Notes under the pieces: generated by a model | What the model saw: the letters and a program-made list of their open reading frames with translations, nothing else | What the model was told of the DNA's origin: nothing | Database searches by the model: none | Position numbers and translations under genes: made by a program | In this document: piece after piece, positions 1-64,000 of the stretch | Numbering within the stretch: the first letter of the stretch is position 1 | How the letters are laid out: every line of letters starts with the position of its first letter | From: Archaeoglobi archaeon JdFR-42 | GTDB lineage: Archaea > Halobacteriota > Archaeoglobi > Archaeoglobales > JdFR-42 | NCBI GenBank assembly: GCA_002010305.1 | Contig: MTND01000018.1 | Span: 1-64,000, forward strand | Length of the DNA: 64,000 bases | Reading direction: 5' to 3'

Positions 1-515
1 CCGGACCTATCATGCCTCCCAGTACCATGATTACACCTCTCTGCTGGCCTCCTGATTTTCTGTTGTAGTTATTTTGTTTTTACTTATAATCTTTTTGTTG
101 TGTCTTTTCCATCCTTTTTATATCAGTATCTTTGAAAAAAACCCTTTCACGTCCTTAAAAAAGAAGCAAATCACCTAATTTCCACTACTGGTCTATATCT
201 TATTACTAACTATAGGGCCTGTATACTCTCATAGGAGTGTGACAACAGTGTAATCCTCTTGATTTAGAGAACTTTCTTTAATTTTTATCCTAAATACCAT
301 AAGCCATATATACCTAAAATAGTGAGACTATGCGGACAGAAAGGTAAGTGCCCGGACATGAAAAATCATCCATACAGAAGAGAGATGAGGCAAAATAACC
401 CGTCATAGGTCTTGTTTGCATATAACCATATCATCTGGTAATCATGAATGGGTAAAGTTTCATCAGGAATGGGGTATCTACAATACCCCCTTAAAAAGAG
501 GAGTAATAAGGAAAT

Positions 516-600
516 GCGGGGGTTGCCGAGACAGGTCAAAGGCGCTGGCTTGAGGGGCCAGTCCCGAAGGGGTCCGAGGGTTCAAATCCCTCCCCCCGCA
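516..600 (+). tRNA. tRNA-Leu (anticodon GAG)
   Basis: Acceptor stem GCGGGGG/CCCCCGC, anticodon stem CTGGC/GCCAG with loop TTGAGGG (GAG), long variable arm (TCCCGAAGGGGT), T-arm GGTTCAAATCC; discriminator A; CCA not encoded. Confidence 0.95.
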
Positions 601-881
601 TGATTTTACTGGGAAAATTAAATAGAAAAAGCATTCATCTATTTATATGCCTAAACCAAACCTAGGGGAAGATTCAAACGATCGAGAAGAGGACTACTTA
701 CGTCTATTTGCCTTCAGAAGAGAATAGCTAGAGAAAACCACATATCCGTTTCATTTGTGATCGAGTGTGTGCAGGAGTTTTTTGTATAGATGATACAGAT
801 CCTGTATCGAGACATGAGCTTATTAAGAGGGTTCATTTCCTATTCGAGGAATAGGGGAGTTAAGCAGAAGACAATCGAAAA

Positions 882-1982
882 TTATTTTTCAGCTTTATCA
901 ATCTCGCTACCTGTTTTCCATGAAGGTGGAGTCCATATGTCTTCATCATACATTTTCTGTATCTGCTTTTCTATGACTTCCTGTCTGTATTCATCATGTT
1001 TCATTGGAGTCCTGTCCAGCCAGAGATTTTTAGGATAAATTGGTTTACCATAAATGAGCTGACAGAGTTCAGTTCTGAGGTCTTTCATCCAGTTCATTAG
1101 AGGAGAACGACTCCTGAAATCTCTTAATGCCTCTATATCTATAACTCCTGCACAATAGGAGGACCCAGCACCGTAGGAATGTCGGGATACAATTCTTCCT
1201 TTGAAGTCTACTATCATGGACCCCCCTCCAAAAGTATCAATTGGAGTTTCGGACTCCGTCGTGAGGTAATAGGTACCTAAATTAGGAGCAACCATGTAGA
1301 TGTTATTGTCTAGTGCTCTGGCTCTGTTCTGGATTTCCCATGCCTCATTCCCTACTAAAGGTTCCGGATAGGCGGGTCGACAAACAACTTCCGCCCCATT
1401 CATAGCCAGACCCCTAATGTATTCAGGATAGGACCCTTCATTAGCCAAGCAGCATCCCAGTCTTCCAATTTTTGTATCTACCACTGGAAAGAATGCCTGA
1501 AGATTTTTTCCATGTATTTTAACCCACTCGTCCCACACGTCATGGGGGCAAATGGAATGCTCAACAGGGAAAAGTGGTGAATTCTTTCTATGTCTGAGAA
1601 TCACTTTCCCTCTGGGATCGATTATAAAAGCGTTATTAAAAAATCTGTCAGGAAACTCCTCTTCCTTGGCCTTAGCTGTGGCAACTAAATATATGTTGTG
1701 CTCACTTGCGATCTCACCTAAAATATCAGTCTCTTCACCGGGGATATCTATAGCAATTTCTTTAGCATATTTGGTGTGATCCATATCGAATATCTCATCA
1801 GTAAATCCTTGTAGACCCCCCTCTGGTATAACTACCAGTTTAATTGGTAAATCTAAACTGCTCAACCAAGATGCTGCGGCTATAAGTTCTCGTATATGGT
1901 CAAGGTTTTTCTTTATTTCATTTCTCTTTCTGACACCCCAGATGGTGGGAGAAAGACCAACGGCCATATAAGGTTTGATCAT
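882..1982 (-). CDS. Carbon-nitrogen hydrolase (nitrilase superfamily, aliphatic amidase/formamidase-like)
   Basis: 366 aa ORF with nitrilase Glu-Lys-Cys signature segments (VIPEGG, LRHRKN, GCCLANEG). Confidence 0.85.
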   Translation of the reverse strand: MIKPYMAVGLSPTIWGVRKRNEIKKNLDHIRELIAAASWLSSLDLPIKLVVIPEGGLQGFTDEIFDMDHTKYAKEIAIDIPGEETDILGEIASEHNIYLVATAKAKEEEFPDRFFNNAFIIDPRGKVILRHRKNSPLFPVEHSICPHDVWDEWVKIHGKNLQAFFPVVDTKIGRLGCCLANEGSYPEYIRGLAMNGAEVVCRPAYPEPLVGNEAWEIQNRARALDNNIYMVAPNLGTYYLTTESETPIDTFGGGSMIVDFKGRIVSRHSYGAGSSYCAGVIDIEALRDFRSRSPLMNWMKDLRTELCQLIYGKPIYPKNLWLDRTPMKHDEYRQEVIEKQIQKMYDEDIWTPPSWKTGSEIDKAEK

Positions 1983-2215
1983 TTCTAAATCACCAGTAAA
2001 AAATTGATGGTTAATAAATATAAATTTTGCTTTGTGTTAGGGTGGAAAACATAGAGGATACATCCTAGAACTTGATAAAATGTTAAGTGAGACGATTGTT
2101 TCGATGATAAATATGATTTTCAGAGAGTGCGAATAACTTTATCTTTCGAAATGTATAAATACGAAAATTTACATCATAGTTAATCATTTTAAACAGTGTA
2201 AAAGAAGGTATAAAC

Positions 2216-3481
2216 ATGCTTGGAGATAAGAATATCACGAGAAATATAACGAGAAGAAGTTTCGTAAAAGGAGTTGTAGCTGGTGGAGCCATTCTTATTG
2301 GGTCTTCTCTCCTTGGATGTGCAGAGAAAAAACCAACCCCCACACCTACACCAAAGCCAACACCACCAAAAGAGTCGATCAAAATAGGGTTCCTCGGGCC
2401 ATTGAGCGGTCCCTTTACACCCTGGGGAGACTCACACCTTAAAGGAGCTCAGATGGCAGTTGAAGAAATAAATGCTAATGGTGGAGTACTGGGCAGACCC
2501 ATAGAACTGGTGGTTAGAGATAGCAAAGGAAAGCCTAATGAAGCGGCAATCTTATTTGAAGAGCTGGTTTACCAAGAAAAAATTGTTGCCATTGTAGGTC
2601 CTGTTCCCAGTGATGTTGGGCTGGCAGTAGCAAGAAAATCGGATGAACTGAAAGTTCCTGTTTTACTTCATAAGGCTGCAAGTGAAAAGATCCTGACAAA
2701 GGATAGTCGGTACACTTTCAGAACAGCAGAATTGCCTGCTCAATTACTCATGCAAGGTTTTGCCAAGTATGTAAAATCGAAGGGCTTTTCCAGGATTGGA
2801 GCTATAGTGGCTGATTACGAATGGGGACATGCAATAAAGGGAGGTATAGAAGAATACATCGCCACTCTTCCAGATGTCCAGTTGCAGATTGAGGTTGCTC
2901 CAGTAAGAGAAGCAGACTTCACTCCATATCTAAGGAAAATGAGTGATCTGGATCCAGAGTTGATTATAGCTACGGGCCATCCCCCTGGCACTGCGAAAAT
3001 TACCAAGCAAGGTCTGGAGTTGGGATTAAAAGCCAAGTATCTTGGAATAGCTTTTCCAAAGAAAGTTCTGGAGTCAGCATTGGGAGAGAAGGTTACTGAA
3101 GGATTTCTTACGCATGCCACTGTAGACTTTAACGCTCAAGAGTTTACAAAGTTGGCAGAGAAGTTCGTTGCTAAGTATGGAGAAGAACTGGACTTTGAAA
3201 GCACAACAGGATATGTAAATATAGAGCATATTGCTTGGGCTATAGAACAGGCTGGATCGACCAATCCAGAAGATGTAGCAAGTGCAATTAGAAATGGAAG
3301 CTATGAAACTCCACTGTTTGTTTATCCATTCGCATATGCAGAATGGGGTGACTTGAAAGAAATGAAGGTAGTGATTATCTCTTTCAAACCTGGACCACCA
3401 CCATACTATCCAGATGCGATCTCTCATGTTGAGGTGGAGTTCATATCACCACCTCTCACTCCACAAGAACCTCAAGCGTAA
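2216..3481 (+). CDS. ABC transporter substrate-binding protein, branched-chain amino acid/amide type (LivK-like), Tat lipoprotein
   Basis: Twin-arginine signal (RRSFVKG) followed by lipobox (LLGC), Pro/Thr linker, then IKIGFLGPLSGPFTPWGDSHLKGAQMAVEEINANGG typical of type I periplasmic binding proteins. Confidence 0.88.
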   Translation: MLGDKNITRNITRRSFVKGVVAGGAILIGSSLLGCAEKKPTPTPTPKPTPPKESIKIGFLGPLSGPFTPWGDSHLKGAQMAVEEINANGGVLGRPIELVVRDSKGKPNEAAILFEELVYQEKIVAIVGPVPSDVGLAVARKSDELKVPVLLHKAASEKILTKDSRYTFRTAELPAQLLMQGFAKYVKSKGFSRIGAIVADYEWGHAIKGGIEEYIATLPDVQLQIEVAPVREADFTPYLRKMSDLDPELIIATGHPPGTAKITKQGLELGLKAKYLGIAFPKKVLESALGEKVTEGFLTHATVDFNAQEFTKLAEKFVAKYGEELDFESTTGYVNIEHIAWAIEQAGSTNPEDVASAIRNGSYETPLFVYPFAYAEWGDLKEMKVVIISFKPGPPPYYPDAISHVEVEFISPPLTPQEPQA

Positions 3482-3818
3482 CATAATCTGTCTTTGATCT
3501 TGGATAGATACAGCTATACCCGTGAGGAGTATAGAGAATTCTCGGAGTAATAATATTATTTTATTATCTTTATAATAATTTTTTATAACATTTAAAAGAC
3601 CATATCTACTTGCTGAGGGAAAAAATAGCAAAATCATATGGATGTGAAAAAGGATAAGAGACTAAGTTTTTTACATACCCTCATTGGAAAAGCAGTGAAA
3701 GACTGGAGTGAGAAGAACTAGAGATACGATCAACATTGCAGTAAGAGACTAGAAATCAAACAAGTGCGTTTAAGATCGAGTGTAAACATATATTAAACAA
3801 AACCACTCATACATCCAT

Positions 3819-4331
3819 GTGAAAAGGAGATATATCTATGCGAGTATAGTTATCATAGCGATTATGGCAATAACAGGTATTTACGCGTTCTCGCAACCGT
3901 CAGAACTATCCTATTTCCCCGAAAAGATATCAGATTTCACTCTGGAAAAAAAGCTTAAAGGAGAGACAGCGGTTAACGAAATACAAAGGATACATCAAGG
4001 AGAATTTTCAATTTTTGATGGATATGTATTAACTTACCGAAAAGGAACAGAAAGAGCATATGTATGGATAGGTGAGGTTGATTCTCCCTCAAGTGCTGAA
4101 ATTCTTCTTAATGAAATGAGCTCAAAAGTTACATCAACTGGAATGTTTACAGACAAGACAGTAAGAGAATATCCATGGAATGATATGGTGATAACCGTCT
4201 ACACTGTGAAAGGAATGGGATTGCATTACTACTATCAGCTAGATCGATATATCATCTGGATAACAGTTCCTGAAGAATCTCTCTTTATGTCTTTTTTTAA
4301 GGAAGTCAATACTTTTCTTGAGAACGAATAG
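3819..4331 (+). CDS. Hypothetical membrane-anchored/secreted protein
   Basis: 170 aa ORF with N-terminal hydrophobic segment (YASIVIIAIMAITGIYAF); no family recognised. Confidence 0.6.
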   Translation: MKRRYIYASIVIIAIMAITGIYAFSQPSELSYFPEKISDFTLEKKLKGETAVNEIQRIHQGEFSIFDGYVLTYRKGTERAYVWIGEVDSPSSAEILLNEMSSKVTSTGMFTDKTVREYPWNDMVITVYTVKGMGLHYYYQLDRYIIWITVPEESLFMSFFKEVNTFLENE

Positions 4332-4448
4332 CCTTTCGGCTTGAAGTATCAACTACCTTCAACAAGAGAGTGTTATATAGGAGTGTACCCAAACAACCGA
4401 ATGAATTTTACAGAACACTCTCATATTGATGAATTAATAAAAAAGGTT

Positions 4449-5057
4449 TCAACGGGATAGAAACTCTTTCTCAAACAGAGTTAAGCTGTCCTCAGGCTTG
4501 TACAGTACGTAAGCGATAGCAAATATCAGAACTGCAATGACCACGACAGCATACTTTATCACTCTCATATTAACCCGATCCAGCCTTCCGAATATCCTAG
4601 TTCGAATTCCAGCATTCTGAGAGATCTCTAACATCATTGTGATTCCAACCATATTAGATAGCACTCCTACCAGCAATAGAAGGGGTGTGTAGTTCGAGAG
4701 GGTAGTCGCAAAGGCTGACAGGCCTAAAAAAGGCAATACGTCAGTAATATGGTGAGCACAGCATGCTACCATTGAGCCTGTAGAAACACCACCAGAAGCT
4801 GTGACCATCCTGCCTGCTTGAGCGTCACAGATATTTGAACTCCTGACAAACATGAACAATCCTACCTGGATCCCAAAGCCAATTGCAAGAGGAATTATAA
4901 GATACCAGTAGTTGGTTAGTTGAATGATTGCATGTTCGACTGATGCGGTCAGCGAATTTATTCCAAAGTAGAATAGAAACAGAACTACTGCTGAAAAAAT
5001 CCCTGCAATAACAGGCTTATGACTCCCTACCCCTGTCTTATTCATCTCGTTTTCCAT
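4449..5057 (-). CDS. Uncharacterised polytopic membrane protein with CCAHH motif
   Basis: 202 aa, multiple TM segments, distinctive GSMVACCAHHITDVLPFLG; overlaps upstream ORF by 16 bp (operon). Confidence 0.7.
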   Translation of the reverse strand: MENEMNKTGVGSHKPVIAGIFSAVVLFLFYFGINSLTASVEHAIIQLTNYWYLIIPLAIGFGIQVGLFMFVRSSNICDAQAGRMVTASGGVSTGSMVACCAHHITDVLPFLGLSAFATTLSNYTPLLLLVGVLSNMVGITMMLEISQNAGIRTRIFGRLDRVNMRVIKYAVVVIAVLIFAIAYVLYKPEDSLTLFEKEFLSR

Positions 5058-5515
5058 ACAAATTCCCTATCAAACTCAATTCCTTTGATGACCAGCCTGA
5101 AGGTTTTATCTTTCTTGCTCAGTATTAAATTCCCGTTTTCGTCGATCTTCTGAAACTCCAGCACACCTGATCTGTGATGACCCCATGAACGGTCACTTTC
5201 TGTCCATCTAATGGGCTTATAAACGTTCCCTTCTCCATCCTGAAGATAAGAGAGTTCTAAAAGATCATATATGAAGAGATCACCACTGTGTGTATTCATC
5301 TGAATATAAAAGGCAAAAGAGTTAGGAAACTGATCCTCATATTTTGGATTGAGATAGGTGGCTATTATCTGTATACCTCTCCCTTTACTGATCTTCGTCA
5401 TATCTTCTTCAGCCACTCTTGCCGAGCCTGAATCTCCAGGCATGAGATATAAAGCCAGAATCAATAAGACTGCAATTCCTGCAATTACGCCATAATATTC
5501 CTTCTTTATTTTCAT
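5042..5515 (-). CDS. Hypothetical secreted/membrane-anchored protein
   Basis: 157 aa, N-terminal TM; translationally coupled to the CCAHH membrane protein. Confidence 0.6.
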   Translation of the reverse strand: MKIKKEYYGVIAGIAVLLILALYLMPGDSGSARVAEEDMTKISKGRGIQIIATYLNPKYEDQFPNSFAFYIQMNTHSGDLFIYDLLELSYLQDGEGNVYKPIRWTESDRSWGHHRSGVLEFQKIDENGNLILSKKDKTFRLVIKGIEFDREFVWKTR

Positions 5516-5742
5516 GTTTTCACCTACTGTAAATAGTCAATGTTATGTCTTGCTATCTAAACTATCCTCAAAAAGATGATTTTTCTTGCCATTTATGAAC
5601 AAATCTCACTCAGGATCGTTTACTTAACCCAATCATATGTCTTAGGAGATCTCAAGAAATAATAACCCATAATCAAATTTTTTAACATGATGTATGTCCA
5701 ATAAAGTTTATATCTTTCCAGATAAATTCAAATTTCGGTTAC

Positions 5743-6789
5743 ATGTCACACGGAGATAAAGCTATTACCTTAGCTAAACAACTTGGAGTTGATATAGCTG
5801 TAATAAAAGACTTTAGCTCCAATGTAAATCCGTTTCCACCTACTGATGTCATTGACTTCCTTGTTGAAAAAGCTGATTTGGTCAGGCATTACCCCGACAA
5901 CACATATGAGTCGGTTGTTGAAATTATCTCAAGAGTATTTGAGACTCCAAAATCAAGAATAATCTTAGGAAATGGATCCATCGAATTGATCAAGTTTTTC
6001 TTTTTGCTTAATGCTGGGAAAAAAGTTCTTCTGCCATATCCTAGTTTCACAGAATACGAAAGATTCGCATCCATATACGGTCTCAGAATGTTGCGAGCAA
6101 ATGTCTGCTCATTCCATAACCCTGATTTTTTTACTTCTGTAAGTGCAAATGCTGTTGTTCTGTGCAATCCCAACAACCCCACAGGAGATTTGATTCCTGC
6201 TGATGTCATAGAAGAAATCGTCAAAAAATGCGAGATGAGAGATATCATGATGCTGATAGACGGAGCATATATGGACTTCATTCCAGAACAAAGGGAATAC
6301 GATTTTTTACTGGATTACGAGCATGTAATGGTAACAAGGTCCCTCACCAAAATACTGGCACTTCCAGGATTGAGAGTTGGGTATGGTTTCGCTTCTAAAA
6401 AAGTAGCAAGGAAAATTCAGTCCATCCGAGACCCATGGAATCTGAACATCCTGGCCCAGGAAGTTTTAATGGAGTATATGCCCAGATTGTCTGAGATAAC
6501 TGAACAAACTTCGAGGAAGGTATCAAAATTGAGGGACGAGTTCATAAAAGATATGAATAACATTTCTTTCGCTCATCCCCTGAATAGCAAGGCAAACTTC
6601 TTCCTTACAAAACTGGATTTTGATTCAGAACAGCTTGAATACAGATTGATGGAACGAGGAATACTAATCAGGCGGTGTAATGATTTCTTCGGTCTGGATG
6701 ACAGCTTTATCAGGTTGTGTGTCAGGAAAAAAGAGGATAATACGGCTTTTATTAGAATTCTTTCTGGACTTTCGAGACAGGGGGTATAA
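5743..6789 (+). CDS. PLP-dependent aminotransferase, CobD/HisC-like (threonine-phosphate decarboxylase type)
   Basis: Starts MSHGD with FSSNVNPFPP, LGNGSIELI, NPNNPTGDL, SLTKILALPGLRVGY (PLP lysine region). Confidence 0.82.
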   Translation: MSHGDKAITLAKQLGVDIAVIKDFSSNVNPFPPTDVIDFLVEKADLVRHYPDNTYESVVEIISRVFETPKSRIILGNGSIELIKFFFLLNAGKKVLLPYPSFTEYERFASIYGLRMLRANVCSFHNPDFFTSVSANAVVLCNPNNPTGDLIPADVIEEIVKKCEMRDIMMLIDGAYMDFIPEQREYDFLLDYEHVMVTRSLTKILALPGLRVGYGFASKKVARKIQSIRDPWNLNILAQEVLMEYMPRLSEITEQTSRKVSKLRDEFIKDMNNISFAHPLNSKANFFLTKLDFDSEQLEYRLMERGILIRRCNDFFGLDDSFIRLCVRKKEDNTAFIRILSGLSRQGV

Positions 6790-7965
6790 ATGAAAATCCT
6801 CATAGTCGGTGCAGGTCCAGCTGGCTCTATAGCTGGAAGATACCTTGCAAAGGCCGATATGGACGTGACAATCATAGAAGAACATGGAGTTCCCGGTTTT
6901 CCGGTGCAGTGTGCTGGCTTGATAAGCGAAAAATGCATCAGATTGACTGGAATCAACATCAAAAAAGTTACTGAAAATATCATAGATGGTATGTGTGTTC
7001 ATGGCCCCTCTGGAAGATACATTGAACTCCGTTCAAAACACAATAAAGGTTATGTGATCGAACGCAAACTATTTGACCAAGAATTACTTAAGGTGGCTAT
7101 TAAAAAAGGTGCCAAAATTAAGGTTAAAACAAGATTTGTGGATGCATCAAACGGTAAAGCAAGGATCATTTCGTCAGGAACAGAACAAACAGATAATTAT
7201 GATATTCTGCTTGGCTGTGATGGTGTTCAGTCCACTGTGGCCAAGCAAACTGGTTTCAATCATAGCTACAAAGTGTTTTCTGGTGCTCAGATCGAGGGAA
7301 GATTTGAATGCCACGACCGACATATGGTAGAGCTTTTCTTTGGTTCTTCCGCTTCACCAGATTTTTTTGGATATGCAATCCCTATAAATGAGGAGATTGC
7401 AAGAATCGGGGTGGTTGCAGGGGAGAGGGCACATATATACCTGAAAAAAATGCTTGAGTCCCATAAAGGAATTGACAATAGGTTTAGAGGCTCACATCTT
7501 GAAATAAATGTAGGAGGTATCCCCATCGGGCTCATGGAGCGACTGGTTGATCCAGAAAAAAGGGTGATGTTGATAGGAGATAGCGCTGGGCAGGTGAAAC
7601 CTTATACAGGAGGTGGGATCTATTACGGAGCCCTAGGAGCTAAATTTGCCTGTGAGGCAATTACTAAATTCAGAGATTCTGGCGATCCAGATGCCTTGAT
7701 AAACTATGAGCAAGGATTTATTGAAGAAGTGGGTAAGGAGTTAGAGACAGGTATGCGGCTTCTTGCCTTATACTCGTCACTAACAGATGATGACTACGAT
7801 ACCATAATAGAGATCCTGTCTCAAGAAAGTATTAAAAACCTTATTTCTGAAAAGGGAGATATGGATCGTCCCTCTACACTGGTACGAGAACTACCTCAGC
7901 TGTTACGCAACTTCAAATACATAAAACTAATGGGGAAAATAGCCAGACATTTCCTTATTTCATGA
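6790..7965 (+). CDS. Geranylgeranyl reductase family FAD-dependent oxidoreductase
   Basis: N-terminal FAD motif KILIVGAGPAGSIAGRYLA, VMLIGDSAGQVKPYTGGGIYYG motif; directly abuts the CobD-like gene. Confidence 0.88.
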   Translation: MKILIVGAGPAGSIAGRYLAKADMDVTIIEEHGVPGFPVQCAGLISEKCIRLTGINIKKVTENIIDGMCVHGPSGRYIELRSKHNKGYVIERKLFDQELLKVAIKKGAKIKVKTRFVDASNGKARIISSGTEQTDNYDILLGCDGVQSTVAKQTGFNHSYKVFSGAQIEGRFECHDRHMVELFFGSSASPDFFGYAIPINEEIARIGVVAGERAHIYLKKMLESHKGIDNRFRGSHLEINVGGIPIGLMERLVDPEKRVMLIGDSAGQVKPYTGGGIYYGALGAKFACEAITKFRDSGDPDALINYEQGFIEEVGKELETGMRLLALYSSLTDDDYDTIIEILSQESIKNLISEKGDMDRPSTLVRELPQLLRNFKYIKLMGKIARHFLIS

Positions 7966-7997
7966 ATAGATAGGAAAAAACATCGTGAGGAGCTTGC

Positions 7998-9119
7998 ATG
8001 CACTTGAAAACAAAAAAATTTCTGCTTCTGACTACTTCTTTGGGGTGGTTCACTATATTCTCGTCAAGAATTATCCTTACTCCTTCTTTACCCTCAATAA
8101 TTTCTGAATTCTCAATTCCGTATTCCATGGCCGGACTTCTGACCACAGCCATTCTGATTACATACAGTCTGACCCAAATACCCTCGGGAATACTGTCTGA
8201 CAGATTCGGTCAAATTCGTCTTATAGTCATTTCCTTTACAATGACAGCGACATCTCTGATACTTATCGTGACTTCCTCTGACTACTTTCACCTCTTCCTC
8301 TCAATGCTTTTCTTGGGATTTGCGTCTGGCATCTATTATCCTGCTTCAGTTTCCTTGATAGCTCACAACTTTGAGAAAAGAGGGAAAGCACTCAGTTACA
8401 ACGACCTGGCATTAAATCTAGGGGGGATTATGCTTCCTATTATAGCTGGGTTTATCATCCTCCAATGGGGATGGAGAGAGATTTTTCTCATACCTCTGAT
8501 CCTAACTCTGATAGTCACGTCCATGTTCATATACATGAGGAGTTACTCAAAGAAGGTCGAGAGGACTGGAGAAGCCCTATTCTCAATAACTCGGCCAATA
8601 TTGCTGATAACTTTTGCTTACATTCTGATCAATTCTTTTTACTGGGGTGTAGCCGTATTTCTACCCACATACGCTAGATTTTTGAATTTTAATGTGGTAT
8701 TATCCTCAGCAATAGCTTCCATACCCTTTGTTGGAGGATTCGTAGGTAATCTGATTTTCGGGAATCTTTCAGATACGATGGGGAGAAAAAAGGTCATAAC
8801 CATGCTGTTTATTTTTGGAGCCTTCTTCGTTTTTATACTATCCACTGGTAGCAGATTTCTTCTTTTCCCAGTTGTGCTGTTATTTGGAGTCGTTACTTTA
8901 CCCTGTTTCCCCATAATATTCGCTTATGTATCCGATATCGCCCCACAAGATAAAATGGGATCTACTCTCGGATTTGTAAATGCAATAGGAAGTTTTATCG
9001 GCTCTACCTCCCCCTTTATTTCAGGATATATCATCGATATTGCAGGTTTCAAATATTATGTATATTTTAATGCGATGCTCCCCATACTTGCATTACTCAT
9101 ACTACGTCGGATCCGTTAA
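7998..9119 (+). CDS. MFS transporter
   Basis: 373 aa, about 12 TM, GILSDRFGQIRLI and GNLSDTMGRKKVI MFS motifs. Confidence 0.88.
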   Translation: MHLKTKKFLLLTTSLGWFTIFSSRIILTPSLPSIISEFSIPYSMAGLLTTAILITYSLTQIPSGILSDRFGQIRLIVISFTMTATSLILIVTSSDYFHLFLSMLFLGFASGIYYPASVSLIAHNFEKRGKALSYNDLALNLGGIMLPIIAGFIILQWGWREIFLIPLILTLIVTSMFIYMRSYSKKVERTGEALFSITRPILLITFAYILINSFYWGVAVFLPTYARFLNFNVVLSSAIASIPFVGGFVGNLIFGNLSDTMGRKKVITMLFIFGAFFVFILSTGSRFLLFPVVLLFGVVTLPCFPIIFAYVSDIAPQDKMGSTLGFVNAIGSFIGSTSPFISGYIIDIAGFKYYVYFNAMLPILALLILRRIR

Positions 9120-10245
9120 TGGATAGAGATTCTCCGATACACACGTAGATATCCTTACACTCCATAATTCGTGATATTGACACCCATTCTGAATCCGAGT
9201 GGCTAGCACCAGCTTCTCCAGGCCCAATGATTATGGTAGGGATATGCGCCAGATTTATCAGATAATCTGCATCAGTATGTCCAAGTTTGAAAACTCTTTT
9301 TGGAGAATAACCACATAACCTCTCTATACACTGGGAGGCAATCTTTTCGATAGTGGTGTTTTCACCAACGTATGATGGATAAGATACATATGCCAGCTCT
9401 GCATCTACCCCCTCTGGAAGGAGTTGCTTTATTCTTTTATAAAAACTCTCAGGTAACACACATGGGGTGATCCTGGCATCCACATGAGCCACACATTCGT
9501 TAGGCTGCACATTATTGGCAATGCTATTGGAATGGATCTCAGAAATAGTTATATCGTCCTCTACCACAACACCATCACATACTCTGCATTGATGTCTTGG
9601 CATGGACACTATCCGCTCAATAGCCTGAGCCATCAATATGATGGCATTACTCCCTTTTTTCTCCCCAGAAGTAGAAACTTCAGACCCCTTAGCCCTCAAC
9701 ACAATCTCTAATCGGCCTCTGGAACCAATTCCGATGGCAAATCTGTCTCCATAATATCCAACGGAAGGCTCGCCCAACACAGCAAATTTTGCTTTCAATC
9801 CTTTTTTAACAAGTTTGTAGGTTCCTTTGGCATCTGTTTTGGCAAGCTCCTCCCCAGAGACTCCGGTGAAGATTACTCCTTCCACTCCTTTATCTGCAAG
9901 TTCTTTCATGGCAATCATCATACATGCTAAAGAACTCTTTGAGTCAGAGGCCCCCCTTCCTATGATCTTTCCATTTTTTTCAACAGGGTTTAATCCAGCA
10001 GATCCAGAAGGTGGTACAGTATCCATATGAGAATTAAACAGCAACGTATAGGGTTTTTTCCCAAGAGAGCATACTACATTGGTATCTTCTACTATTCGAG
10101 CAGATAGACCATTACTTTCGAACCAGTCAACCATAAAAGAGGCTATCTCACTCTCATTTCCACTTATACTTTCTATACTTATCAGCTTTTTTGTCAGGAT
10201 CACTGGATCATTCATTACAGTGTTGACTCCCCGATGCTTTTTCAA
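9097..10245 (-). CDS. M20 family metallopeptidase, LysK/ArgE-type deacetylase ([LysW]-lysine/ornithine hydrolase-like)
   Basis: LLFNSHMDTVPP, GRGASDSKSSLACM, GVSGEE motifs; HTDADYL. Start may be the internal Met (MNDPVIL) rather than MKKHRGVNTV. Confidence 0.8.
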   Translation of the reverse strand: MKKHRGVNTVMNDPVILTKKLISIESISGNESEIASFMVDWFESNGLSARIVEDTNVVCSLGKKPYTLLFNSHMDTVPPSGSAGLNPVEKNGKIIGRGASDSKSSLACMMIAMKELADKGVEGVIFTGVSGEELAKTDAKGTYKLVKKGLKAKFAVLGEPSVGYYGDRFAIGIGSRGRLEIVLRAKGSEVSTSGEKKGSNAIILMAQAIERIVSMPRHQCRVCDGVVVEDDITISEIHSNSIANNVQPNECVAHVDARITPCVLPESFYKRIKQLLPEGVDAELAYVSYPSYVGENTTIEKIASQCIERLCGYSPKRVFKLGHTDADYLINLAHIPTIIIGPGEAGASHSDSEWVSISRIMECKDIYVCIGESLSINGSDVV

Positions 10246-10294
10246 TCCCTGAAACTTCTTGGATTTAAGGCTTTCGCTGGTAAATACTTAAAAT

Positions 10295-10317
10295 ATTGTA
10301 AATCTTTGATTTACAAT
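10295..10317. promoter_or_regulatory. Perfect palindrome ATTGTAAATC-TTT-GATTTACAAT
   Basis: 10-bp perfect arms with 3-nt spacer, about 50 bp upstream of the LysK-like gene; related sites elsewhere in the window. Confidence 0.6.
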
Positions 10318-10777
10318 CTGTAAATTCACATCGATAACATAATATCCCAATCGATATATCTCTCAAATTCATAGATGCTCATGTCCAAAACGCTATCAAA
10401 TCTTAAAAAAAGCTTAAAAAAGCAAGAATGAAATTTCACTTCCCACAATCCTTAAACTGAAGATTTAAATCAAAGATACTCATCCTTGCATTTCAATTCT
10501 GGATACTTTTCATGCAGTCCACTACCTTGAAATCGTCTGCTTTATCTCGCGGACAGAGCTGGTTGAAAAAGTTAAAACATCTACATTTCCGGATACGATA
10601 AAAGAAGTGATGTCTGAATCCTTACATCACATGGTACTGACCCTCTACTGTAAGAACATTATATAGCTAACACTGAAAATTAAAAAGATGTTATAAGATA
10701 AATAGAGGGGCTTTAAACAGAAACCACAAAAAGCAAAACTTAAATTAAATCGAAAGAGATTCGAAGAAGGTGATAAC

Positions 10778-11635
10778 ATGGAGATAAAAACTATTTTCGT
10801 AATAGGTGCTGGAGCGATGGGTTCTGGTATCGCTCAGGTCGCAGCCCAGTCTGGTTACAAAGTTTATCTAAGAGACTTGACAGAGGAGCTGGTTGAAAAA
10901 GGTTTGAAAAATATTGAGAATTTTTTAAATAAAGGAATCGAAAGAGGCAAAGTTACAGAAGAACAAAAACAACAGGTTCTTTCAAACATTACCGGAACTA
11001 CATCCATGGATCCAGCCAGAGAGGCTGATTTTGTTATTGAAGCGGTAGTAGAAAATATGGAAATCAAGAAAAATGTCTTTAAAGAGCTGGATGAGTTATG
11101 TCCTGAACATACCATTCTCGCGTCAAACACTTCTTCTCTGAGTATTACCGAGATGGCTTCAGTAACCAAAAGACCCGAAAAAGTGGTAGGCATGCATTTC
11201 TTCAACCCAGCTCAGTTAATGAAGCTGGTAGAAGTTGTGAGGGGTACTGCAACGTCTGACGAGACGGTGGAGATAACAAGTAATCTTGCTAGAAAATTCG
11301 GAAAAGAGCCAATAACTGTGGTAGAGTCTCCAGGATTCGTCGTAAACAGACTAATGGTCCCATTCCTTAACGAGGCGTTCTATTTACTGTATGAGGGTGT
11401 TGCCTCTCCAGAAGATATCGATAAAGCTGTTAAACTTGGTCTTAATCATCCAATGGGACCTTTTGAGCTCGCTGATTTTACAGGCCTGGACATACTTCAT
11501 GCCGTTGCAGAAGTATTCTATGAAGAGTTTAAAGACCCCAAATACAGGCCATGTCCATTGCTGAAAAAGTACATAAGGGCTGGATGGCTTGGACGAAAAA
11601 CGGGCAGAGGGATCTATGACTATCGTAAGTCATAG
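10778..11635 (+). CDS. hbd: 3-hydroxyacyl-CoA (3-hydroxybutyryl-CoA) dehydrogenase
   Basis: NAD motif VIGAGAMGSGIAQVAAQSGY, NTSSLSI, GMHFFNPAQLMKLVEVV, SPGFVVNRL. Confidence 0.95.
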   Translation: MEIKTIFVIGAGAMGSGIAQVAAQSGYKVYLRDLTEELVEKGLKNIENFLNKGIERGKVTEEQKQQVLSNITGTTSMDPAREADFVIEAVVENMEIKKNVFKELDELCPEHTILASNTSSLSITEMASVTKRPEKVVGMHFFNPAQLMKLVEVVRGTATSDETVEITSNLARKFGKEPITVVESPGFVVNRLMVPFLNEAFYLLYEGVASPEDIDKAVKLGLNHPMGPFELADFTGLDILHAVAEVFYEEFKDPKYRPCPLLKKYIRAGWLGRKTGRGIYDYRKS

Positions 11636-11678
11636 ATCTGATACTTCTAAATTCCTTTCAAAAAGGAGGTGGTGAAGA

Positions 11679-12461
11679 ATGAGTTACGAGAATATAACCT
11701 ACGAGAAAAAGGAAAATATAGCCATAATAACTGTGAACCGACCAAAGGTTCTTAATGCCCTCAACAGACAGACAATCAACGAACTTGATCAGGCCGTTAT
11801 TGAAGCTGAATGTGATCCCGATGTTAAGGTTGTTGTAATAACCGGAAGTGGAGACAGAGCTTTTATAGCAGGAGCAGATATAAATGAATTTGTAGGGATT
11901 GATGTTGTCACAGCAAAAACTCTTTCGAAACGATTTCAGGACTTTCTTGACAGACTTGAAAATCTTAGTAAGCCGGTAATAGCTGCCATCAACGGCCTTG
12001 CCCTAGGTGGAGGGTGTGAGCTTGCCATGGCATGTGATCTAAGAATAGCAGCTACCACCGCCAGACTTGGACAACCAGAGATTAACTTAGGGATAATACC
12101 AGGAGCAGGTGGAACCCAGAGACTTCCAAGACTGGTAGGAGTGGCAAAAGCCAAAGAACTGATCTACACCGGTGACATGATAACAGCCGAAGAAGCAGAA
12201 AAAATCGGTCTTGTAAACAGAGTTGTTCCGCCAGAGAAACTTATGGATGAGACCATAGCTCTAGCTAAAAAAATCTCCCAAAAAAGCCCCTTTATTCTTC
12301 AACTTGCCAAAGAAGCCATAAACGTTGGAATAAACCTCGACATGCGATCTGCCATATCCCTCGAGAACGATCTAGTCACCATAGCATTCACGACAGAGGA
12401 CAAGGAAGAGGGTATGCGAGCATTCATGGAAAAGAGAAAGCCTGAATTTAAAGGAAAATAA
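11679..12461 (+). CDS. Enoyl-CoA hydratase/crotonase
   Basis: Crotonase motifs AFIAGADINEF, GLALGGGCELAMACDLRIA, PEINLGIIPGAGGTQRL. Confidence 0.95.
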   Translation: MSYENITYEKKENIAIITVNRPKVLNALNRQTINELDQAVIEAECDPDVKVVVITGSGDRAFIAGADINEFVGIDVVTAKTLSKRFQDFLDRLENLSKPVIAAINGLALGGGCELAMACDLRIAATTARLGQPEINLGIIPGAGGTQRLPRLVGVAKAKELIYTGDMITAEEAEKIGLVNRVVPPEKLMDETIALAKKISQKSPFILQLAKEAINVGINLDMRSAISLENDLVTIAFTTEDKEEGMRAFMEKRKPEFKGK

Positions 12462-12564
12462 CACCTCTCCATTTCTTCTTTTTTACAGGATGTGAATAAC
12501 TAAACTAAATACTTTCGATAATGCGTTAAATTATTTATATATTGAGCCATTTAAATCAAAAGGG

Positions 12565-13677
12565 ATGAGTAAGATACTAATCCTCTGTGTCGACAGAGAT
12601 GATGATATCGGAAGAAAGGCGGGCCTCAAATCTCCTGTGATCGGGAGAGAGGAGAATATAAATGCTGCCCTTAAACTCGCTGAAAAAGATCCAGAAGATT
12701 CCGACATCAATACAATTTTCGGAGCAATCAACCTCTATGATGAACTCATTGCAAAAGGGATAGATGCAGAGATCGTAACAGTGTCAGGAGATATTAACAT
12801 CGGAACCACATCAGATCTTAAAATCGCAGAAGAACTTGATTTCATAAAGAAAAAGTTCAGATCCAAAGAAGTGATCGTTGTTGGTGATGGCGCAGAGGAT
12901 GAAGCCATACTACCTCTAATCGAATCTAGATTTAAGATTAACATGATAAAACGAATAGTGGTTAAACAAAGCCAGAATCTCGAAAATACATACTATATCA
13001 TAAAACAGTTTCTCAATGATCCGAAAATATCACGTGTTTTATTCATACCTCTTGGCCTTGCAAGTCTTATCTATGCTATTTCCATTTTCGTGAATTATCC
13101 TCAGGGAGCAAAAATTGCCATACTGGCCTTTCTAGGATTCTACTTCCTCATGAAAGGATTTGGTCTTGAGAATATTCTTGATGAATTTACCGTAAGTCTG
13201 AAAAGAACTCTGTACGAGGGCAAAGTATCCTTCGTTACAAACCTTATAGCACTTATCATGGTTATTCTCGGAATCGTTCAGGGATTTCAACTGCTTTGGA
13301 ATTATTACAACAGACCAATAATGGTTGGATATATCATACTGTTGACTGCCTTTATATACGGAGCTGTGTGGTGGATGGTTGCAGGTGGAGTTTTTGTAGG
13401 AATCGGAAGGTTTCTGGATAGTTATCTCGATAGCGAAGTATATTACAAAGCACTGGTATACCCATTTTTTATCATAGCAACAGGGCTGATTGTGTGGGGT
13501 GGTAGTGTATTCATTCTGAGCCTCCAAGAAGGATTCCATATATCTCAAGTAGATGCCCCCTTTTACTTGGCAGGAGCGATAGTTGGGGCTATATTTATCT
13601 CCCTCTCAGGTATTATGATTTCATCTAGAATGAAAAAACCTCGTCAAGATCTTGCAACTTCTGAAAATACAGAATAA
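12565..13677 (+). CDS. DUF373 family membrane protein
   Basis: N-terminal LILCVDRDDDIGRKAG plus C-terminal TM segments, typical of archaeal DUF373. Confidence 0.85.
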   Translation: MSKILILCVDRDDDIGRKAGLKSPVIGREENINAALKLAEKDPEDSDINTIFGAINLYDELIAKGIDAEIVTVSGDINIGTTSDLKIAEELDFIKKKFRSKEVIVVGDGAEDEAILPLIESRFKINMIKRIVVKQSQNLENTYYIIKQFLNDPKISRVLFIPLGLASLIYAISIFVNYPQGAKIAILAFLGFYFLMKGFGLENILDEFTVSLKRTLYEGKVSFVTNLIALIMVILGIVQGFQLLWNYYNRPIMVGYIILLTAFIYGAVWWMVAGGVFVGIGRFLDSYLDSEVYYKALVYPFFIIATGLIVWGGSVFILSLQEGFHISQVDAPFYLAGAIVGAIFISLSGIMISSRMKKPRQDLATSENTE

Positions 13678-13790
13678 AAAACATCTATCAAACATAACTT
13701 CTGAATAATTCCTCTGAATAAGCCGAGGCATCCTTATGATTAGAGATCCATAGACACCCTAATATCACATAAATTCTTGTAAAACCTCTG

Positions 13791-14474
13791 TTATTTTCCC
13801 AGAATCATAATTCTAAACCTATCTGCAGCCCTTGCAGTATTATTTGCAATTTCTCCCATTTCCTTTATAAGCGAGACAAGTAATAGTACATCCACAGGGT
13901 CAATTCGGTCACAATTGAAGATTTCCTTATAAAGTCTCTTTTCAATTAAATCACATTGATGTTCCAAGTTCTCTATCCTCGGGACTATCTCAAGGGATTC
14001 CTGAACCTCTTTTTTGCTGAAAGATGTCAGTAGCAGTTCACTAATCTGATCCACCAGTCCTTCATAGACATCTATTGCATCAATTATATTATTCACCAGA
14101 CATTCCATATCCTTTTTGATCACATCCGGGAGGTTGCTAATTTTCCTGAAAGTCAATATCTGAGCAGCGTGTTCACAAGCATCTGAAATCGAATCCTGAG
14201 GCTTTAAGAAGGATAACAAATCATGCCTGTCAACAGGAAGCATTAAGGACTTTGGAATATGCTCTCGTATCTCCCCCTTTACCAGATCCGCCTGGTACTC
14301 AAGTTCCTCTATTTTCTTACAGAGGGTGTTAACTTTTTCAAAATCTTCTATGGTATATGCCATAACAGCCTCTTTAAGAAGCTTAGCCGCTTTCCCAGCA
14401 AGTTCTGCATGTTCATGTAACTTTTTAAAAGGAGATTTTCCAAAAACATCTGTCACGGATCGGATGAACTTCAT
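13791..14474 (-). CDS. DUF47 (PhoU-like) phosphate transport regulator
   Basis: 227 aa helical ORF, 4-bp overlap with the Pit transporter; [26 protein letters not shown] signature. Confidence 0.88.
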
Positions 14475-15481
14475 AGCACCACCACTAAGAAATTATAAAT
14501 TACGATACTTAATCCCGCAGCTATGGGTACTGTAAGAACCCATGATGCTATAATTCTCTTGATAATATTTAAGTTAACCGCTGCCAGACCACCAGCTAGC
14601 CCTACTCCAATCACACTACCTACAAGAGTATGAGTTGTAGATATAGGCATTCCCAGATACGAGGCAACGATTACCGTTGTCGCTGCACTGAATTCCGCCG
14701 AAAAACCTCTGGTAGGTGTAAGCTCGGTAATCTTTTTTCCAACAGTCTCTATCACCTTATACCCCCAAGTTGCGATTCCCACAGCTATTCCCAATCCACC
14801 CAGCATGAGAACCCACATGGGAGTACTCTGACCCAGATAACCGAGAGCGGCAGCAATGGGTCCGGTAGCATTGGCTACATCATTCGAGCCATGGGCAAAG
14901 GCAACGTAGCTGGCTGTCCCTATCTGAAGGAAACCAAAAATCTTTTCCAGTTTTATTGGATCTTCTACTCTTTCTATCAAAGTAAGGCGGATCATAGTAA
15001 ATATGACGATAGACATCATGGCTCCGAAAAGAGGGGAGACGATCCAGCTCAGTACTATTTTTTCCATTACAGCCCATTGAATATCGCCTAGAAGAATCAG
15101 ACCTTTTGATGCGGCTGCCAGACCGAAACCAACCATTGCACCAACTGCAGAATGAGTGGTAGAGACCGGAAGATGATAATAAGTGGCAATCGTGATCCAT
15201 ATCCCTGCTGCTAGAATTGCTGAAAGGGCCCCAATTGACACCATGGATGGATCCATCAGATTTATAGGCACAATTCCCTTTGCAATAGTATTGGTAACTC
15301 GAGAACCAAATAGAGTTGCACCAGCGAATTCAAGAATTCCTGCTATAATTATGATCTGCTTGAGGCTCAGAGCCCCACTTCCATAGGATGTGGCCATAGA
15401 GTTGGCAGCATCATTGGCTCCAATATTCCATGCCATGTAAAGGCCGATGACGACAGTGGCAATGAATACTACCAATAACAT
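14471..15481 (-). CDS. pit: PiT family inorganic phosphate transporter
   Basis: [19 protein letters not shown] and [13 protein letters not shown] duplicated signatures. Confidence 0.93.
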
Positions 15482-15744
15482 GTGATTTCTGAATGCGGGT
15501 AGATATTTAAAAATTGTGTTATTGAACTAACTTAATTATTAAACCAGCACAATGAGATTCCATATCCCCTGTATAACACAACTATGTATAAACGATCAAA
15601 TTAAAACATTATTCAAAAAATTAAAATAGAGAGGATAATAATCTCATTAAAGGTTCAGAGTCCATATTCACAGGACAAAAAATTTAAGTATATTTTCCTT
15701 CTGGATTTTTATTACTATGTTCATCCATTTATGAACATGAGGAG

Positions 15745-16170
15745 ATGATTATGGAAAAGAAAAATTATGTATGGATTCACTTCACCATGGGGGGTAAAAT
15801 ACTAAGATTAAAAGAAGTTTTTTTTACGAAAAAAGAGATCCTGGTCTTAACTTTCAACTGGTATACTCTTTTCACCCTTATGTTCAGATCCCATTTTAGG
15901 GAAGCAGCGAGGATCAAAGAATACTTGGATGAGTATGGTTTAGAAGAACTAACAAAAATGGCAAGAAAAGTTGAGAAGATCCCATACAGCAGAGTTAAAC
16001 AAATAAGACTCTCCAACAGACGAAGAGGTATGAGGCCTCTTATTGAAATTATTATGGATAAAAAACGGGAAATTCTCAGAATCCATGATAAAGAATTTGA
16101 CTATAGTTCTACAAAGAAAGATCTTGAGGAAATATTAAAAAATAAGAAAATTGAGGTTATCTTTGATTGA
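15745..16170 (+). CDS. Hypothetical protein (PH-domain-like)
   Basis: 141 aa ORF, stop directly abuts convergent gene; PH-like call is tentative. Confidence 0.5.
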   Translation: MIMEKKNYVWIHFTMGGKILRLKEVFFTKKEILVLTFNWYTLFTLMFRSHFREAARIKEYLDEYGLEELTKMARKVEKIPYSRVKQIRLSNRRRGMRPLIEIIMDKKREILRIHDKEFDYSSTKKDLEEILKNKKIEVIFD

Positions 16171-17799
16171 CTACGCCGTAGATGCTTTAGATGCCTTGAG
16201 CTTTGCCATCAGAGATTTCACGAACACATACAGGAAACTGATTACGTATACGGCCCACATGACATATTGAGCTGATCCTGTAGCTCCTATCTTCATGTTT
16301 ATAACTATAACACTGAAGTATCCGAAGAAGAGAATTGCCCAGTACATTATGAAGAGTCTGTGCCATGATATCATCAGATGCTTTGGTAACATTGTTGCAT
16401 TGATATATGTGATGACCAGATTATACACCCACATCATTATCCCTGCGAGATTCGCACCGATCAGTAATAGAACCCATGGTTGTTTCAACTTCAATCCCAA
16501 GACAAAGATACTCCAGACGATCATGAGAGTCAGAATTATCAGAAAGACCTTTCCTGGGTCCCAGTTCCTGTATCGCCCAACAAGGTCCTGTAATGTCTCA
16601 GCAGTGTATCTAACCACAACTTCTACTATACCCAGCTGAGTTGTAAACAGAGCCAAGCCGATAGTCAACAGGAACAAGCCTCCCACGGCTGAACTGATCG
16701 TCTCACCCATTATTCTAGCTTCCTCGAGGAGCATGTCTACTCCACCGAGAGTGGTGCCCGGTACAAGTTTCGCTGCAATCATACTTGTGAAAGCTGTCAC
16801 AACTATTAAACCAATGGCAAACACGTAGAAGTGTTCTTTTACTGTAACATCCCACCATGCTCTCCATCTGGCTACACTTTCTTCATCTTTCGGATCGATA
16901 ACAAATCCAGCTTCTGGGATCTCTTCTACCTCTTTCTTCAGAATTGGATTCTCATACCGTCCGAAAAATCTGCCAAGACCATACCCCTTCTCTCTCGCCC
17001 AGAGAGACTGACCGAGATTTCCGACACCACCTGCCCCTGCATATGCAAGACCTCCGAGGAGAGCAAGATAGTCAACTTCTTTGGGTATAACTCCAATGGA
17101 GACTGCACCTTTTGCAAATCCACCGACTTCCACAAGAGCTCCTGTCACCAGAACCAGTATGAAGAATAATGGAACCATTATTATAACCAGCACCAGCTCC
17201 AGTTTTTCTATAGCGTTATACAGAATAGGACTGACAACATAGGCAACCCATATCAACACCATCAGTACTGCGGATATGACATTCCAGTAACCGGGATCTC
17301 CGGTAAATAGAGCTGAGAACATTTTTCCAGTTCCAGCAGCCCATCCGGGCCATATACCCCATGAGAAAATCGCTAACAGAAGCATGACCCAAGGCCATAC
17401 TGGATGCAAACGCTGAAAAGCTCTAACAATAGATTCCCCTGTTGCAATTGTCCATCTCTGGATCTCTGTGTTTATGTAAAATTGAGTAAGGACTCCTACC
17501 CAGAACATCCACCAGGCTGCCCATCCAACCTTGGCTGTAATATTTGGCCAGAATATTGTTTCTCCACTTCCGAGGGAAAGACCAAAGAGAATGGCAGAGG
17601 GTCCAATGATATATCTCAATACAGGAGCTTTCGGGAACTTGATAAGCTTGTATGGTTTTCCATGTCCGATTTTTGGATATTCCTCAGTTTCTGGTGCATC
17701 AGGTAGTTCTTCTCTCTTTACAGGTTCATAAACTCCTTCCAGATAAGCTCTGCTCTCTTCTGGTGTCAAAAAGATGTTCTCGTCCTTCGCTTCTGCCAA
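16171..17799 (-). CDS. Nramp-related membrane transporter (divergent)
   Basis: 542 aa, about 11-12 TM; Nramp-like organisation, but GSGET replaces DPGN and the MPH motif is absent. Confidence 0.7.
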   Translation of the reverse strand: MAEAKDENIFLTPEESRAYLEGVYEPVKREELPDAPETEEYPKIGHGKPYKLIKFPKAPVLRYIIGPSAILFGLSLGSGETIFWPNITAKVGWAAWWMFWVGVLTQFYINTEIQRWTIATGESIVRAFQRLHPVWPWVMLLLAIFSWGIWPGWAAGTGKMFSALFTGDPGYWNVISAVLMVLIWVAYVVSPILYNAIEKLELVLVIIMVPLFFILVLVTGALVEVGGFAKGAVSIGVIPKEVDYLALLGGLAYAGAGGVGNLGQSLWAREKGYGLGRFFGRYENPILKKEVEEIPEAGFVIDPKDEESVARWRAWWDVTVKEHFYVFAIGLIVVTAFTSMIAAKLVPGTTLGGVDMLLEEARIMGETISSAVGGLFLLTIGLALFTTQLGIVEVVVRYTAETLQDLVGRYRNWDPGKVFLIILTLMIVWSIFVLGLKLKQPWVLLLIGANLAGIMMWVYNLVITYINATMLPKHLMISWHRLFIMYWAILFFGYFSVIVINMKIGATGSAQYVMWAVYVISFLYVFVKSLMAKLKASKASTA

Positions 17800-17987
17800 C
17801 TTTTCACCCCCCTTTATTTTTTGGATAAATAATTATTATTCGTTTATTATCTGTATACTTAACACTTCCCGTAATCATGTTAATACAATTGTATAAATTC
17901 CAAAATAGTAATGTGTGGGGGTTCCGGATATTTATCTCCAAACAAAATAAATATACTTTTCCATCAGATTTATAAAATAAAGCAAAT

Positions 17988-19292
17988 TTACGAATAGTTA
18001 ACCAGCAACAGCATCAGATCATTTACATTTGTATAAGTAGGACCTATCTTTATTAATCCTCCAACCTTTTCAAAAAAAGAATAACTATCGTTTCTTTCCA
18101 GATAACCATCCGGGTCTATCCCATATTCTAGTGCTCTATGATACGTTTTTCCACTTGCTATTGCTCCAGCAGCATCAGTAGGTCCATCAGTACCATCTGT
18201 ACTGATACTTAAAAAGAGGGCATTCAAATCTTTTCCATATATAGCAAATGCCAGTGCAAGCTCCTGATTCCTGCCACCCACCCCATTTCCTCTGACTGTA
18301 ACTGTTGTCTCTCCTCCTGCAACTACCAACACCGGCTTATTGACTTTTCTAGTAGAGATGGTCTCTTCAGCCATTTTAACAAATTTCTTAGCAACACTCC
18401 GTGCCTCTCCCACTATGAACTTATCTACCACCTCTACTTCAAATCCTTTCTCTTTACCTAAAGTTTCCGCGATTTTCAACGCATCAAAATTGTTTCCGAG
18501 AATAACAGTATTTACATTATCAATTCTCTCAGGAGTTTCACTGATCTTTCCTTCAATACCATCTTTAATGATTTCTCTTACACTTTCAGCCAAACTGTTC
18601 CACAGACCATAACGCTCCAATACAGCAAAAGCATCATAAAATGTTGACCTGTCCCCGCAGGTAGGTCCTGAGGCTATAGAGCTTACGTCATCACCTTCCA
18701 CATCTGATAGAATTAGAGCCAGCATCTCTGTGGGTTCTGCCAGTTTGGCAAGCCAGCCTCCCTTCACCCTCGAAATATGTTTTCTCACCACATTGATTTC
18801 CTGTATCGTTGCACCACAGCCGAGAAGAAGTTCATTGACCTGAATTAGATCTTTGAGAGGTATCAGAGGATCTTCAAAAAGTGCCGAACCACCTCCAGAA
18901 ATCAGAGTGATTATAAAATCATCATCCTCAGCATTTTCAACTATTTTCAAAATTTCTTTTGTTCCTTTTATGGTATTTTCGTCAGGTAAAGGATGTCCAG
19001 CTTCCCATACCGTGACCTTTGGAACGTCGACTTTGTACCCATACTTAACATTTATCCACCCATTTTTCACCCTGTTGCCTATAAACTTCATTAGATGAGA
19101 TGCCATTAAAGCAGAGGCTTTTCCAAATCCAATTATATAGATGTTATCATATTTGATTAGGTCAATCTCCAGATTTCCTATCACCAGCTTATTCTTATCA
19201 AGTAACATCTTCTTTTCCATAAGTCTATCAGGTCTGACTCCTTCGATAGTCTTAATAGCAATATCAGAGAGAGCTTTTTCGGCCCACATCAT
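17988..19292 (-). CDS. Glycerate 2-kinase (MOFRL/DUF4147 family)
   Basis: FGKASALMA, LISGGGSALFEDP, VVAGGETTVTVRGNGVGGRNQELALAFA, STDGTDGPTDAAGA. Confidence 0.92.
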   Translation of the reverse strand: MMWAEKALSDIAIKTIEGVRPDRLMEKKMLLDKNKLVIGNLEIDLIKYDNIYIIGFGKASALMASHLMKFIGNRVKNGWINVKYGYKVDVPKVTVWEAGHPLPDENTIKGTKEILKIVENAEDDDFIITLISGGGSALFEDPLIPLKDLIQVNELLLGCGATIQEINVVRKHISRVKGGWLAKLAEPTEMLALILSDVEGDDVSSIASGPTCGDRSTFYDAFAVLERYGLWNSLAESVREIIKDGIEGKISETPERIDNVNTVILGNNFDALKIAETLGKEKGFEVEVVDKFIVGEARSVAKKFVKMAEETISTRKVNKPVLVVAGGETTVTVRGNGVGGRNQELALAFAIYGKDLNALFLSISTDGTDGPTDAAGAIASGKTYHRALEYGIDPDGYLERNDSYSFFEKVGGLIKIGPTYTNVNDLMLLLVNYS

Positions 19293-19348
19293 ACAGACAT
19301 TCTTTAGGTATCTGGGAACTTAAATTAGTTTCTTCTCCGGGTATTACA

Positions 19349-20848
19349 TTGTGGAGCGAAAAATTAAAGATGATTCCTGACAACATCCAGATCAATCAGT
19401 ATAAAATCTCAAATTCCTCATACTTCAGGGTGATTTTCGTGAAAAATATTGTAAAAGCTCTAAAAAAGATCGTTGGAAAAAATAACGTCCTGACTGATGA
19501 GCTGATTCTCGCTCTCTATTCAAAAAATGCTATTGGAAGTTCTGGAAAAGCATTATGTGTTGTGTTCCCTGAAAATTCCACTCATATATCTGAGATAGTC
19601 AGACTCTGCTACAAGGAAAACATAAAAATCTATCCTCAGGGTTCGGCAACTGAACTAAGTGGTTCATCAACTCCCCACGACGGTATAGTGATGTCTTTTT
19701 CAAAAATGAACAAAATAGAAGAGATTAACATCGTGGACGGATACGTATGTGTTCAACCTGGAGTAAGAATTCACGAACTCAACGATGTGCTATCTGAATA
19801 TGGATACATGTTTCCTGTAGATCCTGCTTCCGGGAAATCAGCCACCATCGGTGGTGCTATTAACACAGGAGCGGGGGGGCTCAGAGGGGCCAGATATGGC
19901 ACAATGACAGACTGGGTGCTTGGGCTTGAAGTAGTCATACCGGATGAAAATGGGACCTTACTCAAACTGGGTAACAACACATTGAAATGCAGACAGGGGT
20001 ATGACCTCGTTCGCCTGATCGTTGGAAGTGAGGGTACACTGGCCATAGTAACGAGGGCTTTTCTAAAAATAACACCTGCTCCTGAGAACATAGTGGTGGT
20101 TACTTCTTTTTTCAACTCTCCAGAGGATGCAATGAAAGCTATAGGTGAGATCAAAAAGAGGAGGATGCTTCCAGCGATGATGGAATTCATTGACGAAGAC
20201 GTTGTTCGAATGGGAAAAGAAATAATCGATGTAAAAACTGAGGGGGAGGGGCATATGCTTATTGTAGGCCAAGAATGCCCTCCAGAACTAGCGGAAAAAT
20301 GTGCCGAAAAACTGGTAAACATCATGAAAGGAGCAGATGCGACTTACATTGACTTTGCTTTGAGTGAGAGTGAGGCTGAAAATAAGGGTCTAATAAACCT
20401 CAGACGAGCTTTTTACCCTCTTGCAATTAATTTAGGATCGAAAGAGTTTGGTGAATCCATCACCCTTGTTTTGATAGAGGATTTTGTAGTTCCTGTTTCT
20501 AAACTACCTGAGGCGGTCAGAATCGTAAAAGAGGCCGGAAAAAAATACGGGTTTATGGTACTTACCGGTGGACATGTAGGCGATGGCAATCTCCATCCGA
20601 TGATATGGACAGATGTAGAAAACAAGGAAATGATGGAAAAGGCGGAGAAGTTCTACTTGGAAATAATGGAGAGGATAATAGAGATTGGAGGGAGTATCAG
20701 TGCAGAACATGGAATTGGAGAAATGAAAAGAGAGGGGCTGAAACTGGAACTGAGAAAGAGGGGATCTGAAAAAGCACTAGATATAATGAAACAGATAAAA
20801 GAGGTATGGGATCCAAAGAGTATTCTCAACCCGAATAAAGTTGTATAA
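19349..20848 (+). CDS. FAD-linked oxidase (glycolate/D-lactate dehydrogenase, GlcD-like)
   Basis: FAD_binding_4 segments (IYPQGSATELSGSSTPHDGIVMS), HVGDGNLHPMIW, SAEHGIGEMK. True start may be in-frame GTG at 19439. Confidence 0.9.
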   Translation: MWSEKLKMIPDNIQINQYKISNSSYFRVIFVKNIVKALKKIVGKNNVLTDELILALYSKNAIGSSGKALCVVFPENSTHISEIVRLCYKENIKIYPQGSATELSGSSTPHDGIVMSFSKMNKIEEINIVDGYVCVQPGVRIHELNDVLSEYGYMFPVDPASGKSATIGGAINTGAGGLRGARYGTMTDWVLGLEVVIPDENGTLLKLGNNTLKCRQGYDLVRLIVGSEGTLAIVTRAFLKITPAPENIVVVTSFFNSPEDAMKAIGEIKKRRMLPAMMEFIDEDVVRMGKEIIDVKTEGEGHMLIVGQECPPELAEKCAEKLVNIMKGADATYIDFALSESEAENKGLINLRRAFYPLAINLGSKEFGESITLVLIEDFVVPVSKLPEAVRIVKEAGKKYGFMVLTGGHVGDGNLHPMIWTDVENKEMMEKAEKFYLEIMERIIEIGGSISAEHGIGEMKREGLKLELRKRGSEKALDIMKQIKEVWDPKSILNPNKVV

Positions 20849-20862
20849 ACGGGAGGGAGTAT

Positions 20863-21180
20863 GTGTCACTGGAGTTTGTCCTGAAAGAGGTTTCCAGGTG
20901 TTCTTTTTGTGGTTTCTGCGAACACGTTTGTCCAACTCTTGTGAGATACACACGACATTTTGGACCCAGAGGGAGGATTCAAACAATTCTCTTCGCTTTA
21001 AAAAATAACCTTGCAACTGAAAAGAGTATCGAAGGATTATATACCTGCTTAACCTGCAATGCGTGCAGAATCCAATGTCCAGGAGACATAAAAATAGCAG
21101 AAGTAGTCAGAGAATTCAGAAACTCGTTAAGAAGGGGTGAAGTGGATATTGATGAAAAAGTCCTGAAAGAGGTGAGGTGA
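20863..21180 (+). CDS. 4Fe-4S protein, N-terminal half of GlcF/LutA-like subunit
   Basis: GTG start; CSFCGFCEHVCP and CLTCNACRIQCP cluster motifs. Confidence 0.82.
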   Translation: MSLEFVLKEVSRCSFCGFCEHVCPTLVRYTRHFGPRGRIQTILFALKNNLATEKSIEGLYTCLTCNACRIQCPGDIKIAEVVREFRNSLRRGEVDIDEKVLKEVR

Positions 21181-21226
21181 TCTGTTTAAACCAAAAGATC
21201 TAGTAAAAATACTTGAAAATAATATT

Positions 21227-22141
21227 ATGAGATCTGGGAACCCCCTTGGGATCGAAAAATCTGTTTTAACGAAATGGCATAAAGGATTGACAATGGAGCT
21301 AAATTCAAATGGGGATACTTTGCTATTTACCGGCCTGCTATACCAGATGGTACCCTTCATAACGAGAGTTACACGATTTTTGGAAAAACTAGAGTCCACA
21401 ATTTTCGAGAGATTTTTGGGAGTATATGGGAGAGCTTCCAGATACACCAGTTTCGGAGCCTTATTGAGTATGAACATAAAGCCTGATAAGAATCCTTACT
21501 TCAATAAGGTAAAAAACATAGCCGTGATTCTGAGTAGCCTAAGAATAGACTTTATCTACAGAGAAGAGCTGGATAACTACAGCGGAATTTTACTGTTTGA
21601 TATGGGAGATGATGAAAAGTTCAGAGAACATGCCACACATGTTTCTCAACTCCTTGAAAAAGCCAAAATAAATAGAGTGATAACCATCGATCCTCATACC
21701 ACCTACGCTTTAAAAATTCTTTATCCTGAATATACAGATTTTGACATAGAAGTGGTCAATTATCTGGAGATAATTTTAGAGAACTTGAAAGGAGAAAAGG
21801 AGGCAAATTCTGAAAAACATGTAGATGGAGTTACCATACACGATCCATGTTTTTATGCCAGATACCTGGAGATAATTGATCAACCAAGAGAGATTCTCAA
21901 AAAAATAGGATACGACCACATCGAAGTAAAAAATTCCAGACGTATGACCTCTTGCTGTGGAGGTCCAATAGAGTCCATTTCTCCTGTTTTTTCTCATGAG
22001 ATTGCTAAAAACAGAATAGCGGAATTAAAAAGCAGTAATTATCAGACAGTTACCATGTGTCCGGTATGTATCGGAAATTTTGAAAGATGTGGTTATTCAA
22101 TCAGAGATATTTCTGATCTCATTCTGAAGGGGATCGTATGA
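21227..22141 (+). CDS. CCG-domain (HdrD/GlcF C-terminal-like) heterodisulfide reductase-related protein
   Basis: DPCFYARYLE...CCGGPIESISP...CPVC. The same frame is open back to 21176 and encodes family-like sequence upstream of the ATG. Confidence 0.78.
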   Translation: MRSGNPLGIEKSVLTKWHKGLTMELNSNGDTLLFTGLLYQMVPFITRVTRFLEKLESTIFERFLGVYGRASRYTSFGALLSMNIKPDKNPYFNKVKNIAVILSSLRIDFIYREELDNYSGILLFDMGDDEKFREHATHVSQLLEKAKINRVITIDPHTTYALKILYPEYTDFDIEVVNYLEIILENLKGEKEANSEKHVDGVTIHDPCFYARYLEIIDQPREILKKIGYDHIEVKNSRRMTSCCGGPIESISPVFSHEIAKNRIAELKSSNYQTVTMCPVCIGNFERCGYSIRDISDLILKGIV

Positions 22142-22629
22142 ATCCCGATGAACTTGAGAGAGACATTGAAAAAGCGAGAAAGATGATCAGGAAGGACATG
22201 AAAAGATACATTAACATGCTTGTGGAATCTCTTAAAAATAATGGTGCTGATGTAGTAATATCTAAAAGTCCTCTCAACGAGGTCTCAAAACTTGAAACAC
22301 TTACTGAAGACTCAATGAATGAGGCAGAAAATATAGTTATCACAATTGCAGACAGTGTGGCTGCCGATACGGGGGTTATCTTTTTCACAGGCCTTGATGA
22401 GGGTTCTGTAACAGGTCTCGCAGAACACCATATCACCATAGTCGATAAAGATGCAATCATGCCTGACATTTTATTTGCATTTAAACTGGCATTATGGAAG
22501 AGCATGAAGAAAGAGCATGGAGTTGTTTTCGCTTCGAGCAGTGCATCTAAGACAGCTGATATTGAAGGGAAAGTTGTGTGGGGTGCCCATGGCCCGAGAA
22601 AGTTTACAGTTATTTTAGAAGGAGGTTAA
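22138..22629 (+). CDS. LUD domain protein (LutC-like)
   Basis: 163 aa, DTGVIFFTGLDEG...HHITIVDKD; 4-bp overlap with upstream gene. Confidence 0.78.
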   Translation: MNPDELERDIEKARKMIRKDMKRYINMLVESLKNNGADVVISKSPLNEVSKLETLTEDSMNEAENIVITIADSVAADTGVIFFTGLDEGSVTGLAEHHITIVDKDAIMPDILFAFKLALWKSMKKEHGVVFASSSASKTADIEGKVVWGAHGPRKFTVILEGG

Positions 22630-22630
22630 C

Positions 22631-23731
22631 ATGAAGAATGTTTATCAAACTATACACACTCAACAAATTAGCGAAGGCATTCGCAAAACTTTAGAGAATC
22701 TCTCTTCCAAAGTACAGGAGAATATAAGACGGTATCCGTTTTTGATCAGATATGCCAGAGAACTGAGGGCAGCAAAGATCGAGATTAACAACAATTTTCA
22801 ATACTGGATAGATGCAAGTATTTCAACGCTGGAAAAAGCAGGTATACCCGTTTTTCTTGCCAAAGATGCAAAAATGGCAAGGAAAATAATCGGCGAAATA
22901 ATCGAAACCGGAAAGATAGTCGTTAAAACCAAATCTATGGTATCTGAAGAAATACACTTACGGGAATATTTGCAGAAACTTGGAAATGAAGTATGGGAGA
23001 CTGATTTAGGAGAGCTAATCATTCAGGTGGCCGGTCAGAGACCGATGCATATGGTGGTTCCTGCACTGCATCTTTCCGAGAAAGATGTAATAGAAATACT
23101 CAAAAAAATTGGGATACATGGAAACAATGCAGAGGATTGTACCCTAAAAGTAAGAGAGTTTCTTCGAGAGAAATTTATTAAAGCGAATTTTGGAATATCT
23201 GGATGTAATGCCTTTTCTGCAGAAAGTGGTTCGATTTTTCTTATAGAGAACGAGGGGAATATCAGACTCTCAACTTCCTTACCAGAGACATATATATCCA
23301 TTATAGGGATAGATAAAATTCTTCCCGAGGATGATTTTGCTCTGAAATCTATTATGGTTCAATCAGCCTTTTTTGGTACCTTCCCACCATCATATATCAA
23401 CATCATAAGACAACGTCACCCTAAAAAAATGTATGTTGTATTTCTAGATAACGGAAGAAAAAAATCTGATGAAAAGCTAAAGGAACAACTTCTTTGTGTA
23501 AGATGTGGTAGATGCCAGCTAGAATGTCCAGTATTCCAGATAACCGGCAGTGTATGGGGTGGGGACACTTATGGAGGTCCAATGGGAATGGGTTGGAGTG
23601 CGATTACATCGTCCATTTCAGAGGAGGTGTACCTTTCATGCATATGCGGAAAATGCAAAGAAGTGTGTCCAATGGATATTGATATACCAAATATTATATT
23701 GTATCTTAGAAAAAAGTATCTCCTATGTTGA
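22631..23731 (+). CDS. LutB-like iron-sulfur LUD protein
   Basis: LUD core (KTKSMVSEEIHL, GISGCNAFSAESGSIFL) plus CVRCGRCQLECPVF and CICGKCKEVCPM clusters. Confidence 0.88.
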   Translation: MKNVYQTIHTQQISEGIRKTLENLSSKVQENIRRYPFLIRYARELRAAKIEINNNFQYWIDASISTLEKAGIPVFLAKDAKMARKIIGEIIETGKIVVKTKSMVSEEIHLREYLQKLGNEVWETDLGELIIQVAGQRPMHMVVPALHLSEKDVIEILKKIGIHGNNAEDCTLKVREFLREKFIKANFGISGCNAFSAESGSIFLIENEGNIRLSTSLPETYISIIGIDKILPEDDFALKSIMVQSAFFGTFPPSYINIIRQRHPKKMYVVFLDNGRKKSDEKLKEQLLCVRCGRCQLECPVFQITGSVWGGDTYGGPMGMGWSAITSSISEEVYLSCICGKCKEVCPMDIDIPNIILYLRKKYLLC

Positions 23732-23733
23732 CC

Positions 23734-24738
23734 TCATATCGCATAATAAAACACCAGTATTGCGTAAGTTATGAAGAATATGAATCCGATTCCCAACCCT
23801 CTGGAAGGAATGTTTCCTTTCTTTATATAATAGAGTAAAACCAGAGAGATCACAGTAGTTGCCAGAACGCTGAAGTATGCATGAAGATCCAGGATCCATG
23901 GAACAGTAAAGAGGCCAATTGCCGGATAAAACGTTGAATAAAGGATTTTCTCACCAACTAAAGAGGATATGGACAGGGTATCTTTTCCTCGATACGCCCA
24001 TATCATAGCGCTCATCGTCTCTGGAATCGCTGTGGCTGCAGGGGCCAAGATTATGGCAATTCCAAGTGCACTCACCGTTAGACTCTCCGCAACAACATCT
24101 ATGGTAGAAATCAACATTTCCGATCCAACATATAGAATGGCCGCTGAAAGAGCCAACTGAATAACAGCAGCAAGGTCAGCACTGAAGACCTTGCAAAAAT
24201 ATGGGTCTTCAGGTTCTTCTATCTCCTCGCTACCCCTCTTTCTAAACATTATTTTAACATAGTAAATATAAAAGAATCCAAAAAAAAGACCCATAATGTA
24301 CTGAAAATATCCTTTCTGGATAAGATCAGGTATCAAAACCAATGGAAATAATAGCGTGATAAATGTATATGGTATTACCAGCGTTTTTTCAACTTCTAAA
24401 GATAAATTTTCTCTTTTTTTTAGCAACCATCCGACCAGCATAGCAATCAGTACAAGACCATACGAGAAAGAAGAAGCCATAAACGGTTGCCCAAAAAGAG
24501 TACCTATTCCTATTTCTCTTCCCGATACTCCACCATAAGAAAAAACTGCAACTAAAAAAAGAACCATCTCAGGTACAGACGTAAAAAGAGGGGCGAGAAT
24601 GGCTCCAGTAAAGGAGGAGGTCCATCGCATTCTGCATCCAACATACTCTATTCCATTTGTAAATAGAAGAGCTCCAAAAAAAACCACCACCATAGAAAAA
24701 AATAATTCTCCCACTGTGCTTAACATCCCTACATTCAT
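23734..24738 (-). CDS. Sodium/calcium exchanger family membrane protein
   Basis: 334 aa with about 10 TM; duplicated exchanger-like segments (GAILAPLFTSVPEMVLFL; IILAPAATAIPETMSAM). Confidence 0.85.
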   Translation of the reverse strand: MNVGMLSTVGELFFSMVVVFFGALLFTNGIEYVGCRMRWTSSFTGAILAPLFTSVPEMVLFLVAVFSYGGVSGREIGIGTLFGQPFMASSFSYGLVLIAMLVGWLLKKRENLSLEVEKTLVIPYTFITLLFPLVLIPDLIQKGYFQYIMGLFFGFFYIYYVKIMFRKRGSEEIEEPEDPYFCKVFSADLAAVIQLALSAAILYVGSEMLISTIDVVAESLTVSALGIAIILAPAATAIPETMSAMIWAYRGKDTLSISSLVGEKILYSTFYPAIGLFTVPWILDLHAYFSVLATTVISLVLLYYIKKGNIPSRGLGIGFIFFITYAILVFYYAI

Positions 24739-24784
24739 TTAGATTACCTTCACACCACCTGCTTTATTCCACTCTACAAAACCA

Positions 24785-25774
24785 TTATAATACAGCATCT
24801 TTCATGGCCTGCATGTTTTCAAGGGGGGTTCTTGGAGGAAATCCACATGCTGGAGCGAGGATATCTACACCATCTTCTATACAACTTTTTGCCTCGTTGA
24901 TGATTTCTTCTGGATTATTCTTCCATAAATTAGTGGTTGAAACATTTCCGATAATTGCAGCTCTTGTACCTACAATCTCTTTTGCTTTAGAAATGGGTAC
25001 ATGGGAGTCGATACTAATCCCATCAGTACCTGACTGGGCCATTAAATCAAGAATCAAAGTAGTGTCTCCACAAATATGGATACACGTATAAGCATCGAGA
25101 CTGGCTATCAACTGTTTCTCATATTTCAATGAATACTCATTGTAAAATTTTGGCCCAAGATTACTGGAAGAGCCGTTAACCAGAGTTATACCTGTCGCTC
25201 CAGCATCTATAAGATGCTGAGCATAGAGTGTTTCTACTTCGGTGGCAAATTCCAGTAAGGAATGTAAGTCTTCCGCCCCACTGAACACTTCTCTTAGAAG
25301 CTGGGTATAATCCATAAGCCTCGCCAGCATTTCGAAGGGCGAAGATATTGCAGCAAATACTGGAACTTCATGCCCAACTTTTTCTTTCAGAATTCTTACT
25401 GCCTCTATTACAACTGGCATTCTCCCATCTTTTTTTGGATCTGGCATTCTCAGTTTATCCATTTCTGTAGAGGAGGAAATTACATGCTTTTCAACTCTGG
25501 GCTGTTCATCCACCTTCCAGTTCCCGAGAACACATCCCAGAGCTTCTACTTCAACACAGTTTTCATAGGGTACCCTTACACTTTCCAAACCACCTATTTT
25601 ATAGGCAGCAATTGATAAATTTGCCATCTTATTTGGATCTTTGTGAGCATCTGGCCAGTAAGAACCTGTCATCTCCATCAAATCAACAATCCCGGTTTGC
25701 AGTGGAGATACCAGGGGGACTCTGTCCACCTCTTTAAGTTCTATTGCTTGTTCAAACCGTTCTATCATGTCCAT
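24785..25774 (-). CDS. UroD-family cobamide:CoM-type methyltransferase (MtaA/MtbA-like)
   Basis: Zn-site pattern HICGDT...ILAPACGFPPRTPLENMQAMKDAV typical of MtaA/MtbA; next to MtmB/MtmC-like genes. Confidence 0.85.
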   Translation of the reverse strand: MDMIERFEQAIELKEVDRVPLVSPLQTGIVDLMEMTGSYWPDAHKDPNKMANLSIAAYKIGGLESVRVPYENCVEVEALGCVLGNWKVDEQPRVEKHVISSSTEMDKLRMPDPKKDGRMPVVIEAVRILKEKVGHEVPVFAAISSPFEMLARLMDYTQLLREVFSGAEDLHSLLEFATEVETLYAQHLIDAGATGITLVNGSSSNLGPKFYNEYSLKYEKQLIASLDAYTCIHICGDTTLILDLMAQSGTDGISIDSHVPISKAKEIVGTRAAIIGNVSTTNLWKNNPEEIINEAKSCIEDGVDILAPACGFPPRTPLENMQAMKDAVL

Positions 25775-25823
25775 GGAGATTCACCACTAGTTCAGGGATG
25801 ATTCTAAAAAATAATACAGAGGG

Positions 25824-27197
25824 CTAAATTGAGAGCCCTACTTCTCTCAATCTTTCCTTTACCCTTTCATAAATCTTTGCAAACTCTTCTTTTGGCTTAT
25901 GGGTGACGAGATCATAGGTTTCCTGAATATGCTTACCTCGCTCTAACTCCAGTTTCAGCAACTCATCTGTTAGTGGTTTGAGGATCTCATTGGCTTCTTC
26001 TCTGGTAAATCTTGAATCTATCACAGCATCAGAAACCTCTATCATGAACTCTGCTTCCAGTGGGGTCTGACCCCTATTCATTTCTGGTCGGCTATGTCTG
26101 GGAGCATAAAGATTCTGGCCATTCAATGGGGCCTGGATGGCTCTGAATGCAATTTCCATCAAGTGAGTATAGGTTCCAGGACCTGAAGTCGGAATTAACC
26201 AGTGCATGATGGGGATATTGGTATTCCGGATAAGAGCTTGGCAAACCACAGAACTACCCCAGACAAGAGGTTGAATTATACGCTTTTGAGCAGATACAGA
26301 GGTGATATGCTCTACTCCCACATAGTTTATGAACGAATGATAGCATATAGAAGCGGCAATTGGTTTTACAATCCCTTCTATAATAGCCCCTTCCAGACCT
26401 CCACAAAAACCACCAATCATTGCAAAACTACCACTTACTCTGAAACATCCATAGTCATCGAGTTTTATAGCAACAGTGAGCAGATCTGTTTCTATTTTAA
26501 CATCTGGAAGAATCGAGAGCAAAACTCCATCAGTCCTTCTAAGACCGTATTCTGGGTCAATAGGCGCTAAAAAAGGTCCCACTCTAGTGGTAATCGGGTA
26601 CAGTACTATAGCCATACCGGGCCGTCCTGCTTTTCTCACTCCTTCTCTCATCCAGCTTAATTCTCTGATGGCTGCGTATGTTTCCAAGGGCTCTCCAAAT
26701 ATTTCTTTTCCATCCACACTGGTAAAGTTAAAACCCTCTATAAAATCAGCTCTCTGAATTTGTGCAAAGTTCTTAACCACCAAAGGGCCATATTCTTCGT
26801 CAAAGGGTGCATGATGCCCAGGACAGACATTCAAAGGTTCTCTGGATTCAATATCGTGTTGATACCAGACTCTCTGATCTCTTCCTTCGCCCATTATTAT
26901 TTTCGATGGAATGCCTTTAAGGGAATCATAGATTTCGTCTTCTGTTAACCGAATTACTCGTTTTGTTGATACACAATAAATTCCATTTTCTTTTAAAAAT
27001 TCTATGGCAGCTTCAAATGCTCTGTCAGCAAGGTCATCGTCTGTATTGAAAAACACATCATCTCCCGGATACTGTCCTGTGATCTTATATTTATTAGCCA
27101 ACTCTCCATAAGTTTTGAATAATCTCAAATCCCATTCTTTTTCATCCACTTTAGGAGATCTTTGGGCTCTTTCTGCCAGTTCTACCAGACTTATCAT
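25824..27197 (-). CDS. Monomethylamine methyltransferase (MtmB) homologue without pyrrolysine codon
   Basis: Recalled M. barkeri MtmB matches along the length: EDEIYDSL..GEGRDQ vs EDEIWDAI..GTGRDA, AGRPGM, GGLEGAIIEG vs GGIEETTIVD, QETYDLVTHKPKEEFAKIYERVKERLREVGL vs QECYDVKTVTPTEEYMQVYDGARKKLEDLGL. Continuous ORF with no UAG. Confidence 0.8.
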   Translation of the reverse strand: MISLVELAERAQRSPKVDEKEWDLRLFKTYGELANKYKITGQYPGDDVFFNTDDDLADRAFEAAIEFLKENGIYCVSTKRVIRLTEDEIYDSLKGIPSKIIMGEGRDQRVWYQHDIESREPLNVCPGHHAPFDEEYGPLVVKNFAQIQRADFIEGFNFTSVDGKEIFGEPLETYAAIRELSWMREGVRKAGRPGMAIVLYPITTRVGPFLAPIDPEYGLRRTDGVLLSILPDVKIETDLLTVAIKLDDYGCFRVSGSFAMIGGFCGGLEGAIIEGIVKPIAASICYHSFINYVGVEHITSVSAQKRIIQPLVWGSSVVCQALIRNTNIPIMHWLIPTSGPGTYTHLMEIAFRAIQAPLNGQNLYAPRHSRPEMNRGQTPLEAEFMIEVSDAVIDSRFTREEANEILKPLTDELLKLELERGKHIQETYDLVTHKPKEEFAKIYERVKERLREVGLSI

Positions 27198-27235
27198 ATT
27201 ATCTCCCCCTCATAACATATCACTTCAAACTCATT

Positions 27236-27925
27236 TCAATGCTTTATGTCTCTAGATTCACTTTCAACAAGTTTGTTAGCGACTTTTACTGCTTCATCTG
27301 CATCTTTTCCATAACCATCTGCACCGATTTCTTTTGCCCAATCTTCTGTTACAGGACCCCCTCCCACCATCACTTTAATTTTTCCTTTCAAACCATGGCG
27401 TTCTACCTCTTCAATGACCTCCCTCATATAAGGCATTGTGGTAGTCATCAGAGAAGAGCATGCAATAATATCCGCTCCTAGTTCCCGAGCTTTTTCAATG
27501 AACTTCTCTGCTGAAACGTTTGTACCTAAATCATAAACTTCATATCCTGCGGCCTTTAACATCATCGTTACAACATTTTTCCCAATTTCATGGATATCTC
27601 CCTCTACAGTGCCGATTACGCAGATTCCTTTCTTGGTTCTAGACAGATCCTCTTTGGAAATGTGTGGCTCAATAACCTCGATGGCAGCCGTCATGGCATC
27701 CGACGCCATCACTACATGGGGAAGGAATATCTCATCTCTGTGAAACATCTCTCCAACTTCCCGAATTGCTGGAGCTAAACCTTCTTCTATGGCCTTAACT
27801 GGATCTACACCCGCATCCATGGCTTCCTTTGCAGCATTCCTGGCCGCATCAACATCAAAGTTCAAAATCGCCTCTTTCAGTTTTTTAAAGTATTCTTCCA
27901 TGCTGAATCCCCCAAATAGCATCAC
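27236..27925 (-). CDS. Methyltransferase corrinoid protein (MtmC/MtbC/MttC-like)
   Basis: B12-binding motif GDIHEIGKN, GYEVYDLGTNVS, CSSLMTTTMPYM. Confidence 0.93.
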   Translation of the reverse strand: MMLFGGFSMEEYFKKLKEAILNFDVDAARNAAKEAMDAGVDPVKAIEEGLAPAIREVGEMFHRDEIFLPHVVMASDAMTAAIEVIEPHISKEDLSRTKKGICVIGTVEGDIHEIGKNVVTMMLKAAGYEVYDLGTNVSAEKFIEKARELGADIIACSSLMTTTMPYMREVIEEVERHGLKGKIKVMVGGGPVTEDWAKEIGADGYGKDADEAVKVANKLVESESRDIKH

Positions 27926-27967
27926 TAATTAAAATTATATTAAAATTGACGTAAACATGTTCAATTA

Positions 27968-28672
27968 TTAAAATTTATTATCTCTTATAATATTTACAAT
28001 ATTATTTAATATAGAGCGCTCAACACTTCTTATTTTCCTTGAAACAGCTGCTTTGGATATCTTCTCCCTTTTAGAGATCTCCGTTATATTAACCCTCCGG
28101 GGCCATTCATAGTATCCATTCTCAACAATTTCTCTAAACAGCTTAAGCTGAGAACTTTTTAAACTCCGAATGGTGTTGAAAAAATCAATCAGGTCTTCAT
28201 AAGATTTAACCAACCAGCAAAAAAATTCAGGAGGAATATCTATGGTGCTAGTGAGATCCACATCACTTGTATCTTTCAAGTAATTCACGGCTCTCTTTCT
28301 TGAATTTAGATCCTCAAAAGTAACAAGCCATCTTTCTTTTCCGCCTTCAACACTCATTGTACCAAGTATAAAGCCACCACTATCCCGAATTTCCTTATAA
28401 AGTTCGGTAGTGTTTGTGATAAGACACAACTCTGCAGAATTATCTTTTTTAGATATGATCTTAATATATCTCAACTGTGGATAAGAATTAATAATATTTA
28501 TGGTCTTTTCCAATTCTTTCCTATCAGCTGATTTTATTACACACTTGGTCTTTTCATACCCTGGACAAACAGGCCTAAAGGGTAAAACTTCGATAGAACT
28601 ATCTACTTTATCGGTAGTATAAATGAAAATACAGTCTGGTTGATACTTTATATTGACGACGTCAATTCTCAT
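27968..28672 (-). CDS. HTH_10 (bacterio-opsin activator-like) transcriptional regulator
   Basis: 234 aa; C-terminal LKLFREIVENGYYEWPRRVNITEISKREKISKAAVSRKIRSVERSIL typical of HTH_10. Confidence 0.8.
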   Translation of the reverse strand: MRIDVVNIKYQPDCIFIYTTDKVDSSIEVLPFRPVCPGYEKTKCVIKSADRKELEKTINIINSYPQLRYIKIISKKDNSAELCLITNTTELYKEIRDSGGFILGTMSVEGGKERWLVTFEDLNSRKRAVNYLKDTSDVDLTSTIDIPPEFFCWLVKSYEDLIDFFNTIRSLKSSQLKLFREIVENGYYEWPRRVNITEISKREKISKAAVSRKIRSVERSILNNIVNIIRDNKF

Positions 28673-29083
28673 CGCACTATGTCAAAAATTGTCACTAATG
28701 TTTATAAATATTTCCATGGTTGAATAATAATCAAATTAATTTGTGAGCTCTCAAGTTTTCTTTATTATAGTTCCCAAGATCGAGCAGCCATATCCTAAAC
28801 TAAATTTTAGATATCAAGGGGTTGAAAACAGGATTGTTAATCAATTGATCTTAAACTTTCAGAGATTGATGCTGAAAGGGAAAGGAGAGAGCAGAGGGCA
28901 ACACAATTAGCAAGTAAAGATAGGTGCGATAATTCTGTTCTCAAATCTTCAGTAAGAGTTCTGAACTCTATCTTTTATACTGATTTTTCGATTTCCAAGA
29001 GGGTGGAGGATAAAAAATGTAACCTCCAGACTTCAACCAGATTTTATAGCACCGTAATCGTCACTTCTGAATCTTCTAATTCA

Positions 29084-29932
29084 TCAAATCTCAAATTTTC
29101 TTTTCAGTTCATCTTTAGGAAACTCGAGTTTTCTAATGCCTGTTGGGTCTACCTCATTTCTTAAGATTTCTAATTCTTCTTCAGTAGGATGAGATGTTAC
29201 ACCCACTTCATCCGGTACCACCGGAGTAAACATGGTATTCTCCAAGATGTCTTCCACTGTAACGTCTGGATGTACAGTTTCGAGTTTCATTATTTTGGAT
29301 TTCTCATCAAATCCAAACACACACAACTCAGTAACGACTTTGTATGGGCCCCCTCCATGGATACCGAGCTTTTCTCTGCTATCGCCTCCCTGATAGAAAC
29401 CTGTGGATGTTATAAAATCCACTTTGTCAACCAGAGTATATATCTCTCTGCCACTACTGCTAACTCTCTTTCTATGTCTGGTTGTCCATATTATAAACTT
29501 ATTCACCTCACAGGATAGGTTGGCTCCACCTGCTCCCCCTGGTAGCTTAACTTTAATATCATCGATACCCCCTATCAGTGAATTATTTAAATTTCCATAC
29601 TTGTCGATCTGTCCTCCACTGAAATACATCACATCCATCTCCCCTCTTGCAGCAAGATTAAATATGTAATCGACTGTCAGAATTGCCTCGGCTCCCTCAA
29701 AAAGTACCGCATCCTGAGTCATAGTCGGAAGGAATGGGGGTGTTGGATTCATTGCTCCGCCAGTACCGGCAAAATAAACGGAATTTGGTGCATGAGTTAG
29801 CTTGGCCAGTCTAGAAGCAACCATGGGGAGCGGAGAGGCGACACCATGGAATACCACATCCCCATCTTTAATCAGCCTCGCCATAGTTACGGCCATCAGT
29901 TCATCTATGGTATACTCCATCTTTATCACCAC
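29084..29932 (-). CDS. Family I CoA-transferase subunit B (glutaconate CoA-transferase-like)
   Basis: 282 aa, GAGGANLSCEVNKFIIWTTRHRKR; overlaps subunit A. Confidence 0.87.
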   Translation of the reverse strand: MVIKMEYTIDELMAVTMARLIKDGDVVFHGVASPLPMVASRLAKLTHAPNSVYFAGTGGAMNPTPPFLPTMTQDAVLFEGAEAILTVDYIFNLAARGEMDVMYFSGGQIDKYGNLNNSLIGGIDDIKVKLPGGAGGANLSCEVNKFIIWTTRHRKRVSSSGREIYTLVDKVDFITSTGFYQGGDSREKLGIHGGGPYKVVTELCVFGFDEKSKIMKLETVHPDVTVEDILENTMFTPVVPDEVGVTSHPTEEELEILRNEVDPTGIRKLEFPKDELKRKFEI

Positions 29933-30798
29933 GTTTTCCAGTTAGTTATTTTTTCTATATCTATCAACTCAAGATACTCTTCATGGGATTTTGGACCAAA
30001 CACGTATTTATCCAAATACTGTTGAAAATTATCAGGATCTCTCGCAAGCCTCACATACTCCCCCATGTGATCTTTATCGTAAGTGTAATCTGGATACAGA
30101 GCAGTTGGATGAGCACCATATGGAACCTCTACGACCGCTGTCACCTCAAAATATGGTATATGGGGTTCCCTATCGAGTCTGTCCACAACTTTCTCAGCTG
30201 TGACGACCACTTTCTTGGAGGCTCGGGCCATCAAGATGTCCGCAACATAGGGTTTCGAGATGATAGTGTTCCCTTTTTTATCTGCAATCCGGGCGTGAAG
30301 AACTGTTACATCCGGTTCAAGAGCTGGAATTGCTATTAGAGTCTGGCCTGTTATCGGACACTTGAATTTCTTGAATTCTGGATGTAATTTCATAATATCA
30401 CTGGTTTCGAAGTTTAAGTGGGGTAGAAATGGCACACCCAGTGCTGCCGCTCTAAGACCATAAATCAAGGAATTACAACCATCTTCTTTAGAAATAACTT
30501 CTCCTTTCTCCACAGCTCTCCTGAAATTGGGAGCAAGACCAAAATCGAATTCAAAGCCTACATATGTATTCTGGACATACTTTACAATTCCTCCGCCCAC
30601 AGCAAGATCGATATCAAATCCATGAGCAGTACCGACAGTATGCAGATCTTTAACCCTTTGCCTAATCAGTTCTCTGATGAATGCAATTGGTTCCCTTACA
30701 CTGAGGGCACCACCAAATGCTATGATGTCCCCGTCTTTTACCAGCTTTGCAGCGTCTTCCAGAGACATTTTTTTATCAGATTCCGGAAATACTCCCAT
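29926..30798 (-). CDS. Family I CoA-transferase subunit A
   Basis: 290 aa, AKLVKDGDIIAFGGALSVREPIAFIREL; pairs with downstream subunit. Confidence 0.87.
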   Translation of the reverse strand: MGVFPESDKKMSLEDAAKLVKDGDIIAFGGALSVREPIAFIRELIRQRVKDLHTVGTAHGFDIDLAVGGGIVKYVQNTYVGFEFDFGLAPNFRRAVEKGEVISKEDGCNSLIYGLRAAALGVPFLPHLNFETSDIMKLHPEFKKFKCPITGQTLIAIPALEPDVTVLHARIADKKGNTIISKPYVADILMARASKKVVVTAEKVVDRLDREPHIPYFEVTAVVEVPYGAHPTALYPDYTYDKDHMGEYVRLARDPDNFQQYLDKYVFGPKSHEEYLELIDIEKITNWKTW

Positions 30799-30906
30799 CT
30801 AATCCCCACATAACCTTAAACAATCAAAATACTTAAAAATGATGTTAAACATGTTTCAAGAAACGTTTATAAATACCTATTTATAATTATTATCAAAGGG
30901 ATTTCC

Positions 30907-32319
30907 ATGAGTGGGTGTGAGAGTGATTCCTTAATTGGTATACATGCTCTCTTTAATCCAAGCACTGTTGCTCTGATAGGGGCTTCAGATGAAAAAGGAA
31001 AGATTGGTTACGTTTTTATGAGAAACCTTATTGAAAGATTTGAGGGCAAGGTCTACCCAATCCACCCATCAAAAGAGGAGATTCAGGGGATCAAAGCATA
31101 CAAAAGTGTTCTAGATGTTCCTGAAGGAATTGATCTCGCTGTAATTCTGATTCCACCAAAAATCGTCCCTTCTGTTGTTAGTGAATGTGGAAAAAAAGGT
31201 GTTAAGGCTGTCGTTGTTATTACAGCAGGATTTAAAGAAATTGGAGGAGAAGGAGCTAAACTAGAAAGAGAATTGGTAGAAATCGGAAAAAATACAGGAG
31301 TTAGAATAGTTGGACCGAATTGTTTCGGAGTGATGAACCTGAACATTGGATTAAACGCAAGTATGGCCCTGGGAACCCCAGAAGAGGGGGGAGATATCGC
31401 TTTTATTACCCAAAGCGGAGCATATGGGATGGCATTATATAGCTTTGCAGTAGATGCTGGAATGAAATTCGGGAAAATGCTCTCTCTTGGCAATAAGGCC
31501 GATGTGGACGAAGTTGATGCTCTTGAGTATTTGAAAGACGATCCAGAGACTAAAGTAATCCTTCTATTCCTGGAATCAGTTCAAAGGGGCAGGAGGTTCT
31601 TTGAGCTTACCAAAGAGATATCTAAACAAAAGCCAATTATTGCAACCAAGTCTGGAAGGACGTTGGGCTCAGCAAGGGCTGCAGCGTCACATACAGGAGC
31701 AATAGTTGGAGACTTTACAGCATATTCCACTGCTTTCCAGCAGGCAGGAGTTATATTTTCAAAAACTGGGTTAGGGATGATTGACTATGCCAAAGCATTC
31801 GACTGGCAGCCATTGCCTGAAGGAAACAGAGTGGGAATTATAACCAATTCCGGTGGAACTGGAGTTGAACTGGTGGATCTATGTTATGAGAATGGACTGG
31901 AAGTTCCCGAATTACCTCCTGAAGTACAGGAAAGGCTCAAACCTCAAATGGTCCCTTTTGCGAGTCCAAAAAATCCTGTGGACATAACTCCCGACTGGAA
32001 AGGTTTTAAAAAACTCTACTATTCAGTTCCTATAGAATTTTTCGAATGTGATGAAATTGATATCCTTATTCCGATAGTTCTTGGTAGAGTTGCAATGGAT
32101 GTTGAGGCAGTTAAGGCTTTGAAAAGAGCTGTAATTGAGAAACAGAAAGAGGAGGGCTTTAGAAAACCTGTCTTAGTTTGCTGGATTTCATTGAAAGAGC
32201 ATGAAGCTAACATGAGGATCCTAGAAGATGCTGGGATTCCATGCTATACTTCCCCAGAAAGAGCGGCAGAGGTTGCTGGAGCCATGGTCAGATATATGAA
32301 CTACCTGAGGGAGGGATAG
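30907..32319 (+). CDS. acdA: Acetyl/acyl-CoA synthetase (ADP-forming) alpha subunit
   Basis: LFNPSTVALIGASDEKGKIGYV, GVKAVVVITAGFKE, GPNCFGVMN, TKSGRTLGSARAAASHTGA. Confidence 0.93.
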   Translation: MSGCESDSLIGIHALFNPSTVALIGASDEKGKIGYVFMRNLIERFEGKVYPIHPSKEEIQGIKAYKSVLDVPEGIDLAVILIPPKIVPSVVSECGKKGVKAVVVITAGFKEIGGEGAKLERELVEIGKNTGVRIVGPNCFGVMNLNIGLNASMALGTPEEGGDIAFITQSGAYGMALYSFAVDAGMKFGKMLSLGNKADVDEVDALEYLKDDPETKVILLFLESVQRGRRFFELTKEISKQKPIIATKSGRTLGSARAAASHTGAIVGDFTAYSTAFQQAGVIFSKTGLGMIDYAKAFDWQPLPEGNRVGIITNSGGTGVELVDLCYENGLEVPELPPEVQERLKPQMVPFASPKNPVDITPDWKGFKKLYYSVPIEFFECDEIDILIPIVLGRVAMDVEAVKALKRAVIEKQKEEGFRKPVLVCWISLKEHEANMRILEDAGIPCYTSPERAAEVAGAMVRYMNYLREG

Positions 32320-32322
32320 TCT

Positions 32323-33006
32323 GTGAAAATAAAAAAGTATATTGAAAAAGCAATGCAAGAGGGGCGCAGTCTGCTAACCGAACTGGAGAGCAAGGAGATC
32401 TTATTAGGATATGGGATAAATGTTGAAATAGGCGAACTGGTCAGAAGTGAAGAAGAGCTTGAAAAAATCTCAGACAAAATTGAATACCCTGTTGTTTTAA
32501 AAATCCTCTCCCCTCAAATCACTCATAAATCAGATGTAGGGGGAGTTAAACTTAATATTGATAAACCAAAATTGCTGGAAACTTATTCAGAACTTATCAA
32601 ATCTGTTAAAAAGAAAGCACCGGATGCTCAAATTGAGGGAGTTCTTGTCCAAAAAATGCATCAGGGTTACGAGACTATTGTGGGTATGTACAAAGATTCG
32701 CAATTTGGGCCAATAATCATGTTCGGTCTCGGTGGGATTTTTGTAGAAATCCTGAAAGATGTCTCATTTAGGCTACCTCCACTATCAAAAAAAGAAGCCA
32801 TGAAAATGATTAAAGGAATAAAAGGATATCCCTTATTAGAGGGGGTCCGGGGTAAAGAGGGAGCAGACATTAACGCTCTGGCAGAATTAATATCCAGATT
32901 TTCTAAATTCGTAATGGAGAATGAAGAAATAAAAGAAGTAGATCTCAATCCCGTTATTGTCAATAAAGATGGAGCTGTTGTAGTAGATGCAAGAATCGTT
33001 ATATAG
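32323..33006 (+). CDS. acdB: Acetyl/acyl-CoA synthetase (ADP-forming) beta subunit (ATP-grasp)
   Basis: GTG start 3 nt after acdA stop; PVVLKILSPQITHKSDVGGVKLN, GLGGIFVEILKDVSFRLPPL. Confidence 0.93.
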   Translation: MKIKKYIEKAMQEGRSLLTELESKEILLGYGINVEIGELVRSEEELEKISDKIEYPVVLKILSPQITHKSDVGGVKLNIDKPKLLETYSELIKSVKKKAPDAQIEGVLVQKMHQGYETIVGMYKDSQFGPIIMFGLGGIFVEILKDVSFRLPPLSKKEAMKMIKGIKGYPLLEGVRGKEGADINALAELISRFSKFVMENEEIKEVDLNPVIVNKDGAVVVDARIVI

Positions 33007-33404
33007 CTTTAGAAGGTTTTAAAGATGCAAGAATATAATTAATTATTTTATATTTATATGAAATATCAACTAACTCCAGAATGGCTCTATCATGTAACTC
33101 CAATTATCTGTAGCCCATCCTGCATTTCTTTATCACCCAGCTTAAAACATAACCAGTTCTAAATTCCCCTCATCTCAATTCTCTTTTTTGTCTAATTTAT
33201 ACTAAATTAACATATATTTTAAAATCAGAGATGTTTATCCAAAAAAATTAAAAAATAAATTAATCAGAGGGGAAGGCTCTATCAAAATTTTCAAAAATCA
33301 CGTGATATACTTCAACCCACATAGAATATTTACAATCCTCCTACATCCCAACAAACTTCAGGAGAGTCGAAATAAAAATCAAAATGATGTAATTCAAATC
33401 TATA

Positions 33405-33476
33405 AGCCGCCGGGGGGATTTGAACCCCCGTCCTGCTGATTACGAGTCAGCCGCTATACCACTAAGCCACGGCGGC
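33405..33476 (-). tRNA. tRNA-Thr (anticodon CGU)
   Basis: Reverse strand GCCGCCG...CGGCGGC acceptor stem, anticodon loop CTCGTAA in GCTGA/TCAGC stem, T-arm GGTTCAAATCC. Confidence 0.95.
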
Positions 33477-33630
33477 ATCCAGAATGTATGAGATACTCTT
33501 ACTCTTATACAATCACGACCTGTGATATACTTCTAAATTCGATAATACTGTCAACTATGCTGATAGACTGTAATTTTATGATTTACAATTCGTTTATAAA
33601 TCCTACGGTTACAATCCAGAGAATACTACT

Positions 33631-33688
33631 GGAAAACTTCATAAATTGTTGGAATAACCGGAAAACTTCATAAATTGTTGGAATAACC
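33631..33688. repeat. Perfect tandem duplication, 2 x 29 nt
   Basis: GGAAAACTTCATAAATTGTTGGAATAACC at 33631-33659 and 33660-33688. Confidence 0.95.
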
Positions 33689-33821
33689 TCTAAAAAGAAA
33701 TACAATAGCCATATTATAAATCACGATAATTTCTAATTTAATCTACTGAATTTAACCTCTTATTCAATATTAACTCATAATATTTATATATCATGACTAC
33801 GAGTATAATAATGGTGATGAA

Positions 33822-35024
33822 ATGCATTTAAGGAGACTATTTCTGACCCTGTTGATAGCAATAGCGGTAGCTGGAGTTGCTTCAGCAGCCGAGTATGTGG
33901 GGTCAGAGAAGTGCAAGGTGTGTCATTCAGATATATACGATGATTTCATAAAAACAGGACACCCTTACAAACTAAGGCCAGCAGACGAGGCAAGAGCTGG
34001 CAGTCCTGAGAATGGTATCAGAGCAGTAACTGAGATCCCAGAAGGAGTCTCATGGGATGATGTGAGTTATGTCATTGGAGGGGTGTGGTGGAAAACTAGA
34101 TTCATAAATGAGACTGGATATATCATAACGGGGGACAAAGTTCAGTACAACATAGAGACAGGTGAGTGGGTAGCCTACCATCCTGGAGAAGTGAAGCCAT
34201 ACAATTGTGGGAGATGTCACACAACCGGCTACAGTGAAGATGGAAACCAAGATGGACTTCCTGGACTTGAGGGTACATGGGCATTTCCAGGAATAGAGTG
34301 TGAAGCATGCCATGGTCCAGGAGGGGACCACATTAAAGCCCCAAGCAAAGATAACATCGTAAAAGATGAATCCAAAGAACTCTGTGGTAAATGTCACATC
34401 AGGGGTGATAAAGATTCCATTCCTGCCAAAGGTGGATTTATTCGACATCATGAACAGTACAACGAGCTATTGGCATCTCCTATGAAAGACCTAAACTGTG
34501 TGACCTGCCATGATCCCCACAAAAGCGTTAAGAATCCGACCGTCACAGATGCCATAAAAATAGGATGCGAGAGCTGCCATAGCGATGCTGCAAAGGAATA
34601 TGAAGGTACTGTAATGGACAAAGCTGGTGTAGAGTGTATTGACTGTCACATGCCTAGAGCCAGTAAATCAGCCGTTGCTAAGTCCCAGTACGAAGGAGAT
34701 ATAAGAACCCATCTCTTTGCTATTAGCATCGATCCAAACGCAAAGATATTCACTGACGACGGGAAATATGTGGCAGGAGGGTATGTAACAGTTGAATATG
34801 CGTGTCTTGGCTGTCATAAAGACAAAGACAGAGAATGGGCTCTGAAATACGCTCCAAAGGCAATGACACTAAAAGAGGAAGTGAAACCAACACCACCAGC
34901 AACTCCGAAACCGACAACACCACCACCGACACCAACTCCGACACCAGAGAAACAGCCTGGCTTTGAAGCAATCTTCGCAATAGCAGGAGTGCTGGCAGTC
35001 CTGTACTTCCTTAGAAGGAAATAA
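33822..35024 (+). CDS. Octaheme c-type cytochrome with PGF-CTERM surface anchor
   Basis: Signal peptide; eight CXXCH motifs (CKVCH, CGRCH, CEACH, CGKCH, CVTCH, CESCH, CIDCH, CLGCH); Pro/Thr linker then QPGFEAIFAIAGVLAVLYFLRRK. Confidence 0.95.
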   Translation: MHLRRLFLTLLIAIAVAGVASAAEYVGSEKCKVCHSDIYDDFIKTGHPYKLRPADEARAGSPENGIRAVTEIPEGVSWDDVSYVIGGVWWKTRFINETGYIITGDKVQYNIETGEWVAYHPGEVKPYNCGRCHTTGYSEDGNQDGLPGLEGTWAFPGIECEACHGPGGDHIKAPSKDNIVKDESKELCGKCHIRGDKDSIPAKGGFIRHHEQYNELLASPMKDLNCVTCHDPHKSVKNPTVTDAIKIGCESCHSDAAKEYEGTVMDKAGVECIDCHMPRASKSAVAKSQYEGDIRTHLFAISIDPNAKIFTDDGKYVAGGYVTVEYACLGCHKDKDREWALKYAPKAMTLKEEVKPTPPATPKPTTPPPTPTPTPEKQPGFEAIFAIAGVLAVLYFLRRK

Positions 35025-35346
35025 ATTACTTTTTTATTTTTTTATATGGTTTATTTTACTTAGCATCATTTTATCCTAGTTCATTCTGTATTAAGATTAA
35101 TTTTAGGATTATATTCTACAAATATATTATAATTACATTTTACAACTACTATTATAAATCGTGTCAAGCTCTACAGTCTGTACCAATCAGCGCCACCCAG
35201 TATAGTCCAGTAATTTTTACACTCCACCCAGATCAACTGATGAACTCAGGACCAGACTTATTTTAACTCCTGAAGATAGTGTAACCACTAAAGGCTGTAA
35301 GGAGTATAGAATACCTTATATACCTTATATCAAATTCAGTTAGCGG

Positions 35347-36150
35347 ATGGCTGAGGATAGAGGAATCACTAGTGCAGATATGGCTGAAATACTGCTTATG
35401 TTACGAAAAAGCCTGTTTATCATCGTTGGGATAATTCTGAGTGTGACAGTTGTAACTTTTTATTTCCTTGATCCCTTCATAGGAAAGATCTCACGAGATC
35501 TTCTTCCTGAAGGTGCTCGGCTTATATTTCTCACACCACTAGAATACTGGATACTAAAACTAAAAATAGCATTACTTTTTGGAGTTATTGCTTCTTTTCC
35601 TTACATTCTCAGGACTGCTGGAAAAGCTTTGAGGGAGAGGACAGACTTCCTCAACAATTTTTCCATAACCCGAAGATCCATATTTATTTACGGTATATCA
35701 TCAGCTCTTCTATTTATCGCAGGAGTAAGTTATGGATATTTGCTCATGTTGCCTCTGTTCTTGCAGTTTCTATATTCCAACGCTGTTAGTGCTGGAGTTA
35801 TCGCCAGTTACTCCATATACCAGTTCATAATGTTCATATTCCTCATATTAGTCATATTTGGACTTGTTTTTCAGATGCCTCTCGTCATGACTCTTCTTGT
35901 AAACTACAACCTTGTTCAATACAAAACGCTAAAAGAATACAGAAGACATTTTTATGTAGGTTTTTTTGTTGTCGGCGCAGCCGTAACAAGTCCTGACATT
36001 TTCACCCAGATGATGGTGGCTTTTCCCCTCATCCTATTTTATGAGATTAGCTTGATAGCGGTAAAGATCATTCTCAGAAAAAAAATAAAAAAAGAGGAAT
36101 TATTCTCAGAGCCTATCGACTCAGAAGAAATATCATCTGAGTTAGCCTGA
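35347..36150 (+). CDS. tatC: Sec-independent protein translocase TatC
   Basis: 267 aa, 6 TM pattern, TPLEYWILKLKIALLFGVIASFPYILR and VIFGLVFQMPLVM. Confidence 0.87.
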   Translation: MAEDRGITSADMAEILLMLRKSLFIIVGIILSVTVVTFYFLDPFIGKISRDLLPEGARLIFLTPLEYWILKLKIALLFGVIASFPYILRTAGKALRERTDFLNNFSITRRSIFIYGISSALLFIAGVSYGYLLMLPLFLQFLYSNAVSAGVIASYSIYQFIMFIFLILVIFGLVFQMPLVMTLLVNYNLVQYKTLKEYRRHFYVGFFVVGAAVTSPDIFTQMMVAFPLILFYEISLIAVKIILRKKIKKEELFSEPIDSEEISSELA

Positions 36151-36193
36151 AAATACCAGAAATTATTTAGTACTATACTTCTGAATAACAACC

Positions 36194-36667
36194 ATGAAAC
36201 TTACCCATATTGAAAGGGGAAAGGCCAGAATGGTTGATATATCTGAAAAAAAAGATGTTCTTAGAATAGCTAGAGCTGAGGGGTTTATTAAGCTAAAAAC
36301 ACAGACCATAGAGGCGATAAAAAAAGATACCATAACCAAAGGAAACGTTCTTGCTGTATCGAGGACTGCTGGCATTATGGGTGCCAAGAAAACATCAGAA
36401 CTCATACCTATGTGCCATCCCATCTCTGTTACTTCCATCACAGTAGATTTTGATATACTTCCTCATGGAATTAAAGCCATTTCTGAAGTAAAAACTCAAG
36501 GAAAGACTGGAGTGGAAATGGAAGCTCTGACTGCTGTTTCTATAGCTCTTCTGACAGTATGGGATATGGTAAAATCCATGGAAAAGGATGAGTCGGGAAA
36601 TTATCCTGGAACAGCCATCGAAAACATCCGAGTCATGGAAAAAATTAAGAAACCTATGGAAGATTAA
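36194..36667 (+). CDS. moaC: Cyclic pyranopterin monophosphate synthase MoaC
   Basis: [49 protein letters not shown]. Confidence 0.96.
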
Positions 36668-37427
36668 ATAGTTTCCGGGCATTAATGCTAACAGCATTCC
36701 ATCGTTTTTTTTCCTCTACTCCCATTCGTTCCATATCAGCGAAACATTTCGGAACTGCATAGATATCCGATGCTTTTGAAGAGCAATCGCTGTTAACCAC
36801 AAAATTATTCTTCCCTTCTCTGATTATCTCCGCAGCCTCAATAGAAGTTAGCTTGGAGGGTGGCTGGATACTGAGGCCCACAAAAAAATCCCTGTCTTCC
36901 AGAACAGATAAATTGTCTCTATCGGAGTGATCTACCAGTACCTTTTCGGGTGGAAACTTCAACTTATCCAGAATTTCAACGATAATCCCTGTAATCTTTT
37001 TCTTATCGATTCTGGGGGTATGAATCACGACAGGGAGATTCATATCCAGAGCTATTTCAAGTTGCTCTCTGAATACTGTAACTTCCACTTCAGTTGCCTG
37101 TTCCAGTCCAATCTCTCCTACTGCCACAACCCTCTCTCTGTCCAGATATTCTGGAAGTTTTTTTATCACCTGTGTATAGTCAGAGGGGATACCTTCAGGG
37201 TGTATTCCAAGAGCAACATACAGCTCAATGCCATTATCTCCAGCTCTGTTAACCTCTCTGTTAAGCAGTCTATCAAAATGGTCAAAATACACATGACTTG
37301 AGGACATTCTAAGGAAATCATGAGCGCACGTTATCACTGTATCAATTCCAGCTACCCTCATTTTACCAAAATCCTCATAGCTTCGAGTATCAGCGTGCAT
37401 ATGGGCGTCAACAAACATGTAACTCAC
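36654..37427 (-). CDS. TatD-related metal-dependent hydrolase
   Basis: N-terminal [44 protein letters not shown]. Confidence 0.87.
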
Positions 37428-37439
37428 CAGTTCTTTGAG

Positions 37440-37787
<348 letters not shown>

Positions 37788-39080
37788 TTACGCATATGCA
37801 TATTCTCCGTGCTGAGAGATGTCCAATCCGACGTCTTCTTCTTCTACTTTAACTCTCAGGCCCATTACCTTATCTACAACTTTTGCCAGAATATAACTCA
37901 CCACGAAAGCATATATCCACGTAGCACCCACAGAAACTATCTGGATTCCCAGTTGTGCTGGATTGCCATATAGTATACCAGAAGCTCCAACACTGGCAAA
38001 TATTCCAGTAGCTATTGCTCCCCAGGTTCCACCAACTCCATGAACGGCCCACACGTCCAGAGATTCATCTATCTTTTTTCTAGTTCTAAAAAGTAACGCA
38101 TAATAACAGAAAATTCCTGCTCCTGCTCCGATAAGTATAGACGCTAAGGGTGTTACGAAGCCAGCTGCTGGTGTGATGGCTACTAATCCTGCAATCGCTC
38201 CAGTAGCTATTCCTAGAACACTTGGAGCTCTATGGTGCCAGCTCAGAATCATCCAGACTAATGCTGCTGCCGCTGAGGCTGTGTTGGTGGTGACAAAAGC
38301 ATTTGCGGCAATGCCATCAGCCGCTAAGGCACTTCCAGCATTAAATCCAAACCATCCAAACCACAGCAATACCGCACCAAGTACCGTAAGTGGAATGTTA
38401 TGGGGCTCCATTGGTTCTTTCCCGAAACCTTTTCTGGCTCCCAGCACCAGCACAATAGCCATGGCTGAAATTCCGGAATTTACATGCACTACAGTTCCAC
38501 CAGCAAAATCAAGAGCGCCCAAACTAGCAAGCCATCCTCCTCCCCATACCCAGTGAGCGACAGGATCGTAGACTAAAGTGGCCCATAACAGAGACAGAAC
38601 AAGCCAAGAACTGAATTTTATCCTCTCGACAATTCCTCCTACAATCAGCGTCACAGTAATTATGGCGAACATTCCCTGAAACATCATAAAGAGTAAATGA
38701 GGTACTGTGCCTACAGGTTCCATTCCTACTCCCATAAGGCCCAGATACTCCAGACTGCCGATATAACCTCCTATGTCAGATCCAAAAGCCAGACTGTATC
38801 CGTAAAGAACCCACTGGATACTTATCAACGCTAATGTCGCGAATACCAGCATAATCGTAGATAACGCGTTTTTCTTACGTACCATACCTCCATAAAAGAA
38901 TCCAACACCGGGAATCATTAACATTACCATAGCAGTTGCCACGATAAGCCATGCTGTATCACCACTGTCAATCTGCGGATTTCCTGCACTTACTACAGAT
39001 ATGAAAGTCTGAAAAGCCAGTACTGCAAAAACAAATTTCAAAATTTTCCTTTTCATATATTCTCTCTCCAAATTTTTCAC
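37788..39080 (-). CDS. amt: Ammonium transporter
   Basis: DTAWLIVATAMVMLMIPGVGFFYGGMVRKKN; DFAGGTVVHVNSG; paired with glnK. Confidence 0.96.
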   Translation of the reverse strand: MKNLEREYMKRKILKFVFAVLAFQTFISVVSAGNPQIDSGDTAWLIVATAMVMLMIPGVGFFYGGMVRKKNALSTIMLVFATLALISIQWVLYGYSLAFGSDIGGYIGSLEYLGLMGVGMEPVGTVPHLLFMMFQGMFAIITVTLIVGGIVERIKFSSWLVLSLLWATLVYDPVAHWVWGGGWLASLGALDFAGGTVVHVNSGISAMAIVLVLGARKGFGKEPMEPHNIPLTVLGAVLLWFGWFGFNAGSALAADGIAANAFVTTNTASAAAALVWMILSWHHRAPSVLGIATGAIAGLVAITPAAGFVTPLASILIGAGAGIFCYYALLFRTRKKIDESLDVWAVHGVGGTWGAIATGIFASVGASGILYGNPAQLGIQIVSVGATWIYAFVVSYILAKVVDKVMGLRVKVEEEDVGLDISQHGEYAYA

Positions 39081-39268
39081 CTTTCACTGTATTTACTTTT
39101 ATATATACATAACATATCTACAAAAAAATGAGTATTTTAATAGTATTTAAGCTTTTTCATGAAAATTATTTAAAATGAAATCAAAAATGCAGATAAAAAT
39201 GACCTAAATAAAGTAAAAACCAATAGAGAATCTTACATGAGAATTAAAATGGTAAAAAAAACTTTAAA

Positions 39269-39721
39269 TTAAAGTCTTACTCCATGGGTTTCCTTGAGAA
39301 CATTCAAAACCAGCATTGTATATGTTCTGTTAACGTATCTCATGGAAAGCAGGCGCTTGATGAACTCATCCATATCAGATCTGTTCTTAAATTTTGCCAC
39401 TACTATGGCATCGAACTCCCCGGTAACGTCATAAACAGCCGTAACATTGTTTTCTTTGACCAATTGCTTCTCTACGTCAACTATGTGTTTACCATCTCCC
39501 ACAATACCTATGAGAGCAGTTAGATCATACCCCAGCTTCGAAAAATTGATAACTGGAATAAAACGTTCAATTACACCCATTTCTTTGAGTTTGTGAATTC
39601 TATTATAAACAGTTCCCTCAGCAACTCCCAGCTTTTCTGCAATCTCTCTCAAGCTTTTCCTTGCATCTTCCTGAAGTTCAGACATGATTTTAATATCAAC
39701 GTCATCAATTTTTTCAGCCAT
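39269..39721 (-). CDS. Lrp/AsnC family transcriptional regulator
   Basis: IDDVDIKIMSELQEDARKSLREIAEKLGVAEGTVYNRIHKLKEMGVIERF. Confidence 0.94.
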   Translation of the reverse strand: MAEKIDDVDIKIMSELQEDARKSLREIAEKLGVAEGTVYNRIHKLKEMGVIERFIPVINFSKLGYDLTALIGIVGDGKHIVDVEKQLVKENNVTAVYDVTGEFDAIVVAKFKNRSDMDEFIKRLLSMRYVNRTYTMLVLNVLKETHGVRL

Positions 39722-39887
39722 ATTAGGGATTGTCTCTCTAAATCATTTAAGTTTTTCTCAAAATCAGTGATGAAATCGCACCACAGTGACAGGATGGATG
39801 ATGTTAGAATTAAAAATAATCGAAAAAGTTAAAATTTTTCATTTTTGTAAACGTATGCTCACAATTTGTAAATCTCCAATTTATAAT

Positions 39888-41150
39888 TCAGACTGCTCTT
39901 GGATCCACTATCTCCCCATAGAGGGCAGTGGCAGCAGCTGTAGCTGGAGAGACTAGATATATCTTCCCTTCTGGACTTCCCTGCCTACCAATAAAATTCC
40001 TGTTGGATGTAGATACACTCACTTCTCCACCAGCAATCAAACCAAAAGCTCCACCCATACATGGCCCACAACAAGGAAACTCCACAAGAGCTCCAGCCTC
40101 AATAAATATCTCGATCAACCCCTCTTTCAGGGCCTTTACATACTCCCCTCGTGAAGCCGGGATTACAATCACTCTCGTATCCTTGGCCACTGTTTCTCCT
40201 TTCAGTATTTCCGCAGCGATTTTGAGATCTTCATACCTTCCATTGGTACATGAACCTATGAACACCTGATCAGCCTTAATCCCTGTGACTTCACTTACAG
40301 GCTTTACGTTATCCACTCTATGGGGAACTGCCACCTGCGGCTCTAAATCAGCTACATCCAGGGTAATTTTCTGTTTGTACACGGCATCTTCATCACTTTT
40401 CAGTCCATCCTCAAGCCTGTATTCAGGGTAAATTTCCTTTAGATACTCTTCAACAACTCGGTCTGGCTCTATTATTCCTGTTTTTCCACCCATTTCTATT
40501 GCCATATTACACATGGTCAGTCTCTGAGCCATATCCATTTTTTCAATGGTTTCACCAGCAAATTCGCAAGCACAGTAAGTGGCTCCATCTGCTCCTACTA
40601 TACCTATCAATTTCAGGACTACATCTTTGGATACCACTCTTTTCTGCAATTTACCATAGATCTCAAACCGAATTGTCTCTGGAACTTTGAACCACAGACG
40701 TCCAAGGGCCAACACTGCTGCCATATCGGTAGAGCCTATACCAGTGGCAAATGCTCCGAGAGCTCCGTAGGTACATGTATGAGAGTCGCCTCCAACCACA
40801 AGCTCTCCAGGGAGTACATGTCCTTTCTCTACCATTATCTGATGACAGATACCCTCATAAACATCGTAATTTAAAATCCCCTGCTCTTTCGCAAACTCTC
40901 TCAGCATTTTCTGGTTCTCAGCAGCAATAATAGAATCTGCTGGTACCTGGTGGTCAAATAGCATTATCACACGTGAACTATCCCAGACCTTTCCATTACC
41001 TGTTATTTCTCGCATCCCCTGTATCGCAAGAGGCCCCGTTATGTCATGAACCATGGCTTTATCGACTCTGGCAAATCCAAAATCCCTAGCGTAGAGATCT
41101 TTACCAGTCTTTTCAGACAATATTTTCTCAGAGATTGTCTTTCCCATCAT
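39888..41150 (-). CDS. leuC: 3-isopropylmalate dehydratase/homoaconitase large subunit (LeuC/HacA type)
   Basis: [59 protein letters not shown]. Confidence 0.92.
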
Positions 41151-41195
41151 AGCGAATCAAAAGGGTAATTAATATCATGAAATAATTACCTTTCG

Positions 41196-42254
41196 ATGCA
41201 AGTAGACTGGATCGAATTTTACAGTAAAGTAAAAGAGAGGGTATCCTTTGACGAATTCGAAGAGAGGGTACAAAAAAAAATTAAAGCCTTTGGTGGATTG
41301 CTCGACATTCAGACTGCATCATATCTGGTGGCTTATGAAATAGGGCTCGATTCTTCTATTAAAATAAAGGATATAGGTGAAAATGAAAGTAATGTTACAG
41401 TTACAGGAGTTGTTACTAAAATCCTTAATGTCAGGGATTTTGAACGAAATGGTAAACAGGGTAAGGTTGCTAATATCATACTGACTGATAATACCGGAAC
41501 TCTGAATGTAGTTTTGTGGAACGAGATTGCAGAACTAATTGAAACGAAATCCCTCCAAGAAGGGGACATGATCAGAGTAAGAGGATACACTAAAGCCGGT
41601 TCATTTGGACTGGAACTACATGTTGGAAAATTCGGCATAGTAGAAATATTAGAAAAAAAGAGAGAGATGTATATTAAAGATCTTGAAAATGATAAAACTT
41701 TCACCATTTCCGGCACAGTTACCGAAGACCCAAAGATTGAATCAATCGAGAGTGATAAAGTGGCTAGATTTACCATCAGAGATGAGTCGGGGTCCATAAA
41801 AATTAACTGCTGGAGTGATGCCGTAGACCGTTGCAGAGATCTTAAACCAGGAGATCTTGTTCAGGTTAAGATACATGTAAAAGGGGGAGAAGGGCATGTT
41901 GAGAATTCCAACGATATCACTATAAAAGGCATACCAGACCGAGAAGTTGAACTAACCAAAATTGCAGATATCGTTCCCAGGCGTGTCGTCAATATCAAAG
42001 GTGAAGTTTCAGGTATGGAGAGAGTGAGAGAATTTACCACAAAGGATGGAAGACTTGGAAGGGTTGGACATATCTACCTCTCTGATGAAACTGGCAGAGT
42101 GAGGGTAGTTTTGTGGAATGAAAGAACAAATATAATCCAAGATATAGACATTGGTACACCAATTCTTATAATAAATGGGTTCTCAAAGCTTGGATATGAT
42201 GGACTTTTAGAAGTGCATGTTAATTGGAAAACACAAATTGAGATCATGCCTTAA
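41196..42254 (+). CDS. RPA-like single-stranded DNA-binding protein (multiple OB folds)
   Basis: Three OB-fold repeats (VTGVVTKILNVRDFERNGKQGKVANIILTDNTGTLNVVLWNE; IRDESGSIKINCWSDA; IYLSDETGRVRVVLWNE). Confidence 0.9.
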   Translation: MQVDWIEFYSKVKERVSFDEFEERVQKKIKAFGGLLDIQTASYLVAYEIGLDSSIKIKDIGENESNVTVTGVVTKILNVRDFERNGKQGKVANIILTDNTGTLNVVLWNEIAELIETKSLQEGDMIRVRGYTKAGSFGLELHVGKFGIVEILEKKREMYIKDLENDKTFTISGTVTEDPKIESIESDKVARFTIRDESGSIKINCWSDAVDRCRDLKPGDLVQVKIHVKGGEGHVENSNDITIKGIPDREVELTKIADIVPRRVVNIKGEVSGMERVREFTTKDGRLGRVGHIYLSDETGRVRVVLWNERTNIIQDIDIGTPILIINGFSKLGYDGLLEVHVNWKTQIEIMP

Positions 42255-42273
42255 AATAAAGTTCTGCCCGCTC

Positions 42274-42531
42274 TCATTGATTCGATCCTTTAATGGGTTT
42301 TCCATCCTGATACATCTCAATAGCAAAAGATCTGCACATCTTAACACATGTCCCACATAATCGACATTTTTGCTCTTTTATAGAAACATGAAATTCGCCA
42401 TAAAATCGCTCAACCGCAACAATACTCTCCGGACACGTCCTCTCACAGCTTCTGCAACCATCACATCTGTCTGGTATGAAAGCAAGCTGTATTATCTTTT
42501 CTTTCCTGTATCCTTCTTTCAGCACGATCAT
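42274..42531 (-). CDS. 4Fe-4S dicluster ferredoxin-like protein
   Basis: CDGCRSCERTCP and CRLCGTCVKMC. Confidence 0.87.
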   Translation of the reverse strand: MIVLKEGYRKEKIIQLAFIPDRCDGCRSCERTCPESIVAVERFYGEFHVSIKEQKCRLCGTCVKMCRSFAIEMYQDGKPIKGSNQ

Positions 42532-42702
42532 ACTTGGGACATATCAATCCTCATCACCCCATTACCGCCCTTGCTATATTTAATTTTTTTCATTGTTGTA
42601 AATCTATGATTTGCAATTAGTCAACAGATGCTGACAATATCAATCTGAACCAATCAGTGCCTTCCAGAAAAGTTAATACTAATTAGTGAATGAAAATAGG
42701 GT

Positions 42703-43323
42703 ATGACTAAGGTTATACTGATTGGTGGGGCTTCAGGAGTTGGGACATCCACTGTCGCAAATGAACTCAGTAAAAGGCATGGTATTACTCATGTCATCGA
42801 GACGGACTATCTCAGAGAAGTTCTAAGAACTATAATCTCCCGGAAACACTCCCCTATTCTACACAAAAGCTCTTACAATGCCTTTGAGATTCTGAGGGAT
42901 TACGGATTTTACATAGAGGGTTTCGATCTCACTGATCTTGTCACTCTGGGATATCTGTGGCATATTTCACCCATTATATCCACTGTCACCAGCATTATAA
43001 AAAGAGCTTATCAAGATAGAGAGAACCTGATCATAGAGGGGGTACATCTGTGTCCCGGATCTCTGAACCTCTCTAAGTTAAAAGACAAAATCGATATTGT
43101 ATTCTTCATTCTCGATGTGGATAAAGATACACATTATCAGCGTTTTTTGTTGAGATCCAAGCACAAGGAGAGAGATACTGAGAGGCATCTGAGATATTTT
43201 GAGCATATCCGAATAACCCAAGAGTTCCTTATAGAGAGAGCTAAACGACACAACATCCCGGTGATACCCAATTATGATATAGAGTACGTTATGGCAGATG
43301 TAGAAAAACTTGTTTCACGTTAG
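42703..43323 (+). CDS. P-loop kinase related to 2-phosphoglycerate kinase
   Basis: Walker A GGASGVGTSTVANELSKR, ETDYLREVLR, IEGVHLCPG. Confidence 0.75.
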   Translation: MTKVILIGGASGVGTSTVANELSKRHGITHVIETDYLREVLRTIISRKHSPILHKSSYNAFEILRDYGFYIEGFDLTDLVTLGYLWHISPIISTVTSIIKRAYQDRENLIIEGVHLCPGSLNLSKLKDKIDIVFFILDVDKDTHYQRFLLRSKHKERDTERHLRYFEHIRITQEFLIERAKRHNIPVIPNYDIEYVMADVEKLVSR

Positions 43324-43383
43324 TTATCTTAACATGATCGAAACCTTTATATTCTATTTCCCCTTTTTTAGGTTGTCCTAAAA

Positions 43384-45318
43384 GTGATAAAAATGGAGTG
43401 TCATTCGGCTGATATCAAGTCAATATCCACCAACAAAACCATACTGCTGGTAGGTAATCCGAATGTTGGGAAGAGCGTTATTTTTAGCCTTCTTACTGGA
43501 AAATACGCAACAGTGAGTAATTATCCTGGTACAACAGTAGAAATATCTCATGGAATCGGAGAAATTGATGGAGAAGATATGACGATAATCGATACACCGG
43601 GCACCAACAGCCTTTTACCTACATCTGAAGACGAACGTATCACCCGGGATCTCCTTCTCAATCAGGGAGATGTGATCGTTCAAGTAGGGGATGCAAAAAA
43701 CCTGAAAAGAACGTTGATGCTCACACTTCAGCTCGTCGAGCTTGGAAAACCTATGGTCCTTGTACTGAATATTTTTGATGAAGCAGAAAAAATTGGAATG
43801 AAGATAGACATAGAGAAACTTTCCACCATACTTGGAATAAAAGTTATCAGAACCGTAGCTATAAAAAAAGTAGGAATAGAAGAACTGATAACTGCTATAA
43901 GTAGAGCAAAGAAACCAGAAATACGGCTCCGATTCACTAAAGAAGTTGAGAGATATCTGTCCGAGGCAACCCGATATGTCGACCGTTTTTGTGCCCTTTC
44001 ATTCCTGCGCGGAGATGAGACCATACTTGACTACATTACACAGAAGTATGGAGAAGGAGTAGCTAAACTCATAAAAGAGAAGTTAAAACTTGATCCTCTA
44101 ATCTCTCAATATATTCAGCGTGAAATTGCAGAAAAAGCCAGAAAAATCACCAGTTTAGTTGTAAAAAGATCATTGAAGTCAATCACATATATGGAATTAT
44201 TTAGCCGAATGACCATTCGGATCTCTACAGGCATACCAATATTACTACTCGTTTTGTACCTCACCTATCTGTTCGTGGGCAAATTTGGAGCGGGAGTTTT
44301 AGTTGATTTCATAGAGAATGTCATTTTCAACGAATATCTCAACCCTTTCCTGAAAGATCTCATTATCACCTACCTGCCTATTCCTCTTTTACAGGAACTG
44401 TTTGTGGGAGAATTTGGAATTATCACTCTAGCTCTTACATATGCCATTGCGATTATATTTCCAATAGTTACAACATTTTTCATTGCATTCAGTATAATGG
44501 AAGACTCTGGATATCTACCCAGGCTTGCAATGCTTCTTGATAGAGTTTTTAAAAAAGTAGGTTTAAGCGGTAAAGCTGTTCTACCTATGGTTCTGGGGCT
44601 CGGGTGTGACACAATGGCGACCATAACTACCAGAACTCTCGAGACCAAACGAGAAAGGATTATAGCTACAACTCTCCTTGCTCTTGGTGTGCCATGTTCT
44701 GCACAATTGGGAGTGCTCCTCGCTATTCTCGTTCCTATTGGCCCAAAAGCTCTATTCAGTGTATTCGGATTTGTATTCTTGCAGATGGTAATCGTTGGAG
44801 TCCTCGCCTCGAAAATCCTTCCAGGAGATAGACCGGATTTTATTTTAGAGCTTCCACCATTACGGATTCCAAGGCTCAAGAATATATTGTACAAGGTGTA
44901 TTTCAGACTCAAATGGTACATCATCGAAGTGATTCCTCTATTCATTCTTGGAACACTTATTCTATTCACTCTTGATAAAACAGGCCTTTTACTAAAATTA
45001 CAGAATGTCTCCAGACCTCTAGTAGAGGGTTTGCTGTTCCTTCCACCTGAAACCACAAACATTTTTATTATGGGTTTTTTGAGAAGGGACTATGGTGCAG
45101 CAGGACTGTACTCAATGGCATCTGAGGGTCTCCTCACCATCAATCAGATTATCGTAGGTGCTGTCGTAATCACATTGTTTGTTCCATGTATTGCCAATTT
45201 ACTTGTGATAATTAAAGAAAGGGGAGGTAAAACTGCAGCAGCCATAGTTTTATTTGTGTTTACCTACGCATTTCTTGCGGGTGGAGTGCTGACTAGGCTG
45301 CTCACCTTAATCCCATAA
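43384..45318 (+). CDS. feoB: Ferrous iron transporter FeoB
   Basis: GTG start; GTPase G1 GNPNVGKSVIF, DTPGT, C-terminal membrane domain with GLGCDTMATITTRTLETKRER. Confidence 0.95.
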   Translation: MIKMECHSADIKSISTNKTILLVGNPNVGKSVIFSLLTGKYATVSNYPGTTVEISHGIGEIDGEDMTIIDTPGTNSLLPTSEDERITRDLLLNQGDVIVQVGDAKNLKRTLMLTLQLVELGKPMVLVLNIFDEAEKIGMKIDIEKLSTILGIKVIRTVAIKKVGIEELITAISRAKKPEIRLRFTKEVERYLSEATRYVDRFCALSFLRGDETILDYITQKYGEGVAKLIKEKLKLDPLISQYIQREIAEKARKITSLVVKRSLKSITYMELFSRMTIRISTGIPILLLVLYLTYLFVGKFGAGVLVDFIENVIFNEYLNPFLKDLIITYLPIPLLQELFVGEFGIITLALTYAIAIIFPIVTTFFIAFSIMEDSGYLPRLAMLLDRVFKKVGLSGKAVLPMVLGLGCDTMATITTRTLETKRERIIATTLLALGVPCSAQLGVLLAILVPIGPKALFSVFGFVFLQMVIVGVLASKILPGDRPDFILELPPLRIPRLKNILYKVYFRLKWYIIEVIPLFILGTLILFTLDKTGLLLKLQNVSRPLVEGLLFLPPETTNIFIMGFLRRDYGAAGLYSMASEGLLTINQIIVGAVVITLFVPCIANLLVIIKERGGKTAAAIVLFVFTYAFLAGGVLTRLLTLIP

Positions 45319-45327
45319 AGGGGGAAT

Positions 45328-45960
45328 GTGACTATGGAAGAGAAAATTGAGGAAATCTTAGAAAAAATCTGGATGCTTATGGAAGACGAGAGAGACATAA
45401 GAGATGAGCTAACAGAACAGGATATTCAGGAACTCGTTGAATCTGGACTTCTGGAAGAGAAGAATGGAACAATTACTCTAACCACTTCAGGGTATGAAGA
45501 GGCCAGACGTATGGTCCGAAATCACAGACTTGCAGAGAGGCTCTTTCATGACGTTCTCGAAATAAAAGGTGAGAGTCTTCACGGACATGCATGCATTATG
45601 GAACATGCTATAGCCAAGGAAGTGGAGGAGGCCATATGCACGCTTCTGGGGCATCCAAGATTATGTCCCCATGGAAGGGCAATCCCTCCTGGAGATTGTT
45701 GCAAATTACATCGAAAGGTCATCGAAAGAATTGTTCTTACTCTGAAAGAAATGGAAAATGGGGAGAGGGGGAGAGTTTCCTACATCCTGACCAAGAAGTT
45801 TCCACGGATGCATAAATTAATGTCTCTTGGGTTGGTCCCTGGTGCAGAAATAGAGTTGATCCAGAAAAAACCCACATTCGTAATAAAACTCGAAGAGACA
45901 CAGATTGCTATTGATGATGAGGTCGCTGGAAACATATATGTAAGGAGGGTCCCCGAATAG
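45328..45960 (+). CDS. DtxR/MntR-type metal-dependent regulator fused to FeoA domain
   Basis: LTTSGYEEARRMVRNHRLAERLFHDVL, CIMEHAIAKEVEEAICTLLGHPRLCPHG, FeoA/SH3-like C-terminus (LMSLGLVPGAEIELIQKKPTFVIKLEETQIAIDDEVAGNIYVR). Confidence 0.9.
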   Translation: MTMEEKIEEILEKIWMLMEDERDIRDELTEQDIQELVESGLLEEKNGTITLTTSGYEEARRMVRNHRLAERLFHDVLEIKGESLHGHACIMEHAIAKEVEEAICTLLGHPRLCPHGRAIPPGDCCKLHRKVIERIVLTLKEMENGERGRVSYILTKKFPRMHKLMSLGLVPGAEIELIQKKPTFVIKLEETQIAIDDEVAGNIYVRRVPE

Positions 45961-46000
45961 CCGGTAACATTAATATATTTCCACTCCTTTTTTCCACTGG

Positions 46001-47026
46001 ATGATCGGAACACTTGAAGGAGATACTATCTCTATCCCTGGAGGAGATTCCCTATTTAACAGAGGCTATGGTACAAAAGAAGGTAATCGACTGATTCTGG
46101 ACTTATTTGAAGGTGTGTACCTGCTCAAGAAAAAAAGAATTAAGGTGAATGTTCATGGCAATACCATACAGAATACCGAACATCTGTTCAAGATTGCATC
46201 AGATCTCATCCCTGATTTTGAAATTCGTTATTTCGTATATGAAGATATCCGGGATAGAGGGATCAAAATCAAACCAGAGAAACATAACTTTCTTGTCTAT
46301 CCCAGAGGGGCGAAAAAAAAGTTCTTAAAACCTGAATTCCATGTCTATGCAGTATCAGAGCGTTTTAGGATGAAATACTCTGAAATTGAAAATATGATGG
46401 ATAGAGCTATAAACGATGGTCTTACCCTTATCATAGCAGTAGTGGATCAGGAAGGAGAGATCACTTACTACCAGATATCTCCCGAAATAGTGTCTGGAAA
46501 AATGGGTGAGATTTCTCAAAAGCCAGTAGATGGTATTCTCAGTGGAGATAGAGTTCTTGTATTTGGAGATAAAGGTCGCTGGCTCTTTGATAAATTCTTT
46601 TTTGGAAGTGACAAAGGGGAAGTCATCCAGATCTCATTAATGGAAGCCCTTTACTTAATGGAAAAAAAGGTTCTTAATCTGAATGTAAATGTATCCCCTG
46701 AAAACTTCAGAAAATTTGCAGAACATATTGAACAGGATTTCAGTGCGAAATATAAAGTGTATTGTATGTGCCGAGACTCTGGGATGGTCATAAAAACTGG
46801 ATTCAAATTCGGAAGTGATTTTAGAGCCTATGAAAAGATTGATAAAGTAGAGCAGTTACCTCATTCAAAATATCTTATTAACGTAGTATCACCCTCAGAT
46901 GAGGTATATTTCCCTGAAATGGCCTGCTCTGTTAGACTTGCCCATAACGTCAGAAAGTTAATGTTGTATGCTCTGGTAGAAGGGTCTCATATCAGGTTTA
47001 TCAATATATCGAGGGTCAGGATATGA
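46001..47026 (+). CDS. endA: tRNA-intron endonuclease EndA (duplicated-domain form)
   Basis: 341 aa with two related halves (EGDTISIP...LFEGVYLLKKKRI / SGDRVLVF...LMEALYLMEKKVL); YFVYEDIRDRGIKIK and LIIAVVDQEGEITYY. Confidence 0.9.
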   Translation: MIGTLEGDTISIPGGDSLFNRGYGTKEGNRLILDLFEGVYLLKKKRIKVNVHGNTIQNTEHLFKIASDLIPDFEIRYFVYEDIRDRGIKIKPEKHNFLVYPRGAKKKFLKPEFHVYAVSERFRMKYSEIENMMDRAINDGLTLIIAVVDQEGEITYYQISPEIVSGKMGEISQKPVDGILSGDRVLVFGDKGRWLFDKFFFGSDKGEVIQISLMEALYLMEKKVLNLNVNVSPENFRKFAEHIEQDFSAKYKVYCMCRDSGMVIKTGFKFGSDFRAYEKIDKVEQLPHSKYLINVVSPSDEVYFPEMACSVRLAHNVRKLMLYALVEGSHIRFINISRVRI

Positions 47027-48333
47027 AAGATAAAAAAGAAATTGAAGAAAAAATATTCTTGGATCCATGGGGATCAGTGTTAATAGAGGACTACACTAAG
47101 TTGCTTGCAGAATTTGGGATTGAACCATTTACCAATGTTCTTGATTTCGTACCTAATCCCCACAGGTTTATGAGACGTAACATCATCTTCGGTCACAGAG
47201 ATTATCAGAGAATTGCCCAAGCGATACGAGAACAGATGCCTTTTGCGGTAATGAGTGGATTCATGCCCAGTGGAAAGGCTCATTTTGGAAATAAGATGGT
47301 AATGGAAGAGATCATATGGCATCAAAAATCAGGGGGAGACGCATACGTGGGCATTGCTGATATGGAAGCCCATTCTGTACGGGGTATAAGCTGGAATACT
47401 TGCAAACAGCTAGGAATCGAAGAATATGTTCTTAACATCATTGCTCTTGGTCTGGAAGAGGGTGCTATCATATATTTCCAGTCAAGATCTCGAGATGTCC
47501 GCGATCTCGCTTTTGAACTTGGAATCGAAGCCAATTTTTCTGAGTTGAAAGGCATATACGGCTTTTCTGGAGAGACCACCATATCCCATATGGTGAGCGT
47601 AATTGTTCAATGTGCAGACATACTCATGCCTCAATTAGGTAAATATGATGGGCCAAAACCTGTGGTTGTTCCTGTAGGTCCTGACCAAGATCCCCATTTA
47701 AGGCTCACACGGGACCTTGCTACAAGAACCAGACTTTTTTCTATTGAAAGAAAAGATTCGTACATAAGGGTACGTAGCAGAAGAAATCCAGAATTGCTGA
47801 AACCACTCGCCTCAATTTTTGAAACAGCAAAAGTGAAGATCTACGAAGGACATATAGACGTGTACGGCATAGAGCCTGAAAAAGCTGACGTAGAAATAAG
47901 AAAATTCGAGCTCAAACATGGTGGAACAGGGTTTATACTCCCTTCTTCCACATATCATCGATTCATGAGTGGCCTTACCGGTGGAAAAATGTCGAGTAGC
48001 AATCCAGAAAGCTATATAGCCATGAACGAAAAACCGGATGAAGGCTATAAGAAGATCATGAGAGCTAAAACTGGAGGTAGGGTTACAGTTGAAGAACAAC
48101 GAAAACTGGGGGGGGTGCCCGAATCATGCAGTGTCTACGAGATGCTTCTATTCCATCTGGTTGAAGACGATAAAGAACTGGCCGAGATTTATTCCGAATG
48201 TAGAGGTGGTAGAAGAATTTGTGGAACCTGTAAGAAAGAGACAGCAGAACGTCTGAGCATATTCCTGAAAAATCTCGCAGAGGGGAGAGAGGAGGCAAGG
48301 GAAAGGTTAAAAGAATACCACATAATTATGTGA
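47023..48333 (+). CDS. trpS: Tryptophanyl-tRNA synthetase
   Basis: AVMSGFMPSGKAHFGNKMV (HIGH-like), GPDQDPHLRLTRDLA, GGKMSSSNPES (KMSKS-like); 4-bp overlap with endA. Confidence 0.95.
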   Translation: MKDKKEIEEKIFLDPWGSVLIEDYTKLLAEFGIEPFTNVLDFVPNPHRFMRRNIIFGHRDYQRIAQAIREQMPFAVMSGFMPSGKAHFGNKMVMEEIIWHQKSGGDAYVGIADMEAHSVRGISWNTCKQLGIEEYVLNIIALGLEEGAIIYFQSRSRDVRDLAFELGIEANFSELKGIYGFSGETTISHMVSVIVQCADILMPQLGKYDGPKPVVVPVGPDQDPHLRLTRDLATRTRLFSIERKDSYIRVRSRRNPELLKPLASIFETAKVKIYEGHIDVYGIEPEKADVEIRKFELKHGGTGFILPSSTYHRFMSGLTGGKMSSSNPESYIAMNEKPDEGYKKIMRAKTGGRVTVEEQRKLGGVPESCSVYEMLLFHLVEDDKELAEIYSECRGGRRICGTCKKETAERLSIFLKNLAEGREEARERLKEYHIIM

Positions 48334-48389
48334 TGAAAATGGTAAAACAGGATTCTACTGCCTTAATGATGCTATAAAGGTGAAAAATC

Positions 48390-49835
48390 ATGTTATCAAA
48401 ACTTGAACTCAAAATCCTGAAAAGTCTAGAAAAAGACAAAGAGTACACTCCAGTAGAGGCAGAAGCTCAAAGTGGATTACCAAAGGATGCTATCGTGAAG
48501 GGAGTATATCTCCTCCATGACAGGGGATTCGCTGAAATCAGAGAAGAAAAGAGGGAAAAATATGAGGTGACTGAAGAGGGAAAGATGTATCTCGCAAAGG
48601 GATTTCCAGAAGAACTGGTTTTTGATTATCTACTCAACTACGGAGAGAGTGCAATCCAGGAGTTGAAGAAAAAATTCCCCAAAAAGACCCTTGAGATCGG
48701 ATTGGGTTGGCTTCGCAGAAAAGGTGTTATTGAGATAACAGATGGAATCGTCAGACCCGTTCATGAGTTAGAGATGCCAGAGAAAGAAGTCCTTCTAAAA
48801 ATATCCAGAAACGAGGGTGATTTAACTCCAGAAGAAAGAGAGATCGCCATAACTCTGGTAAAAAGAGGGTTGGTTAGGGATGAAGAAGAGAGTCGTCTAT
48901 ATTTTACCTTACGGAAAACTTTAGAAGAGGACGTAGAAAACCTGATCGATGAGCTTACTCCAGCCATTTTACTTACAGGAAAATGGAAAGATAAAGAGTT
49001 CTTGAAATATGATGTGACCGTACCAGCGAAGGACATTTTTGGAGGTAAGATTCATCCATATCAGCGTATCATCAAAGATGTTAGGAAAATCTTTCTGGAG
49101 ATGGGATTTACCGAAATAAAGGGAGAATTCATACAAACTTCTTTCTGGAATTTTGATGCTCTATTTCAACCTCAGGATCATCCAGCGAGAGACATGCAAG
49201 ATACTTTCTATCTCAAAAGGAGGGTTGAAGACATTCCACAGGATCTTATCGAAAAAATACAAGCAGTTCATGAAACTGGAGGTGAAACCGGTTCTACTGG
49301 CTGGGGTGGGAAATGGGACCCTGAAAAGGCAAGACAACTAGTATTGCGAACTCATACTACCGCCTTAACCATCCATTATCTCGCCCTGCATCCGGAACCT
49401 CCAGTTAAAGCTTTCTGCATTGATAGAGTTTACAGGCGTGAGGCTATCGATGCAACTCATCTACCTGAATTCGATCAGCTAGAAGGAGTTGTTATGGACA
49501 GAAACGTTGGATTTGTTCATTTGCTTGGATGCCTCAGAGAGTTTTATATCAGGATGGGATTTGAAGACGTGAGATTCAGACCGGGGTTCTTTCCCTACAC
49601 AGAACCTTCTGTTGAATCTGAAGTGTATATTCCTGATATGGGCTGGATTGAGCTTGGAGGAGCAGGAGTTTTCAGAAAAGAGGTCACTGAACCTCTGGGA
49701 ATAAAACACAAGGTGCTGGCATGGGGTCTAGGTATAGGCAGGCTTGCCATGCTCAAGTTAGGCCTGAAAGATTTGAGAAAGTTGTATCAGGTTGACGTAA
49801 GCTGGTTGAGGAGAGTGCCGGTATGCCAGTGGTAA
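48390..49835 (+). CDS. pheS: Phenylalanyl-tRNA synthetase alpha subunit
   Basis: N-terminal winged-helix repeats; FNFDALFQPQDHPARDMQDTF, RFRPGFFPYTEPSVE, ELGGAGVFRKEV. Confidence 0.96.
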   Translation: MLSKLELKILKSLEKDKEYTPVEAEAQSGLPKDAIVKGVYLLHDRGFAEIREEKREKYEVTEEGKMYLAKGFPEELVFDYLLNYGESAIQELKKKFPKKTLEIGLGWLRRKGVIEITDGIVRPVHELEMPEKEVLLKISRNEGDLTPEEREIAITLVKRGLVRDEEESRLYFTLRKTLEEDVENLIDELTPAILLTGKWKDKEFLKYDVTVPAKDIFGGKIHPYQRIIKDVRKIFLEMGFTEIKGEFIQTSFWNFDALFQPQDHPARDMQDTFYLKRRVEDIPQDLIEKIQAVHETGGETGSTGWGGKWDPEKARQLVLRTHTTALTIHYLALHPEPPVKAFCIDRVYRREAIDATHLPEFDQLEGVVMDRNVGFVHLLGCLREFYIRMGFEDVRFRPGFFPYTEPSVESEVYIPDMGWIELGGAGVFRKEVTEPLGIKHKVLAWGLGIGRLAMLKLGLKDLRKLYQVDVSWLRRVPVCQW

Positions 49836-51469
49836 GATTATACACTGACGAACTGGAAAAGATGGTTGGTAAGGACATAGATGAGATTATAGAGGTCCTT
49901 CCAATGCTCGGGAGTGATATAGAGAGAATAGAAAAAGACCATATTGACGTGGAATTTTTCCCTAACAGACCAGACCTCTACAGTGTTGAGGGTGTTGCAA
50001 GGGCTTTGCGAGGTATTTTTGAGCTGGAAACAGGACTTAAAGAGTATGAAGTTAAAGATAGCTCGGAAAAACTGACTATTGATCCATCAGTCAAAAAAGT
50101 CAGACCCAATATCGTGGGGGCTATTGTCAGAGAAATAAGACTTACCGATGAAGTAATTCGGTCTCTAGTGGAATTACAGGAAGATTTGCACTGGACCATA
50201 GGCCGTAACAGGAGGAAAGTTGCAATAGGGATTCATGATCTCTCTGTAATTGAATTCCCCCTCAAATATACCACAGTAGATGAGAACTTTGAATTTGTAC
50301 CTTTAGACTACTCATACGAAATGTCCATCAAAGAAATCCTCGAATATCATAAAAAGGGAATTGAATTCGGATTCATTCTGGAAGGTTCAGACAAATATCC
50401 TATAATTATCGATGCTAACGAGGGAGTTCTTTCCATGCCCCCCATTATAAATTGCGAGAGAACGCGGCTGACAGAAGATACCTCTGATTTATTCATTGAC
50501 GTTACCGGACTGGATGATTCTGTAGAAAAAGCCTTGAACATACTTGTCTCAATGTTAGCTGACAGAGGGGGTAAACTAGAATCCATAGTCATAGTGGATG
50601 GAGAGAAGACTTTTAGAACACCAGACTTATCTCCAAGAGATCTTGAGGTTGAATTCGACGAAATATCATCCCTCCTTGGAACTGAACTGGCCAGGGAAGA
50701 TATCATTTCCAGTCTGGAGAAAATGAGATATGGCGTAACCCCCGGCAATGCTCTAAAAGTTAAGGTTCCAGCATATAGAGCCGACATAATGCATCCATGG
50801 GATATTATTGAGGATATTGCAATAGGATATGGATACGACCGTCTGAAGCCAATTTACCCAGATGTCTCAACTATAGGGGCCACTCATCCATGGGAGGATC
50901 TAAAAGAATTAGTTAGAGAGATTATGACTGGATTGGGTTTTCTTGAAATTCTTACCTTTACTCTTACCAGCCCTGAAGTACAGTATGTCAAAATGAGACG
51001 ATCCGAGAAAGATTACACAGATGTTATGCATCCCATTTCCGAAGACTACACAATACTGAGAACCGATCTCCTTCCAAATTTGCTTGAAACCCTCTCCATC
51101 AACAAACATAATCCCTTACCTCAGAAACTTTTTGAGGTTGGAGAAGTGGTGATTTCAGACCACAACCACCTCAGACTGGCAGGAGTGATTACACATTCAA
51201 ATGCGAACTTTGCGGAGATTCGTTCAGTGATTCAAAGACTAATGGCTGAAATCAATGTAGGATATGAGATTGAAGAAGGACATGATAGTGCGTTTATCTC
51301 TGGGAGATGTGGAGCAATCTCGATATCTGATAGACCTTTAGGGATATTCGGAGAGATTCATCCCATGGTCCTAGAAAATTTTGAACTGGTAAATCCAGTG
51401 GTAGGATTTGAGATCGATCTGGAAACTGTGCTTGATATCACTGGTACCAATGGAGATCTTCTTTTCTAA
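49823..51469 (+). CDS. pheT: Phenylalanyl-tRNA synthetase beta subunit
   Basis: Archaeal-size PheT (548 aa); DVEFFPNRPDLYSVEGVARALRG; overlaps pheS by 13 bp. Confidence 0.95.
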   Translation: MPVVRLYTDELEKMVGKDIDEIIEVLPMLGSDIERIEKDHIDVEFFPNRPDLYSVEGVARALRGIFELETGLKEYEVKDSSEKLTIDPSVKKVRPNIVGAIVREIRLTDEVIRSLVELQEDLHWTIGRNRRKVAIGIHDLSVIEFPLKYTTVDENFEFVPLDYSYEMSIKEILEYHKKGIEFGFILEGSDKYPIIIDANEGVLSMPPIINCERTRLTEDTSDLFIDVTGLDDSVEKALNILVSMLADRGGKLESIVIVDGEKTFRTPDLSPRDLEVEFDEISSLLGTELAREDIISSLEKMRYGVTPGNALKVKVPAYRADIMHPWDIIEDIAIGYGYDRLKPIYPDVSTIGATHPWEDLKELVREIMTGLGFLEILTFTLTSPEVQYVKMRRSEKDYTDVMHPISEDYTILRTDLLPNLLETLSINKHNPLPQKLFEVGEVVISDHNHLRLAGVITHSNANFAEIRSVIQRLMAEINVGYEIEEGHDSAFISGRCGAISISDRPLGIFGEIHPMVLENFELVNPVVGFEIDLETVLDITGTNGDLLF

Positions 51470-51627
51470 TATTTTCATTTCTATTTTTCCTGTATATCAA
51501 AAAAATACCTCCAAGATCTCCCACCATAATCTGACATAAGATTTCCATGGAGATTTGCTGCTGGAATTTGCCAGGAGTTTGTCGTAATATGATGATTTGC
51601 TTAAAGAGCAGGCAGATCTAAAATTTA

Positions 51628-52332
51628 TCACCACTTTTCCAGAGAAGTTTGTATATCAGAATTAGCTTCAGACTTTTCTACATCCCACCCTACAAGTTCA
51701 TCCCCGCTGAACCATCCGTAAACCCCATGTTCTAGGAGCACTATACGCCCTTTATTGCCTACCAGAGTACCTCCAATAATACGTCCCTTCTTCAACCTGA
51801 TTTTCAATGGTTTTTGATCCAATCGTGGGAGAAAATATTCAAAATAGTACACTCTCTCTGGCTGATATTTCCTTACAAAGTCAGCAAACTCAGAAAAATC
51901 TGGGAAATAAAATGCTCCCTCAGCGATTTCTTCAGCTCTTACCATATCTCGGATGGCCAGCTTATTTGATATTTCCTGCTCATACTTCCGAGCCAAGAGC
52001 CCATCACTAAATTCATTCACAATAAAACCTGCATCTGCACCCTGTTCTAGCAATCTGATAGGTAATCGTTCTTTCTTCGTTACTCCAACCTTAAGGATTT
52101 GTCTTGAATATGCAGCTATATACACCACGTGTTCACCATAACAATCCATATCATCTTTAAGACAGATCCCTTTGCATGCAGAACAGGGATCAAAGGGTTT
52201 ACTGGTAAATTTTCGTTCATTCAGCTTCAACGGCAATAATTTCGCGAGAGGGTATTCTTCCCCATCAGAGGATACCACAGTTCTTTTGAGAGGGTTGAAA
52301 TCAACAATCAACACAAATGAATCTCTGGACAA
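51628..52332 (-). CDS. DUF2797 family protein
   Basis: PFDPCSACKGICLKDDMDCYGEHVVYIAAYSRQILKVGVTKKERLPIRLLEQGADAGF typical of DUF2797. Confidence 0.78.
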   Translation of the reverse strand: MSRDSFVLIVDFNPLKRTVVSSDGEEYPLAKLLPLKLNERKFTSKPFDPCSACKGICLKDDMDCYGEHVVYIAAYSRQILKVGVTKKERLPIRLLEQGADAGFIVNEFSDGLLARKYEQEISNKLAIRDMVRAEEIAEGAFYFPDFSEFADFVRKYQPERVYYFEYFLPRLDQKPLKIRLKKGRIIGGTLVGNKGRIVLLEHGVYGWFSGDELVGWDVEKSEANSDIQTSLEKW

Positions 52333-52364
52333 AAGATATATAATTCTTTACCAGACTCTTTCAT

Positions 52365-52580
52365 ATGCTTCGACCTGGGGCTCTGATTGGAATCGCAGTT
52401 ATTCTGATGGGTCTCAGTCTCATCGTGTTAGATAACATAGCCGAGAATGTGGAGTACGGTGGTGTAGTGTTGATAGGGCCCATTCCCATTGTGTTTGGAA
52501 GTTCTTCCGAGATGGCTGGGATTACCATCCTCATAGCTGCTATTTTCTTTGCCATTATGTTTTTGATGTGGAGGTGGTAG
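52365..52580 (+). CDS. DUF131/TIGR00304-like small membrane protein
   Basis: 71 aa, [18 protein letters not shown] plus two TM. Confidence 0.8.
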   Translation: MLRPGALIGIAVILMGLSLIVLDNIAENVEYGGVVLIGPIPIVFGSSSEMAGITILIAAIFFAIMFLMWRW

Positions 52581-52888
52581 GGATGGGCTTTCTAACATAC
52601 CTCGGCATATTATTTCTGGGCATTGGGTTTCTCATGTTGATACGAACCTTTCTAAAAGAGAAGGAAATACCCAAAATCCCTGAGAGAGATCTTCAGGAGG
52701 TTTATTCTCCTAGTGAAGATGCAGAGATGTTACAGGATACATCTCATCAGAAAAAAATTGAAGGTGGAGGGGTGATTCTTATTGGACCTATCCCTATAGT
52801 ATTCGGAAATTCTAAATATGCAGTTATAGCATTATTACTGACCATAATTCTCATGATTCTTGCATTAACATTTATGGTGAGAGTATGA
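52568..52888 (+). CDS. DUF131/TIGR00304-like small membrane protein (paralogue)
   Basis: 106 aa, [18 protein letters not shown]; overlaps upstream paralogue by 13 bp. Confidence 0.82.
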
Positions 52889-53472
52889 AAGGGATAAAGA
52901 AAGAAATAACCTATTTTGAGAAGGCCGGAAGACACAACACAGATGAAGTGCTGAGACTGGCCATAGAGAGGGCTGTGAAGGAAAACATAGATTATCTGGT
53001 GGTTGCCAGTACCACAGGAGAGGTAGGGTATAAAGCTGCAAGACTGCTGGAAGAGCAGAAGCATGACTTACATCTGGTGGTTGTTACTCACCACGCAGGA
53101 TATGCTGAACCAGGAAGGATACAGCTAAAGGAAGAATACAGACAATTCTTCAATAAAAGGGAGATTCCCGTAGTGATACAATCCCATATTCTCGCTGGTC
53201 TTGAGCGCTCTATATCCAGAAAACTTGGAGGAGGGTCCAGAACCGAGGCCATTGCTGAGGCATTGCGCAGTCTGTTTGGTCACGGTCTGAAAGTATGTGT
53301 TGAGATAACAGTAATGGCAGCAGATGCAGGGGTTATACCATACCGAGATGTGGTAGCTGTAGGGGGCAAAGGAAGAGGGGCTGATACAGCAGTAATAATA
53401 CATCCCGCCCATATGAACAACTTTTTTGATATAACAATCAGAGAGGTAATAGCGATGCCGAGGGAAAAATAA
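52885..53472 (+). CDS. Pyruvate kinase alpha/beta-domain-like protein (stand-alone)
   Basis: [39 protein letters not shown], typical of archaeal stand-alone PK C-terminal domain proteins; in overlapping operon. Confidence 0.75.
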
Positions 53473-54950
53473 TGGAAAATGGATCTTTCGAAATAACCGA
53501 CAAGGACATCATGGGAAGAATTGGGAAATTAAAAACACCCCATGGAGTCATAGAAACTCCTACACTCTTTCCTGTTATAAATCCAAATATCGATTTCATA
53601 CATCCCCGTGAGCTGAGAAGGTTGGGAGCTCAGGGTGTTATAACTAATGCCTACATAATCTACAGAACAAATAATCTCAGAGAGAAGGCCGTGAAAAGGG
53701 GAATCCACGATCTTATAGGGTTTCAAGGCCCTGTAATGACTGACTCAGGATCCTATCAGCTATCAGTATATGGAGATGTGGAGATAACAAACTCCGAAAT
53801 TATTGAATTCCAAAATATCATCCAAGCTGACATACTAACACCTCTAGATATACCGACTCCACCTTATGTAACAAGAGCTGAGGCTGAAGAAGATCTCAAA
53901 ACCACCTCCAGTCGACTGAAAGAGGCCAAGAAAATTCATTCAGAAATTGGTGATGACCGACTTCTTGTTGGTCCAATACAGGGCTCAACCTATTGTGATC
54001 TAAGGACAAATTCAGTAAAAACTGCAGAATCAATTGGCTTCGATATCTATGCCATCGGAGGAATGGTACCCCTGATGGACAACTACGAATACTCCACTGT
54101 TACCGAGATTATAATAGAGGTCAAGAAATGCCTTTCCCCTAGCAGACCGGTGCATCTATTTGGTGCAGGCCACCCTATGATGTTTGCTGTGGCTGTAGCC
54201 CTTGGATGTGACATATTTGATTCTGCTGCCTATGCTCTATATGCCAAAAATGACCGATACCTAACTCCTCAAGGAACCCTGAAGCTCAACGAGATTCACT
54301 ATTTCCCATGTAACTGTGAGGTCTGTTCCAGCTATACCCCCCAAGAACTAAGAACTTCTGAAGATAAAGAAAGGCTTTTAGCGATCCATAACCTCCATAC
54401 AACATTTACAGAGCTGGATACAATCAAACAGGCCATTAAATCCAACACATTATTTGAACTGGTTGAGATGAGGATTAGATCCCATCCGAGTCTGCTGGAA
54501 GGATGGAGAAATGCAATTTTTAAAAAAGATTTTGCGAGCACTATAGAGAGATTTGATCCATCTTACAAGCGAACATTTTTCTATACTGGTATCGAGAGTT
54601 GCTACAGACCTGCTGTAATTCGCCACCAAAAGAAGACTCTAGAGCTGAAAATCGAAAATAGAGAGGTTTCTATCTCCTTTAGTCCTCATATAGATGCCGA
54701 GTTTTACTTCAAGCCACCCTTCGGAATATACCATAGGGCATTGAAAGAGAGCTATCCGGTTGGACATGCTGAAATACCCTCAATAATCGAAGCAGAGACC
54801 ATAGAAACAGGATTAAAGAATCTGAAAGAATTTATTGAGAAGAACAAGCATGTAAGGATCACTCTTATTTGCGATACGAGATGGAAAAACCTCATATCCG
54901 AGTTTTTTGACCAGATTCCCACTAACGTGTCCTTCAGGGAGGTTAAATGA
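53472..54950 (+). CDS. tgtA: tRNA-guanine(15) transglycosylase (archaeosine)
   Basis: KLKTPHGVIETPTLFPVINPNI, MTDSGSYQLSVYGDVEITNSEIIEFQ, LFGAGHPMMFAVAVALGCDIFDSAAYALYAKNDRYLT. Confidence 0.95.
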   Translation: MENGSFEITDKDIMGRIGKLKTPHGVIETPTLFPVINPNIDFIHPRELRRLGAQGVITNAYIIYRTNNLREKAVKRGIHDLIGFQGPVMTDSGSYQLSVYGDVEITNSEIIEFQNIIQADILTPLDIPTPPYVTRAEAEEDLKTTSSRLKEAKKIHSEIGDDRLLVGPIQGSTYCDLRTNSVKTAESIGFDIYAIGGMVPLMDNYEYSTVTEIIIEVKKCLSPSRPVHLFGAGHPMMFAVAVALGCDIFDSAAYALYAKNDRYLTPQGTLKLNEIHYFPCNCEVCSSYTPQELRTSEDKERLLAIHNLHTTFTELDTIKQAIKSNTLFELVEMRIRSHPSLLEGWRNAIFKKDFASTIERFDPSYKRTFFYTGIESCYRPAVIRHQKKTLELKIENREVSISFSPHIDAEFYFKPPFGIYHRALKESYPVGHAEIPSIIEAETIETGLKNLKEFIEKNKHVRITLICDTRWKNLISEFFDQIPTNVSFREVK

Positions 54951-56620
54951 CGGAGGAAAAGATAAAAATTTTAGATGTCGAGCACCGTGAAGGAGGTAGA
55001 TCAGGAACCATTAAAATCGGCAATGACGTTCATTTCATCCCCTTCATGATCGACGTCAGAGATAAAACTCTTTCATGTATCTCTCAAAGAAACGTTGTTC
55101 CTGTGATATTGGAGCAGAGATACCCAGAATTATATGAATCAATAAAAAAACTGACGACTGAGAATATCTTGGAAACTATTGGAGGCCTGAGGATCATAGA
55201 AAACAATCCCTCATTGCTTGTGAATACTCTGACTTCAAAGATATCGAAGTTTTCGAAGATATATTATGCTCCGGCTATTGCAACTCCTGAAAACCTTTCC
55301 ATACTGGTCTACACCGGAGTGGATGTAGTCGATAATATCATACCAATCATAGAAGGATTTCGAGGGAACTATCTCACACAGGAGGGAATATTCCCTTTCA
55401 ATTCATTAAAGAGGTTTCCATGTGAATGCAGAGTGTGTAACAGCAATACCGTCGATGAAGTAAGGTCTTTGTCTCACGAAGAGAAATTCAAATTGCTAGC
55501 AGAACACAACACATTGAAATTAAACGAAGAATTGAGAAAAGTGAAATTTCTGCTAGAGAGAGGTGTTTTGAGAAATTATGTGGAAAAACAGTGTAAAAAC
55601 AATCCGTATCTGACTGCTTATATAAGATACGCTGATCAGAAATTTGAGTATTTCGAAGAAAGAATCCCGGTCTTCAAAAAATCCATGATTTATCCAAACT
55701 CTCGAGAATCCTATAACCGACCGGAGATTATCCGTTTTTTTAATCGAGTTGAAGAAATATATCAGGGAGACGAGGCCGTTCTACTTTTACCATGCTCTGC
55801 AAAAAAACCCTACATGCTGTCCCGAACTCATAGAAAGATACGAGAATGGATAGGGTACAGAAATATCAAAGAGATCATAATCTCCTCACCTCTTGTTGTC
55901 CCAAGAGAGATGGAACTGATTTATCCCGCAGCCCATTATGATACACCTGTCACTGGACAGTGGGATAGAGAAGAGATAGCATATGTAGGACATCATCTGA
56001 AAAGACTTCTTGAGAAGGGTAATTTCAAACAGGTAATAGCTCACCTTGATGAAGGATATCTAAAAGCTATTCAGGAAATAGAACCCCAAATAGGAGTTGA
56101 AGTTATTTACACTTCAAAAGGCAACATACTTGATAGAAACTCTCTTGCCAATTTAAAATCTACTATGGATACTTTGAACATAGAGAATAATCATACCCTC
56201 TTCAAAGATATGCTAACGGCCTTCATTGATTACCAGTTTGGTAAAATAAGTAACAAAGTGATTACCGGTCGGGTAACGTGGAAAGGTAGATACCCCAGAC
56301 TGACCTTCTTTGATGAGTCTAGCCAGATAGGGGTGATCAACCCAGAAACAGGATCACTGACTATTTCATTGGTCTTTGCTAAAAGGTTGCTTGAACTACA
56401 TACTTATTACGTCGAAATCGACGAATTTATTCCGAAAGGGAATATATTTTCAGTTGGAGTTGTAGACGTTGATAGAAGAATTAGGTCTGGAGATGAAGTG
56501 GTTTTCTACAACTCTCAATGTTTTGGGGTGGGAAAAGCGGTTATGTCTGGTAGAGAGATGCTAGAGATGGATTCTGGTATGGCAATCAGAGTGAGACATG
56601 TTTCTTTATATAGCCACTAA
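54947..56620 (+). CDS. arcS: Archaeosine synthase ArcS (TgtA2)
   Basis: VLLLPCSAKKPYMLSRTHRKIR, TGQWDREE, C-terminal PUA-like domain; 4-bp overlap with tgtA. Confidence 0.92.
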   Translation: MTEEKIKILDVEHREGGRSGTIKIGNDVHFIPFMIDVRDKTLSCISQRNVVPVILEQRYPELYESIKKLTTENILETIGGLRIIENNPSLLVNTLTSKISKFSKIYYAPAIATPENLSILVYTGVDVVDNIIPIIEGFRGNYLTQEGIFPFNSLKRFPCECRVCNSNTVDEVRSLSHEEKFKLLAEHNTLKLNEELRKVKFLLERGVLRNYVEKQCKNNPYLTAYIRYADQKFEYFEERIPVFKKSMIYPNSRESYNRPEIIRFFNRVEEIYQGDEAVLLLPCSAKKPYMLSRTHRKIREWIGYRNIKEIIISSPLVVPREMELIYPAAHYDTPVTGQWDREEIAYVGHHLKRLLEKGNFKQVIAHLDEGYLKAIQEIEPQIGVEVIYTSKGNILDRNSLANLKSTMDTLNIENNHTLFKDMLTAFIDYQFGKISNKVITGRVTWKGRYPRLTFFDESSQIGVINPETGSLTISLVFAKRLLELHTYYVEIDEFIPKGNIFSVGVVDVDRRIRSGDEVVFYNSQCFGVGKAVMSGREMLEMDSGMAIRVRHVSLYSH

Positions 56621-56828
56621 TCTCTCTCATATAGGAAGTGGGCGTTGAGAGAGGGGTATGTAAGAGTCTAAACCCTTATTTACCACAGAACTAGTAGCTT
56701 ACATTGATAGATTCTAATGTTTCTATAAACAACCAGATTTTCTGTAAAAATCTCAATCAGTAAAAATATCATTCAAAATCTTATTTTATTGTTAAAAAAC
56801 AAATAAAAAAGGGGAGAAAACTTTTGGT

Positions 56829-59800
56829 TTAGTGTCTTCTCCTGAGCAGGTAGGCTACTGCAAGCAGTCCTACCACTGCGAAGATTGCTTCAAAGCCAGG
56901 CTGTTTCTCTGGTGTCGGAGTTGGTGTCGGTGGTGGTGTTGTCGGTTTCGGAGTTGCTGGTGGTGGTGTTGGTGTCTTTGGCGGTGGTGTTGGTGTTGGT
57001 TTAGCTTTCACAGTGAAACTTCCAGTAACGCCATTCACGTCAACATTGTAAGTTCCTGGTGTATCTTCTGTCACTGTGAAGGATACGATGTCAGATTCTC
57101 CTGGACCAAGAGACACACTCTTTGTAGCGACTTCAGTGCCTGCAACCTTCAGAGTTATGTCTGCTGAACCCTCAAGATCTCCAGAGTTCTCTACTGTTGC
57201 CTTGATGGTTACTGGCTCTCCAACTTCAACCTGCGATGGAGATACTTTGACATCAGTTACCTGAATGTTGGCTGCTGGCGCAGTTACGGTCAGCAGGACA
57301 TCCACACTGTACACTGCATCGTCATCTGCTGAATTCTCGTCAGCTTCTGAACTGTCTGGTGGGATCTGGAATATATCCTTCTCATCCTGACCAGCTAGTT
57401 TGGTCTTACTGAAGTCTCTTGCAGTTATGGTGTATGTACCTTCAGACAGACCCTTGGTTACAAAGGTTGCTGTTGCAGTTCCGTTCTCATCAGTGTAGAC
57501 TTTCTTCATGTAGTCTCCCAATGGCAGGTTCGGACCTGTCATGGAGACCCAGATCTCCCAGTTCTTACCGTGGTTAGTGTGTATTGTTGCAACCAGATCA
57601 TCGCCTATCTGGACTGCACTTGGTGCTGCTACATGTATGTAGGGTCTGATTATCTTGAAGGATCCCTGTGCGGAATCAACACCGGAACCATCATACACGA
57701 GATCTACTGTTACTGTGTATTCCTCACCTACTGCAAGGTTCTTGGATGAGTCTGTCGCACTCTGAAGCGTATCCCACTCTACCTTGAAAGTCTTGTCTCC
57801 AGCAACTGCATTACCTGTCAACAGCTTGTCAATGTTCGGACCTTCGATTCTCACATTAACAGTTGTGCTTCCAGTCTTTGGTGAGTCTGTAGCACCCGTT
57901 ATAGTGAGTTTCTCGTTCAGTACCACTTCTTCAGGTATCGTCAGACTGGTGATCGATGGGTTGATCACATTGATGACTACTACATCGAATGGATCAGTCT
58001 TCTTCACAATGGTTGCATTGGATGGTGCATATACATACACCTTGTACACACCGGTTGCCTGACCGATGTCTACAGCAAAAGTCTGTGTGAATGTTCCTTC
58101 AGAGGTTACTGTTATTGGCAATCCATTAACGAGAGTTCCATTCGGGTTCTCAGCTCCAGTCTTTTCAGTCAAGCCAGCGAATGTACCAGATGGACCGATG
58201 AAATATGCCCTGAGCGGCACATCTTTAACTGTTGAACTGCCTGTAAGAGTGAATGAATCTCCTCTGATCAAGGTTTCTTTGTCCACGCTTATTGAAATGG
58301 CCTGCTCGACCACAGATATGGTCACACTTGCATCGTGAGTATTACCTTCTGCATCAGTCAATGTTGCAGTAATCTTGTAAGACTTGATGTCAGCATCACT
58401 TGGCACTGTAATCTTCATGCTGTAGTCTCCATTGGCATCTGTGTAAGTAGTTGCAGCTCCAACAAGGCCACCAAAGTCGAAGTCAACTTTCAGGCCTGTT
58501 CCAAGGGTTGTGTGACCGCTGAAGGTTACACTTGCTCCTCTAACCACTTCACTCTTATCTGCCGACAGAGTGAATTCTGGAGACTGTACAGAGAATGTCA
58601 GAGTCTTTGTTTTAAGTATCGTTGTTGGGTCTTCATATAATTCTACATAGACGACATAGGTTCCCTTGTCATAGAATGTTGTGCTTATCTTCTTGCTGTA
58701 TGTACCATCGCTGATGTCAACAGTAAAGGTCTGGTTTACTCCATTGTTATCCTGATATATATCATTCGGATCACTCGAAGTTGCTACCCATATCTTGACC
58801 TTGTTGAATGAACCAGATCTCAGTACATCATACACAGAGCCAGTGTCAGCCAAGTTCGTGGTTCCGCTGACTGTTACACTCTCACCTTTCAGCACACTTG
58901 TAGCAGAGACATCTGCTGTCAGAGATGCTCCGGCGAGTGTGAAGGTTGTGCTTGCATCAGTACCGTCAGTCTCAACTTTAACTTTGTAAGTGCCAGTCTT
59001 GTCGAGAGTACTTGTATCTACCTTGAAGGAGAAGCTTCCATCTCCAGCAGGAGTTATTGTGTCGGTGTAGCTACCATTCATTGGACCTGTAATGGTGAGG
59101 TTCACCTGTTTTCCGCTGTTTGTCGAACCTGTTATATAAATGTAATCTCCTTTCGTGACTTCAGCCGGGTCAACGTTGACGGAGATTGTGACTGCTCCTA
59201 CAGTAAATGTCGATGATTCCTCTAGGACTTTAGCAAAATCGGTCATAAATAAGTTAACTCCAGTTATATCTCCATTTTGGTACCATGAGGAATTCCCGAC
59301 TACATTCGCTGAAACTCCTGCACCAGTATTACTCACATAGACGGACCATACAGCACCTCTATAATCTCTCACCGTTAGTGTGTATGCCCCATCTCGAATA
59401 CCACCAGATACTGCACTTGTATTCCACTGGAAGTATGCAAAGCCGTTAGTGTTAGTTATCAACCAGATATAATTCCCAGAAATACCTGCAAATGTGTCTG
59501 GATCATTCCAAGCTTCAATTCCTTCAGTGACCACTGCACCCGAGGGATCCTTAATTTCAACTCTCAATGGCACATAAGGACCTCTAGCACTGAAAATCTT
59601 TACTTTTAATGATTCTCCAGAATAAATTGATCCATCTACGTAGGAGACCACTAAGTTATTCGCTTTTATGAAAACCCTTCCGGTTGTTGTATATGTCAAC
59701 CCACCATCATATGATATTTTGATCCAATGATAACCTGGTGCTAAATTAGCTGCATTAGAATTGGGATCTAGGAACAAACCTGCGAACCCATCATTTGCCA

Positions 59801-60404
59801 AATCACCATACCCGCCGTCTGTCACTGTCGTTGGTGCAAATGACGAACTCGAAGGAGTTCCATTCGCTGTATCTGGCTCAAGAGTGACCACTGCAGTTGA
59901 AGCTGGGCTGATATTTACTTGTACGAGCTCACCGATATACCAAGAATCTTTTTGAGAAGCATTTGCCATTATATAGGCAGTCCTCTGTACTGTCGGAGAA
60001 GTCCCATTTGGATAATATACATATATATATGTTCCCGGACCGCTACCAACTCCAGCTGTCTCATTTGCAATAACGCTTGAACCATACACCAGATTTAACG
60101 TTCCCTGGTACCGATATGATGTAGCTGGTACATATGTCAGATTTAAATTTCCTAAAGTGGAATTTAGCGAAGTATTGAATTGGACAGTAACATTCCCTGC
60201 TCCTAGATTCGTGGTTGTATCGAGCAACACACTTATATTCGCTGTTCCATTTGCGTAGATCTCATATCCCAATGTATATTTGTCCTCATTTAGCATGTCT
60301 AATGTATCTGCTGCACTAACAGCCCCTGCAGTCACTGCCAGCACCGCGATCAACAGTAAAACCGTGAGTCCGATTTTCCCTTTTATACTCATACCTTTAC
60401 TCAT
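56829..60404 (-). CDS. S-layer-like surface glycoprotein with Ig-like repeats, CARDB-like domain and PGF-CTERM
   Basis: 1191 aa, signal peptide, repeated Ig-like segments (VTKGDYIYITGSTNSGK, VLKGESVTVSGTTN, VVRGASVTFSGHTT, LIRGDSFTLTGSS), many NxS/T sequons, C-terminal EKQPGFEAIFAVVGLLAVAYLLRRRH. Confidence 0.93.
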   Translation of the reverse strand: MSKGMSIKGKIGLTVLLLIAVLAVTAGAVSAADTLDMLNEDKYTLGYEIYANGTANISVLLDTTTNLGAGNVTVQFNTSLNSTLGNLNLTYVPATSYRYQGTLNLVYGSSVIANETAGVGSGPGTYIYVYYPNGTSPTVQRTAYIMANASQKDSWYIGELVQVNISPASTAVVTLEPDTANGTPSSSSFAPTTVTDGGYGDLANDGFAGLFLDPNSNAANLAPGYHWIKISYDGGLTYTTTGRVFIKANNLVVSYVDGSIYSGESLKVKIFSARGPYVPLRVEIKDPSGAVVTEGIEAWNDPDTFAGISGNYIWLITNTNGFAYFQWNTSAVSGGIRDGAYTLTVRDYRGAVWSVYVSNTGAGVSANVVGNSSWYQNGDITGVNLFMTDFAKVLEESSTFTVGAVTISVNVDPAEVTKGDYIYITGSTNSGKQVNLTITGPMNGSYTDTITPAGDGSFSFKVDTSTLDKTGTYKVKVETDGTDASTTFTLAGASLTADVSATSVLKGESVTVSGTTNLADTGSVYDVLRSGSFNKVKIWVATSSDPNDIYQDNNGVNQTFTVDISDGTYSKKISTTFYDKGTYVVYVELYEDPTTILKTKTLTFSVQSPEFTLSADKSEVVRGASVTFSGHTTLGTGLKVDFDFGGLVGAATTYTDANGDYSMKITVPSDADIKSYKITATLTDAEGNTHDASVTISVVEQAISISVDKETLIRGDSFTLTGSSTVKDVPLRAYFIGPSGTFAGLTEKTGAENPNGTLVNGLPITVTSEGTFTQTFAVDIGQATGVYKVYVYAPSNATIVKKTDPFDVVVINVINPSITSLTIPEEVVLNEKLTITGATDSPKTGSTTVNVRIEGPNIDKLLTGNAVAGDKTFKVEWDTLQSATDSSKNLAVGEEYTVTVDLVYDGSGVDSAQGSFKIIRPYIHVAAPSAVQIGDDLVATIHTNHGKNWEIWVSMTGPNLPLGDYMKKVYTDENGTATATFVTKGLSEGTYTITARDFSKTKLAGQDEKDIFQIPPDSSEADENSADDDAVYSVDVLLTVTAPAANIQVTDVKVSPSQVEVGEPVTIKATVENSGDLEGSADITLKVAGTEVATKSVSLGPGESDIVSFTVTEDTPGTYNVDVNGVTGSFTVKAKPTPTPPPKTPTPPPATPKPTTPPPTPTPTPEKQPGFEAIFAVVGLLAVAYLLRRRH

Positions 60405-60452
60405 ACTTTCTCAAACCTCCTTAAGCAAGCTTAAATCTTCCCTTTTTCCTAC

Positions 60453-60472
60453 CACCTTTTTATATAAATTAC
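60453..60472 (-). promoter_or_regulatory. Probable TATA box of S-layer gene
   Basis: Minus strand AATTTATATAAAAAGG about 55-65 bp upstream of the ATG; GGAGGT-type ribosome-binding site near 60415. Confidence 0.55.
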
Positions 60473-60527
60473 TTGCTTTTTTGCTTTGCTTTTTGCATTC
60501 ACTTTTTTTCCTATATAAAGTCTACTC

Positions 60528-60599
60528 TTCGACAGTCGCTGAAATCCATTTCGTTAGTGTAAAAAGGCATGACTAATCGCCTTGACGGCGATTGTCGAA
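60528..60599. other. Imperfect inverted-repeat/hairpin element upstream of S-layer gene
   Basis: Arms TTCGACAGTCGC (60528-60539) and GCGATTGTCGAA (60588-60599), 11/12 complementary; competing inner hairpin AATCGCC-TTGAC-GGCGATT (60575-60593). Confidence 0.6.
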
Positions 60600-60884
60600 T
60601 TTGAAGCCATCACCCTCCGTGTCCCATCGTCGCATTGATGTTGAGTTATTATACTGCATTTTCATATATAAATCTTTTTTGGTTGTTTTATCAATTTGAG
60701 ATAGATAACAGAGATTTTTACCCTATGGTTCGATTCACAAGATTACCAATCATAATTATATTTTAATAAATATTTTCAAAGTGTTGTAAATTAGAATTTG
60801 AAAATTTACAATTTACTAACCTCCTAAATATCGGTCAGAAATTCCTTTTTAATTTTTTATCTACCCGATAACCAAGTCAAACAA

Positions 60885-61232
60885 TCAAGTTGACAATAGT
60901 TCTTCAATCAACCCATTTTCTACAGGTTTAAAGTCTAAATACTCCATTAAAGTCATTTCTATGAATCTGAATCTTATTTCTTCATCCTCACTAATCAACA
61001 GCTCACCTTTAATGGAGTTGCATTTAAAGCTCATTGGTGCTGAATTCAAAATTTTAACATCCACTGGTAAGTGTATATTCTTTTCAATTTTTATAGAAAG
61101 CATGAGTTCATAATCTAAGATGTCTTTAACTTTACTTTCATCCACATAAACAGCAATATCAATATCTCTAAAATAAACCTCATTAAAACTACCAAGGAGA
61201 TAACCAAAGATGACTTCATCTTTTTCAGCCAA
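60885..61232 (-). CDS. MNT-type minimal nucleotidyltransferase (HEPN/MNT antitoxin-like)
   Basis: VIFGYLLGSFNEVYFRDIDIAVYVDE matches the nucleotidyltransferase GS...D-D motif; N-terminal coding (ITLVNKERIREKIKEV) extends upstream in frame without ATG. Confidence 0.75.
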   Translation of the reverse strand: MAEKDEVIFGYLLGSFNEVYFRDIDIAVYVDESKVKDILDYELMLSIKIEKNIHLPVDVKILNSAPMSFKCNSIKGELLISEDEEIRFRFIEMTLMEYLDFKPVENGLIEELLST

Positions 61233-61263
61233 AACTTCCTTGATCTTTTCTCTTATTCTTTCT

Positions 61264-61696
61264 TTATTTACTAACGTAATTCTTCACTTCTTTGATAAAC
61301 TCGCCTAAATCAATAACATCTTTTTGTAATATTTCATAAACCTTTTTATCCTCTATTTTCCAGTAAAAATGAAATTATGAACGAGCATATTTCTAAATTT
61401 AGCCATTGCAGCAAGTTTTTCTGTCAGACCTTTAGAAATTACTCTGCTTTTACCAAGAATTATAAAACAATCCGAGTAGCTTCCTGGAATCTCATTAACG
61501 ATTCTCACGGATATATGATTGCACCTGAAATAGTAGCCTCAATAGCTACAATAAGCTTATATTTTCCTGCATCTCTAACGTACGAGTCTGATAAAAACCT
61601 CTCCATACCAAGATCAACGATCTGAGCAATCTCTTTGAGCAATTGTTTAATCTCAGCAAGTCTTCTGTTCATAAGACCCACAACAATCTCGGACAT
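61264..61696 (-). pseudogene. HEPN (DUF86/HepT-like) toxin remnant with frameshifts
   Basis: Three-frame mosaic: MSEIVVGLMNRRLAEIKQLLKEIAQIV...EATIS / RCNHISVRIVNEIPGSYSDCFIILG...FRNMLVHNF / WKIEDKKVYEILQKDVIDLGEFIKEVKNYVSK*. Confidence 0.72.
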
Positions 61697-62328
61697 ACTA
61701 CCTCCTTTTCTATTTTGATTCATTTATTTTATATTCTTGTATGATTATCTAGATTTCAGATGGAGTTATATCCAGATGCTCATGGGTTTATATGCAGGAT
61801 TCTTGATATAGAACAAATTCGTCGCTAATTATATGTATTTTTCTAATGGATTACTAACGAAGACTTTCCGATAGAAAGCAAGAATAAATTTCCACATGAA
61901 GGGTGTTTCGCTATGTAAGCTTTCAACGATTTCTAAATATTTTCACTGCTAATGAAAAGAAGATCTGACTCAAATCTTAGTGGAACGGGTTTCAAAACGC
62001 TTTCTAGTGAAAATAGCGATTTCTAATAACTCTATCCTTTCATTTTTCCCAGCTCATGTATAAAAATTCCAGACTGGTAGCTCAGCCAGATCAGCAGCTG
62101 GTTTTAATGTTATGGAGCCTTCATTAATATAGCTCGGCAGCAATAAGTAGCTTTATTCTTCTCATCAGGAACGTCTGCTAGAACTTTTATTTTTACTGTT
62201 TTTACTGGTATATTTTTCTTTTTTCAACATTATAAATAAATATTATAAAGGAGTTCCCCATTTACCTTATGCTCTAAACTATATACTCAAAATCGAGTTC
62301 ATATGGCTCTTTAACTTAAGAAATTGGT

Positions 62329-62532
62329 TCTCATCACGATACAGAGGGATTTTTGAACTACTCCACAGAGAGGGAGTTATTGATGACAATTTTCGAAAGC
62401 CATGAAACGATTAGTATTTTTAAGAGACCTCATTGCTCATGAATACTACCGCATTAAAGAAGAAGAACTTAAAGAAATGGTGGAATTACCGAAACAAACT
62501 AAACCTTTTGTAGAAAAAGCAAAGAAAATATA
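62329..62532 (+). pseudogene. Second HEPN (DUF86-like) remnant, frameshifted and N-terminally eroded
   Basis: YRGIFELLHREGVIDDNFRK / (frameshift) AMKRLVFLRDLIAHEYYRIKEEELKEMVELPKQTKPFVEKAKKI*, containing the HEPN RX4H motif (RDLIAH). Confidence 0.7.
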
Positions 62533-62668
62533 ATCGGCTTTTTATAATTGAGAGAATCGTTTTAGTACTATTATTTTTACTGCATGATCTCACAGGATAT
62601 GTATAGAATTAAATTGTTCACAATTTTAGGGAGAATAGATAAAATAAAACAAGAAAAAAAATTTAAGT

Positions 62669-63058
62669 TTAGATAGTTGTATCCAAGATTACCTGATCCT
62701 CTCCGTCCACTTCTGCCACAACAACCAAGTGAGAGCCAGACGTCAAAGCAGCATTATTAAGAGTAACAGTCTCCCCTACATCCCACGGATCAGTGGCATT
62801 AAGCACATCTGTTGCAGAATATGGAGAGGTTATATCAACATTCTGAATAGTACTGGCTCCACCCTTATCTTGCAATGTTAGCTGAATTGCAGTCGAATTA
62901 ATCCTCTTCACAGAGATAGCAGGACTCTTCTTCGTCTCTACTTGACCGCCAAGCCCGAAGACAAACGCTGCAATCACTGCCGCAAGAATGACCGTTATTG
63001 CCACCATTAAAATGACGCCTATAACAGGCGATACTCCCTTCTCATCTTTTCTAAACAT
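62669..63058 (-). CDS. Archaeal type IV pilin-like protein
   Basis: Class III signal: MFRKDEKGVSPVIGVILMVAITVILAAVIAAFVFGLGG (DUF1628/pilin N-terminus). Confidence 0.9.
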   Translation of the reverse strand: MFRKDEKGVSPVIGVILMVAITVILAAVIAAFVFGLGGQVETKKSPAISVKRINSTAIQLTLQDKGGASTIQNVDITSPYSATDVLNATDPWDVGETVTLNNAALTSGSHLVVVAEVDGEDQVILDTTI

Positions 63059-63645
63059 TCACCTCACCTCCAATCATTATAATGATAACAATAAGTATAT
63101 AAATTTTTCTATGAGTTCCTGTAAAATCCGAAATTTTTTCGTCCAAAAAATTTTTCTACATCATGTGTAAACATTTTTTTAATAGACATATCCAAAGGAA
63201 AAATTACATTTTTTAGAGAATAAATATCAAATTTGACAGAATTTGTCTTCGACAATCCCCTATCTGATGAAAAAATTTTATAGGATGAGCTTTTCTTCAA
63301 GAAAGAGATTCTCATAAAGTTAATCATGACGGTAACTCTACAATGTTCATGATATAAAAACTTTAGCCCAGAAGTATGTAAAATAGTCTAAAACCCATTC
63401 TCACATCTTCTTATACCTTGTATGCGCGAAAATGTCCAGGTTCTGTCTGATCCCTTATCCATCTTCCATTGTTCCTACATTTCAGTCATGATCTTGTTGT
63501 TTATTTTATGAGAAGTTAGGTGATAGTATGGCTGTTGCGATGAAATACGAGCATATATCTTGATCCTCCTTTATACTAGCTCCAAAAGAAGTGACATATC
63601 CAATACAGTTATTTACCTTTGTTTACTTCAACCTCATTGATTCAT

Positions 63646-64000
63646 ATGATACCAATTCCCAAATACATGATGAAAGAAGATACAAAAGAGGTGCAGAAAA
63701 CTGCCAGAAAGGCTGCAGAAAAAATCAAACCTTTTTCTACAAAAATTGACAAAGAGAACATGATCCCTGAAGAGGTTGTTCGAATTCTGACAGAGAGAGG
63801 TTTATTCGGTGTCACGGCTCCAAGGATCCATGGAGGCCAAGGGCTAGGTATTTTTGAACTTACCATCGCAATGATGGAGATTGGAAGGATATGCACATCT
63901 GTCGCGAGGTCTCTTATGACACACCATATAGCCATAGAAGCCATTAAAAATTTCGGAAACGAGGAGCAAAAACGGGAGTATCTACCCAGACTTGCCGGAG
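63646..64000 (+). CDS. Acyl-CoA dehydrogenase, N-terminal part (truncated by window end)
   Basis: ATG at 63646 opens MIPIPKYMMKEDTKEVQKTARKAAEKIKPFSTKIDKENMIPEEVVRILTERGLFGVTAPRIHGGQGLG...IAIEAIKNFGNEEQKREYLPRLAG. Confidence 0.88.
   Translation, partial: MIPIPKYMMKEDTKEVQKTARKAAEKIKPFSTKIDKENMIPEEVVRILTERGLFGVTAPRIHGGQGLGIFELTIAMMEIGRICTSVARSLMTHHIAIEAIKNFGNEEQKREYLPRLAG

Follow-up and report, generated by a model that had tools for sequence, protein, structure and literature searches.

Why should the genes of two unrelated extracellular proteins, a multihaem cytochrome and an S-layer-type glycoprotein, be identical over 89 nt? In the window, which is the whole 64-kb stretch of DNA that was analysed, positions 34891-34979 of the cytochrome gene and the reverse complement of positions 56877-56965 of the S-layer gene agree at 89 of 89 positions on re-comparison, as a sequence-only reading of this DNA had claimed. 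The two copies lie 22 kb apart on opposite strands. The features concerned are as follows.

33822..35024, plus strand: secreted octaheme c-type cytochrome of 400 aa, with a signal peptide, eight CXXCH motifs, a Pro/Thr linker, and a PGF-CTERM tail
34884..34979, plus strand: shared module in the cytochrome gene, encoding the linker KPTPPATPKPTTPPPTPTPTPEKQ and the core PGFEAIFA; the exact block is 34891-34979
34956..34979, plus strand: PGFEAIFA core of the PGF-CTERM signal, of S-layer type; cytochrome orthologues have PGFETVFA, PGFEVLGA, or PGFEAVLA
34980..35021, plus strand: transmembrane helix and basic tail of the cytochrome, IAGVLAVLYFLRRK, native and outside the shared block
56829..60404, minus strand: S-layer-type glycoprotein gene of 1191 aa, with a CARDB domain ahead of the linker and a PGF-CTERM tail
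56877..57002, minus strand: shared module in the S-layer gene, the probable donor, encoding linker and PGFEAIFA and including 30 nt that are missing from the cytochrome gene
56832..56876, minus strand: transmembrane helix and basic tail of the S-layer protein, VVGLLAVAYLLRRRH, native

The block lies in frame in both genes and encodes PPATPKPTTPPPTPTPTPEKQ-PGFEAIFA in the cytochrome and the S-layer protein alike, which bears out its description as a Pro/Thr linker plus the PGF core. The two genes had also been said to diverge on either side. This holds on the 3′ side, where the tract ends sharply and the next 39 nt are 64% identical, but not on the 5′ side, where the match resumes past a gap. 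With a single in-frame gap of 30 nt, identity runs 7 nt more to the linker start, at 34884 in the cytochrome gene and 57002 in the S-layer gene, so that the 5′ end falls in Pro/Thr repeats and the match covers the entire Pro/Thr linker together with PGFEAIFA, the core of the PGF-CTERM archaeosortase signal. A search of the whole genome (2,148,619 bases in 42 contigs) for the 89-mer returned these two copies only; the next-best matches were 34-nt linker matches of 85% identity on two other contigs. The sole other repeat of at least 20 nt in the window is a perfect 29-bp tandem duplication (GGAAAACTTCATAAATTGTTGGAATAACC twice, 33631-33688), which lies some 130 bp ahead of the start codon of the cytochrome gene and may represent duplication of a regulatory element. 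Two other loci, L003 (at the start of C34) and L004 (on C30), are paralogous genes located at contig ends or close to them; both encode a secreted protein containing a Pro/Thr linker, and their starts are near-identical but soon diverge.

Codon bias does not explain the identity. If codons were drawn independently, the probability of obtaining the same codon at all 29 positions would be 10^-13.1 with the codon usage of the window and 10^-12.1 with that of the PGF-CTERM tails of this genome. Among 300 synonymous resamplings of the cytochrome and S-layer tail pair, the longest shared run was at most 29 nt. Silent-site identity in the block is therefore far above the codon-bias expectation, a recognized sign of gene conversion, and the 89-nt identity is due to common descent of the DNA.

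Both proteins carry a C-terminal PGF motif followed by a hydrophobic helix and a basic end, as expected of PGF-CTERM proteins. PF18204 scored 32.7 bits for the cytochrome and 41.5 bits for the S-layer protein (cut-off 18.8). With TIGR04126 the S-layer protein was above the cut-off in the genome search (41 bits), as was the cytochrome (29.2), which scored 23.8 in hmmscan, just below the cut-off of 24.5. A search for the archaeosortase gene artA identified two archaeosortase A homologues, both far above the TIGR04125 cut-off of 75 (229.4 and 210.6 bits).

G000 C16:853-1647: archaeosortase A homologue L085
G000 C3:116971-117696: archaeosortase A homologue L086

From what is known of the pathway, the presence of two archaeosortase A genes means that a copied tail should be functional on the cytochrome or on the S-layer protein. 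A second S-layer-like PGF-CTERM gene (C16:4677) is situated some 3 kb from the archaeosortase A gene of C16; the estimated contamination of the genome is 2.15%.

The body of the cytochrome, identified by its eight CXXCH motifs and its homology to octaheme proteins (PDB matches were weak or partial only), is a member of an octaheme family found mainly in bacteria. Its better relatives, at 41-58% identity, come from Pseudomonadota, Nitrospirota, Deferribacterota, Chloroflexota, and others. Across 59 genomes from the class, four cytochromes of this type were identified, the present one included. The Archaeoglobales cytochromes form a single clade (support 98/99) and all have a PGF tail, whereas the closest bacterial homologues stop approximately where the archaeal linker begins and have no anchor, which is why the anchor was probably gained in the archaeal line. 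Transfer of the cytochrome from bacteria is likely, on a tree that is unrooted. The analysed genome is placed in the same order as the Archaeoglobales relatives compared but in a different family, and in the only genome of its own family (G001) no orthologous cytochrome was found. In the orthologues, which are from other genera (G032, G022, and G254), the block is absent from the cytochrome locus and linkers and cores are different: ahead of the helix the three proteins have TPKPKTPGFETVFA (G032), KPTPGFEVLGA (G022), and EEKKTPGFEAVLA (G254), and the G254 core, PGFEAVLA, is partly S-layer-like.

We compared three segments of both genes, the linker, the PGF core, and the membrane helix, with those of relatives. 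The linkers of the two genes scored 65 of 75 against each other and at most 16 against any other gene, and the PGF core is 100% identical between the two genes. The helix behaves differently. Over the 39 nt that follow the block the two genes are 64% identical, whereas the helix DNA of the S-layer gene is 74-82% identical to that of S-layer genes of other genera and the helix DNA of the cytochrome gene is 74% identical to that of the G032 cytochrome orthologue, but also 74% identical to that of the G032 S-layer gene; over so short a stretch these distances are indicative only. The protein signatures, LYFLRR, LYVLRR, and LYVVRR in the cytochromes vs AYLLRRR in the S-layer proteins, agree with the DNA grouping. 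Judged from these comparisons, each membrane helix groups with its own protein family, and so both genes are mosaics. Because each helix follows its own family, a short conversion tract fits and a simple inversion swap does not: an exchange of gene ends through a 22-kb inversion between the inverted repeats is not supported.

We also asked if sharing of this kind recurs, using 110 PGF-CTERM tails from this genome and its Archaeoglobales relatives. For pairs with unrelated bodies, the final 240 nt were compared and the longest stretch of identical DNA was recorded. Runs of at least 18 nt were present in 12 of 172 within-genome pairs (7.0%) as compared with 44 of 5196 between-genome pairs (0.85%), and runs of at least 38 nt in 3 of 172 vs 0 of 5196. 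S-layer genes take part in 77 of all 172 within-genome pairs, yet each of the 12 sharing pairs includes one (Fisher p 4e-5); p-values here are indicative only, since related species are non-independent and the weakest cases could be due to codon bias or Pro/Thr repeats. When S-layer genes were set against other genes, runs of at least 23 nt occurred in 8 of 77 within-genome pairs and 15 of 2240 between-genome pairs. Of 77 other PGF-CTERM genes, 14 had the S-layer gene of their own genome as strict best match, where 2.9 were expected (S-layer genes were assigned by hand from body matches, that of G028 by its tail). For the cytochrome family this was so in all three genomes tested (scores of 94 vs 36, 42 vs 27, and 24 vs 18). 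PGF-CTERM tails thus track the S-layer gene of their own genome.

Among the individual cases, G021 has a 62-nt run between its S-layer gene and the gene for an 818-aa protein, and the leading runs are shorter in G020 (38 nt), G011 (33 nt), and G022 (23 nt). In G032, a run of 26 nt again joins the S-layer gene and the cytochrome gene. The idea that a surface anchor cassette has been spread between unrelated extracellular proteins is upheld in that the sharing is repeated within the order, but what moved was the linker and core and not the whole anchor. Outside the class, in the small sample provided by G065 and G280 of the same phylum (8 PGF-CTERM places), no shared run of at least 14 nt was detected among the readable tails. 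Two further observations concern tails in related proteins. Three related but diverged paralogues of G009 (C1:300940, C1:58495, and C6:77178; L136, L139, and L143) are identical to one another over tail stretches of 58-86 nt, a sign that these tails may evolve in concert. The products of G020 C5:51556 (L180) and G011 C1:421064 (L149) are homologues of about 61% identity from two genera, and the tail of each resembles the S-layer gene of its own genome.

The 89-nt identity is most probably the result of recent short-tract ectopic gene conversion, or of template-switch copying, within this genome and from the S-layer gene to the cytochrome gene; recent gene conversion or module transfer, as the sequence-only reading had it, is the best explanation. 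The S-layer linker and PGF core would have overwritten the corresponding segment of the cytochrome gene, which lies 22 kb off on the other strand, with local homology supplied by the Pro/Thr repeats on one side and by the conserved PGF core on the other. Gene conversion and template switching would fit the sequence alike. The event would be recent, since there is no silent change in 29 codons. Both proteins are presumably processed by archaeosortase A and fixed to a membrane lipid, in which case a copied tail would work wherever it lands.

The S-layer gene is probably the donor, with the ancestral tails judged from distant relatives, because the cytochrome orthologues have other linkers and cores whereas PGFEA[IV]FA, found almost always in the S-layer relatives, is typical of S-layer genes. 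It is unlikely that the same copying ran in reverse, from the cytochrome gene into the S-layer gene. The identity itself gives no direction, and S-layer linkers also vary freely among species, but PGFEAIFA is not typical of the orthologous cytochromes and EKQPGFEAIFA is also present in the S-layer gene of G033. The pairs found elsewhere, in which an S-layer gene is always one partner, argue in the same direction. In G021 and G022 it is the non-S-layer partner that departs from its orthologues, and G021 points from the S-layer gene to the other gene because the G019 orthologue of its partner is 70% identical in the body and has an unrelated tail.

Copying from the S-layer gene may be more general. 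We tentatively propose, at somewhat less than even confidence, that in Archaeoglobales the S-layer gene serves as the master copy of the anchor tail of its genome and has repeatedly overwritten linkers and PGF cores in unrelated surface proteins by short-tract conversion. This would be concerted evolution between non-homologous genes, and it would keep the anchors matched to the archaeosortase of the host.

Three other accounts of the identity fare poorly. An assembly or polishing artefact, in which the reads of one locus wrote the consensus of the other, is very unlikely: the genome is a draft of 42 contigs, but both copies lie within a single contig of 151 kb and are flanked by different sequence on either side, 89 nt is less than an ordinary short-read length, and comparable sharing is present in the single-contig genomes of G011 (33 nt) and G022 (23 nt). 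It is also highly improbable that the entire anchor tail, helix included, passed once from the S-layer gene to the cytochrome gene and that the helix alone diverged later. The bacterial homologues are without a tail and an anchor was probably gained at some point among the archaea, but this account needs a sharp jump in rate, from 0 changes in 29 codons to 36% divergence in the adjoining 39 nt, and it sits badly with a helix like that of the G032 cytochrome orthologue and with a single clade of Archaeoglobales cytochromes that all carry the PGF tail. Selection on DNA or mRNA for a common nucleotide module in PGF-CTERM genes failed when tested and is extremely improbable, since the encoded core is conserved as protein but no other PGF-CTERM gene of the genome has the block, not even the second S-layer-like gene on contig 16, the corresponding DNA of S-layer relatives is quite unlike it, and the best-scoring match elsewhere in 394 genomes of the phylum was 81% over 64 nt.

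Horizontal import of the block was likewise considered and rejected. No match in the other genomes searched exceeded 86% identity, and over more than 55 nt none exceeded 81%; the exception noted was 83% over 54 nt in G033.

Copying from S-layer gene to cytochrome gene has partial parallels in known systems. In bacteria, the C-terminal PEP-CTERM sorting domains of one species resemble each other more closely than they do those of other species, and they sit on proteins that have homologues without such a domain (Haft et al, 2006; PMC1569441). Within-species similarity of tails and a modular tail on proteins with tail-less homologues are common to both systems. The PEP-CTERM case, however, concerns the exosortase system and was argued at the protein level, with lineage-specific expansion of paralogues (PMC1569441), whereas here sharp-ended DNA identity points to the copying of sequence from one existing gene into another, unrelated one, with the S-layer gene always among the partners. 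With respect to PGF-CTERM anchoring by archaeosortase A, the signal itself is ordinary, with matching models and archaeosortase A in the genome; what is new is how its DNA moves between genes. In the VARTIG system of Thermococcales, recombination affects the 3′ part of surface-protein genes with a putative sorting signal, but what is diversified in that case is an Ig domain, between strains and apparently not between loci of one genome (PMC8416519), whereas here the linker and anchor core were homogenized inside one genome. Small multihaem cytochromes with a PGF-CTERM archaeosortase motif, like the one described here, are reported from ANME archaea and are predicted to be fixed to membrane lipid; the parts of that account available to us do not mention gene conversion of tails (PMC9012536). 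The present cytochrome differs in being of the mainly bacterial octaheme family. A literature search, with subscription journals largely outside it, found no account of DNA-level copying of a PGF-CTERM module between unrelated genes.

The modular nature of the anchor has long been known, and the newer part is copying at the DNA level centred on the S-layer gene. The locus provides evidence in the DNA itself for the spread of an anchoring tail between unrelated proteins, including its boundaries and its probable direction, and the recipient here is an electron-carrying cytochrome whose family is mainly bacterial. Should the S-layer gene prove to be a general donor, anchor evolution across the entire surface proteome would depend on a single gene. 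Any archaeal group that has archaeosortases and pairs of closely related genomes would allow this prediction to be tested.
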